Shown here: piece by piece, positions 1 through 36,338 of the stretch
Layout: each line of letters opens with the position of its first letter
How positions within the stretch are numbered: the stretch's first letter is position 1
IMG/VR virus record: IMGVR_UViG_3300050343_000022
Coordinates: 1-36,338 of that record
From: a virus
Strand: one strand, 5' to 3'
Length of the DNA: 36,338 bases
Notes under the pieces: generated by a model
What the model was told of the DNA's origin: nothing
The model's database searches: none
Seen by the model: the letters and a program-made list of their open reading frames with translations, nothing else
Position numbers and translations under genes: made by a program

Positions 1-60
1 TTTTTCTCATACTCTCTTTTCACATTATGAAATTACCCTGCCCCTGGTGAGGCCTACCCC

Positions 61-174
61 TGTGGATAAATTGTGGATAACTTGTGGATAACTTTTATGC
101 ACCAATATAGTGCTGTGGATAACTTGTGGATAACTTTATGCACCAAAACAGTGCTGTGGATAACTTGTGGATAA
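61..174 (+). other. DnaA-box-like array, possible replication origin
   Basis: Seven perfect TGTGGATAA 9-mers (complement TTATCCACA, the consensus DnaA box) start at 61, 72, 83, 114, 125, 155 and 166, all in the same orientation. Boxes within a group are 11 bp apart, one helical turn. Groups are separated by 30-31 bp blocks that each contain a GCAC-N7-GTGC palindrome. The density and phasing suggest an initiator-binding array at an origin or a master regulatory region. An AT-rich stretch follows at 230-360. Binding by host DnaA is an inference; a phage protein could read the same boxes. Confidence 0.8.
99..154. promoter_or_regulatory. Two GCAC-N7-GTGC palindromes, NtrC-site-like
   Basis: GCACCAATATAGTGC lies at 99-113 and GCACCAAAACAGTGC at 140-154, each between DnaA-box pairs. 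The outer bases, the spacing of 7 and the AT-rich centre match the general form of NtrC enhancer sites known upstream of enterobacterial glnA. No sigma54 promoter was noticed beside them, so nitrogen control is only a hypothesis. They could equally be operators for a phage protein. Confidence 0.5.
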
Positions 175-221
175 CTTACCACACCGGGGGGTATACCCAG
201 CCCTGGTGCAAAGGTCTTGGT

Positions 222-398
222 CACCTTAACAGACACAAAAAAGAGCAAAATAGGGTAAAAACTAGATAAATTAGGTAATAATTAAAGACAATAAAGTCTT
301 TCTGTATCAATACTTTACGTTTAGAATAAAAAAGAGCTAAATAAACTATAAAATTGACGTTTAGAACTAGTAAGGAGGTGTCCCCTACTAAAAAACGC
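222..398. other. AT-rich non-coding control region upstream of terS
   Basis: No convincing gene is present. A perfect 10-bp palindrome GGGTATACCC lies just before it at 189-198. Inside it, AAAGAC (284-289) and GTCTTT (296-301) can form a short hairpin. The 10-mer ACGTTTAGAA occurs at 317-326 and again at 357-366, 40 bp apart, about four helical turns, as expected of a paired operator. Low duplex stability here would also suit origin melting next to the DnaA-box array. Confidence 0.5.
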
Positions 399-427
399 TT
401 GACGGCTATAAAAATATATGCTATAAT
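399..427 (+). promoter_or_regulatory. Strong sigma70-type promoter for the rightward (terS) operon
   Basis: TTGACG (399-404) and a perfect TATAAT (422-427) are separated by exactly 17 bp. The start of transcription would be near 434, about 95 bases before terS. With no phage RNA polymerase gene visible, host RNA polymerase is the likely user. Confidence 0.85.
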
Positions 428-435
428 ACTGCCTT

Positions 436-500
436 CTATGTAAAACTAAGAGAATTTGTGGACAAAAACCACAATCACAACATGTCTTAACCCTACATAG
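436..500 (+). promoter_or_regulatory. Structured 5' leader of the terS transcript
   Basis: CTATGTA (436-442) pairs with TACATAG (494-500), and inside it TTGTGG (456-461) pairs with CCACAA (469-474). The outer stem begins almost at the predicted transcript 5' end. It could stabilise the mRNA or control translation of terS. No known riboswitch class is recognised. Confidence 0.45.
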
Positions 501-529
501 ATATTAATAGACTAAATAAGGATAAACAT

Positions 530-928
530 TTGTCTGATACAGATAATGTCCCTAAGAAAAGGGGTCGTGGAAGACCAAGAAAGACTGACGTTGAAGCAAA
601 AAAGAAACGTAATGTTGTTGGTCGTCCTCCAGGCGAAGCTGCAAGAATTAAAGAGTTCCATGCCCGGCTGTTAGCTACTAGTGGTGAGACAGTTATTAAT
701 ACAATCATCAGTAAAGCACTGGATAATGATGACAAAGATCAGGTAGCATGTTTAAAGATGTGTATTGATCGTGTATTACCAATGTCTTATTTTGAAAAAG
801 GTAAGGATGCAGGTAGAGGTAATGTCAATATACAGATATCAATGGTAGGTGACGCTAAAGCTGAAGTTGTTGATGAGAATGTAACTGATGTAGAGTTTGA
901 GACTGTAGATGTCAGACCTGAAGATTAA
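530..928 (+). CDS. terS: Terminase small subunit (probable)
   Basis: This 132-aa protein is the likely DNA-recognition subunit of the packaging motor. The call rests mainly on position: it lies directly before, and overlaps by 20 bases, the terminase large-subunit gene. Its N-terminus is very basic, with an AT-hook-like KKRGRGRPRK at residues 9-18, a helical middle, and an acidic C-terminal tail. The start is TTG, preceded by AAGGA at suitable distance; no ATG is available near it. It is the first gene after the strong promoter at 399-427. The exact family cannot be named from sequence alone. Confidence 0.75.
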   Translation: MSDTDNVPKKRGRGRPRKTDVEAKKKRNVVGRPPGEAARIKEFHARLLATSGETVINTIISKALDNDDKDQVACLKMCIDRVLPMSYFEKGKDAGRGNVNIQISMVGDAKAEVVDENVTDVEFETVDVRPED

Positions 929-2180
929 GTTACTACCCTGGCAACAGGAGGTCTGGACTGATCCAGCTAGATTTAAGGTCATAGCCGCTGGTCGTAGGAC
1001 AGGTAAGAGCAGGTTAGCCGCATGGAGACTGATAGTGTCTGCGTTAGAGGCTGATAAGGGTCATGTGTGGTATATAGCCCCTACGCAGCAACAGGCTAGG
1101 GACATTATGTGGCAACAGCTACTGGAGTTAGGTAACCCGGTAATAGCAAGTAGTCATGTAAACAATATGCAGTTAACATTGATTAATGGTTCTGTCATAT
1201 CGTTAAAGGGAGCAGATAGACCAGAGACAATGCGAGGTGTAGCTTTAAAGTTTGTTGTACTCGATGAGTATGCAGATATTAAACCTACAGTGTTCGAGCA
1301 GATTCTTAGACCAGCGTTAGCTGACTTGAAGGGTCACTGTATATTTATAGGTACACCGAAGGGACGTAATCACTTCTACGACATCTACAAGATGGGACAG
1401 AGTGGTAAACCAGAGACTAAAGATTGGAGGTCCTGGCACTTTACTAGCTTTGATAATCCGCTGCTAGAGAAGGAAGAGATTGAGATAGCAAAGAACACCA
1501 TGTCTACGTTTGCATACAGGCAGGAGTTCATGGCTAGTTTTGAAGCACCACAGTCAGAGATATTTAAAGAAAACTGGGTAATAGTAAAGGATAAAGATGA
1601 TGAGCCAGAGTATGGTACTTACTACATGGCTGTTGACTTGGCAGGTTTTGAAAACGTATCAAAGCAAGCCAGTAATAAAAAGAAGTACCTAGATCAAACA
1701 TCTATAGCTATTGTCAAAGTAGGAGATGACAACAAGTGGTGGGTAGATAAGGTTGATGCAGGAAGGTGGGATATCAAGGAAGTATGCGAGAGAATCCTGA
1801 AGCATGTCCGATTATACGACATTCAAGTAATTGGAATAGAAAAAGGTTCTCTAATGAGAGCATTACTGCCATACTTAACAGAGATGATGCTAAAGCAAAA
1901 TGTGTATCCCAGGATAGAAGAGATAAAACTAGGCAATAAAAGTAAGATAGACAGAGTTGTAGGTGCATTGCAAGGTAGATTTGAACACAGGCAGGTAGAA
2001 CTCTGTGACGGTGATTGGGTAAGAGAGTTTAAAGACGAGTTACTTAACTTTCCTACCACTGGTGTGCATGATGACATGGTTGATTCAGTGAGTCTTATTG
2101 CTAGTATCGCTAATGCAGCAGTGTACTTTGAAGATGATTTTGATGATTACGAACCCTTAGACATTATATCAGGATATTAA
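909..2180 (+). CDS. terL: Terminase large subunit (packaging ATPase/nuclease)
   Basis: This 423-aa protein pumps DNA into the procapsid and cuts it. The Walker A motif GRRTGKS lies at residues 28-34 and the Walker B motif FVVLDEYAD near residue 115. The C-terminal RNase H-like nuclease domain shows its acidic residues in MAVDLAGFE and in HDDMVDS near the end. The start overlaps terS in another frame, suggesting coupling. The length is shorter than T7 gp19 but usual for marine podovirus large terminases. The identification is secure; which kind of genome end it produces cannot be read from it. Confidence 0.95.
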   Translation: MSDLKIKLLPWQQEVWTDPARFKVIAAGRRTGKSRLAAWRLIVSALEADKGHVWYIAPTQQQARDIMWQQLLELGNPVIASSHVNNMQLTLINGSVISLKGADRPETMRGVALKFVVLDEYADIKPTVFEQILRPALADLKGHCIFIGTPKGRNHFYDIYKMGQSGKPETKDWRSWHFTSFDNPLLEKEEIEIAKNTMSTFAYRQEFMASFEAPQSEIFKENWVIVKDKDDEPEYGTYYMAVDLAGFENVSKQASNKKKYLDQTSIAIVKVGDDNKWWVDKVDAGRWDIKEVCERILKHVRLYDIQVIGIEKGSLMRALLPYLTEMMLKQNVYPRIEEIKLGNKSKIDRVVGALQGRFEHRQVELCDGDWVREFKDELLNFPTTGVHDDMVDSVSLIASIANAAVYFEDDFDDYEPLDIISGY

Positions 2181-2182
2181 AT

Positions 2183-4207
2183 ATGGCTGAACAATACCGA
2201 GAAACAGAATTCACATCAGAGGAAGAAGAAGTAACTCAGAGTGATAAAGAGATAGTATCGTTTGTAGTTGAACACTGTGATAGGTGGAGAGATTGGAGAG
2301 ATACTAATTATGAAACCAAGTGGGATGAATATGAAAGGATATATTATGGAGTTTGGTCCGCAGAAGATCGTACTAGGGACAGTGAGCGTAGTAAAATCAT
2401 TAGTCCTGCTACCCGTCAAGCTGTTGATAACAGGGTTGCGGAAACTATGGAAGGCTTTGCTGGATCCGGAAAACTGTTTGAAGTAACAGATGACGGTTTA
2501 GATCAAGATAGGACTGATGTTGAAATGATGCAAGGTCTTCTTTTAGAAGATACACACAACAACGCATATATAAACAACGTCAGTTCTATTGTTAAACTAG
2601 CAGAAATCTATGGCACAGGTATTGGTGAGGTTTTAGTTAAGACTGAAATGGAACGAGTACCTACCACACAGCAAATGCCGGGAGAACAAGGCGTGTCTGC
2701 TGTAGGTGTTACTGAGCAAGAAAAAGTTGTTATAAAAGTCAAGCCTGTTAATCCAAGAAACTTACTGATTGATCCTAATGCTGACGCTATTGATGACTCG
2801 ATGGGTGTTGCAGTAGAAGAGTATATCAGTTTGTATCAGATTGTTAAAGGTATTGAGTCCGGTGTTTACCGTAAGGTAGATATACAGCCACATTACGAAG
2901 GAGACGATTTAGATCCTAGTCACTTGGAAGATACTACTTACCAAGACGATAAGGTTAAGATTATTCGTTACTACGGTCTTATACCAAGAGAATACTTAGA
3001 AGACTTGGAAAACGGAGACGATGAAGTTGTTGAGTTGTTCCCTGAAAACTCGGCTGCTGATACTGTTTCTGATCTGGTAGAAGCTATTGTTGTTATTGCT
3101 AATGACAACCAGTTATTAAAAGCAGAAGCTTCTCCGTATATGATGGAAGACAGACCAATTATTGCATATAGACCTGAGGTTCGTCCAGGACTCTTCTACG
3201 GCGTTGGAACAGTCGAGAAGGGTTACAACATGCAAAAAGCTGTTGACGCCCAGCTACGCAGTCATATGGACTCCTTAGCCCTAACCACTGCACCTATGAT
3301 GGGTATTGATGCTACAAGACTACCGAGAGGTATGAAGTTCGAAGTTAGACCTGGTAAAAACATCCTAACTAATGGAAACCCTGCAGAAATCTTACAACCG
3401 TTTAAGTTCGGGAGTACGGACGCTTCTAACTATGAAACAGCAAAAGGTTTTGAAGCAATGCTGCTGCAAGCAACAGGCACACTAGACTCGGCAGAGTTGG
3501 TCAAGAGTGCAGCAGGTGGGGGACAGAACAACGGTATGGGTATGTCGTTAGCTATGTCTGCTATTGTCAAGAAGAATCGTGTGGCAATGGCATCGTTTCA
3601 GGATGACTTCATCATTCCAATGGTTAAGAAAGTTGCGTATCGTTATATGCAATTCGACCCGGAACGTTACCCAATGAAAGACTTTAAGTTTACTACGTTG
3701 TCTTCTATTGGTGCTATTACTAAGGAACACGAACAGCAACAGCTTATTGGTTTGATGCAAACGCTTGGACCTAACTCACCTATTGTTCCTGTCTTATTAA
3801 GAAGTATTATTGCTACTTCTAGTTTATTAAACAAAGAACAATTAATGATGCAGTTAGATCAAATGTCACAACCTGATCCACAGGCTCAACAAATGCAGCA
3901 ACAAGCACAACAGTTACAGATGGGTCTAGTAGAAGCGCAAGCTAATGAGTTAAATGCTCGTGCCGCAGAGTCTGCTGCTGACGCACAAGAAGCACAGGCA
4001 AGAACACAAAAACTATTAATTGAGTCGTCTTTACTCGATGATAAGGCTAAGATTGATTTAATTAGGACTTTAACTGCAAACCTTAATAATAAAGATAAAC
4101 AAGAGTTTGATAAACGTGCTAAAACTGCTGAGATTCTTTTAAAAGAACGTGACTTATTATCTAATGAAAGAATAGTAGATAAACAAATGAGAGAAAATAA
4201 CGCTTGA
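2183..4207 (+). CDS. Portal protein
   Basis: This 674-aa protein forms the head-tail connector, a dodecamer in the family, through which DNA enters and leaves. It follows terL by two bases. The N-terminal two thirds has the mixed fold seen in podoviral portals, including the stretch LAEIYGTGIGEVLVKTEME near residue 140. The C-terminal quarter (from about residue 560) is rich in Gln, Ala and Lys and should form long helices, as in portal barrels. It is longer than T7 gp8 (about 536 aa). The next promoter overlaps its stop codon. Confidence 0.88.
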   Translation: MAEQYRETEFTSEEEEVTQSDKEIVSFVVEHCDRWRDWRDTNYETKWDEYERIYYGVWSAEDRTRDSERSKIISPATRQAVDNRVAETMEGFAGSGKLFEVTDDGLDQDRTDVEMMQGLLLEDTHNNAYINNVSSIVKLAEIYGTGIGEVLVKTEMERVPTTQQMPGEQGVSAVGVTEQEKVVIKVKPVNPRNLLIDPNADAIDDSMGVAVEEYISLYQIVKGIESGVYRKVDIQPHYEGDDLDPSHLEDTTYQDDKVKIIRYYGLIPREYLEDLENGDDEVVELFPENSAADTVSDLVEAIVVIANDNQLLKAEASPYMMEDRPIIAYRPEVRPGLFYGVGTVEKGYNMQKAVDAQLRSHMDSLALTTAPMMGIDATRLPRGMKFEVRPGKNILTNGNPAEILQPFKFGSTDASNYETAKGFEAMLLQATGTLDSAELVKSAAGGGQNNGMGMSLAMSAIVKKNRVAMASFQDDFIIPMVKKVAYRYMQFDPERYPMKDFKFTTLSSIGAITKEHEQQQLIGLMQTLGPNSPIVPVLLRSIIATSSLLNKEQLMMQLDQMSQPDPQAQQMQQQAQQLQMGLVEAQANELNARAAESAADAQEAQARTQKLLIESSLLDDKAKIDLIRTLTANLNNKDKQEFDKRAKTAEILLKERDLLSNERIVDKQMRENNA

Positions 4208-4232
4208 CACTAAATATTAAATGTGATATACT
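4204..4232 (+). promoter_or_regulatory. Sigma70-type promoter at the end of the portal gene
   Basis: A perfect TTGACA (4204-4209) and TATACT (4227-4232) are separated by 17 bp. The -35 box overlaps the portal stop codon. It would give a second transcript for the small proteins, scaffold and capsid, ending at the terminator at 6568. An AAAGGAGA ribosome-binding site follows downstream for the next gene. Confidence 0.85.
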
Positions 4233-4268
4233 ATTAGTTAAATAAATTATTTAAAGGAGAACTCCACT

Positions 4269-4502
4269 TTGGATAAAGAACTCCAAGAGTATTATGAAGC
4301 AAGATTCGACATGATGTCAACAAAAGGTTACAAGGATTTGTTGGCAGATGTTGAAGTAATGATTGAAGAAAGAAACAATCTGATGGCTACTCAAAGCCTT
4401 GAAGATTTAAACTTTCGTAAAGGACAACTAGACGTTCTACATTGGATTAGAACTCTCAAGAAACTTTCTGAAGAAGCCTGGGAGCAACTTAACAATGAGT
4501 AA
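4269..4502 (+). CDS. Conserved small phage protein, function unknown
   Basis: This 77-aa helical, acidic protein begins with TTG about ten bases after a strong AAAGGAGA site and the promoter at 4204. It reads as a soluble coiled or helical hairpin, with no cysteines or membrane segment. Its place between portal and scaffold suggests a role in head assembly, but no function is recognised. Its last 8 bases overlap the next gene, so the two are probably translationally coupled. Confidence 0.8.
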   Translation: MDKELQEYYEARFDMMSTKGYKDLLADVEVMIEERNNLMATQSLEDLNFRKGQLDVLHWIRTLKKLSEEAWEQLNNE

Positions 4503-4731
4503 AAGAATGTTTGAATTTAGGTGTGGCGAAGGTCACATCACAGAAGAATATATTGATGAAGAGGTAAACGCTATTGAGTGTCCTGTTTGTCAGTGTATGT
4601 CACTTCGTGTTATCTCAGCACCGCGTATTGCACTAGAGGGAATCACTGGTGATTTTCCTACTGCTGCAGATGCTTGGGCTAGGAAGCATGAAGAAGCAAC
4701 AAGAATCGCCAACAAGCGCAGAGAGGGTTAG
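4495..4731 (+). CDS. FmdB-like zinc-ribbon small protein
   Basis: This 78-aa protein has a C-terminal basic helix and an N-terminal zinc-ribbon-like half: FRCGEGH near residue 10 and CPVC near residue 30 supply metal ligands. The layout resembles FmdB-type putative regulatory zinc ribbons, which I recall between portal and scaffold genes of several podoviruses. The role is unknown; protein-protein contact during capsid assembly or nucleic-acid binding are both possible. It overlaps the preceding gene (ATG inside its end). Confidence 0.75.
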   Translation: MSKRMFEFRCGEGHITEEYIDEEVNAIECPVCQCMSLRVISAPRIALEGITGDFPTAADAWARKHEEATRIANKRREG

Positions 4732-4783
4732 CGTCTGGTGATATTTTTTAATTCCTAAAATCACAAACGTGACAGGAGACTAT

Positions 4784-5605
4784 ATGGCTAATTTTGAAGA
4801 ACCGGTTCAAGAAGATATTGAGTTTAGTGAAGTTGAAGATTTAGGTAAAGAAGAACAACAGGAACCACAAGCAGCAGAAGAACCTGCTGTAGAGGAAAAA
4901 CCTGAAGTTGCTATACCTAACAAGTATCAAGGCAAGTCTGTTGAAGACATTGTTAAGATGCACCAGGAAGCTGAAAAGCTAATTGGCAAACAAGCTCAAG
5001 AAGTTGGTGAAGTTAGAAGACTAGCTGACGAACTTTTGAAACGACAACTCGAAGAAAAGAAAGCCGTTGAAACCCCACAAGAAGATGAAGATCCTGCTTT
5101 AAGATATTATGAAGATCCAATAGGTGCTGTTAATGATGTTGTAGAAAAGCATCCTGCTATTGCTGAGGCTAGGCAACAAGCTCAGTCTATTAAGCAACAA
5201 CAGGTAACACAGCGATTAACCGAACAGTTTCCTAACTTTAATGAAGTAACGCAAGACCCTAAGTTTTTTGAATGGATTAAAGCGTCTCCAGTAAGAACTA
5301 GACTTTTTACTGAGGCACATTCTCAGTTTGATTATGACTCTGCTGTTGAATTATTATCAACGTGGAACATGATGAATCCGAGACAACCACAACAAACTTC
5401 TAGTCCTGAGTTAGTTACTGAATCAAAGAAAGGAACACAAGAAAGTTTAAAAGCTGCCGCTGTAGACACTGGTTCACCTGCACCGTCTTCACGAAAAACT
5501 TACCGAAGGGCTGATCTAATTAACTTACGTTTACGTGATCCCGCACGTTACGAAGCTATGTCAGATGAAATTATGGCTGCATACGCGGAGGGACGTGTCA
5601 AATAA
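4784..5605 (+). CDS. Capsid assembly scaffold protein
   Basis: This 273-aa acidic, Glu/Gln/Lys-rich protein with long predicted helices fits the internal scaffold that shapes the procapsid. It lies immediately before the major capsid gene, as T7 gp9 does. The ATG at 4784 is chosen because AGGAG ends 5 bases upstream; the in-frame GTG at 4769 would place that site inside the gene. The C-terminal 35 residues are basic (YRRADLINLRLRDPARYE region) and probably bind the capsid protein. It overlaps nothing; an 18-base gap with AAAGGAAA leads to the capsid gene. Confidence 0.85.
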   Translation: MANFEEPVQEDIEFSEVEDLGKEEQQEPQAAEEPAVEEKPEVAIPNKYQGKSVEDIVKMHQEAEKLIGKQAQEVGEVRRLADELLKRQLEEKKAVETPQEDEDPALRYYEDPIGAVNDVVEKHPAIAEARQQAQSIKQQQVTQRLTEQFPNFNEVTQDPKFFEWIKASPVRTRLFTEAHSQFDYDSAVELLSTWNMMNPRQPQQTSSPELVTESKKGTQESLKAAAVDTGSPAPSSRKTYRRADLINLRLRDPARYEAMSDEIMAAYAEGRVK

Positions 5606-5622
5606 TTGAAAGGAAATAAAAA

Positions 5623-6555
5623 ATGGCACTAGGTTCTAATCATGTCACCAAGACCACTGCGGATAAGTTTATCCCAGAGATTTGGAGTGACGAAATCATC
5701 GCAGCATACAAGGCTAATCTTGTTGCTGCAAACATGTTCAGCAAGATGTCTTTCAAAGGTAAGAAGGGCGATACGCTTCATATTCCGAAGCCTACTCGTG
5801 GTTCTGCTTCTGTTAAATCAGCTTCAACTCAGGTTACACTGATTGCAGCAACTGAGACAGAACAGCAAGTTCTTATCGACAAGCACTACGAGTACTCACG
5901 TTTGATTGAGGACATCGTTGAGACACAAGCTCTAAGCTCTCTACGTAAGTTCTACACTGATGACGCTGGTTACGCTCTAGCTAAGCAAGTTGATACTGAC
6001 TTGATTCAGCTTGGTCGAGCAGTTGGTACAGGTACTGCTTACTCTACTGCTGCTACATCTACTAATGCTTTCATTGGTTCTAACGGTACAACAGTCTATA
6101 ACAGTTCATCATCTAACGCTGCTGCGTTGACTGATGCTGCTATCAGACGTTCTATCCAGAGACTCGATGATGCTGACGTACCAATGACAGATCGTTGTAT
6201 GATTGTTCCACCATCAACAAGAAACACTCTTATGGGTATTGCTCGATTTACTGAGCAAGCTTTTGTTGGTGAGCAAGGTTCAGCAAACACAATCCGTAAC
6301 GGTATGATTGGTGATATATATGGTGTAATGTCTTATGTATCAACCAATGCTGATAGCGGTGCTGGAAGCTCTGGTACTGACCGTATTTGCCTACTTGCAC
6401 ACAAGGACGCTTTTGTTCTTGCCGAGCAGATGGGTGTACGTTCTCAGACCCAGTACAAGCAAGAGTACCTCGGTACGCTATTCACATCAGATATGCTTTA
6501 CGGTGTAGCTGAGTTGCGTGATAGCTCTGCTGTAGCTCTCGCTGTTCCTGCTTAA
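5623..6555 (+). CDS. Major capsid protein
   Basis: This 310-aa protein is of the T7-like, HK97-fold capsid type and builds the icosahedral head. Typical features are the N-terminal IPEIWSDEI segment, the flexible-loop region KKGDTLHIPKP near residue 45, and the C-terminal YLGTLFTSDMLYGVAEL stretch. It has a strong AAAGGAAA ribosome-binding site. Codon choice is visibly richer in C-ending codons than in neighbouring genes, as expected for the most highly expressed gene. It is followed by a strong terminator. Confidence 0.93.
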   Translation: MALGSNHVTKTTADKFIPEIWSDEIIAAYKANLVAANMFSKMSFKGKKGDTLHIPKPTRGSASVKSASTQVTLIAATETEQQVLIDKHYEYSRLIEDIVETQALSSLRKFYTDDAGYALAKQVDTDLIQLGRAVGTGTAYSTAATSTNAFIGSNGTTVYNSSSSNAAALTDAAIRRSIQRLDDADVPMTDRCMIVPPSTRNTLMGIARFTEQAFVGEQGSANTIRNGMIGDIYGVMSYVSTNADSGAGSSGTDRICLLAHKDAFVLAEQMGVRSQTQYKQEYLGTLFTSDMLYGVAELRDSSAVALAVPA

Positions 6556-6567
6556 TTAAGTAGGTAT

Positions 6568-6604
6568 CTCCCCAGGCTCATAAGGTCTGGGGAGTTTTAT
6601 TATT
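6568..6604 (+). terminator. Rho-independent terminator after the capsid gene
   Basis: CTCCCCAG (6568-6575) pairs with CTGGGGAG (6587-6594) across an 11-base loop, followed by TTTTATTATT. It lies 12 bases past the capsid stop and would end or weaken transcription before the pqqA-like and fibre genes. Confidence 0.9.
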
Positions 6605-6650
6605 GTCGTTCATCCATTAGGACGGAAGTAGGGAAACCGAAGGAACGCAT
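6605..6650 (+). ncRNA. Candidate structured RNA motif between capsid and pqqA-like gene
   Basis: Directly after the terminator, CGTTC (6607-6611) pairs with GAACG (6643-6647). Within this closing stem TCC/GGA (613-615 with 620-622) and CGG/CCG (623-625 with 637-639, within 66xx numbering) form two small hairpins, giving a compact three-way junction with purine-rich joining segments. No open frame covers it. It could be a processing site, a leader element controlling the next genes, or an unknown phage RNA. The short stems could also be chance. Confidence 0.4.
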
Positions 6651-6671
6651 CTTTCTTTATTGGAGGGTGTT

Positions 6672-6767
6672 ATGACTTGGCAAGACTTCTGCCGTAAGCG
6701 TGAATTAAATAATCACAAAAAGCAACAACTACTTAAACTACGACAAAGGAAACACTATGTGGACTAA
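6672..6767 (+). CDS. 31-aa basic small protein upstream of pqqA-like gene
   Basis: The ORF starts at an ATG preceded by GGAGGG about 4 bases away, a strong site. The product ([12 protein letters not shown]... ending HYVD) is Lys/Arg/Gln-rich and probably a single helix. Its last 11 bases overlap the start of the pqqA-like gene, so it may act as a coupled leader for it. No family is recognised. It is too short for ordinary gene finding, but the ribosome-binding site and overlap support it. Confidence 0.6.
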
Positions 6768-6828
6768 ACCTGAATACACTGAGATGAGATTTGGTTTTGA
6801 AGTCACGATGTATATTGCAACTAAGTAA
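6757..6828 (+). CDS. pqqA: PqqA-like PQQ precursor peptide (23 aa)
   Basis: In PQQ-making bacteria PqqA is a ribosomally made 22-24 residue peptide. The radical SAM enzyme PqqE, with chaperone PqqD, joins its Glu and Tyr side chains, and these two residues become the cofactor pyrroloquinoline quinone. This ORF is exactly 23 codons, starts MWTKP and ends with the core RFGFEVTMY plus four residues. Glu15 and Tyr19 have the invariant E-x-x-x-Y spacing, and Arg11, Gly13, Val16 and Thr17 also match the consensus I remember. AAAGGA lies 6 bases before the ATG. No pqqB-E genes are in the window, so the peptide would have to enter the host's pathway. It overlaps the 31-aa ORF by 11 bases and precedes the main fibre gene. 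Recognition is strong; function in infection is inferred. Confidence 0.88.
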
Positions 6829-6837
6829 GGACGTATA

Positions 6838-8481
6838 ATGGCTATATTTAGAGGAGCAGGAGGACCAGGAGATGCCACAACAGATGCTGCTAATGAAGCT
6901 AGTGTAGCATCTACAAAGGCTGCTGAAGCTGCTGCATCTGCTACTGCTGCTGCGTCCTCTGCCACTTCTTCTGCTACCTCAGCAACTTCTGCCGATGCTG
7001 ATGCAACGTCAGCTTCTACTTCAGAAACTAATGCTGCTGCATCTGCTTCATCTGCAACTACTTCAGCAACTAACGCAGCTACTTCAGAAACTAACGCAGG
7101 GACTTCTGCTGCTAATGCAGCTATTTCTGCTACGTCTGCTGCTACATCTGCAACTAATGCAGCTACTTCAGAGACTAACTCTGCTACAAGTGAAGCAAAC
7201 GCTGCTACATCGGCTGCAACGGCTGCTGCAGAGGCTGCTGCAGCACTAGCTGCTTTTGATAACTTTGATGATAAATATTTAGGTGCTAAGGCATCTGACC
7301 CAACACTAGATAATGACGGTGACGCTTTAGTTGCTGGTGCATTATACTTTAACACTACTTCAGGTGTTATGAATGTGTACACTGGTTCTACTTGGGTAGC
7401 TGCTTATGTATCTGCTGCTGGTGTTTTACTTCAAGCTAACAACTTATCTGATGTTGCTAGTGCGTTAACGTCAAGAGCTAATCTTGGTTTAACTATAGGT
7501 ACTGATGTACAAGCACACTCTGCTGTACTAGATGCTACTACTGCATCATACACAACTGCTGAAGAGACTAAGTTAGCTGGTATAGAAGCCAGTGCTGACG
7601 TAACAGACGCAACTAATGTTACTGCTGCTGGTGCGTTAATGGATAGTGAAGTTACTAACTTAGCACAAGTTAAAGCATTTGATTCAACAGACTACGCAAC
7701 TGCTGCTCAAGGTACGTTAGCTGATAGTGCTATACAGCCTGGTGATAGTCCATCATTTGCTGGTTTAACAGTAGACACAAGCACACTTGCTGTTGACTCT
7801 ACAAACAACAGAGTTGGTATTGGTACTAGTAGTCCTACGGATCCATTAGATGTCGTAGGAACGATAAGAAGCAATGTTTCCTCCACAGGTGACTTTAACT
7901 TTAAAGCGACATCTACAGGTGGAGGACAATACCGTATTTATCCTGATGATGCAACTACTGCTAACCCAACCTGGTTTCATCAGACAAATAGTTCTGAAGA
8001 TCAAGCGTTTGTTATAGGTGGTGTGGAGAGGGTGCGTATCAACTCCAGTGGTAACGTTGGTATTGGTACGAGTAGTCCTAGTACAGAATTGGATGTTTCA
8101 GGTACAGTAAACGCTACATCATTTACAGGTAGTGGTTCATCTTTAAGTGGATTAGTTAGTCAGACATCTGCAACAGGCTCTGCTGAGATGCCGGCAGGTA
8201 CTACAGCACAACGAGACGTATCTCCTAGTGCTGGTTATTTAAGATTTAATTCTACTGATAGTTCTTTTGAGGGCTACGATGGCTCTGCATGGGGTGCTAT
8301 TGGTGGTGGAGGAGGAGCTTCAGGCGGAGGTTCTGATGCTATCTTCTACGAGAACGGACAAACTATTACTACAAGTTATTCAATAACAGCAAGTACTAAT
8401 GCAATGTCTACAGGGCCACTAACAGTTAATAGTGGTGTTTCAGTAACAGTCCCTAGTGGCTCAAGATGGGTGGTGTTATAA
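6838..8481 (+). CDS. Tail fibre / host-binding protein with Ala-Ser-Thr repeat shaft
   Basis: This 547-aa structural protein lies directly after the pqqA-like gene. Residues about 12-135 are an Ala/Ser/Thr/Asn low-complexity heptad region, probably a long trimeric coiled-coil shaft. A conserved FDDKYLGAKASDPTLDN segment follows, as in many marine phage fibres. Two RVGIGTSSP/NVGIGTSSP repeats (near 320 and 400) are beta-strand modules. The C-terminus is Gly-rich and ends VTVPSGSRWVVL, a module repeated in the next gene. AAGGA precedes the ATG. The receptor cannot be predicted. Confidence 0.85.
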   Translation: MAIFRGAGGPGDATTDAANEASVASTKAAEAAASATAAASSATSSATSATSADADATSASTSETNAAASASSATTSATNAATSETNAGTSAANAAISATSAATSATNAATSETNSATSEANAATSAATAAAEAAAALAAFDNFDDKYLGAKASDPTLDNDGDALVAGALYFNTTSGVMNVYTGSTWVAAYVSAAGVLLQANNLSDVASALTSRANLGLTIGTDVQAHSAVLDATTASYTTAEETKLAGIEASADVTDATNVTAAGALMDSEVTNLAQVKAFDSTDYATAAQGTLADSAIQPGDSPSFAGLTVDTSTLAVDSTNNRVGIGTSSPTDPLDVVGTIRSNVSSTGDFNFKATSTGGGQYRIYPDDATTANPTWFHQTNSSEDQAFVIGGVERVRINSSGNVGIGTSSPSTELDVSGTVNATSFTGSGSSLSGLVSQTSATGSAEMPAGTTAQRDVSPSAGYLRFNSTDSSFEGYDGSAWGAIGGGGGASGGGSDAIFYENGQTITTSYSITASTNAMSTGPLTVNSGVSVTVPSGSRWVVL

Positions 8482-8664
8482 ATGTCAATTACATTAAACG
8501 GATCGTCAGGAATACAGTTTCCTAACTTTATAGAGAACGAACAAAGCATTGACGCTGACTACACTATTGCAGCAACTAAGAACGCTGCAAGCATAGGTGA
8601 CATAGAGATTAGTAGTGGCGTTACAGTAACTGTAACAAGCGGTGGGAACTGGGTGATCTTATGA
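8482..8664 (+). CDS. 60-aa fibre C-terminal module duplicate
   Basis: This short protein begins MSITLNGSSGIQFP and ends VTVTSGGNWVIL. That end parallels the C-terminus of the 547-aa fibre immediately upstream, which looks like duplication of one end module as a separate gene. It starts right after the fibre stop and overlaps the next start by 4 bases. It is probably a small fibre tip or trimerisation subunit; no function is known. Confidence 0.75.
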   Translation: MSITLNGSSGIQFPNFIENEQSIDADYTIAATKNAASIGDIEISSGVTVTVTSGGNWVIL

Positions 8665-9137
8665 GTACGTTAAGAGTTGACAGCATACAAGACACTGCTG
8701 GTGCTGATAATCAAGGCAAGATATTACAAGTTGTGCATAACACTACTCCTGTAGCCAGATATCAAGCTACCGTTACAACGTTTACAGATACTGGTTTTTC
8801 AGTAACTATTACGCCTAAATTTGCAAACAGTAAAATTAAAATAAATGTTTCATCAACTGTTTATGCTACTAGTCATTATGTTTATTTAGATATTTATAGA
8901 AACGGTACAACAAGTGTAAGTGGAGATACTACTAACGGTCTTACAGGAGGTACATCTTATTACACAACATACTGGCAAAACGTATCTGCGTTTGCATTTG
9001 ATTCTCCAAATACAACTTCTGCGGTTACTTATGATATTTTTGCAAAAACTGTAAGCGGTCAGGTTATTGTTGGCTTTGGAACTAGCACAATTTATCCAAA
9101 TGCAGTTTATATATCAGCTACGGAGATTGCACAATGA
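8661..9137 (+). CDS. Fibre-associated structural protein
   Basis: This 158-aa protein starts MSTLRVDSIQDTAGADNQGKI, an N-terminal module common in marine phage fibre proteins, and is otherwise beta-rich. The ATG overlaps the preceding stop (ATGA). It probably forms part of the tail fibre or a decoration bound to it. Paralogous starts (MSTIKVDTIK, MSTLKTGKVK, MSTIAVNAIT) occur in three further genes of this cluster. Confidence 0.72.
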   Translation: MSTLRVDSIQDTAGADNQGKILQVVHNTTPVARYQATVTTFTDTGFSVTITPKFANSKIKINVSSTVYATSHYVYLDIYRNGTTSVSGDTTNGLTGGTSYYTTYWQNVSAFAFDSPNTTSAVTYDIFAKTVSGQVIVGFGTSTIYPNAVYISATEIAQ

Positions 9138-9448
9138 TTAACTTAGACGGAATTGCTGATAAATCAGATGCACTTGTGTCTTTACGTCCTGACGCACAAT
9201 GGGCAATGCGTGGTAATGAGCTTGAGTGGTTAGACACAGAGCAAACACAGCCAACTGACGCAGAGATAGACGCTGAAGTAATTAGACTGCAAGCTGAATA
9301 CGATGCTAAACAGTACGCAAGAGACAGAGCAACTGCTTATCCATCAATCCAAGAACAACTCGACATGCAGTACTGGGATAGTGTGAATGGTACAACTACT
9401 TGGAAGGATGCTATTGCTGCTGTTAAGACGGAGAATCCTAAGCCATGA
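9134..9448 (+). CDS. Fibre-cluster accessory protein, tail-chaperone-like
   Basis: This 104-aa protein has an N-terminal half rich in acidic residues and a C-terminal segment with YPSIQEQLDMQYWD and a final TTWKDAIAAVKTENPKP. Such endings are known to me from phage XkdW/DUF4376-type tail proteins encoded beside fibre genes, where they are thought to aid fibre assembly. It overlaps both neighbours by 4 bases, fitting a coupled operon. Confidence 0.65.
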   Translation: MINLDGIADKSDALVSLRPDAQWAMRGNELEWLDTEQTQPTDAEIDAEVIRLQAEYDAKQYARDRATAYPSIQEQLDMQYWDSVNGTTTWKDAIAAVKTENPKP

Positions 9449-9780
9449 GTACAATCAAGGTAGACACGATTAAGAACACCAGCAACGTAGAAGTATATAC
9501 CTGCAAGGCGTGGGTTAACTTTAGAGGCACAAGTACTGTAGCAATCAGAGCATCTGGGAATGTGAGTAGCGTAACTGATAGTGGCACTGGAATTTACGTA
9601 GTAAACTTTGAAACAGCAATGACAGATGCAAGTTATTCAACTGTGGTTACTTGTGAACAAGCTGAGTTTGCTGGTATGGGATCTCCTACAACTTCATCTA
9701 TAACGGTTTATTGTGTAACACGACAAGATAGTTTATCTCGTTCAGACAACGAATTTATGAACGTAGCAGTCTTTAGGTAA
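9445..9780 (+). CDS. Small fibre-like structural protein
   Basis: This 111-aa beta-rich protein begins MSTIKVDTIKNTSNVEVYTCKAWVNF. The central NVSSVTDSGTGIYVVNF motif recurs almost unchanged in the next gene (9786-10211), so the two are paralogues from local duplication. It is likely a fibre tip or adhesin subunit. Its start overlaps the previous stop. Confidence 0.72.
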   Translation: MSTIKVDTIKNTSNVEVYTCKAWVNFRGTSTVAIRASGNVSSVTDSGTGIYVVNFETAMTDASYSTVVTCEQAEFAGMGSPTTSSITVYCVTRQDSLSRSDNEFMNVAVFR

Positions 9781-9785
9781 ATCAA

Positions 9786-10211
9786 ATGAGTACACTTAAA
9801 ACAGGAAAAGTAAAGACAACAACAATAGCTGACGAGTTAGACACAGAATCTACTGCGGTCACTAATGTAATTAACGGATCTGCAAAGGCTTGGGTTGATT
9901 ATAATGGACTAGGTGCTACCATAAGAGATTCGTTTAATATATCTAGTGTTACTGACTCTGGAACAGGAGAGTTTGATGTAAATTTTACAACTGCGTTTTC
10001 TGATGCAAACTATTGTGTTGTTGCAGCAATGTCTGTTTATAGTTTTAACAGTGGAGGAAGTCAAGCGTCAGCTTGGTTGTCATCTGTTTCTACAGGAGAC
10101 GTTGGTAGTACTTACGGAAATAAAACAACAAGTCAGTGTAGATTAAATTGCGCTATAAACGGAAACTCTAAAAATGATCCTGTTCATGTTGGAGCAGTGT
10201 TTTTTAAATAA
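9786..10211 (+). CDS. Small fibre-like structural protein, paralogue of the preceding one
   Basis: This 141-aa protein shares the SAKAWVDYNG start of its core and an ISSVTDSGTGEFDVNF motif with the 9445-9780 product. It diverges in the C-terminal part, as expected for receptor-binding tips under selection. Five bases separate it from the previous gene. There are two Cys in the distal half and no membrane segment. Confidence 0.72.
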   Translation: MSTLKTGKVKTTTIADELDTESTAVTNVINGSAKAWVDYNGLGATIRDSFNISSVTDSGTGEFDVNFTTAFSDANYCVVAAMSVYSFNSGGSQASAWLSSVSTGDVGSTYGNKTTSQCRLNCAINGNSKNDPVHVGAVFFK

Positions 10212-10220
10212 GGAGCAATA

Positions 10221-10409
10221 ATGGATAAAAGAATTATATATCCCACAGATGACGGAGGAGTTGCAGTCATAGTGCCTGCTCCTAATTGTGGATTAACAAT
10301 AGAACAGATAGCAGAGAAGGATGTACCTGCTGGCAAGGAATATCAGATTGTAGATGTAATTGACATTCCTGGTGATAGAACTTTTAGAAATGCTTGGGAG
10401 TATTCATAA
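10221..10409 (+). CDS. Conserved 62-aa fibre-cluster protein
   Basis: The protein opens MDKRIIYPTDDGGVAVIVP and ends GDRTFRNAWEYS, a pattern I recall from many phages in a pair with a small helical protein like the next gene. It is probably a fibre-assembly chaperone or a structural accessory; the function is unproven. AAGGAG is a strong ribosome-binding site. Its stop overlaps the next start (TAATG). Confidence 0.7.
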   Translation: MDKRIIYPTDDGGVAVIVPAPNCGLTIEQIAEKDVPAGKEYQIVDVIDIPGDRTFRNAWEYS

Positions 10410-10648
10410 TGCCAATTGTAACAAACTTAACTAAAGCAAAGACTATTGCACATGAGATGCGTAGAGCTAAACGTGAGGAAGAGTTTAAGCCACACGATGA
10501 AGTAATTATGAAGCAGATACCAGGGGCTGATGCCGATGCTGCTGAGACTGCTAGAGTAGCTGTTAGGGCTAAGTACGAAACAGTCCAGACTAACATCGAT
10601 GCTGCTATTAATGAAACAGAGTTGCTTAATGTTGTGGAGAGTATGTAA
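10409..10648 (+). CDS. 79-aa helical accessory protein (tail-chaperone-like)
   Basis: The ATG at 10409 is preferred over the in-frame ATG at 10394: it overlaps the upstream stop as TAATG and has GGGAG 8 bases before it, and the protein then begins MPIVTNLTKAKTIAHEMRR. The product is almost wholly helical and charged. It pairs with the preceding 62-aa protein, a pairing usual in phages. It probably helps fold or attach fibres. Confidence 0.7.
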   Translation: MPIVTNLTKAKTIAHEMRRAKREEEFKPHDEVIMKQIPGADADAAETARVAVRAKYETVQTNIDAAINETELLNVVESM

Positions 10649-11454
10649 TGAGTAAAGTTGTTATTCAGGGACACGCTAGTGGGACAGGTGACTTTACCAT
10701 TGCTGCTCCTAATAGCGACACTGATAGAACTTTGACGCTACCTGATGAAGCTGGAGAAGTTTTAGTAACTGACGGCACTACGTTAGTAGTTGATAATACT
10801 AATGACAGAGTTGGTATTGGTACAAGTAGTCCGTCTGCTAAACTTCATGTGTCTAACAATCAAGGCGGTGGTGTTGGACGTATATTGCTTGATGCTAATG
10901 TTTCAAGCGGTTATGAAACAAGCCTTAATGTTACAGATACAGGATTTGAAATAACTTCAAAAAGTAATTCTAGACCAATTATTTTTAATGCAGGGACAAC
11001 TCCAGCAGAACATATGCGTATCGACGGCAGTGGTCGTGTTACTACACCAAATCAACCATCTTTTCATGCTCATGCTAATTTCAATTTAAATCACGGATCA
11101 TCTCCAACTACATATGTTTGGAATCTAACTCAACATAATATAGGTAATCATTACAATACAACAACTGGCAGATTTACAGTTCCTGTTGCTGGTAGATATT
11201 TTTTTAGTGTTGAAGCATTACAAAATGTTGGCGCAAGTTCTTACTACACAAGAGTGTATTTATTTAAAAATGGTGCTTTATATATTGATGGTTTAAATAG
11301 TGCATTGCTTCAAGGGAATTATGGAAAAGTTCATATCAATGCGGTTGTAGAAGCAGCAGCAAACGACTACTTTGAAACTGTTTTTGTAAGCAATAATGGA
11401 GCAGCATATGTATACGCAACTTATTCGTATTTTTCTGGGCATTTATTAGGATAA
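10648..11454 (+). CDS. Fibre protein with C1q-like C-terminal domain
   Basis: This 268-aa protein has three parts: an N-terminal segment like MSKVVIQGHASGTGDFTI with TLTLPDEAGEVLVTDG, a GIGTSSPSAKLHV beta repeat near residue 55, and a C-terminal domain from about residue 135. That domain (RFTVPVAGRYFFSVEAL, VYLFKNG, TYSYFSGHLL) has the strand pattern of trimeric C1q/TNF-like heads. Such heads are used as ligand-binding tips. It shares the repeat with the main fibre at 6838, so modules are being shuffled inside this cluster. Confidence 0.78.
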   Translation: MSKVVIQGHASGTGDFTIAAPNSDTDRTLTLPDEAGEVLVTDGTTLVVDNTNDRVGIGTSSPSAKLHVSNNQGGGVGRILLDANVSSGYETSLNVTDTGFEITSKSNSRPIIFNAGTTPAEHMRIDGSGRVTTPNQPSFHAHANFNLNHGSSPTTYVWNLTQHNIGNHYNTTTGRFTVPVAGRYFFSVEALQNVGASSYYTRVYLFKNGALYIDGLNSALLQGNYGKVHINAVVEAAANDYFETVFVSNNGAAYVYATYSYFSGHLLG

Positions 11455-11457
11455 AAA

Positions 11458-11718
11458 ATGGCAACTTACACAGTAACATTAACAACAGCAGAAGATAAAT
11501 CATTACGCTATATATCAGCATCAGCGCAAGATTGGATTAACAATGCGACAAAGAACAGAGCAAGAGTAGCTAAAGAAGAAATTATTGCTAAGTTAGTTGC
11601 TCACTGTAATGCTAATAGTATTGCAATAGCTACTGGAGAAGATGCTCAAGTTACTCAAGCATTTGATCTTGGTGTTGTTCAATTCTTAGCTGATGTACCT
11701 GCACCGGAGCTACCGTAA
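11458..11718 (+). CDS. 86-aa fibre-cluster protein, function unknown
   Basis: The product begins MATYTVTLTTAEDKSLRY and continues as a helical, mildly acidic protein with no Cys pair or membrane segment. It sits between two fibre genes, three bases after the first, and its stop overlaps the start of the next as TAATG. Similar short proteins accompany phage fibres and may be chaperones. This is inferred from place only. Confidence 0.68.
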   Translation: MATYTVTLTTAEDKSLRYISASAQDWINNATKNRARVAKEEIIAKLVAHCNANSIAIATGEDAQVTQAFDLGVVQFLADVPAPELP

Positions 11719-12836
11719 TGAGTACAATCGCAGTCAATGCAATTACAGATGCCAATGCTGGTAACACAACAAGCATCAATGGAGTTACGCCTAATACATC
11801 TAACGTAATCGGTAAGAATAAGATTATGAACGGTGCAATGACTATTGATCAGAGGAATGCTGGTGCAAGTATTGACACAGGTCAATATTATAATTATACA
11901 GTTGATCGGTGGGTTGCTTTTAACAACGTAGGCACAGGTAAATATACAATCCAACAAAACGCTGGGAGTGTTACTCCACCAGAAAACTTTGCAAGCTATG
12001 TAGGAGCAACATCTTCGTCTGCTTACACATCACTAGGGTCAACAGATTCTTTTAGTTTATATCAAAGAATAGAAGGATTAAATACATCAGATTTAGGTTT
12101 TGGTAAATCAACAGCTAAATCAATTACTTTATCTTTTTATGTTAGATCTAGTTTAACTGGTACTTTTGGTGGTGTAATTGCTAGTAATAACAGAACAAGA
12201 ACTTATCCTTTTACTTACGCAATTAGCAATGCCAACACTTGGGAAAAGAAAACAATCACTATTGCTGGAGATACTAGCGGAACATGGTTAACAACTAATG
12301 GAATTGGCGTAGAACTTATTTTTCAGTTAGGGGCAGGTTCAGGTCTTTTAGGAACAGCAGGTCAGTGGGCAAGTGCTAACGTAACAGGAGTTACTGGAGC
12401 AACTAACCTTGTTAGTACAAATGGTGCTACTTGGTATCTTACAGGAGTACAACTAGAAGCTGGATCATCAGCTACTGAGTTTGAGCATAGACCGTATGGG
12501 ACTGAGTTAAGTCTGTGTCAGAGGTATTACTTTAGGACTGCCAGTATTGCAAGTTATCCTACAGTTGCCATTGGATATTTAAATACATCAACACAAGCTA
12601 ATTTTAGTTTTCAATTTCCAGTTGAAATGAGAGCATCTCCCTCATCTTCTTATAGTGGATGTAGAATTAGATATCAAGGAGGTAGCGGAACTATTTCTGG
12701 TATTGCTTCTACATTTGCCAGTTCATCTCACGCAGAGTTAGGAATAACTACAAGTTCAATACCAACAGGTTATCCTGTTGGACTACAAATAAACGGTAAT
12801 GCTACAAACTTTGTAGCTTTTAGTGCGGAGCTATAA
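11718..12836 (+). CDS. Receptor-binding-type tail fibre protein
   Basis: This 372-aa protein begins with the cluster's MSTIAVNAITDANAGN module. A NKIMNGAMTIDQRN segment (near residue 35) then introduces a large beta-sandwich, with WYLTGVQLEAGSSATEFEHRPYG near residue 240; this combination is frequent in phage receptor-binding proteins with a carbohydrate-binding-like fold. The C-terminal 110 residues are a distinct beta domain. It probably contacts the host surface directly; its ligand is unknown. Confidence 0.8.
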   Translation: MSTIAVNAITDANAGNTTSINGVTPNTSNVIGKNKIMNGAMTIDQRNAGASIDTGQYYNYTVDRWVAFNNVGTGKYTIQQNAGSVTPPENFASYVGATSSSAYTSLGSTDSFSLYQRIEGLNTSDLGFGKSTAKSITLSFYVRSSLTGTFGGVIASNNRTRTYPFTYAISNANTWEKKTITIAGDTSGTWLTTNGIGVELIFQLGAGSGLLGTAGQWASANVTGVTGATNLVSTNGATWYLTGVQLEAGSSATEFEHRPYGTELSLCQRYYFRTASIASYPTVAIGYLNTSTQANFSFQFPVEMRASPSSSYSGCRIRYQGGSGTISGIASTFASSSHAELGITTSSIPTGYPVGLQINGNATNFVAFSAEL

Positions 12837-12992
12837 ATGTATAAATTATCACCATCGGAAGAAGGAATAACGTTTAGTGTAATTCGTGTAACAGACAATG
12901 TTGCTATACCTTTTGACGAAGCAAACAGAGACTATCAAGAATACTTAGAATGGTTGGCAGAAGGTAACACACCGGAGGCTGCGGATGAGTGA
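12837..12992 (+). CDS. 51-aa acidic protein, function unknown
   Basis: The ORF runs from the ATG just after the fibre stop to a TGA that overlaps the start of the next gene by 8 bases. The product begins MYKLSPSEEGITFSVIRV and ends in an acidic tail. It resembles short phage proteins built of a beta hairpin plus helix that accompany fibres. Coupling on both sides supports it being real. Confidence 0.62.
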   Translation: MYKLSPSEEGITFSVIRVTDNVAIPFDEANRDYQEYLEWLAEGNTPEAADE

Positions 12993-13260
12993 TGCTAGAT
13001 TAAAGAGAGCAGGTGTATCAGGGTTTAACAAACCTAAGCGTACACCTAACCATCCTAAGAAGTCTCATGTTGTTGTAGCTAAAGAGGGTGACAAAGTTAA
13101 GACTATAAGGTTTGGTCAGCAGGGAGTATCAGGTGCAGGTAAGTCTCCTAAAACAGCATCAGAGAAGGCTAGACGTAAATCATTTAAAGCAAGACACGCT
13201 AAGAACATATCTAAAGGTAAGATGTCAGCAGCATATTGGGCTAATAAGGAGAAATGGTAA
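12985..13260 (+). CDS. Basic phage protein of the DUF6321 type
   Basis: This 91-aa, strongly basic protein starts MSDARLKRAGVSGFNKPKRTP and ends KMSAAYWANKEKW. The sequence is close to a family I remember as DUF6321, found widely in marine podoviruses, of unknown function. Its charge suggests DNA or capsid-interior binding. It overlaps the genes on both sides (ATGAGTGA before, TAATG after). Confidence 0.75.
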   Translation: MSDARLKRAGVSGFNKPKRTPNHPKKSHVVVAKEGDKVKTIRFGQQGVSGAGKSPKTASEKARRKSFKARHAKNISKGKMSAAYWANKEKW

Positions 13261-13415
13261 TGCCAGCTAAAAAAGGATTGTACGCAAATATTCATGCTAA
13301 ACGTAAACGCATTAAAGCAGGTTCTGGTGAGCGTATGCGTAAAGTAGGTAGTGCTGGTTCTCCTACTGCTACAGCGTTTAAGAAAGCTAAACGAACAGCT
13401 AAGAAAGCTAAATAA
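13260..13415 (+). CDS. 51-aa very basic protein
   Basis: The ORF begins MPAKKGLYANIHAKRKRI and contains GSGERMRKVGS, ending in Lys/Ala repeats. Its start overlaps the upstream stop and its stop overlaps the downstream start, both as TAATG. Such small Lys-rich proteins follow the DUF6321 gene in related phages, as I recall. A role in DNA compaction or as a minor virion protein is inferred. Confidence 0.7.
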   Translation: MPAKKGLYANIHAKRKRIKAGSGERMRKVGSAGSPTATAFKKAKRTAKKAK

Positions 13416-13606
13416 TGGAAGATCTAAATCAACAAATAGGTAGGCTAGAAGCACAGGTAGAGTCTTTACAGCGTCAGATGGAACAGTTGCGTATAGACGT
13501 TCAAGGAATGACTGAAGTAGTAACTAAATGGAAAGGTGCTGGTGTACTGCTACTAATACTAGGTGCTTCCTTTGGGTGGCTAGTAGACCTTATCCTTAAC
13601 AGATGA
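13415..13606 (+). CDS. Holin-like protein: coiled coil plus one membrane segment
   Basis: This 63-aa protein has an N-terminal amphipathic coiled coil (residues 1-38, LNQQIGRLEAQVESLQRQM region) and one hydrophobic segment, GVLLLILGASFGWLVDLIL, at about 43-61. That plan and the gene's place directly before a spanin-like lipoprotein suggest a small holin or membrane lysis protein. The overlap with the next gene is 4 bases. A structural membrane-binding role is the main alternative. Confidence 0.62.
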   Translation: MEDLNQQIGRLEAQVESLQRQMEQLRIDVQGMTEVVTKWKGAGVLLLILGASFGWLVDLILNR

Positions 13607-14019
13607 TTAGAAAGTACTTGATTTTATTGTCAATATGTGCTATAATATCCTTACAAGGATGTACTGCATTAGGAATTGCTAAAGCTATAATGCCAGGTAA
13701 ATCTGGTACTAATGTCAATGCTAATGCTCAGGTAGGTAAAGAGAATACACAGCAGGTAGTAGGTCAACAAGACAACACCAAGATCGAAGGTGAGAATGTT
13801 AATGTTAGTCAGAAGGAAAATGACACCAGCATTAACACATCTAAAGTAGATAGCCTAGTGCAAAATAATACTAATGTACCACTGTGGTACTTATTGTTGT
13901 TGGTATTAGGGTGGTTACTTCCTAGCCCACAAGAGATATGGAATGGGTTTATCGGATCAATAGAAAGATTAATTCATGGCAAGAACAGTAAGCGTAGCAA
14001 AAACACTAGACTCAAGTAG
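13603..14019 (+). CDS. Lipoprotein with C-terminal membrane segment, u-spanin-like
   Basis: This 138-aa protein has an N-terminal lipoprotein signal with the lipobox LQGC (Cys20), a hydrophilic Asn/Gln-rich periplasmic stretch (about 32-91), and a transmembrane helix PLWYLLLLVLGWLL at 93-106 followed by a basic tail. A lipid anchor at one end and a membrane helix at the other is the layout of unimolecular spanins, such as T1 gp11, which fuse inner and outer membranes in the last step of lysis. It sits after a holin-like gene. A non-lysis lipoprotein cannot be excluded. Confidence 0.65.
   Translation: MIRKYLILLSICAIISLQGCTALGIAKAIMPGKSGTNVNANAQVGKENTQQVVGQQDNTKIEGENVNVSQKENDTSINTSKVDSLVQNNTNVPLWYLLLLVLGWLLPSPQEIWNGFIGSIERLIHGKNSKRSKNTRLK
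13618..13646 (+). promoter_or_regulatory. Possible extended -10 promoter inside the u-spanin-like gene
   Basis: TTGATT (13618-13623) and a perfect TATAAT (13641-13646) are 17 bp apart, and the -10 is preceded by TGC as in extended -10 promoters. It lies within coding sequence near the gene's 5' end and could boost the tail-tube genes downstream. Being in coding DNA, it may be chance. Confidence 0.5.
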
Positions 14020-14344
14020 TAGTCCTGCTGCTAATGTAAAGCAAGTATTATTTACTGTACCTGCTAAAAACACAGGACTATGGTTAGTTAAATATATTAT
14101 TAGTTTAGATGGTAACGAAACACCAAAAGTTTATTGGTATGATTCTTCAGAGAATGAAGAGTATCTAATAGTTGCTGGTAAAAACTTAGGCGTTGGTGAA
14201 AGTATTTTACTAGATGGTCAAGCTTCTGTTGCAATGCAAGAGCATGACGAAATACGAATACAAAACTCAGGCACTACTCATGCAGTAACTTACTTATCAA
14301 CAATAGAATTACAACCAGCACAAGCAACACAATTTCATAACTAA
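13976..14344 (+). CDS. Beta-rich minor structural protein (probable)
   Basis: This 122-aa protein (MARTVSVAKTLDSSSSPAANVKQ start) has alternating strands and the motif GVGESILLDGQASVAMQEHDEI, like small phage head-tail or decoration proteins encoded before the tail-tube genes. It overlaps the u-spanin-like gene by 44 bases in another frame, so that gene's basic C-terminus is partly constrained by it. Function is not recognised. Confidence 0.68.
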   Translation: MARTVSVAKTLDSSSSPAANVKQVLFTVPAKNTGLWLVKYIISLDGNETPKVYWYDSSENEEYLIVAGKNLGVGESILLDGQASVAMQEHDEIRIQNSGTTHAVTYLSTIELQPAQATQFHN

Positions 14345-14356
14345 TAGGAGATAGAT

Positions 14357-14431
14357 ATGCCAGGATATGGATACGGTAAAAAGATGAAACCAATGAAGAA
14401 AAAGAAGAAACCAGTAAAGAAAAAGAAGTAA
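14357..14431 (+). CDS. 24-aa Lys-rich micro-protein
   Basis: AGGAG lies 6 bases before the ATG, and the ORF encodes MPGYGYGKKMKPM followed by a run of Lys. Very short Gly-Tyr/Lys proteins of this kind are seen before tail-tube A in some marine phages, as I recall. Its stop overlaps the next start (TAATG). The function is unknown. Confidence 0.55.
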   Translation: MPGYGYGKKMKPMKKKKKPVKKKK

Positions 14432-14466
14432 TGCCTAATAGCAAGAAAACCAAAAGGTTTAGATAA
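14431..14466 (+). CDS. 11-codon micro-ORF linking to tail-tube A
   Basis: MPNSKKTKRFR starts in a TAATG overlap with the previous stop and ends in a TAATG overlap with the tail-tube A start. The peptide may be meaningless, but the chain of overlaps would let ribosomes pass from the AGGAG at 14347 to the tail-tube gene, which otherwise has only a weak site. Confidence 0.4.
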   Translation: MPNSKKTKRFR

Positions 14467-15113
14467 TGAACTACTTAGATTTAGTTAATGACGTACTAAT
14501 AAGACTTAGAGAAGACGAGGTAACTGCTACAACAGATACTCCGTACTCTAAACTTATCGGTAAGTTTGTTAACGATGCTAAAAGATTTGTAGAAGATTCG
14601 TATCAGTGGAATGCTTTGTCTGAAACGTTGACGGTTACTACTGCTAATGATTTGTTTAACTATGTTATGACAGGATCAGGACAACGATTTAAAGTCATTG
14701 ATGTTATTAATAGTGAGGACAATTTTTTCTTAGAGTATATGCCTTTTAGCCAGATGAATAATTTGTTTCTTAATCAGACACCACAAAAAGGTTCTCCATA
14801 CTACTATAACTTTAATGGTGTTGATGCTAATAACGACACTCAAGTCGATATCTTTCCTATTCCTGATGGGGTTTACAATGTGTTCTTTAACATTTATAAA
14901 CCACAAGAACCTCTAAGTGCTGGAGCAGACGTACTTAAAGTTCCTTCAGAGCCTGTACTTAAATATGCTTATGCAATGGCTGTAGCAGAACGAGGTGAGG
15001 ACGGTGGACTAGCGGCACAAGAAGCTACTGCAATGGCTGACTTGTCTTTAGCAGATCATATAGCTATTGAGAATGGTAGATACAGTGACGAATACGTCTG
15101 GCATCAAGTCTAA
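14466..15113 (+). CDS. Tail tubular protein A (gp11-like)
   Basis: This 215-aa protein matches the T7 gp11 adaptor family that joins portal to nozzle. Typical features are MNYLDLVNDVLIRLREDEV at the start, FVNDAKRFVEDSYQWNAL near residue 32 and the FNIYKPQEPL stretch near residue 140. The length is close to gp11 (196 aa). It is coupled to tail-tube B downstream through TAATG. Confidence 0.85.
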   Translation: MNYLDLVNDVLIRLREDEVTATTDTPYSKLIGKFVNDAKRFVEDSYQWNALSETLTVTTANDLFNYVMTGSGQRFKVIDVINSEDNFFLEYMPFSQMNNLFLNQTPQKGSPYYYNFNGVDANNDTQVDIFPIPDGVYNVFFNIYKPQEPLSAGADVLKVPSEPVLKYAYAMAVAERGEDGGLAAQEATAMADLSLADHIAIENGRYSDEYVWHQV

Positions 15114-16735
15114 TGGCTGGTCGATTACAATCATCAACAATATCAGCACCAGGCTTTTTAGGTGTTAATACACAAGAGAGCAGTGTTGATCTTGCATCAG
15201 GCTATGCACTAGAAGCATACAACTGTGTCATAGATAAGTTTGGTCGTATCGGTGCTAGACGAGGTTGGCAGAAAGTAAACAGTTCTACTAACTCTGATTT
15301 ATTAGCAAACGACATTGAGTTTATTTATAACATACCTGAGACAGATGTAACGCTATGCGCAGGTAATAATTTAATACTATCCAAAGCTAGTGGTGCAAGT
15401 ACATTAGTTACTGAAGTAAACACAACAGTAGCTGATGCAGCAGGAACAGGTACAACAGCATATAGCATCACAGGTAACGATTGGATGGGTGCTAGTATTG
15501 TGTTTGGTGAAGGACCGGATATCAGTCCTCATGCTTACTTGGCACAGGCAGGACACTTACCGTTAGTCTATCACAAACTAGGAGCTAGTCATGCACACAC
15601 AGGTGCTTATGGTTTTAACTTACTTAGCGATGCTGGCTCAGTACCTACCACCTACGCTTCTCCTAGTGATTTTAAGCCTAATGTAGTTATAGGCGCATAT
15701 GGTAGAACATGGTGGGCAGACATTGTTAATGATGAACAAACACTTTACTTTAGTGCGTTACTAGATGGTACTAATCTTGCAACAGGTGACTCAGGTTATT
15801 TGTCATTGATTGATGTGTTTCCTAACGGAGACGAGATAGTAGGACTAGCAGCACACAACGGTTTCTTAATTATATTTGGTAGAAGAAACATTGCTGTTTA
15901 CGCTAACCCTATTGATGTTACTCGATTAGAGTTAGTAGATCTAGTAGCTAACGTAGGATGTATTGCTAGAGATAGTATTGTCAACACAGGTACGGATGTT
16001 ATGTTCTTGTCTGACACAGGTGTAAGAAGTATTGCTCGTGTTATTCAAGAAAAGTCAGCACCTATAAACGACATATCGTTTAATGTCAGAGATGACTTAG
16101 TATCTTTTGTAGAATCTCAAGGTACTAACACAATAAAGATTAAAGCAGCTTACTATCCTAAAGATGCTTTTTATATTTTAACACTGCCTTTATCTAAGTA
16201 TGTATTTTGTTTTGATTTGCGAGGTAGACTACAGAATGGTGCAGCAAGGGTTACTATCTGGGATAGCATTGAACCCACCGCCTTACATGTCACTTATACA
16301 GGCGATCTTCTTCTAGGTAAAGAAGGTTACTTAGGTAAATACACTGGTCATTTAGATGACACAGAAACCTATAAAATGAAATACTTTACTAATCATTTTG
16401 ATTTAGGTAGTCCTACAACATTAAAGTTTTTAAAGAAAGGAAACTTTACAGTTGTTGGTGGTATTGGTCAGAACGTAGTTATTAAATATGGATTTGATTA
16501 TGTTAGTTCTTATCGAGACATAAGAAAAACATTAAAGGCAGGTACTGTTACTGAATACAACATTGATGAATACAGTATCGGTGAGTATACAAACGGTCTT
16601 GCATTAGAAGAAGTTAAGTCTAACTTAGCAGGTTCTGGTTCTATTATTCAACTAGGATTTGAAGCAGACATTAATCAGAATCCTTTATCAATACAAAAGA
16701 TAGATGTTTATGTTAAAGCAGGTAAAACAATTTAA
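15113..16735 (+). CDS. Tail tubular protein B / nozzle (gp12-like)
   Basis: This 540-aa protein fits the podoviral nozzle that closes the short tail. The N-terminus (GFLGVNTQESSVDLASGYALEA near residue 14, IGARRGWQKV near 45) is the signature seen in this family. A central beta-propeller-like part follows (FLIIFGRRNIAVY near 245). It is shorter than T7 gp12 (794 aa), as in other small podoviruses. It follows tail-tube A with an overlapping start. Confidence 0.83.
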   Translation: MAGRLQSSTISAPGFLGVNTQESSVDLASGYALEAYNCVIDKFGRIGARRGWQKVNSSTNSDLLANDIEFIYNIPETDVTLCAGNNLILSKASGASTLVTEVNTTVADAAGTGTTAYSITGNDWMGASIVFGEGPDISPHAYLAQAGHLPLVYHKLGASHAHTGAYGFNLLSDAGSVPTTYASPSDFKPNVVIGAYGRTWWADIVNDEQTLYFSALLDGTNLATGDSGYLSLIDVFPNGDEIVGLAAHNGFLIIFGRRNIAVYANPIDVTRLELVDLVANVGCIARDSIVNTGTDVMFLSDTGVRSIARVIQEKSAPINDISFNVRDDLVSFVESQGTNTIKIKAAYYPKDAFYILTLPLSKYVFCFDLRGRLQNGAARVTIWDSIEPTALHVTYTGDLLLGKEGYLGKYTGHLDDTETYKMKYFTNHFDLGSPTTLKFLKKGNFTVVGGIGQNVVIKYGFDYVSSYRDIRKTLKAGTVTEYNIDEYSIGEYTNGLALEEVKSNLAGSGSIIQLGFEADINQNPLSIQKIDVYVKAGKTI

Positions 16736-16744
16736 GGAATAAGA

Positions 16745-17179
16745 ATGTCATCGTATAGTAAATCTACAAATTTTACAACTAAAGATGGATTAACTTCTGG
16801 AGATCCAGGTAAACTTATTAAAGGATCAGAAGTAGATGCAGAACTTATTGCTGTTGAAGCTGCTGTTAATTCTAAAGCAGATCTTGACGGTCCTGCTTTA
16901 ACTGGAGTACCTTCAGCACCTACAGCTTCTGCAGGAACTAATAGCACACAGATTGCTAGTACAGCTTTTGTAACTACTGCGGTAACAAATGCTACAGGTT
17001 CTCTTGGAACTTTATCTACTCAAGACGCTAACGCAGTAGCTATAACAGGAGGTACTCTTACAGGTACTACAGTTAACGGTATTACCGTAGGCTCTAATGG
17101 CTCAGGAACTAAAACGATATCAACTGCTAGTCCTAGTGGTGGGTCTGATGGGGACATTTGGTATAAAGTTGCATCATGA
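16745..17179 (+). CDS. Tail fibre-like attachment protein
   Basis: This 144-aa protein has a short N-terminal anchor (FTTKDGLTSGDPGKLIKGSEV) and the phage fibre signature TGVPSAPTASAGTNSTQIAS followed by AFVTTAV. This motif usually lies in collar or fibre shafts. AAGGAATAAG precedes the ATG. It is coupled to the next Gly-rich protein by ATGA, and the pair probably makes one fibre. Confidence 0.75.
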   Translation: MSSYSKSTNFTTKDGLTSGDPGKLIKGSEVDAELIAVEAAVNSKADLDGPALTGVPSAPTASAGTNSTQIASTAFVTTAVTNATGSLGTLSTQDANAVAITGGTLTGTTVNGITVGSNGSGTKTISTASPSGGSDGDIWYKVAS

Positions 17180-17802
17180 GATTATCTGTTAAACATTCAG
17201 GTACTATCAAAGATCCTAATGAACTTTATGTTAAGGATGCAGGTACTTGGAAAACAGTTACTAATCTTTATGTGAATGATGCTGGTGTTTGGAAGCAAGT
17301 ATTCCCACCTACAGGTACTCAAGAATATACTACAGCAGGTACTTACTCATTTGTAGTTCCTCAAGGTATTTTTAGTTTAAGTTTAGATAAGATGTCTGGT
17401 GGAGGAGGTGGTGGTCCATCTGGTTATCATTCAGGTGACTGCCACTCAGGTGTTCCTGGTAATGCAGGTACTGCTTACACAACTGCTCAATCTTTTTCTG
17501 TAACGCCTGGAGAAACACTAACAGTGGTTATAGGTGCAGGTGGTATAGGTGGTTGTTGCTGGGCATTTCAAGCACCACAAAGAATAGGTACTAATGGAGC
17601 AGCAACTGAAATTAAAAGAGGCTCAACTGTTTTGTACACAAGATCAGGTGGCAGCAGAGGAGTTGGTTACTACTATAGTGGTTCAGACTTTGTAACACCA
17701 GGATTAACCAACGGAACTGGTTACGGAACAGGCGGATATGGCGGTAGCTGTACAGGAAACGGTGGTAATGCTTTAGCTGGAGGGGCTAAGTTATCATGGT
17801 AA
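17176..17802 (+). CDS. Glycine-rich tail tip / adhesin-like protein
   Basis: This 208-aa protein has two N-terminal repeats (ELYVKDAGTWKTV and NLYVNDAGVWKQV) and then a C-terminal half full of Gly runs (GGGGGGPSG, GAGGIGG, GTGGYGG), with several Cys. Glycine-rich loops of this kind form host-contact tips in other phage adhesins. It is encoded with the fibre anchor upstream, so it is a good candidate for a receptor-binding tip. Confidence 0.75.
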   Translation: MRLSVKHSGTIKDPNELYVKDAGTWKTVTNLYVNDAGVWKQVFPPTGTQEYTTAGTYSFVVPQGIFSLSLDKMSGGGGGGPSGYHSGDCHSGVPGNAGTAYTTAQSFSVTPGETLTVVIGAGGIGGCCWAFQAPQRIGTNGAATEIKRGSTVLYTRSGGSRGVGYYYSGSDFVTPGLTNGTGYGTGGYGGSCTGNGGNALAGGAKLSW

Positions 17803-17804
17803 TA

Positions 17805-17960
17805 ATGCCTAAACTCACAGATAAAGAAACAGAAAGCAGACGTAAAGAAATATGTAATTCTTGTGAAAAAAGTAAACTAGGTGTATGCACCAAATGTGGT
17901 TGTGTACTTAAATTAAAAGTTAAATTTGAACAGAATGAATGTCCGTTAAATAAATGGTGA
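17805..17960 (+). CDS. 51-aa four-Cys zinc-finger-like protein
   Basis: The ORF encodes MPKLTDKETESRRKEICNSC with a C-x2-C pair, then CTKCGC and a final ECPLNKW. The pattern is like DUF6171-type small zinc proteins found in phages. Its last seven bases overlap the start of the next gene. Function is unknown; it may bind metal or a virion protein. Confidence 0.68.
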   Translation: MPKLTDKETESRRKEICNSCEKSKLGVCTKCGCVLKLKVKFEQNECPLNKW

Positions 17961-18250
17961 CAGAACAGGATATTAAAAGATATTTAGAAAAGTCTAAAGA
18001 CAAAAACATAGAAACAGAAAATCTAATAGAGAACGAACATGGTTTCATGTCTTGGACAACTTGGGAAGATTACTTAGTAGCTATTCAAGTTTATGGCGAT
18101 GGTGATTACTGGAATCAAGAGTTAAATAAATTAGCTAAAGAACTAGGATATGAGAAGATTATGATGGCTACTAAAAGAAACTACAAAGGTTTTGAAAGAA
18201 AGTTCGGGTTTAAATTAACAGGATATGTCTTAGAGAGAAGGGTACAGTAA
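17954..18250 (+). CDS. Short GNAT-like acetyltransferase-fold protein
   Basis: This 98-aa protein resembles the C-terminal part of GNAT acetyltransferases: a helix, LNKLAKELGYEKIMMATKRN, then YKGFERKFGFKLTGYVLERRV, the usual last strands. It is too short for a full GNAT domain, so activity is doubtful. GNAT-like proteins occur before internal-virion genes in related phages, as I recall. It overlaps both neighbours. Confidence 0.6.
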   Translation: MVTEQDIKRYLEKSKDKNIETENLIENEHGFMSWTTWEDYLVAIQVYGDGDYWNQELNKLAKELGYEKIMMATKRNYKGFERKFGFKLTGYVLERRVQ

Positions 18251-19224
18251 TGGGTAAAGTTGTCGGTGGGATAGTAGGGGCAGCAGGTAGCTATCTAGGA
18301 GCTAAAAAAATTGCCGATGCTCAGGGCAAGCAAGGAGCTTTACAACAAGCCGCTGGTGAAAGGGCGGCAAATATGGCATCCTTTAAACCTGTTGCTATGA
18401 TATCTACTCCACTTGGAGGAACAACAGGAACAGGCGGCTACACAGTATCTCCTGAAGTAGCTAATGTACAAGGACAGCTAGTAGATCAGCTTGGGATTAG
18501 TATGGGCCAAGCTCAACGAGCCGCCGAGATGCAGCCGCAGTATGAGCAAGCTGCTCAAGGTTTGTTTACTATGGGTCAGAGTGCTATTCCTGGTGCAACT
18601 TTTGATGATACTGTTACTAACATACTTAATAAAAGATTTGAAGCTAGACAACCTTTTGAAGAAGAGCAGATACAACAATTAGCAAGAACAGGTTTTGGCA
18701 GGGGTTCTGCTGGTCTTAGGGTAGGTGGCGGCAATCCAATGCTGGATGAGTATTTAGCTCAAAGAGACGAAAGAGTCTTTGAAGATGAGCAAGCAGCTAT
18801 TCAAGAAGCTATGCAACGTATTAAGTTTGGTCAAGGTTTATTTGGTGGTGCTGCTCAGACACAAGGACTTGGATATGACTTACAGACTGCTTCTTTGAAG
18901 CCAACCTTAGGCTACTTACAAGCAACTCAAGCAGCGTCTGACCCAGCAAGGCAGTTATACCTGGATTCATTAAAAGAAGCACAGTTAAGGACTGGTGCAG
19001 GTATGAACCAAGCTCGTTCGTACATGGCAGGTGCTATACCTTCTGCTGCATCTTATGGAATGCAAGGAAACGTAAGAGGAGCGGCCCTTTCAGGACTAAC
19101 TGAAAGTCTTGGTACAGGATTATCAGGTATGAAATTTCCAACCATGAATGGAAGCCCTAATAACACAGGTTTATTTAATAATTATAATCAGTTTTTACCT
19201 GACTTTACATTTGGACAAGGATAG
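18250..19224 (+). CDS. Internal virion / DNA ejection protein (probable)
   Basis: This 324-aa protein has a small hydrophobic Gly/Ala N-terminus (VVGGIVGAAGSYLGAKKIADAQ), then long Gln/Ala-rich helices and Gly-rich links. That make-up and its place after the tail genes match the T7 gp14-type ejection protein, which enters the host envelope with the DNA. Many alternating helices and few cysteines are seen. Sequence similarity to gp14 itself is not evident by eye. Confidence 0.62.
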   Translation: MGKVVGGIVGAAGSYLGAKKIADAQGKQGALQQAAGERAANMASFKPVAMISTPLGGTTGTGGYTVSPEVANVQGQLVDQLGISMGQAQRAAEMQPQYEQAAQGLFTMGQSAIPGATFDDTVTNILNKRFEARQPFEEEQIQQLARTGFGRGSAGLRVGGGNPMLDEYLAQRDERVFEDEQAAIQEAMQRIKFGQGLFGGAAQTQGLGYDLQTASLKPTLGYLQATQAASDPARQLYLDSLKEAQLRTGAGMNQARSYMAGAIPSAASYGMQGNVRGAALSGLTESLGTGLSGMKFPTMNGSPNNTGLFNNYNQFLPDFTFGQG

Positions 19225-19233
19225 GAGATAAAT

Positions 19234-20274
19234 ATGGCTCAACAACAAATGTCTTTATTTGGTCCTACTCCTGATGAAGTAAGAGCAGCAAGACTAGAAC
19301 AACAACGACAACAAGGCGAAGACAGATTTGCTGCAAATATCGCAGCATTTAAAGGAGATCTTCCTGGCGTTGCTACAGGATACGCACTAGGTGGTAACGT
19401 AGGTAGAGGACTAACACAAGCCGCTAGAGGTCTTTTTGGTCAGGAAGTTGAAGATCCTTTACTTGAGAAATCAATTGTAATGGATTCTATTACTAAAGAG
19501 TTTGAAGGTCTTGATTTTAACGATCCTGGGACTCTTCAAAAAGTTGCTGGAAGACTTCAGGAAGCTGGTTTGTATAACGAAGCTATGAACGTGTTTGATA
19601 GGTCTTTAGCTATCTCAACTAAGATGGCTGAGTTAGGGGCTAAGACTAAGAAAAAATATAACAGTTTAAGTCTAAACGACATAACAAAAATAACGTCTCT
19701 CGCTGAAAACGTAGAAATGACTCAAGAATTTTTAGATACTTGGGACGATGTTTTTGTAAACCCTATGCATATGTTAGTGCCTAAAGGTGGTGACATACAA
19801 AAATGGCTTGTTGACACTGTTAATATAGGAACTCCAGAAGCTCAAGCAAGGGCCAACTGGTGGAGAAACTACCAAAGTAAAAAGAACAAAGTTAGAAATG
19901 CATTGTTTGGAGGTGCTTTAACGCCTACAGAAAAAGAAGAATTTGAAAAAGCTGATATTGACTTAAACATAAGAAATCCTGAAACAATTAAATCTAATTT
20001 AAGAAGACAAGCAGACCTTGCTAATAAAGGGTGGGCTAGGCTTACTAAAGCCTTAGAGATAGCAGGATATGATCCCACTATAGTTAACAGTTTAACTGGA
20101 AACGCTTTAGATTTAGCGTTAAAAGATCAAAGAGTAACTGATGCTTTAGAAGAACAAACTAAAAAAGAATCAGAATTTTCAACACAGGGACCGTTAAAAA
20201 CAGGATACGGTTTTGAAAAAGGAAAACAAACTGGTATTAAACCTATCTTTTCTGATAGTTACGAAAATTTTTAA
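19234..20274 (+). CDS. Probable internal virion protein
   Basis: This 346-aa protein begins MAQQQMSLFGPTPDEVRAARLEQQRQQ, a charged Gln-rich start like other ejection proteins, and is mostly helical. It has a membrane-neutral, Lys/Glu-rich character and no catalytic motif that I recognise. It occupies the gp15 position between the gp14-like gene and a longer protein. AGGAG lies upstream of its ATG. Confidence 0.58.
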   Translation: MAQQQMSLFGPTPDEVRAARLEQQRQQGEDRFAANIAAFKGDLPGVATGYALGGNVGRGLTQAARGLFGQEVEDPLLEKSIVMDSITKEFEGLDFNDPGTLQKVAGRLQEAGLYNEAMNVFDRSLAISTKMAELGAKTKKKYNSLSLNDITKITSLAENVEMTQEFLDTWDDVFVNPMHMLVPKGGDIQKWLVDTVNIGTPEAQARANWWRNYQSKKNKVRNALFGGALTPTEKEEFEKADIDLNIRNPETIKSNLRRQADLANKGWARLTKALEIAGYDPTIVNSLTGNALDLALKDQRVTDALEEQTKKESEFSTQGPLKTGYGFEKGKQTGIKPIFSDSYENF

Positions 20275-20286
20275 ATAGGAAATAAA

Positions 20287-21993
20287 ATGGCAAAGAGTTG
20301 GCAATCAGTAGATGGGCTTATAGAGATAAATGGTATTCCAGATTATGTGGATACTGATAGTTATGACTTTATGCAAAAAATCAGAAACAAATACCGCGAT
20401 AATAAAGTTGATGTTCCTAAACAATACCAAATAGATATAGGAGAAATCGGAGAAGGTTTCATGAGCAATGCTATTCCTTCTACTGTCCAACTAGGCCAAG
20501 ATTTAGCAACTGCTGTATTAAACCCTATTGACACAATGTCTAATATATTAGATGTTGGTAAAGGAACAGTCCAGTATCTTCTTCCTGACAAAGTTTTTGA
20601 AAGTGGTCTAATAGACAAAGATAAAGAATCCATCGAAAAAGCAAAAATGATGGGTAATTTTTATAAGAGTAGATACGGAAGTATTGAACTAGCAAAAGAA
20701 ACTTTTGCAAAAGACCCGGCTGCAGTTCTTGCTGATGCTTCTATGTTCTTAACAGGAGGTGCAGGTGCTTTAGCTAAAACTGGTCAGTTTGCTAAAACAT
20801 CAGGAGCAATTAGAAAAACAGGAGAGTTATTAGATCCTCTTGCATTAGCAGGATACGGTGTAAAAGGTCTAGCATATCCTGCTACAAAACTAGGAACTTT
20901 TTTACCTAAAATAGCAGCAGCTAGATTAAGTGGTACAGGCACTAAACCTTTTGAAGAAGCGTTTAAAGCAGGTGAGCAATATGGTAAATCAAAAAAAGGA
21001 AAAACAGGTAGGCAAAGGGCTGACTTTTGGAAATACTATAGTGGTGCTAAAAAACCTTTAACCATTGTAGATGAACTAAGAAGTGCTTTTAGTAAATTAA
21101 GTGATAGAAACAATGCCAAATGGGAAAAAGGTATTGAAGCCTTAAAAGAAAATAAAACGGTTCCTGATTATACAGCATTAGGACAGTCTTTAAACAAAAT
21201 CAATTCTGAGGTTATCGATCCTTCAAGTGGGTTTGTTGTAAACGCAGCAGTAGCTAAAACTTTAGAAGACACGCAAAAAATTATTAATGAGTTTGCAAAC
21301 AAACCGGAGTTACAAAATTTATACGGTTTTGAGTTATTAAGAAAAAGAATACAAGCAGACGTTAAAGATAGAATAAGTTATGATACTAAAGCCGGTAAGT
21401 CTCAGTCAAGAGCAGTAGATGAAGTTTTAAGCAGTATTAAACAAACAATATCTAAAGCAGAACCGTCATATGCAGATATGATTGGTAAGTATGCTGAAGC
21501 TAGTGCATTTATGGACGACTTTGCTTCTACACTAGGAGAGCTAACACCTGCTGGTAAGGCACAAGCGCTGAACAAATTCCTTGAAGGAATTAATAACCCA
21601 ACAGGAGATTTTTCTGTAACGTTAGGCATGATACAAGAGGCTGAGTTAATAAGTGGTAAAAACATCGAAGCTATGCTTTCTGGAGCTATCTTAAATAACG
21701 TAAATATTAACAATTTTAGTGGTAGAGGTCTTGTAGGATTAGGAGGTATTGGTCAAGTAGTACCTGGTACTCAAGCGGCTGGTATGCCTTTATCTATTCC
21801 AAAAGTTATAGGAGGTGTTTCTTACGGCGCTGGGCGTGTTAAAGGGGCAGCAGAAAAGATAAGACCAGAGGTAAGTACTAGAGGTTTGTTTAACGTAGGT
21901 GTACAGCCTACAAGAGCAGGAATAACAGATCCTACACCAACAACAGAAGAAGAGCTTAGACAGTTACTAATTAATAGACAATTAAATAGATAG
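20287..21993 (+). CDS. Probable large internal virion protein
   Basis: This 568-aa protein has an Ala/Gly-rich middle (near residues 150-215, FLTGGAGALAKTGQFAKTSG) that could touch membranes, flanked by helical charged parts. Its position corresponds to T7 gp16, but it is less than half that length and lacks any visible transglycosylase motif; the muralytic domain may instead be the separate gene at 22918. The C-terminus carries PTRAGITDPTPTTEEELRQ. No family is recognised. Confidence 0.55.
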   Translation: MAKSWQSVDGLIEINGIPDYVDTDSYDFMQKIRNKYRDNKVDVPKQYQIDIGEIGEGFMSNAIPSTVQLGQDLATAVLNPIDTMSNILDVGKGTVQYLLPDKVFESGLIDKDKESIEKAKMMGNFYKSRYGSIELAKETFAKDPAAVLADASMFLTGGAGALAKTGQFAKTSGAIRKTGELLDPLALAGYGVKGLAYPATKLGTFLPKIAAARLSGTGTKPFEEAFKAGEQYGKSKKGKTGRQRADFWKYYSGAKKPLTIVDELRSAFSKLSDRNNAKWEKGIEALKENKTVPDYTALGQSLNKINSEVIDPSSGFVVNAAVAKTLEDTQKIINEFANKPELQNLYGFELLRKRIQADVKDRISYDTKAGKSQSRAVDEVLSSIKQTISKAEPSYADMIGKYAEASAFMDDFASTLGELTPAGKAQALNKFLEGINNPTGDFSVTLGMIQEAELISGKNIEAMLSGAILNNVNINNFSGRGLVGLGGIGQVVPGTQAAGMPLSIPKVIGGVSYGAGRVKGAAEKIRPEVSTRGLFNVGVQPTRAGITDPTPTTEEELRQLLINRQLNR

Positions 21994-22001
21994 GGCAAGT
22001 A

Positions 22002-22904
22002 ATGGATATTTTAAAATCACTAGGTATAGGTCAAAAAAGTAGCTATCAGAAAGAAAGAGACGCAAGTCCTGTTTTGTCTGCAATGTTTGAAAGAAGACAG
22101 CCTACGCTTGAGGAAATTCGAGAACAAGAAAGACTGAATCGTGCAGCAGGTGTAACTTTCCCACGTTATCAAGGTAATATTTCTCTTAGTTCAGGAGAGA
22201 AACTAAGGAACATAGGTGGTCTTACTTATGTTGTTCCTGCTGATTCTCCTGCTGCCTCTATTAACACGACAGGTATTGATTTGTCTGCGGATATCCGTAT
22301 GCCTGATTCTCCTATTCCTCCTATGCCAGCGGATGGTATGGGTGGTTATAGTCAAGGCGGTGTGTTTAGTCCTCCTGCTGCACCTATGCGTGTTGAAAGA
22401 CCACCTGAGAGACCTGCTCCTTTTAATCCTGAACAGCAGATCGACGGTTCAGCTAACAGGATGCAAGACATAATACCTGTTAAACCTAATGTCTCAGGTA
22501 TGTTAGACAACTTAATAGAAAGAGAATTTGCTAGGGCTAAAGGTAGAGAGAACGCACCTAGTTTACCTTTACGACGATCTAACAGCATGCCTCAAGCTCG
22601 TTCTGTAATGCCACAACGAGGACCGGAAGACAACACAGGTCTATTCTACACTCTTCCTGACGCTACTATGCCTACAGGTGTAGGTGGGCAGCTTGAACCG
22701 CTTGTTCCTGATATGTTTGGAGGTCAGTTACCTATGCCTAGTCCAACTGAATATAACTCCGATCCTTTAGGCATTAATGATATACCGATACAGTCTAATC
22801 CTTTAGCGGAGTTACCTCTAGGTACAATGATTGACGAACAAGGAAACTTAGTTAATGCACAGACAGGTGCAATCATTACTCCTAACTATCAGCCTGATTA
22901 TTAA
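22002..22904 (+). CDS. Pro-rich structural protein, function unknown
   Basis: This 300-aa protein is rich in Pro, Met, Gly and Asn, with segments such as PDSPIPPMPADGMGGY and PPERPAPFNPEQQ; much of it is likely disordered. It sits between the ejection-type protein and the lysozyme gene. Such linkers may tether virion enzymes. No known domain was recognised. It ends 13 bases before the lysozyme start. Confidence 0.55.
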   Translation: MDILKSLGIGQKSSYQKERDASPVLSAMFERRQPTLEEIREQERLNRAAGVTFPRYQGNISLSSGEKLRNIGGLTYVVPADSPAASINTTGIDLSADIRMPDSPIPPMPADGMGGYSQGGVFSPPAAPMRVERPPERPAPFNPEQQIDGSANRMQDIIPVKPNVSGMLDNLIEREFARAKGRENAPSLPLRRSNSMPQARSVMPQRGPEDNTGLFYTLPDATMPTGVGGQLEPLVPDMFGGQLPMPSPTEYNSDPLGINDIPIQSNPLAELPLGTMIDEQGNLVNAQTGAIITPNYQPDY

Positions 22905-22917
22905 CGCAGGAGAAGTA

Positions 22918-23706
22918 ATGCCAAAGATAACAATACAACCTGGAAATACTTTGTTTCAAATAGCTAGAGGAACTGGATACACTCCAGAACAGTTAGCTGC
23001 TTACAATATGATAGAAGACCCTAATCAAATTAGAGTAGGTCAGGATATTTTTATTCCTTATTCACGACAAGAGTTTGAATCTTTTGCTGGTCCGATGACA
23101 CAACCTGTACAAGCGGCTACGACTGTTCAACCTACAGCAACACAACCTGTTGTTCAGACAAGTCAAGCGCAAGTTGTAGACACACTATCTCGTGAGGAAA
23201 AAGCATTATTAGATGCAATATCTTTTGCTGAGGGTACAACATCAAGTTATGGTACTTTATTCGGCGGTACAGTTTTACCGGAGCTAGAAAAAGGAAACTA
23301 CACTGTTGGACAAGTTATCGATATGTCAAAATCTAAGATGCTTCCTGACGGTATAACTAAAGCAGGATACGGGACGTATAAAGGTCAAGAATCAGGAGCT
23401 ACTGGGAAATATCAATTAATGGGTTTTGTATTAGAGGAAGAAGCAAAAAAACAAGGAATTGACTTAAATAAAAAGTTTACTCCTGAACTACAGGATAAGA
23501 TTATGATTGAAAGAATAAAAAGAAAAAGAAAAATAGATACAGACGATTTATCTAAAACAGGTTTAACACAAGATATTTTAGACAAGTTAGCTAAAGAGTT
23601 TGCATCTATACCTTATTCAAAAAAAGGTTTTAAGTCTTATTACGGTCAGCCAAATAAACAAGCTATAGACATTATAAAACACTATAACCAATCATTAAGT
23701 AGATAA
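22918..23706 (+). CDS. LysM plus lambda-R-like lysozyme/transglycosylase
   Basis: This 262-aa protein should cut peptidoglycan. An N-terminal LysM domain (residues 1-45, PGNTLFQIARGTGYTPEQLA) binds the wall. After a Gln/Thr/Val-rich linker, a C-terminal domain from about residue 95 shows ISFAEGT with the likely catalytic Glu, GATGKYQLM and FASIPYSKKGFKSYYGQ, parallel to the AEGT, GAGRYQL and ASLP elements of lambda R. The ATG at 22918 is chosen for its AGGAGAAG site; an earlier in-frame ATG lies inside the previous gene. It may be the endolysin or a virion enzyme for DNA entry. No signal peptide is present. Confidence 0.8.
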   Translation: MPKITIQPGNTLFQIARGTGYTPEQLAAYNMIEDPNQIRVGQDIFIPYSRQEFESFAGPMTQPVQAATTVQPTATQPVVQTSQAQVVDTLSREEKALLDAISFAEGTTSSYGTLFGGTVLPELEKGNYTVGQVIDMSKSKMLPDGITKAGYGTYKGQESGATGKYQLMGFVLEEEAKKQGIDLNKKFTPELQDKIMIERIKRKRKIDTDDLSKTGLTQDILDKLAKEFASIPYSKKGFKSYYGQPNKQAIDIIKHYNQSLSR

Positions 23707-23840
23707 TGGAAAACTTCATCGTCAACTTCTGGGAGATCATCTCTGGTCTTCTTATCGTAGTGTTCCTAGCAATAACTTGGAAGGCAGAGATCGGCGCGAG
23801 GATCTCAGTGTTAGAAGAGAAAGTACGCGCCTTGTTTGAT
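23706..23840 (+). CDS. Small holin-like membrane protein, probably frameshifted
   Basis: The ORF gives 44 aa: MENFIVNFWEIISGLLIVVF with a hydrophobic segment at about 8-25, then a heptad-like ARISVLEEK and a short out-of-frame end STRLV. If one A is skipped in the AAAA run at 820-823 of this kilobase (23820-23823), the frame continues as EKVRALFDLINSKKD and ends at 23865. That continuation extends the coiled coil and looks like the natural C-terminus. The gene follows the lysozyme with a TAATG overlap, which fits a holin. Either programmed frameshifting, a real mutation or a sequence error is possible. Confidence 0.6.
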
Positions 23841-23860
23841 CTCATTAATAGTAAGAAGGA

Positions 23861-25750
23861 TTAAATCTCACACACTCCTGCTGTACAAGCCAGTGTCTGT
23901 ACTCCCTCCACGTTATCATCAACCTCGATGAGACTGTCCCACTCAATACTCTTAGGCATCTTGTGCAACAGTTCTTTATACTCCTCCTCACTGCACTCTT
24001 CATAGGGTGCTTGTTTGTATGTCCCTCCGTCATACGGCAAGAAGCTAACACCACTGACATCATCGAAGTTCTTCCAAATCCATGAGCCTACCTCAGGCCA
24101 CTCATGCTCCTCAACAGAGATAGTGACTGAAGGTTTATGCTCACACCAGTGCTTCTGATACATCAACCATAAGTCTAAGTGTTGTATCGCGGTCAAGTCA
24201 TCACGTAGTAGTGCATTGTCTGGTGACTTCTTAGGAAAGCTAAAGACAGTAGTAGACTCTGGTCGTAGCACACAATCCTCAGAAGGTATACCTTGCTCAG
24301 TCATGAACGTGGACAGAGGATCTTTCTTATCGCCTCGTACCCTGCGGACATAATACTTACTATGTCTCGTATGAATCCCAGAGGCAGAGTCAACAAGCTG
24401 ACTAACAGTGCCAGAAGGCTTAATACAAGTGATGGCAGCAGATACAGGGATATCAAGCTCAGTGGATAACTGTAAGTTTGTATCAACCGATATGTCTCTG
24501 AGTCTTTCAAGCATTGCCTTAGTCTTGTCACTGGTTTCTCCCATGAGTTTGTTGTCCAGGATGCCGGTAAGTGACACACCGAGTAGTCTCTCAGCTTCAG
24601 TGTTCTTCTGCCATACCTTACGAAGATAAGGGAAGTGAGTCATCGTGGACTGATACGTTCCTAAGATAGTAGCTAGTCTGACCTTACGTTCTAGGTCTTG
24701 CTTGGTATCTGTAGATCTAACTACTACCTCAGACAGGTTACAGAACTGATAAGGTCTAAGGATAATCTCTGAACAAGGGTTAGTACCATACTCAAAGTCT
24801 GTATCCCTACGACCATTCTTCTTAGCTGTGTTGACAGCAGCCTCACGATTAAAGATACCTCGCTCACCACTGTGACTGTGATACAAGCTGGTCCACTCGT
24901 TTAGAAACTGTCCTACGTCAGGCTTGGTAGCATACACCGCAGAGTTGTTAGCCAACGCACGTTGAGGATTAGCTTCCCACCATTGACCTACCTTAGCGTG
25001 ACGCATCTTGTCATCCTCTAAGTCAGACAGTGAGATCATAGCTGAACGTCTAACACCACCCACTACGACAACCTCAGCCACCTTACACATAATGTCGTGG
25101 CACTCTAGTGTGTTTAGTTTCCGACCTGTTGCTCCCTGGAACTTAGCGATAACAAACTTAAACAACTCATGTAAAGGTTCTGGTCCACTAGCCCTACCGC
25201 CGAACGTCTTTAGTCTAGCACCTGCTGGTCTAACCTTGCTTGTATCCCACCGGGGTATCTCACCAGAGTACAACAAAGCAATGACCTGACGTAGTGACTT
25301 AGCCCAACCTTCCTTGCTATCAGGTACAACGATAGTTGTTTCAGAGTCGAACAACTGGTCAGGTATCTCAGGTAACTTGTCAACGTACTTATGTTCAACA
25401 CTAAACCCTACACCAGTACCACATAGTAGTATGTACATAGCCTCATCAAATGCTTTGGGATCATCGACAGGCATATAGCTACAGTTGTATCCTGCTGTGT
25501 TGTCCCTATCGAGTGCCTTACCTGCAGCCATGATAGCTCTCATTGAAGGCACAACCTCTAGGTTCTTGATAGCTTCACGCAACTCTGAGTCTGTCTCCAT
25601 TGGAATAACATGGTTATGCTTAGTCTCCAGATGGTTCTTCATAAAGTCCATGTATCTATCAACTGTTTCAAACCAGTTCTCTCTACGTCCTTCGTCCTGC
25701 ACGAATCTGCAGTACCTGCTCTTCGCAATATACTCTTGATAAAAATCCAT
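23861..25750 (-). CDS. nrdJ: Adenosylcobalamin-dependent ribonucleotide reductase (class II)
   Basis: This 629-aa enzyme reduces ribonucleotides to make DNA precursors, using coenzyme B12 rather than an iron-tyrosyl subunit, and works without oxygen. Visible are the TAGYNCSYM Cys region near residue 88, the active-site loop NPCSEI with FCNLSEV (Cys, Glu, second Cys) near 327, the KPSGTVSQLVDSASGIH segment near 450, and a C-terminal CTAGVC pair that would be re-reduced by thioredoxin. Length and layout fit the monomeric triphosphate-reductase type. No partner subunit is present. It is the last gene of the leftward arm, converging on the holin-like gene. Confidence 0.93.
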   Translation of the reverse strand: MDFYQEYIAKSRYCRFVQDEGRRENWFETVDRYMDFMKNHLETKHNHVIPMETDSELREAIKNLEVVPSMRAIMAAGKALDRDNTAGYNCSYMPVDDPKAFDEAMYILLCGTGVGFSVEHKYVDKLPEIPDQLFDSETTIVVPDSKEGWAKSLRQVIALLYSGEIPRWDTSKVRPAGARLKTFGGRASGPEPLHELFKFVIAKFQGATGRKLNTLECHDIMCKVAEVVVVGGVRRSAMISLSDLEDDKMRHAKVGQWWEANPQRALANNSAVYATKPDVGQFLNEWTSLYHSHSGERGIFNREAAVNTAKKNGRRDTDFEYGTNPCSEIILRPYQFCNLSEVVVRSTDTKQDLERKVRLATILGTYQSTMTHFPYLRKVWQKNTEAERLLGVSLTGILDNKLMGETSDKTKAMLERLRDISVDTNLQLSTELDIPVSAAITCIKPSGTVSQLVDSASGIHTRHSKYYVRRVRGDKKDPLSTFMTEQGIPSEDCVLRPESTTVFSFPKKSPDNALLRDDLTAIQHLDLWLMYQKHWCEHKPSVTISVEEHEWPEVGSWIWKNFDDVSGVSFLPYDGGTYKQAPYEECSEEEYKELLHKMPKSIEWDSLIEVDDNVEGVQTLACTAGVCEI

Positions 25751-25908
25751 TAGTCTATTTCCTTTATTAGTTTATCATAGTTATCTTCTACTACGTCTTC
25801 AAATCTATCTAGTATGTCAGACGAGGTGAGGTCTAATAGTTCTATTATATCAACCTCATCTAACACACTAAGTTTTTCTATGAGTTCAGCAAGCGTCAGT
25901 GTTATCAC
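25750..25908 (-). CDS. 52-aa acidic helical protein before nrdJ
   Basis: Starting from GTG at 25908, which has GGAG 7 bases upstream, the product is about MITLTLAELIEKLSVLDEVD and continues strongly acidic and helical (DLTSSDILDRFEDVVED). An ATG at 25929 would add seven residues. It overlaps the preceding gene by 23 bases and the nrdJ start by one base (TAATG), so it is likely translated. Short proteins like this accompany phage nucleotide-metabolism genes; a function is not known. Confidence 0.62.
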   Translation of the reverse strand: MITLTLAELIEKLSVLDEVDIIELLDLTSSDILDRFEDVVEDNYDKLIKEID

Positions 25909-26176
25909 GTTCAGTCTCCAAGTCCTCATTAGTCATGACAACTAATGCTGCGTACCCACCTATGTCATGCCATGAATCATTGAGATAGTAGTTACCGTTA
26001 AGTATCCTAGCCATCTTGTTAGCAATCATGTCCAGGCTTTCTCTCATATAAGTAGGCATAGCCTTATAATTAGGAGAGTCTTTGATTATTGACTTTATGT
26101 TTTGAGAGATGTCACTCACAACACGGTACTGTCCGTACTGTCCTTCTCTTGTTGATAATGTCTCATTAATTTCCAT
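25886..26176 (-). CDS. DUF6378-like protein
   Basis: This 96-aa protein carries a TREGQYGQY start, RESLDMIANKMARILNG in the middle, and SWHDIGGYAALV near residue 67. This motif set matches what I remember as the DUF6378 family, common beside phage replication and nucleotide-metabolism genes and possibly related to nucleotide-modifying enzymes. AAGGAA precedes its ATG. It overlaps the phosphoesterase gene upstream by 11 bases. Confidence 0.72.
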   Translation of the reverse strand: MEINETLSTREGQYGQYRVVSDISQNIKSIIKDSPNYKAMPTYMRESLDMIANKMARILNGNYYLNDSWHDIGGYAALVVMTNEDLETERDNTDAC

Positions 26177-26930
26177 ATTGTTTCCTTAAATAGTTAATTG
26201 ATACTGGCATCTCGTCAAAGCTACCATCGTTTACTTCGTTAAGCATCCAGATACCAGACCAGCTACCGTTAGTCTGAGGAGTTAGATAGTCCTCGTCATG
26301 TTGATAGTAGATACCAGCAAAGATACCAGTGATACCCTTACCATCTGCTTTCTTACTGAAAGAGATAGCTCTGTCTTGTACGTGTCCCATGATACAACTC
26401 ATGTGTTTCTTTTGCAAGAGTAAACCAGGATTACTAACAGGTCTACCCATCACGCCAGACGTAAAGTAATGGCTGTATGCGATACCGTTAATGACAGGAA
26501 CAGAAAGAAAATCACGGACCTCCCAGTTGTATTTCTTTAGATTAAAATCACTGTAACCAATCAACCCTTCTAGTTTTCTATCAGACTCGATAGCTCTCTC
26601 GATACGTTGCTCGTGATTACCAATAAGAAATATCTTCTTGGGTTTCCATACTCTCTTTTTGTTTTCTCTCTGTCTTTTCTGTTCTTCAATGATAGGTTTC
26701 ATTAAAGCATCCATAGCCTTATTACCTGCTTGAATGTCATCATTGTAAGTTCTACCTTCAAAAGACTTTTTACCTACGTCATAGACACTCAGGCTTGGCA
26801 TATCCCAATGATCTCCTAAATGAACAATGACATCAGGCTTAGTCTTGACAGCATATTTCCCGGCCCACTCTAAATGATTATAAGGGTTTCCCGGTTTACA
26901 TTGCGTGTCAGGAATTATCAAGTGTCGCAT
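26166..26930 (-). CDS. Calcineurin-like metallophosphoesterase
   Basis: This 254-aa protein has the metal-binding motifs of the family in order: PDTQ (residues 7-10, in place of DxH), HLGDHWD near 38, IGNHEQR near 103, a SHY near 153, and GHVQ near 183 in place of GHxH. The two variant metal sites are typical of phage members. The substrate is unknown; phosphodiesters or nucleotides released from host DNA are possible. AAAGGA lies 5 bases before the ATG, which overlaps the end of the nuclease gene upstream by 23 bases. Confidence 0.85.
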   Translation of the reverse strand: MRHLIIPDTQCKPGNPYNHLEWAGKYAVKTKPDVIVHLGDHWDMPSLSVYDVGKKSFEGRTYNDDIQAGNKAMDALMKPIIEEQKRQRENKKRVWKPKKIFLIGNHEQRIERAIESDRKLEGLIGYSDFNLKKYNWEVRDFLSVPVINGIAYSHYFTSGVMGRPVSNPGLLLQKKHMSCIMGHVQDRAISFSKKADGKGITGIFAGIYYQHDEDYLTPQTNGSWSGIWMLNEVNDGSFDEMPVSINYLRKQYGN

Positions 26931-27267
26931 TGGTTCCTTTCAATAAAGTAACAAAGTATTCTGCATCAATAACAGCAAGAGGTTTAGAGTGATTCTGTTT
27001 GACAATGACTGTCGGTTGTCTACCCTCAGGACAGTTGTCAGCAGCTTGAGAATAGAAAGCATAAACAGCCATCGACTCTCTGGACTTACACTCTACAGAT
27101 ATACCTAACTGATCCCCTACTTCTTGAGAGAACAGTATGTCCTCACCTCCAGCACCCATGCTAGTTGATCTTACATCGGCCCTGGAAAACGAGAATTGTT
27201 CAATAAGTTGATCTCTGAACCACTGTTGTAATTTTCTGCCTTTGGCTTTTGCACTTTGGGTTTTGAT
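26908..27267 (-). CDS. PD-(D/E)XK nuclease-like protein with ATC start
   Basis: Read from ATC at 27267 this is a 119-aa protein: (I/M)KTQSAKAKGRKLQQWFRDQ, then SRADVRSTSMGAGGEDILFS and SVECKSRE. GGED plus ECK fit the metal site of PD-(D/E)XK resolvase-type enzymes, probably processing recombination or replication junctions. A perfect TAAGGAG (27280-27274) lies 6 bases before the ATC. Between the upstream in-frame TAA and the internal ATG at 27159 there is no ATG, GTG or TTG. Starting at 27159 would lose the conserved N-terminal part. So either ATC initiates, or the start codon has been mutated. It overlaps the gene before it by 97 bases. Confidence 0.72.
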   Translation of the reverse strand: MKTQSAKAKGRKLQQWFRDQLIEQFSFSRADVRSTSMGAGGEDILFSQEVGDQLGISVECKSRESMAVYAFYSQAADNCPEGRQPTVIVKQNHSKPLAVIDAEYFVTLLKGTNATLDNS

Positions 27268-27557
27268 GGTTTTCTCCTTAAATCTAAAAACTTATCTAGT
27301 CTTACTTTTTTAATACTCTTAATCCATTGTTTTGGTATGTGTATCCTGGAGTTAGACTGATCATGAGAGATAACAGCCGCAAGGCAAATAGCATCTTCTG
27401 TCTCGTCAACAATAAACCCTATACTAAGACAAGGATGTACATCTACTTTTACTTCTGTTTCCCAACCACTATCAGACACAGCATCAACCCATTGGACATA
27501 ACCTATTGTGAAATGTTTGGCGGTTTCCATAATTGCTTCTCTTTTCTTCTTATCCAT
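27171..27557 (-). CDS. 128-aa protein, function unknown
   Basis: The protein begins MDKKKREAIMETAKHFTIGYVQWVD; a compact beta-rich domain covers residues about 10-90, and a Lys/Pro/Asn-rich tail (from about 92) follows. That tail is read from the DNA that also encodes the nuclease N-terminus in another frame, which explains its low complexity. GGAAGG upstream supports the ATG at 27557, inside the exonuclease gene's last 55 bases; an alternative ATG is at 27530. No family is recognised. Confidence 0.7.
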   Translation of the reverse strand: MDKKKREAIMETAKHFTIGYVQWVDAVSDSGWETEVKVDVHPCLSIGFIVDETEDAICLAAVISHDQSNSRIHIPKQWIKSIKKVRLDKFLDLRRKPSKPKVQKPKAENYNSGSEINLLNNSRFPGPM

Positions 27558-28201
27558 AACAACCTTCCACGTTCAGTTAGTTTATCAATATCTCCTTCAT
27601 ACTTTTCTAACACGGCTTCAAAAAGCTGTCGCTCACCTATACAATCTTTAAGTATCTTTTCTGCTTTCTTAGGTCCAATACCTTTAAGTCCAGGAATATT
27701 ATCAACACGATCACCGGTTAGTATCTGCATGTAAAAGTTTTTTATAGCTTCTTCTTCTGTGACATGATAAAGATCTTGCTTTACGAAGTTATAATGCCAT
27801 CCTCTAATCATATCTAAGTCTTTATCAATAGACATGATGCAGCTTTTGTTTTCAGGTAGAGCATAAGCCGCAATACCTATAGCATCATCTGCTTCTTGTC
27901 CTTCAATTAACTCGAAACACCATTTGCTCATGAGATAAGAGCGAAGTGTATCGTAATGTATAGGTCTTCTAACACCTTTACGATTAGCTTTATACTCTTG
28001 CTCAGTAGCTATGTCTTGTCTATAGTTAGACTTCCCTGTAATGAATCCAGTATATGAATCTATATCGTCCAGTTCTAACAAGTTCTGAACAAAATTACCC
28101 ATACGTGCTATGGCGAACTTTTCATCTTCCGGATCATTAACAGAGAAGCCTACCCGATAAACAAGTATGTCTCCGTCAATGAGGGCTTTTGCCTTATTCA
28201 T
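27503..28201 (-). CDS. 5'-3' exonuclease (FEN-like, T7 gp6 role)
   Basis: This protein (232 aa from ATG 28201; a TTG at 28213 would add four) is a flap/5' exonuclease that removes RNA primers and degrades host DNA for precursors. Motifs: ALIDGDILVYR at the start, GQEADDAIGIAAY near 95, SIDKDLDMI near 118, TGDRVDNIPGLKGIGPKKAE near 160, the last containing the helix-hairpin-helix. All key Asp residues are visible. It follows the SSB gene closely on the leftward operon. Confidence 0.88.
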   Translation of the reverse strand: MNKAKALIDGDILVYRVGFSVNDPEDEKFAIARMGNFVQNLLELDDIDSYTGFITGKSNYRQDIATEQEYKANRKGVRRPIHYDTLRSYLMSKWCFELIEGQEADDAIGIAAYALPENKSCIMSIDKDLDMIRGWHYNFVKQDLYHVTEEEAIKNFYMQILTGDRVDNIPGLKGIGPKKAEKILKDCIGERQLFEAVLEKYEGDIDKLTERGRLLWIRRKEKQLWKPPNISQ

Positions 28202-28214
28202 TGACTTAGACAAG

Positions 28215-28628
28215 TTACAAAGTCTCTGCTTCTTCTAACTCAGCAGGGCTAACACCAGTGTATTCAATTAAATCAGTAATAACTAACTTGTTGATACCGG
28301 CTGAGACACCGTCCTTACCTCTGAACGTATACTTATATGGCTTAATCCAAGCAACGCCCTTAGAGCCATTACCTACCTTAGCATTAATAGTTGAACCGTC
28401 AGACATCTCAGTCTTGATAGGATAGTTCTTAGATTTCGCTACAATGAAGAAACCTTTTTCATCCTTCTTCTTGACATCAATACCTGCAGATTCAATTCTC
28501 TCTATTGCTTCCGGTGAGAGGTTACAAAGATCAACCTGGTATCGCTCAGACATTTGATTAGGTGTGTCTAAAAATGCCCACATAATATCAGCTTTTACTT
28601 TGAAAGGACTTAAATCTAAATTTGCCAT
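28215..28628 (-). CDS. Single-stranded DNA-binding protein (gp2.5-like)
   Basis: This 137-aa protein lies between polymerase and exonuclease, the usual place for the T7-type SSB. It starts MANLDLSPFKVKADIMWAFL, has an OB-fold-like strand pattern with basic residues (KNYPIKTEMSDG, WIKPYKYTFRG) and ends in an acidic tail (ELEEAETL), the feature by which gp2.5 contacts polymerase and helicase. It is shorter than gp2.5 (232 aa). The assignment rests on this set of features and on context. Confidence 0.78.
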   Translation of the reverse strand: MANLDLSPFKVKADIMWAFLDTPNQMSERYQVDLCNLSPEAIERIESAGIDVKKKDEKGFFIVAKSKNYPIKTEMSDGSTINAKVGNGSKGVAWIKPYKYTFRGKDGVSAGINKLVITDLIEYTGVSPAELEEAETL

Positions 28629-28641
28629 ACTCTACTTCTCC

Positions 28642-30282
28642 TTAATGTGTAGTTGCCCAGTTAGTTCCAATTTTATACTCGCCGTCGAGTGGACAACGTA
28701 GCCCTAATGCGAGTCCTGCTTGCTGAATTGCCTGAACGCCTAATTGACCTACAGATTCAGCAAATTCTTTTGATGTTTCAATCTGCCATTCGTCATGAAC
28801 ATTTGCAACAAAGGAACCTAATATTATATCAGAGTTTATCTTCTCGTGCAACAATACTAATGCTTTTTTCATAACTATTGCACCTGCTCCTTGCAACAAT
28901 GTGTTGAGTGCGGCATGTTGCGATCTAATGATTAGCCGCCTACCGTCCAAACCAGGTAACCAGTTTTTCTGAGCTAGTCTGTTGACTTTCTCTTTTAGTT
29001 TATGCAAGGCTGGTGTGTTATCTAAAAAGCTGTCGATTAACTTTCTACCTTCTCTCTCACCACCTCCTACAATCTGACCTATCTTAGCTGGACCAGCACC
29101 GTAGAGAAACGCATAGATAAAAGTCTTAGCCTGATCTCTGTTAGTTAACCCGGCAGCATTCATGTTAGCTGTGTGTATGTCACCACTCAGTATCTCGTTG
29201 GTATACTCCTCGTCACGCATGTAGTGTGCAAGCATACGCAACTCAAGACCACTAGCATCTATCCCTACAAGTACATTACCGTCCTCTACTGTCCAACACT
29301 CACGACACTCTTTACCAAACGGATTACCTACACGCGGCACCTGTGCCAGATTAGGTTTGCTGTGCGTCATTCTTCCCGTAACAGCACCGTTGGTGATGAC
29401 CTTACAGTGAACCCTGTCGTTGTTATCTGCATGGTCAATCCATGATTCAACCTGAGCCAACCGTTTCTGTAACAGTAAGTATTCTGCAATGAGTCTAGCT
29501 TCAGGTAAGTCAATAGCTTGTAATACTTTCTCATCTACAATCACCGATCCTTTCTCTGTGTGTTTAGTTGGTTTCCAACCGAGAGACATCAAACGCTCTG
29601 CTATCTGTTTACGAGATCCTGGGTTGAACATTTGTATTTTATCCTTCAGACGTTTACCTGTCTTCTCGCTGACACGCTCAGTTACAATAGGTCTGAAAAC
29701 TTCTTGTAGTTCTTCCTCAATTTCGTGTAGTCTTTTCCTCCAACCTGCCAAAAGGAATACTGCTTTCTTAACATTAAGTTTGAATCCATTTTCCTCTTGC
29801 TCTTTAACGGCAATAGCGACTTGATGTTCGATAGAAGCTGCGTCACCCCAATCCAATAGATCATTACTAAGACGCTTATATAATGCTTCGGTAACGGAAA
29901 CATCTTGTTTACAATAGCTGACCATTTCTTCTGTAAGGCCGCCGTCAAAATCTTTAAAGTCATCTTTGTAGTTTCCAAGTCTCTGACCCCACGACCTTAG
30001 CGAATGGCCATTTTCCAGTATCGGATTTAGCAATCGTGACATAACTAGTGTGTCTTTTAATTGGTGTTTGTCGAGATTCATCATCCAGTGTTTTTTCAAG
30101 ACCGGTACATCGAATCCGATTATGTTGTGGCCTATCAGAACACTCTCTTCTTCCAGGTAAGTTGTTAGTTTTACCGGGTCCGTCCATACATTAATCTCCT
30201 TATTTTTTAATTCTTTAGTAACAGCACACCAGATATGAGTAGCTGTGCTGTTAGTCTCAATGTCGATAATGATTTCTCTCAT
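28642..30282 (-). CDS. DNA polymerase, family A (T7-like)
   Basis: This 546-aa replicative polymerase has an N-terminal 3'-5' exonuclease (IIDIETNS with Asp7 and Glu9; HNIIGFDVPVL near 52; YCKQDVSVTE near 127) and a C-terminal polymerase domain. Motif A is GIDASGLELRMLAHY, motif B RDQAKTFIYAFLYGAG, and motif C VANVHDEWQIE. The residue matching E. coli Pol I Phe762 is Tyr (in KTFIY), as in T7; that choice has been linked to lytic phages. It is shorter than T7 gp5 (704 aa) but all motifs are present. It lies between an endonuclease and SSB. Confidence 0.95.
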   Translation of the reverse strand: MREIIIDIETNSTATHIWCAVTKELKNKEINVWTDPVKLTTYLEEESVLIGHNIIGFDVPVLKKHWMMNLDKHQLKDTLVMSRLLNPILENGHSLRSWGQRLGNYKDDFKDFDGGLTEEMVSYCKQDVSVTEALYKRLSNDLLDWGDAASIEHQVAIAVKEQEENGFKLNVKKAVFLLAGWRKRLHEIEEELQEVFRPIVTERVSEKTGKRLKDKIQMFNPGSRKQIAERLMSLGWKPTKHTEKGSVIVDEKVLQAIDLPEARLIAEYLLLQKRLAQVESWIDHADNNDRVHCKVITNGAVTGRMTHSKPNLAQVPRVGNPFGKECRECWTVEDGNVLVGIDASGLELRMLAHYMRDEEYTNEILSGDIHTANMNAAGLTNRDQAKTFIYAFLYGAGPAKIGQIVGGGEREGRKLIDSFLDNTPALHKLKEKVNRLAQKNWLPGLDGRRLIIRSQHAALNTLLQGAGAIVMKKALVLLHEKINSDIILGSFVANVHDEWQIETSKEFAESVGQLGVQAIQQAGLALGLRCPLDGEYKIGTNWATTH

Positions 30283-30284
30283 TA

Positions 30285-30761
30285 CTAAAATTTCCTAAGT
30301 TGATCTTGATCTAAAGCATACCCTTCTCCGTGACCAAAGTCACGAATATTTTTAGGATCTAAAAGCTCTACATCTGTAGCCCAACCAACTAATCTGTAAT
30401 CAGGAAATACCCCGGTAACTAAAACATATGCGTCACACTCTCCTCTCTTTTTCTTTTTAGTTGCGAGTAATCTTCCGTTCTCGTATTTAGTTGTTTTAAC
30501 ATCTACCTTATTTCCTTTCTTAGTTATTAAATCAAACTTAGAAAAAGCTGTAGCTCCTACTGGAGTAAGCACATACTCAGGATAAACGCCAAAGTATTTA
30601 CAGGCGGCTATCTCTCCTCCGATACCTTCCAAATCTGTTTCCCAATTAGATTGTTTACCCATCTTTAAATCTTTTATGTTTTTCTTTCGAGCAGAATCAT
30701 ACCTCTCTTTAGCTATAAACTTAGCTATAAGCTGTTCTGCTTCATTTAATTTGATAATCAT
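30285..30761 (-). CDS. PD-(D/E)XK-type nuclease-like protein
   Basis: This 158-aa protein shows a likely nuclease core: GIGGEIAACKYFG (Glu) near residue 47, SKFDLITKKGNKVDVKTTKY near 74 with the D...(D)xK pattern, and a hydrophobic strand YVLVTGVFP. Proteins of this sort between primase-helicase and polymerase process DNA ends in podoviruses, though the substrate is unknown. Its start is inside the primase-helicase stop (TTATGA overlap). Confidence 0.75.
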   Translation of the reverse strand: MIIKLNEAEQLIAKFIAKERYDSARKKNIKDLKMGKQSNWETDLEGIGGEIAACKYFGVYPEYVLTPVGATAFSKFDLITKKGNKVDVKTTKYENGRLLATKKKKRGECDAYVLVTGVFPDYRLVGWATDVELLDPKNIRDFGHGEGYALDQDQLRKF

Positions 30762-32374
30762 AACTCATCCTCTTCCTGACGTTGTACCATTCTACCATAT
30801 TCTAAATCATAAAGCAGCCGCCCTGCAGGTCCGGTAAGTCCAGAAAACCTGTTCTTTAGTATTCGGACATGGGTGGTGTGCCGCTCTGTGGGGTCTTCGT
30901 GCTGACCGTTGCGTTCAAGTCCTATGACGATATCACTTAACTGAGCAATAGAACCAGATCCGCGTAATTGTGACAAAGATGTGGCAGTGCCTTCTTCATG
31001 GCCTTTACCTTCAGGACGTTTAAGATGAGAAACAATGAACAAACAAATACCAGTTTCTTGACAAAGCATCCTGAGCCTAGTCATCATCTCGTCTATTGCT
31101 TTACGTTCGTCTCCTTCACCTTGCGCTGAAATTACTATGCTTATGTGATCCAAAAAAACATAACGAGTCTTCAAGGCTTTAGCCATGTATTTTATACGGC
31201 TCAAAATATTCTGAGTGCTTGTAGAACCAAAGTGATCAAAAAGAAACAACCTGCCTGTTCCTAGAGTAGCATCAAAAGACTCACGCAACACTTCAGGATC
31301 ACATTCAACGTCAGGTAAATGTAGAGGCTTGTTAGCATGTAACGACATTAAAGACCTAGCTGTTTTCTTAGTTGACTCTTCCAGGAACATTAAGCCTATG
31401 TTGTCTTCAGTATTGTTTAACACATGATAAACTATCTCTCTAACAAACTGAGATTTACCTAAACCTGAACCAGCAGTAATTGTAACTAACTCACTATCCC
31501 TGACACCGTAAGTCAGTTTATTAACACCAGCAAAAGGATAATCAACTAGGCTTTTCTCTATGGGTTTAGATACCTCATCCCAGAGAGATGACCCGTCAAC
31601 AATACCATCTGGGACAAAACGCTCTGCCGCCCACCAATACTCAAGAAACTTTTTCTCTTCTTGTTGTGCAAGAAAGTCACACGCATCTTTCATGTTATCA
31701 GGAAACTTGAACATCTTAACCTTAGATCCAAACAACTCTGCTAACTGTTTAGCGGCAGCTTTACCTTGATCATCATTGTCCATACAAACGACAATGTTCT
31801 CAAAGCTATCAAGCCACTCATAATGAGTCTGAGCGTCTGTAATTGCACTAGCCGCACCATTACGAATAGAGACACACGCATATTTACTGCCCATCATCTG
31901 GTAGGCCGCCAGGCAGTCCATCTCTCCCTCTACGATTGTTAAATACCTGGATGATCCTTTGTTAAACAACTGCTGACCAAACAGGTTAGCGTTCTTCCAT
32001 TCCCCGGTAGTTGAGAATCGTTTTTCTCTTACTCCCCGTTTCTTATACGCAACGACTTTGCTCTGGTCATTGTGGTATGGAAACCAATATTCGTTACTAT
32101 CGTTAACCACTCCGTATTTTTCACAAGTAGCTCTTGAGATACCTCTGTCAGTTATAGAACGAGGCATTGCATCCTCTCCAGGCGGCTTAAAAGACGCTAC
32201 ACTCGTTTTATTTTGAATGCTTGATACATTACTCATATTTACCTTTCCATCGCTGTGACGAGCTTCTGAGTGGCTCTCATTGCATACATAACACAACCAA
32301 CCCCAATCGTAATACGTCCTTCCATCTGAAGAACCACAAGAACATGGTTGATGTGCTTTTAACTGAACACCCAT
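30758..32374 (-). CDS. DNA primase-helicase (T7 gp4-like)
   Basis: This 538-aa fusion primes and unwinds DNA at the fork. An N-terminal zinc-binding part (CSCGSSDGR near residue 11, CYVC near 30) is followed by a Toprim domain (LTIVEGEMDCLAAY near 147; VVCMDNDDQGKAAAK near 195) and a RecA-like helicase with Walker A TAGSGLGKSQF and Walker B YVFLDHISI. ATG at 32374 is chosen because AAGGA lies 7-8 bases upstream; a TTG at 32380 would be too close to it. It is close to gp4 in length (566 aa). Confidence 0.94.
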   Translation of the reverse strand: MGVQLKAHQPCSCGSSDGRTYYDWGWLCYVCNESHSEARHSDGKVNMSNVSSIQNKTSVASFKPPGEDAMPRSITDRGISRATCEKYGVVNDSNEYWFPYHNDQSKVVAYKKRGVREKRFSTTGEWKNANLFGQQLFNKGSSRYLTIVEGEMDCLAAYQMMGSKYACVSIRNGAASAITDAQTHYEWLDSFENIVVCMDNDDQGKAAAKQLAELFGSKVKMFKFPDNMKDACDFLAQQEEKKFLEYWWAAERFVPDGIVDGSSLWDEVSKPIEKSLVDYPFAGVNKLTYGVRDSELVTITAGSGLGKSQFVREIVYHVLNNTEDNIGLMFLEESTKKTARSLMSLHANKPLHLPDVECDPEVLRESFDATLGTGRLFLFDHFGSTSTQNILSRIKYMAKALKTRYVFLDHISIVISAQGEGDERKAIDEMMTRLRMLCQETGICLFIVSHLKRPEGKGHEEGTATSLSQLRGSGSIAQLSDIVIGLERNGQHEDPTERHTTHVRILKNRFSGLTGPAGRLLYDLEYGRMVQRQEEDEL

Positions 32375-32450
32375 TGACAAATCCTTATAAATAAATTAAA
32401 ATAACTAATTAGTTCTTATTAGTATCTTATAAACAAACAATAATAAATAA

Positions 32451-32645
32451 TTAATTAATACTTCTAAGAGACGTTTCGTCTTGATCTCTCATTCCTTTCA
32501 AACAATCCATCACTACTCTCTCTGGATATATCTGAAGTAAGTCAGCAAAATCACTTATGACAGAAAAGAAATGAGCTTCTTCCTCAGTGTCTGCAAAGAA
32601 CTGACCATCATCGTGTCCGTCTCTATCGTAGTATTCGTCATCCAT
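32451..32645 (-). CDS. 64-aa acidic protein, function unknown
   Basis: The protein starts MDDEYYDRDGHDDGQFF and is acidic with a helical second half (FFSVISDFADLLQIYPERVV). It lies between primase-helicase and a zinc protein and overlaps the stop of the latter. No domain is recognised. A short AT-rich gap of about 70 bases separates it from the primase gene and may hold a weak promoter. Confidence 0.68.
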   Translation of the reverse strand: MDDEYYDRDGHDDGQFFADTEEEAHFFSVISDFADLLQIYPERVVMDCLKGMRDQDETSLRSIN

Positions 32646-32881
32646 TATTCAAAATCCTCTTTAAAATCGTTATTAAAAGTTAACTTACTAAAATCTAATT
32701 CTTGATGTTTGTAGTATACATCATCTGATGCATTCTTCAAATCAAGTCTCTCTTTAATTCTTACATCGCTGTCTATTGTGCAAAAACAATCAGAACATAA
32801 ATCTAAAAACTCACCTGTCCTGTCAGATTTTCTAGTTGATTCGTAAGAGTTTAAGAGAGTGTTGCAAGATAAACAACGCAT
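32645..32881 (-). CDS. Small zinc-ribbon protein
   Basis: This 78-aa protein has a C-x2-C pair at the very start (MRCLSCNTLL) and a second pair in CSDCFC near residue 29, so a four-Cys zinc ribbon is likely; the rest is acidic. Proteins of this form stand beside thyX or primase genes in several marine podoviruses, as I remember. Its ATG overlaps the thyX stop. A role in transcription or DNA binding is a guess. Confidence 0.72.
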   Translation of the reverse strand: MRCLSCNTLLNSYESTRKSDRTGEFLDLCSDCFCTIDSDVRIKERLDLKNASDDVYYKHQELDFSKLTFNNDFKEDFE

Positions 32882-33531
32882 TATCCTTCCCCAATCTCGT
32901 AATTAAAAGTCAACGCTTTCCATGAGTGAGGAAAAAGCCTACCACATTCTTTACTTATCTGTAAAGCTATTTGTTCAGTTTCTTTCTGTGAGTCCTCAGA
33001 CATTCTTAAATTACATACTCTTGAGAACGCAAACAGACTACCAGACCAAAACCACTCAGTCATCATTGATTGCGGCAGTACAGATCTGGCTTGCTCTTCA
33101 CAAATACCTATCTTTAACATTTCTTGATACGCCTTAAGACAAGAACGATGTACACTATTTTGAATACTCTTAGCTTCCTGGTTAAAAGGTGACAAACCAC
33201 CCGACCCCTGCTTCTTATCTGCTGTAACTGCTCTAAAGCCTTCCTGAGCCGTCCAGAACTCTGGATCATAGTTGACATACCTTCTACTGATTTCATTCCA
33301 GCACAGACCTACCTGGTGCTTCCCTAGCTGCCTGGCAACAAAGATCGGTGCTTTGATCCTGAACTGCAAGAAACAATGAGCAAAAGGTGACCAGTGATTG
33401 TACTTAGCTAAATATTTTATTAGTCCATAATCTCCTTGCTCTATCTCCATATGTTGTTTGTTAAAGCTGACCCTAGCCGCGTTGACTACGGTTAAGTCAG
33501 ATCCCATGCTATCTAGAAGTTTAACTACCAT
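32881..33531 (-). CDS. thyX: Flavin-dependent thymidylate synthase
   Basis: This 216-aa enzyme makes dTMP from dUMP with FAD and methylene-tetrahydrofolate, supplying phage DNA synthesis. The ThyX signature region reads RQLGKHQVGLCWNEISRRY: KHQ stands where the usual RHR is found, followed by the conserved seven residues and Ser, and NEISRRY. The C-terminal part with QARSVLPQSMMTEWFWSGS is also typical. ATG 33531 has AAGGA just upstream; an earlier in-frame ATG (33549) lies deep in the preceding gene. It works beside the class II reductase farther down the arm. Confidence 0.93.
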   Translation of the reverse strand: MVVKLLDSMGSDLTVVNAARVSFNKQHMEIEQGDYGLIKYLAKYNHWSPFAHCFLQFRIKAPIFVARQLGKHQVGLCWNEISRRYVNYDPEFWTAQEGFRAVTADKKQGSGGLSPFNQEAKSIQNSVHRSCLKAYQEMLKIGICEEQARSVLPQSMMTEWFWSGSLFAFSRVCNLRMSEDSQKETEQIALQISKECGRLFPHSWKALTFNYEIGEG

Positions 33532-33688
33532 AGAATTCCTTTGAGTCAATGAAACCGTTAATATATTGTTCTATGAGTTCTTTGTCAGTAACTCTTATTT
33601 CTTTTCCCTCCTCTATTTTTCTAGGTTTTATTTTTCTGTTAAAAAGAGCGTCTTCCTGACCGCATTGGAATGGTGACATATCTTTCAT
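33521..33688 (-). CDS. 55-aa conserved small phage protein
   Basis: From ATG 33688, which overlaps the upstream stop (TAATG), the product starts MKDMSPFQCGQEDALFNRKI and ends YGS. An upstream ATG at 33745 in the same frame would add 19 Arg-rich residues that read from inside the preceding gene and is less likely. SPFxCGxEDAL followed by a Lys-rich helix is a motif set I recall in other phages; its function is unknown. Confidence 0.7.
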   Translation of the reverse strand: MKDMSPFQCGQEDALFNRKIKPRKIEEGKEIRVTDKELIEQYINGFIDSKEFYGS

Positions 33689-33936
33689 TAGTATAACCTC
33701 TCTACATCTGCAGTTGCGTCTGCGTGTTTGTGATCTAACATCCAATCGTTCATCGCTTCTTCTGCTGCTTCATATGTATCCCAGCCAGACTCTATGTTAC
33801 CGTCTATAGTGAAGAACCACCTGCTTTCTCTCTTAACTTCTCTTATTTGTTCACGATATTCGTTAGCATTCCCTGGGTCATTTTCTATCCAGGCTTTTAA
33901 CTCTTCAATTTCTTTTGTAGCATCTAAATATAACAT
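33688..33936 (-). CDS. 82-aa protein, first gene of the leftward arm
   Basis: The protein (MLYLDATKEIEELKAWIEND start) has an N-terminal helix, then a strand-rich RWFFTIDGNIESGWDTYEAAEEAM segment, and an acidic end. It is the first gene of the replication arm, just after the leftward promoter region, so it may be made earliest. AAGGAA is 6-7 bases before the ATG. No family is recognised. Confidence 0.7.
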   Translation of the reverse strand: MLYLDATKEIEELKAWIENDPGNANEYREQIREVKRESRWFFTIDGNIESGWDTYEAAEEAMNDWMLDHKHADATADVERLY

Positions 33937-33968
33937 TTACTTTTCCTTGTTTGTTAATAAGAATATAT

Positions 33969-33997
33969 AATATTTATCATATAAAATAAAAAGTCAA
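33969..33997 (-). promoter_or_regulatory. Probable promoter of the leftward replication operon
   Basis: On the minus strand TTGACT (33997-33992) is followed after 17 bases by AATATT (33974-33969), in a very AT-rich stretch with alternative -10 hexamers such as TATTAT two bases on. It is the only promoter-like pair between the array at 34.1 kb and the first leftward gene. Host polymerase is the likely user. Confidence 0.55.
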
Positions 33998-34010
33998 GTT
34001 TTATTTTCAG

Positions 34011-34061
34011 TATTTCTGTTACTCTCTAAAATATTTACATTTGGTATTTCTGGTACTCTCT
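34011..34061. repeat. Two direct copies of a 17-bp motif
   Basis: TATTTCTGTTACTCTCT (34011-34027) and TATTTCTGGTACTCTCT (34045-34061) differ at one base and start 34 bp apart. A third, weaker copy TTTTTCTCATACTCTCT begins the window (1-17 and 36118-36134). All copies precede a DnaA-box-like array, in the same orientation and at a similar distance. They may be binding sites that belong to the array unit. Confidence 0.7.
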
Positions 34062-34091
34062 TCGTTTTTTCGCAATATGAAAAATTCTTCC

Positions 34092-34207
34092 TGTTGACAA
34101 AATGTGGATAACTTTTAATGCACCAAAATAGTGCATGTGTATAAGTTGTGGATAACTTTATTCACCAAAATAGTGCAGTGGATAACCTGTTGACAAAATG
34201 TGGATAA
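34092..34207 (+). other. Second DnaA-box-like array, diverged copy of the first
   Basis: TGTGGATAA is found at 34103, 34147 and 34199, one-mismatch forms at 34136 (TGTGTATAA) and 34177 (AGTGGATAA), and TGTTGACAA at 34092 and 34188. Spacings are 11, 33, 11, 30, 11 and 11 bases. The order of boxes and intervening palindromes matches 61-174, so the two arrays are homologous. On the circular map they flank the operon at 34373-36010. This copy has more decayed boxes. Confidence 0.75.
34120..34176. promoter_or_regulatory. Two GCAC-N7-GTGC-type palindromes in the second array
   Basis: GCACCAAAATAGTGC lies at 34120-34134 with extended arms (ATGCAC/GTGCAT), and TCACCAAAATAGTGC, with one arm base changed, at 34162-34176. 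They are the equivalents of the sites at 99-113 and 140-154. The first is the closest of the four to the NtrC-site consensus as I remember it. Confidence 0.5.
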
Positions 34208-34307
34208 CTTTTTAAAGAGCAATTCCCGGCGGATTCCCGGCGACTTAAAACAATAATGTTTTTTTATTACAGTTATATGACAAAAGGCCTTTTTTCTTTC
34301 GCGCATT

Positions 34308-34340
34308 AAAAAGGCCCTAGAATCGCTTCTAAGGCCTTTT
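34308..34340 (-). terminator. Terminator of the array-flanked operon
   Basis: A 14-15 base stem with one mismatch (AAAAGGCC...GGCCTTTT, outer arms 34308-34322 and 34327-34340, loop TCGC) is flanked by A and T runs on either side, so it could stop transcription from both directions. It lies 32 bases after the last leftward ORF of the operon. Confidence 0.85.
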
Positions 34341-34372
34341 AATTTTTGGTTAATGGTAACGTATACCTGGCT

Positions 34373-34552
34373 TTATTTAATCGCCGTGAGCGGCTTTATA
34401 TCGTGTTTAACGACTATACGTGAAACCGTAAACGGTCCGGGATTTAAGCTATTAAAAAAGTCTAAACATTCCCGGCGGCTGGCAAAACGCAAAACGGCGA
34501 CATAATCGCCGCCGCTGGTCATTGCGTTAATGGTCCAATAATTACAAACCAT
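34373..34552 (-). CDS. 59-aa last gene of the array-flanked operon
   Basis: The product begins MVCNYWTINAMTSGGDYVAV and continues RFASRRECLDFFNSLN, ending in a basic IVVKHDIKPLTAIK. Two Cys, a beta start and a helix are suggested. Its ATG lies within the 3' end of the 27-aa ORF (11-base overlap), following the operon's coupling pattern. Codons such as GGC, GCC and CGC set it off from the rest of the phage, as in its neighbours. No family recognised. Confidence 0.6.
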   Translation of the reverse strand: MVCNYWTINAMTSGGDYVAVLRFASRRECLDFFNSLNPGPFTVSRIVVKHDIKPLTAIK

Positions 34553-34625
34553 AAAGGCCGCCGATTAAATATAAGCATATCGATAAATAGGCCGCCGCAA
34601 TACATACCAAAATAAATTTAAACAT
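34542..34625 (-). CDS. 27-aa hydrophobic membrane peptide
   Basis: The ORF encodes MFKFILVCIAAAYLSICLYL followed by IGGLYGL: nearly all hydrophobic, one membrane-spanning helix with a single Lys near its start. The ATG overlaps the stop of the DUF7227-like gene (ATGTTTAA, 8 bases), and its own end overlaps the next ATG. Such a peptide could be a toxin, a holin-like or antiholin peptide, or a membrane anchor. It is too short for routine annotation, but the double coupling supports translation. Confidence 0.55.
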   Translation of the reverse strand: MFKFILVCIAAAYLSICLYLIGGLYGL

Positions 34626-35397
34626 TAAGGACCCTTTGTTCATGATATCGCCGGGCCTTGAAACCGTGAGAAATAATAGCAATATCGCCGCGCCGCTTAG
34701 TAAATAAACCATTACACGCGCCGCACGTTAAACAGTTAAGTTTTTTCCCGGCCTCACTACTGGCTGGACATTTAACCTCATTTTGGTTTAATTCGTCGGA
34801 TTCCAGGCGAACCCTAAAGGACCGCCAGCCAGCGGCCTTAGCTTGTAGATATTCGGCTTGATTATCAGTTGAGGCCATGCAAAAACGTTTTAAAACATAT
34901 TTTTGATGATTGCTTAACGCCGGGTTTTTCCATTGGTGAGTGTATCCGGTAACACCTTTGGCCCCTATAAGTAAAACTTCCCAAATACTACCAGGCACGG
35001 CGGCCGGGTCACCATAGGCCCCTAGTCGAACCATACGAGCATTACACAATTGTGACGCCTCATAAAGTCCCAGGCCATGACGCGAATCAGTCACCACGTC
35101 ATAATTGCCTTTTAAATAAGATTTATAAACCATCGTCGGACCTTGAGCTGTTACGACGTAACACGCGCCGTCGTTAATGGGTCTATGCTTACAGTCGCCG
35201 CATATTGATTCGTCCGCGCCGGTTTTCTGATTAGTCGTCGGCTTTTCGCCGTTATCCGGCAAAATATGCACCTGGACCATATCGCCGGTTTTTCGATTAG
35301 TTGATTTTTTAGTAATTGCAATGGCGACAATTGGTTCGCCATTTAACAATGATGGACCCTTATAAATGACATAACCGTTTTGTTTTTTGTTTTTCAT
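34618..35397 (-). CDS. Cys-rich conserved phage/plasmid protein (DUF7227-like)
   Basis: This 259-aa protein belongs to a family I recall in many proteobacterial phages and plasmids, of unknown function. Conserved blocks: CGDCKHR (Cys66, Cys69), ACYV (Cys79), RLGAYGDPAAVPGSIWEVLL near 142, GYTHQW near 170, FCMASTDNQAEYLQAKAAGW near 191, and a C-terminal CPASSEAGKKLNCLTCGACNG cluster. The Cys groups suggest a zinc or iron-sulfur centre. It is the largest gene of the operon, coupled on both sides. Composition is unlike the phage core (GGCC, CGCC-rich). Confidence 0.75.
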   Translation of the reverse strand: MKNKKQNGYVIYKGPSLLNGEPIVAIAITKKSTNRKTGDMVQVHILPDNGEKPTTNQKTGADESICGDCKHRPINDGACYVVTAQGPTMVYKSYLKGNYDVVTDSRHGLGLYEASQLCNARMVRLGAYGDPAAVPGSIWEVLLIGAKGVTGYTHQWKNPALSNHQKYVLKRFCMASTDNQAEYLQAKAAGWRSFRVRLESDELNQNEVKCPASSEAGKKLNCLTCGACNGLFTKRRGDIAIISHGFKARRYHEQRVLNV

Positions 35398-35625
35398 TAT
35401 TTAACCCTTTTTATGATGTTATTTTCTAATGTTACTTGAGCGAAAAATTCCCGGCCTTTACCGGTTAAGTGGGGCCTATTGGCCCCGGTAATTTCACCAT
35501 TACCGCCCGGCGGATATTCCGGGCCAAATATTGAAGTTTCGCGATACCGTAATTTTTCACCAATGGCGGCTTTTAATTCCTTTTTGGATGAATACAAAAA
35601 TAACATCATTATTTAACCCTTTTTA
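35395..35625 (-). repeat. Duplicated 19-bp gene-junction sequence
   Basis: The same 19 bases, CATTATTTAACCCTTTTTA on the plus strand, span the joints at 35395-35413 and 35607-35625. On the minus strand each encodes the C-terminal RVK, the stop, a ribosome-binding GGG run and the next ATG. It looks like a copied translational-coupling cassette. Confidence 0.75.
35397..35609 (-). CDS. 70-aa protein paired with the Cys-rich protein
   Basis: The protein has KKELKAAIGEKLRYRETSIFG, then ITGANRPHLTGKGREFFAQVT and ends IIKRVK. I recall small proteins with GANRPxxTGxGREFFAxV next to DUF7227-like genes, so the pair is probably a functional unit. Its start overlaps the stop of the upstream gene (TAATG) and its own stop overlaps the next start in the same way, with an AAAGGGTTAAATAATG context at both joints. 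Two adjacent ATG codons (35609 and 35606) are possible starts. Confidence 0.7.
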   Translation of the reverse strand: MMLFLYSSKKELKAAIGEKLRYRETSIFGPEYPPGGNGEITGANRPHLTGKGREFFAQVTLENNIIKRVK

Positions 35626-36010
35626 AACAGTTGAGATAATCCAACGTGACAATTACACCTTGACGCGCGGTATCGGTTTTCAAGTAGTCACCGTCTAGAA
35701 TTGCGGTTAATTCCAGAATCGACGATTCGATATAGTCGACGGCGTTTTCGTGATTTTGATCCGCGATGATTTCGGCCCGTCGGATTTGCGTAAATAACGT
35801 ATTGAATTTGTTTTCGTCTTTATCCGGGTCCATATCCATGAAATGGTCGAAACACGCCGCCTCAACTATCTCCCAATCAATGGCCCGGACCTCATTCAAT
35901 TTTGGTTCATATATTGTTTGTTTTCTAATTTCACCTTCGACCAACTTCCACAATAACGCGCTATCCACTCCGCGCGTATAAGTAACAGTAAACTTCTTAT
36001 TTTTTGACAT
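35609..36010 (-). CDS. 133-aa protein, first gene of the array-flanked operon
   Basis: The protein starts MSKNKKFTVTYTRGVDSALLW and is helical and acidic in the middle (DHFMDMDPDKDENKF), ending DYLNCLKRVK. No domain is recognised. AAAGGAAAAATC precedes the ATG. As the first gene behind the operon's promoter and inverted repeat it could be a regulator or initiator acting on the DnaA-box-like arrays, but no DNA-binding motif is evident. Codon use (CGC, GCC, GGC) differs from the phage core. Confidence 0.68.
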   Translation of the reverse strand: MSKNKKFTVTYTRGVDSALLWKLVEGEIRKQTIYEPKLNEVRAIDWEIVEAACFDHFMDMDPDKDENKFNTLFTQIRRAEIIADQNHENAVDYIESSILELTAILDGDYLKTDTARQGVIVTLDYLNCLKRVK

Positions 36011-36031
36011 GATTTTTCCTTTATTTAATTA

Positions 36032-36066
36032 AATTAATCGCCGCCCGGCGACTAATTGAGATTATA
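36032..36066 (-). promoter_or_regulatory. Promoter -10 and operator-like inverted repeat of the operon
   Basis: On the minus strand TATAAT lies at 36066-36061; no good -35 is visible. AATTAATCGCC (36032-36042) and GGCGACTAATT (36047-36057) form an 11-bp inverted repeat with one mismatch and a 4-base centre. It would begin almost at the transcript start, 20-odd bases before the first ATG, and could be an operator or a 5' hairpin. The stretch 36067-36117 to the terminal repeat holds no gene. Confidence 0.55.
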
Positions 36067-36117
36067 TATAACTGAATTTGTGCGGCTTGTATAGTTTTTT
36101 TTAACTTCGTGATGGTG

Positions 36118-36338
36118 TTTTTCTCATACTCTCTTTTCACATTATGAAATTACCCTGCCCCTGGTGAGGCCTACCCCTGTGGATAAATTGTGGATAACTT
36201 GTGGATAACTTTTATGCACCAATATAGTGCTGTGGATAACTTGTGGATAACTTTATGCACCAAAACAGTGCTGTGGATAACTTGTGGATAACTTACCACA
36301 CCGGGGGGTATACCCAGCCCTGGTGCAAAGGTCTTGGT
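36118..36338. repeat. Terminal direct repeat, right copy
   Basis: This is identical to 1-221 through to the last base of the window. It includes the 17-bp motif, all seven TGTGGATAA boxes and both GCAC-N7-GTGC palindromes. If the genome is circular or circularly permuted, this copy is redundant. If it is a true terminal repeat, the array exists at both ends of the packaged DNA. Confidence 0.95.

Follow-up and report, generated by a model that had tools for sequence, protein, structure and literature searches.

The window, by which we mean the whole analysed stretch of 36,338 nucleotides, is an entire virus record in which genes for capsid, portal, terminase and primase-helicase were identified. 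Its left end (1..221) recurs at its right end (36118..36338) as a direct terminal repeat; because these 221-bp ends are identical, the window is most likely a complete phage genome, though the record is classed as linear. A tRNA search of the window found none. The major capsid protein gene (5623..6555; PHROG 267 major head protein, E 9.3e-51) is followed by a terminator-like hairpin (6568..6594), a 31-codon open reading frame (ORF; 6672..6767) and pqqA (6757..6828), the start of which overlaps the 3' end of that ORF. Immediately 3' of pqqA lies the gene of a tail-fibre-like protein (6838..8481), which has PHROG tail fiber matches and no Pfam match. All these features are on the plus strand. 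The capsid protein is less than 60% identical to each of 79 matching phage records, and the DNA polymerase closest to that of the window, at 51.5%, belongs to Pelagibacter phage HTVC103P.

The pqqA ORF translates into the 23-residue precursor peptide of PQQ followed by a stop codon. As the initial annotation had proposed, the peptide belongs to the PqqA family: it matches both family models at about twice their cut-offs, PF08042 with 43.9 bits (E 2.1e-11; gathering score 21.1) and the equivalog TIGR02107 with 47.7 bits (E 8.8e-13; cut-off 20). The match covers the full length of the peptide, which differs from known PqqA in its location on a phage and in the lack of pqqBCDE from the same genome. 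The latter point had also been claimed and was upheld, in that neither pqqB-E nor a XoxF-type dehydrogenase was found in the window (best tblastn E-value 0.18). Glu15 and Tyr19, the pair that is cross-linked in PqqA, are present at the described spacing of four residues. Moreover, an IUPAC pattern of PqqA had one match in the window and 0 in 100 dinucleotide shuffles, and a PHROGs search with the peptide gave no match. The 23-codon ORF itself stood; its ribosome-binding site, which had been called strong, is a Shine-Dalgarno-like AAAGGAA (6745..6751, plus strand) of fair and unexceptional quality. No promoter-like site was found near pqqA and the terminator-like hairpin stands upstream, so that expression of the gene needs either read-through or an unseen promoter. 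The 31-codon ORF, noticed by eye, is preceded by a GGAGG-like site. An ORF resembling it was seen in the relatives L129, L137 and L132, reaching further into pqqA in L132, and none was found upstream of pqqA in L131, L133 and L134. It is possible that this ORF serves translational coupling to pqqA, or that it encodes a small phage protein.

A search with the capsid protein confirmed at least 599 relatives of the window, and 80 loci were kept for comparison, 69 of which were testable, that is, with pqqA present or more than 400 nt following the capsid gene. The same peptide, which the initial annotation would have sought behind the capsid genes of related contigs, was indeed there: pqqA follows the capsid gene by ~70-240 nt in seven of the eight relatives with a capsid identity of at least 84%, and is cleanly absent from the remaining one (84%). 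Relatives encoding the same peptide as the window differ from it by one or two synonymous codons, with zero replacements. Among the other testable relatives, 0 of 61 have pqqA at the post-capsid place (one of these loci was read directly). Whole records were obtained for 20 relatives without a post-capsid pqqA, many of which may be fragments, and two of the 20 have pqqA elsewhere, encoding another, Methylophilaceae-like type of peptide. Because the post-capsid gene is present in seven of eight near relatives and a different peptide is encoded elsewhere in these two, pqqA has been gained more than once inside the phage family of the window.

The supposition that phage pqqA is a rarity had to be abandoned. 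A strict pattern was passed by 152 viral loci, equal to at least 150 distinct IMG/VR contigs (two were counted twice; the short ones are not each proven viral), in addition to ten carriers among named phages. A core pattern matched at least 120 IMG/VR stretches, all reading as PqqA; in one copy two residues are unreadable. A second pattern, with codons 14-23 left unconstrained, also gave at least 120 matches, of which 119 were taken together with the window for a count of conservation; one copy is cut by the end of its stretch, leaving the window and 118 contigs, 119 readable copies in all. Glu15, Thr17, Tyr19 and the stop after codon 23 are kept in 119/119, whereas synonymous codons vary, giving 106 distinct DNA sequences among the copies counted. 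Loss of the Glu/Tyr pair in related phages, which by the initial annotation would have refuted its reading, is not seen in these copies. As synonymous variation goes with no broken copy among the 119 readable ones, the pattern of substitution indicates that phage pqqA is maintained by selection on the protein. Each of 20 whole carrier records has a single pqqA, and neither pqqB-E nor XoxF was found in 234 viral stretches (1.92 Mb; stretches rather than whole contigs). The nearest ORFs on both sides run opposite to pqqA at 51 of 159 loci (isolates and two duplicate contigs included), and such copies therefore need a promoter of their own. Ten types of neighbour were scanned. Matches to named phage families were obtained for six (exonuclease, endolysin, major head protein, Sak-like annealing protein, terminase and translation repressor) and matches to families without a known function for two, while the other two matched nothing.

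Among named phages, a tblastn search of 50,697 INPHARED phage records with the window peptide and a common Methylophilaceae-type peptide returned one identical set of 12 records for both queries. Ten are true carriers, namely eight Methylophilales phages (Venkman, four Melnitz phages, MEP301, MEP401 and MEP402), Methylophilaceae phage P19250A and one Manatee Spring phage. Every named phage of the methanol-consuming Methylophilales found here carries pqqA. Fisher's test gives p ~1.6e-36, provided that the nine carriers with a named methylotroph host are all the methylotroph-phage records of INPHARED and no others infect such hosts, a completeness that is assumed in this statistic only. In long Venkman-like records pqqA is present in 6/13, and its occurrence among Venkman-like phages is frequent rather than universal. 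The gene had been predicted to escape annotation, and it does: the six records opened among the ten true carriers have no CDS annotated as pqqA at the locus, Melnitz-1 and the spring phage having a hypothetical CDS on the opposite strand instead, and for all ten carriers the match table gives no feature or merely 'hypothetical protein' beneath pqqA. In a plasmid collection, PqqA matches occur in 43 of 72,556 records, mainly of Rahnella, Paraburkholderia, Caballeronia and Acinetobacter.

In bacteria, the strict window-type pattern matched 55 stretches of a species-genome collection, mostly titled Betaproteobacteria or Burkholderiales. The PqqA of betaproteobacterium TMED22, the gene of which adjoins pqqB, is identical to the window peptide at 21 of 23 residues. 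In genome G023, which also has a window-type PqqA, pqqB, C, D and E follow pqqA consecutively, each above its NCBIfam cut-off. A 1.3-Mb genome (G152) has a pqqB, C, D and E cluster above the cut-offs with no pqqA within it, and PQQ alcohol dehydrogenases exceed the cut-off in 9/9 candidate genomes tested. The PqqA match, which is the sole link of the window to betaproteobacteria, makes these bacteria candidate hosts of this phage.

Several pqqA copies per genome are common in bacteria. Out of 300 genomes sampled from the order, 56 are PqqA-positive and 40 of these 56 have 2-7 matches; seven matches per genome were seen in G183 and G289 (loci L312-L319). Four genomes of 1.3-1.4 Mb, probably of OM43/Methylopumilus type judging by their size and peptide, have three pqqA copies apiece. 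All copies were read in three of them, two of which encode one peptide only, identical to that of P19250A, and the third three variants. No peptide is more frequent in the phage set than this P19250A-type one, which accounts for 24 of 120 rows. On the chromosome of strain FJNU-6, five pqqA copies are described in the available text of PMC9851590, and two are expressed much more strongly than the rest during PQQ production. Solo pqqA genes apart from pqqBCDE were seen in the bacterial genomes studied here as well, many behind a putative operator. The extra copies of methylotrophs resemble those of phages in standing solo and away from pqqBCDE, but differ from them in being chromosomal.

This putative operator is a palindromic site, CTCATGATTTTCATGAG, which by sequence comparison is common to bacterial pqqA copies and pqqB and has a version at many phage pqqA genes. 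After removal of redundancy, 80 of 99 bacterial pqqA upstream regions entered an expectation-maximization (EM) search, which yielded the motif nCTCATGATTTTCATGAG, with sites above 9 bits in 70 of the 80 and a log-likelihood of 859, compared to 62-71 in five shuffled sets. The same search of 114 non-redundant phage regions (of 148) yielded atTaATGATTTTcntTAt, with sites above 9 bits in 98 of the 114 and a log-likelihood of 539, compared to 56-73 for shuffled sequences. In both searches the seeds were enriched words from the same sets, and the bacterial loci are a non-random sample taken from PqqA searches. The phage motif lies 75-100 nt upstream of the start codon in 56 of the 98 regions, and a -10 box at a fixed distance behind it is weak only. 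Its second half is degenerate, which may reflect relaxed control. A matrix built from bacteria only reaches at least 10 bits at 30 of 148 phage pqqA upstream regions; the corresponding rate is 0.2% in shuffles and, for 1480 other segments on those phage contigs, 0.3%.

In five bacterial genomes the palindrome CTCATGAWWWTCATGAG was seen at pqqA and pqqB genes and at little else. With one mismatch allowed, the consensus has 15 sites in these genomes and its reversed control 0; 12 of the 15 precede pqqA or a pqqB-like gene, one precedes a rubrerythrin gene and two lie inside coding frames. These sites are a candidate for a dedicated PQQ regulon under an as yet undescribed regulator. The half-sites ATGA/TCAT recall the Fur box, and genes of the FUR family (PF01475) were seen near solo pqqA in two different bacterial genomes (L304, 700-1152; L376, 15361-15828); for these reasons a Fur-type regulator was considered. 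It was not adopted for the operator, since 12 of 15 sites in the five genomes stand at pqq genes, which is few for a global iron regulator. The rubrerythrin gene (PF02915) preceded by an operator-like site is that of G023 (position 1501 of L361), and may connect the site with oxidative stress or iron.

Six phage records were scanned for the operator. It is clear in Venkman, where the best site of the genome stands before pqqA, in Melnitz-1 and in the spring phage; MEP301 and P19250A have weak versions (4.6 and 5.1 bits), and in MEP402 it is unconvincing. A whole-sequence scan found no operator of at least 9 bits in MEP402 or in the window. Upstream of the window pqqA the best score is -5.6 bits, and the clade of the window is without operator.

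We propose that the window ORF is a functional phage pqqA, translated in infection, whose peptide feeds the PQQ pathway of the host; judged from sequence, we put the probability of this reading at roughly 0.75. The phage PqqA would be presented by PqqD, and PqqE would link Glu15 to Tyr19, in line with the chaperone role of PqqD and the cross-linking by PqqE stated in the available text of PMC9851590. After cross-linking, cleavage and then the action of PqqB and PqqC would yield PQQ. Each PqqA is consumed for one PQQ, while the enzymes of the pathway turn over. Because one PqqA is spent per PQQ, an extra pqqA alone could raise or maintain PQQ. More PQQ would sustain the activity of XoxF/MxaF-type alcohol dehydrogenases and energy as host expression falls, and a phage relying on host methanol oxidation would benefit from a PQQ supply that is held up. 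The gene has two layouts. In the clade of the window, pqqA belongs to the late structural region behind the capsid gene, without a host-type operator; in many other phages, including some methylophage isolates, it is a cassette that stands free behind a host-like PQQ operator. We further suggest, with a confidence slightly above even, that methylotroph phages repeatedly acquired the consumable of the PQQ pathway, the precursor peptide only, many of them under the host PQQ operator so that viral supply would track host PQQ demand, and that the clade of the window has instead put pqqA into the late capsid region, free of host control.

Several other explanations were weighed. The peptide might have a second role, for example in signalling or host takeover, the PqqA form being retained just for binding. 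Unexpected roles are common among phage morons, which counts in its favour, but the peptide has no feature beyond PqqA and its entire core is constrained, the cross-linked residues included; we regard such a role as unlikely. Marginally less likely is a decoy, in which the phage peptide would occupy PqqD/PqqE, so that PQQ synthesis drops and the host is redirected. Binding to PqqD/PqqE is expected from family membership, and no further pqq gene accompanies phage pqqA in the viral stretches searched. However, a decoy could dispense with the cross-linked pair, yet E15 and Y19 are kept in all readable copies; the P19250A peptide is identical to several bacterial copies, many bacteria themselves maintain several pqqA copies, and the host-like operator is better fitted by co-regulated supply. 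The initial annotation had offered substrate supply and decoy side by side, and of the two the former is favoured.

A neutral passenger, meaning fragments of host pqqA captured by chance and not kept by selection, would explain why phage peptides resemble or equal bacterial ones and why the gene is patchy among relatives. Against it, none of the readable copies is broken amid plentiful synonymous change (the second pattern demands MWTxP and EMRFG and is blind to breaks there), and the gene was gained repeatedly next to unrelated genes, the mechanically called ORFs of at least 60 aa that flank it at the 159 loci falling into 338 clusters, more than half of which (213) are singletons. In addition, pqqA is limited, among phage records, to methylophages and the one spring phage, and we consider a passenger a little more improbable still than a decoy. 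Misbinning of host DNA as virus has a negligible chance: the remaining two INPHARED matches, contigs of 'Acinetobacter phage' MD-2021a (CAKLQF020000010.1 and CAKLQH020000055.1), are bacterial-looking, the former, which was opened, containing a bacterial pqqABCDE cluster, and short IMG/VR contigs lack individual proof of viral status, but the terminal repeats, capsid, portal and terminase refute this for the window, nine matches are named phages whose records give Methylophilales or Methylophilaceae as host, pqqB-E and XoxF are absent from the viral stretches, and most neighbour types scanned match phage families.

The proposed supply of PqqA by phages has parallels among known auxiliary metabolic genes, of which psbA is the classical example. 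Two others, phoH and mazG, are named as such in the available text of PMC9004378. All three are host-like genes supporting metabolism in infection, as proposed for pqqA; unlike them, phage pqqA encodes a precursor peptide that is consumed, not an enzyme or protein subunit. Viral pqqA is already in print. In 2020, a study of Lake Baikal described PqqA in viral population VP_266, whose hosts are putatively methylotrophs, and proposed it as an auxiliary metabolic gene (PMC7678222, available text). That case is a single representative genome in which methanol dehydrogenase is encoded as well (same text), whereas the phage pqqA described here occurs on its own and was found repeatedly, in isolates and across many lineages. 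Viral pqqA, pqqE and pqqD from reservoir sediments are listed under phosphate solubilisation in the accessible text of PMC13188868, a catalogue entry from which isolates, conservation and regulation are absent. The available portions of OM43-phage papers hold no mention of pqqA. A full-text search of freely accessible journal papers listed none recognised as describing how common the gene is in methylophage isolates, that it was gained repeatedly, or that phages and bacteria have an operator in common; these three points are apparently new. If our reading is true, viral control of methanol oxidation would act through a 23-residue cofactor precursor that is unannotated in the six opened records, and the limiting role of PqqA would become testable in already cultured OM43 phage-host pairs. 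It would also point to a PQQ regulator that has yet to be described, with a binding site that phages have seemingly copied.

Two further observations were made. Clearly different PqqA types are present on nine viral contigs (L032, L086, L011, L020, L025, L031, L035, L082 and L123), and their sequences suggest that phages of further PQQ-making hosts may also have pqqA. In the window, arrays of the repeat TGTGGATAA lie near both genome ends (61-178 and 36176-36296) and at ~34.1 kb (34090-34212), and are perhaps replication or packaging signals.

Follow-up and report, generated by a model that had tools for sequence, protein, structure and literature searches.

A conserved AUC/AUU start codon in a phage nuclease gene and its likely cause, an overlapping reading frame

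Organisation of the nuclease locus

The window, that is the whole analysed stretch of 36,338 nucleotides of a marine phage (IMG/VR virus record IMGVR_UViG_3300050343_000022), contains on its minus strand a gene for a PD-(D/E)XK nuclease and, running across the nuclease start, a second gene designated here gene A (Table 1). The nuclease frame is closed upstream by a TAA (27294-27292, minus strand), which is followed by eight codons (VFRFKEKT) and then by ATC at 27267-27265; from this ATC the translation reads KTQSAKAKGRKLQQW...SRADVRSTS, with the first ATG 36 codons later (27159-27157) and the stop codon at 26910-26908. Six bases (AAAACC) separate the AAGGAG at 27279-27274 from the ATC. The original prediction had the ATC opening the nuclease frame 6 nt past AAGGAG, with no ATG, GTG or TTG in that frame from the preceding stop codon to the internal ATG at 27159; both statements were confirmed in the window, and the second proved true of all 70 non-redundant relatives as well. 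Folds of four loci showed no unusual RNA structure around the nuclease start.

Table 1. Features of the nuclease locus, with positions in the window
Feature	Position	Strand	Remarks
5'-3' exonuclease gene	27503..28213	-	phrog_107, E 2.8e-58; upstream of gene A
Gene A, 128 aa, no assigned function	27171..27557	-	missing from two lineages of relatives, conserved in the others
Gene A C-terminal tail, 31 codons + stop	27171..27266	-	overlaps nuclease codons 1-32
AAGGAG Shine-Dalgarno sequence	27274..27279	-	GGA at -10..-8 in 70/70 relatives
ATC start codon of the nuclease	27265..27267	-	ATC/ATT in 99/99 distinct relatives with intact gene A
Nuclease gene, PD-(D/E)XK	26908..27267	-	119 codons + stop; phrog_244, archaeal Hjc-like fold
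First in-frame ATG of the nuclease (Met37), unlikely start	27157..27159	-	9/19 family-invariant residues upstream
Metallophosphoesterase gene	26166..26930	-	phrog_221, E 3.1e-48; overlaps nuclease 3' end

The nuclease matches the PHROG profile phrog_244, RusA-like Holliday junction resolvase (E 6.8e-16, residues 3-112). Its AF2 model has a mean pLDDT of 89, with about 95 in the helix of residues 6-25, and the closest PDB structure is the archaeal Hjc 1gef (VIA Z 8.3, residues 6-105; 92 residues, rmsd 3.4), the Foldseek E-value of the model against Hjc being just 0.013. The residues G41, D43, E59, C60 and K61, invariant in the nuclease family, correspond to the D...ExK motif (GGED, ECK), and 9 of the 19 invariant residues in a 48-sequence alignment precede Met37. 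Profile, motif and model place the protein among the PD-(D/E)XK members of phrog_244 as a RusA-like/Hjc-like nuclease, with Holliday-junction cleavage as the predicted activity. Its neighbours encode a family-A polymerase, the 5'-3' exonuclease, a primase-helicase, the metallophosphoesterase and a B12-type ribonucleotide reductase; the polymerase is nearest to that of Pelagibacter phage HTVC103P (51%).

Start codons among relatives

The relatives compared are metagenomic contigs from IMG/VR, and the counts cover the matches listed; the same query found no relative in the genome contig collection. In the first scan, the 78 readable IMG/VR loci carried 56 ATC and 22 ATT at the start codon and nothing else. 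Five scans yielded 284 non-redundant family members, of which 70 belong to the clade of the window, with ATC in 52 and ATT in 18. In each of the 214 other members an ATG, GTG or TTG occupies the same codon or precedes it by 1, 2 or 5 codons. The comparison of start codons in relatives, proposed along with the original prediction as a check, gave 77 ATC, 26 ATT and 2 ATG when later scans were included (at least 105 distinct sequences).

The Shine-Dalgarno sequence is kept together with the codon, since GGA occupies positions -10 to -8 in 70/70 relatives, at a spacing of 5-7 nt. Of the codons from -9 to +12, codon 0 alone is a near-cognate start in all 36 clusters, so that a near-cognate codon at Shine-Dalgarno distance is conserved across the relatives, in the manner of conserved AUH-type starts. 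On a nucleotide tree of the 70 sequences ATC and ATT were exchanged at least 11 times, and a change to ATA or ATG never occurred. The group without NTG has a single origin on the protein tree (support 100/100).

The phrog_244 nucleases of S-PM2, Syn1, HTVC008M and the Roseobacter CRP phages belong to the same protein family and have a homologous N-terminus (MKTQSAKAKGR), but start with ATG, GTG or TTG at the same codon or just upstream, with no gene A across the start. In Kyanoviridae homologues the ATG stands at exactly the same codon, while Roseobacter-type homologues have ATG or GTG two codons upstream, leaving an internal Ile, which indicates that the start codon of the family has moved more than once. 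The Roseobacter-type starts two codons upstream read MAI, VAI or MPI (contigs L082, L083 and L097-L176). As to a descent from the M-A-I layout of Roseobacter phages, the nearest tree branches are types with ATG at the same codon, at weak support. In Synechococcus phage DSL-LC02 (L087:1498-1851) the annotated resolvase begins at an internal codon, 1546, the homologous ATG being at 1498, and this annotation looks too short.

Selection upstream of the first ATG

The nuclease amino acids at codons 9-18 do not differ among the 38 clusters, and the synonymous diversity of codons 9-25 is 0.70, against 0.69 in the rest of the gene. Identical amino acids combined with normal synonymous diversity indicate that the nuclease frame is translated upstream of its first ATG. 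The protein-like character that the original prediction saw in this segment is borne out by the nine invariant residues and the confidently modelled first helix, both located there. Comparison of the relatives thus strongly supports translation from the ATC and an N-terminus that precedes the first ATG.

A further argument for the ATC/ATT start comes from its first base. This base of ATY falls on the third position of a gene A codon that varies, and nevertheless all 68 sequences have A there; in 36 of the 68 it is fourfold degenerate in gene A, and such sites elsewhere in gene A are A in 29% of cases.

Gene A and its overprinted tail

Read in the +1 frame, gene A crosses the start of the nuclease gene and has its own stop codon within it. 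It had no match in Pfam or PHROG, and tblastn gave none in the phage collection; its core is predicted to be beta-rich and its tail disordered. The original interpretation overlooked this overlap, while its other part, AUC translation of a nuclease whose N-terminus precedes the first ATG, is the one strongly supported above. The tail has exactly 31 codons and a fixed stop in every one of the 99 distinct relatives whose gene A is intact; outside the clade, the gene A frame of homologues closes at many differing places. A single-base frameshift in gene A of L065, which was counted apart, is probably an assembly error. The conserved stop of gene A lies 11 nt before the internal ATG of the nuclease (27157-27173, minus strand), and a short reinitiated product is conceivable.

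Within the overlap, synonymous diversity of the nuclease is as low as 0.17 for codons 1-8 and 26-31, compared with 0.69 for the other codons, and in two control clades the same codons show 0.78-0.88. These codons coincide with the KPKxQKxK and FPxxM-stop segments of the gene A tail; in the middle of the overlap synonymous diversity is not suppressed. Synonymous variation is thus suppressed in the overlap both against the rest of the gene and against overlap-free homologues, which is the pattern of dual coding, and its collapse at both ends of the tail indicates that the tail is under selection at both ends.

Stop-codon avoidance in the overlapping frame

Codon 2 of the nuclease is Lys, either AAA or AAG. 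Before a Lys codon, ATG, GTG, TTG or CTG creates TGA in the gene A frame and ATA creates TAA, whereas ATC is read there as TCA (Ser) and ATT as TTA (Leu). ATC and ATT are therefore the only table-11 starts that spare gene A, and they are the sole ones seen together with an intact gene A (ATC 74 and ATT 25 of the 99 distinct relatives, among the matches listed). The gene A frame would also be spared by an ATG placed two codons further upstream, the Roseobacter-type arrangement, but such an ATG would directly abut the Shine-Dalgarno sequence. The codon would accordingly be AUC/AUU because the same nucleotides encode the gene A tail in the +1 frame, selection on the tail barring AUG at the nuclease start. 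A genuine AUC/AUU start imposed by the overlapping gene A is the preferred reading of the sequence comparisons, with a probability of roughly three in four (0.77).

In terms of mechanism, AAGGAG would recruit ribosomes and the nuclease would initiate at AUC, or in some relatives at AUU, to yield the full-length protein of 119 residues, with the initiator tRNA placing fMet at AUC/AUU. What the codon lacks in strength may be made up by the conserved Shine-Dalgarno sequence together with the A-rich, unstructured stretch past the start. Low, IF3-sensitive nuclease synthesis would be an expected side effect, and is plausible as a consequence of such a start.

Lineages without gene A

When all 2.9 million IMG/VR contigs were scanned for any NTG preceding the codons for KTQSAKAKGRKLQQWFRD, two matched, L451 and L548. 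Both have an ATG start and lack gene A, the exonuclease stop lying 13 nt before the ATG; the ATG is at 10368 of the reverse complement in L451 (minus strand) and at 6691 in L548. On an outgroup-rooted tree the two nest among ATC/ATT lineages (support 99/90), which looks like a loss of gene A followed by a return to ATG.

In a second lineage (L073, L178-L181) gene A is cleanly absent and ATC is kept. The exonuclease stop of L073/L178 lies 10 nt before the ATC, and the Shine-Dalgarno sequence is GGGAGG or TAAGGAGG; ATC evidently works without any overlap. These contigs also fall among lineages bearing gene A on an unrooted exonuclease tree, so that gene A was probably lost here too. The exonuclease gene directly precedes the nuclease in relatives lacking gene A.

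Loss of gene A would thus lift the bar, one lineage having gone back to AUG and another still using AUC. With two A-loss lineages known, few independent events underlie the link between gene A and the start codon, and the ATC of L073/L178 after the loss suggests that the weak start may have reasons besides the overlap.

Alternative explanations

One such reason would be regulation. AUC/AUU might be kept mainly to hold the nuclease low or responsive to IF3, as with infC, pcnB and sigR, the overlap being incidental. The retention of ATC and a very strong Shine-Dalgarno sequence in L073/L178, though gene A is gone, fits this explanation, as do the conserved bacterial non-canonical starts with strong Shine-Dalgarno sequences that lower expression (PMC5472188, PMC13009471). 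However, it does not predict the ATG of L451/L548, which equally lack gene A; ATA, also weak, is never seen, and would make TAA in gene A; and overlap-free homologues use GTG and TTG. Restraint through IF3 is possible; the conservation of the start codon can be accounted for without it, and as its main cause such restraint appears improbable.

A fusion of gene A and the nuclease through a -1 frameshift at A AAA C just past the ATC, with AGGAG as a dnaX-type stimulator, is very unlikely. The nuclease frame is -1 relative to gene A, and both A AAA C and the upstream AGGAG/GGGAG are conserved, but the first base of ATY would then be silent for gene A and undecoded in the nuclease, yet it is invariably A (68/68). 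By inspection, the tandem slippery heptamer X XXY YYZ is absent, only single A AAR sites being present; moreover, relatives lacking gene A still carry the Shine-Dalgarno sequence and ATC, and homologues have ATG at exactly the position of the ATC.

Slightly less probable still is a start only at the internal ATG at 27159, an outcome that would have overturned the original prediction, with the upstream conservation due to gene A alone. Termination-reinitiation is conceivable, given the gene A stop fixed 11 nt before that ATG, but protein-level selection upstream argues against it: residues at codons 9-18 are invariant amid normal synonymous variation, the segment holds 9 of the 19 invariant residues and a helix of pLDDT 95, and a nuclease begun at Met37 would be missing the first Hjc-aligned helix. 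That the ATC is a sequencing error or a recent mutation of ATG was rejected, since 103 distinct ATC/ATT sequences from many metagenomes, with at least 11 ATC-ATT changes, contradict it and nothing was found in its support, leaving it a negligible probability.

Comparison with known non-AUG starts and implications

Conserved AUC/AUU starts are very rare in bacteria and phages, and the well-studied ones are explained by IF3 regulation. No paper on AUC/AUU starts in phages was found in the literature searched. The infC gene, encoding IF3, starts with AUU in E. coli, AUC in Streptomyces and AUA in S. aureus (PMC5472188, PMC13009471). Like the nuclease, it has a near-cognate AUH start conserved within lineages and placed behind a Shine-Dalgarno sequence; there the codon serves IF3 autoregulation, whereas the nuclease is a DNA-processing phage gene in which an overlapping frame excludes NTG. 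The GTC/GTT start of sigR in Streptomyces (PMC5472188) resembles that of the nuclease in its conservation, its exchange of C and T at the third base and its strong Shine-Dalgarno sequence. It is IF3-repressed and was tested by mutation, with no overlapping-frame explanation reported in the available part of that paper. Conserved non-canonical starts with strong Shine-Dalgarno motifs are likewise found in the Staphylococcus genes cvfC1 (AUU) and ccpN (AUA), expressed in S. aureus at about 10% of the AUG level in poor medium (PMC13009471). These are cellular genes with an extended Shine-Dalgarno sequence and initiation mapped by ribosome profiling, and the accessible text reports no overlap; the case of the nuclease is built on comparative sequence data.

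The relatives of the window point to another cause than IF3 regulation, namely stop-codon avoidance in an overlapping gene, and the lineages that lost the overlap, one of them back to ATG, form a built-in control. A scan of the window for other genes with non-NTG starts, which has low power inside overlaps and did not list the nuclease itself, returned antisense artefacts only. Gene callers that accept only ATG, GTG and TTG would miss or shorten the nuclease throughout its clade, and similar mis-calls may affect further genes with a +1-frame overlap.

Where codon 2 begins with A, NTG yields TGA and ATA yields TAA in the overlapping frame, so that only AUC and AUU remain. Overlap in the +1 frame could therefore be a general route to the evolution and persistence of non-AUG starts, a proposal for and against which the odds seem about even; the phage clade would then represent a natural case of constraint and release, in which the dose of the nuclease is perhaps also set by the initiation fidelity of the host.
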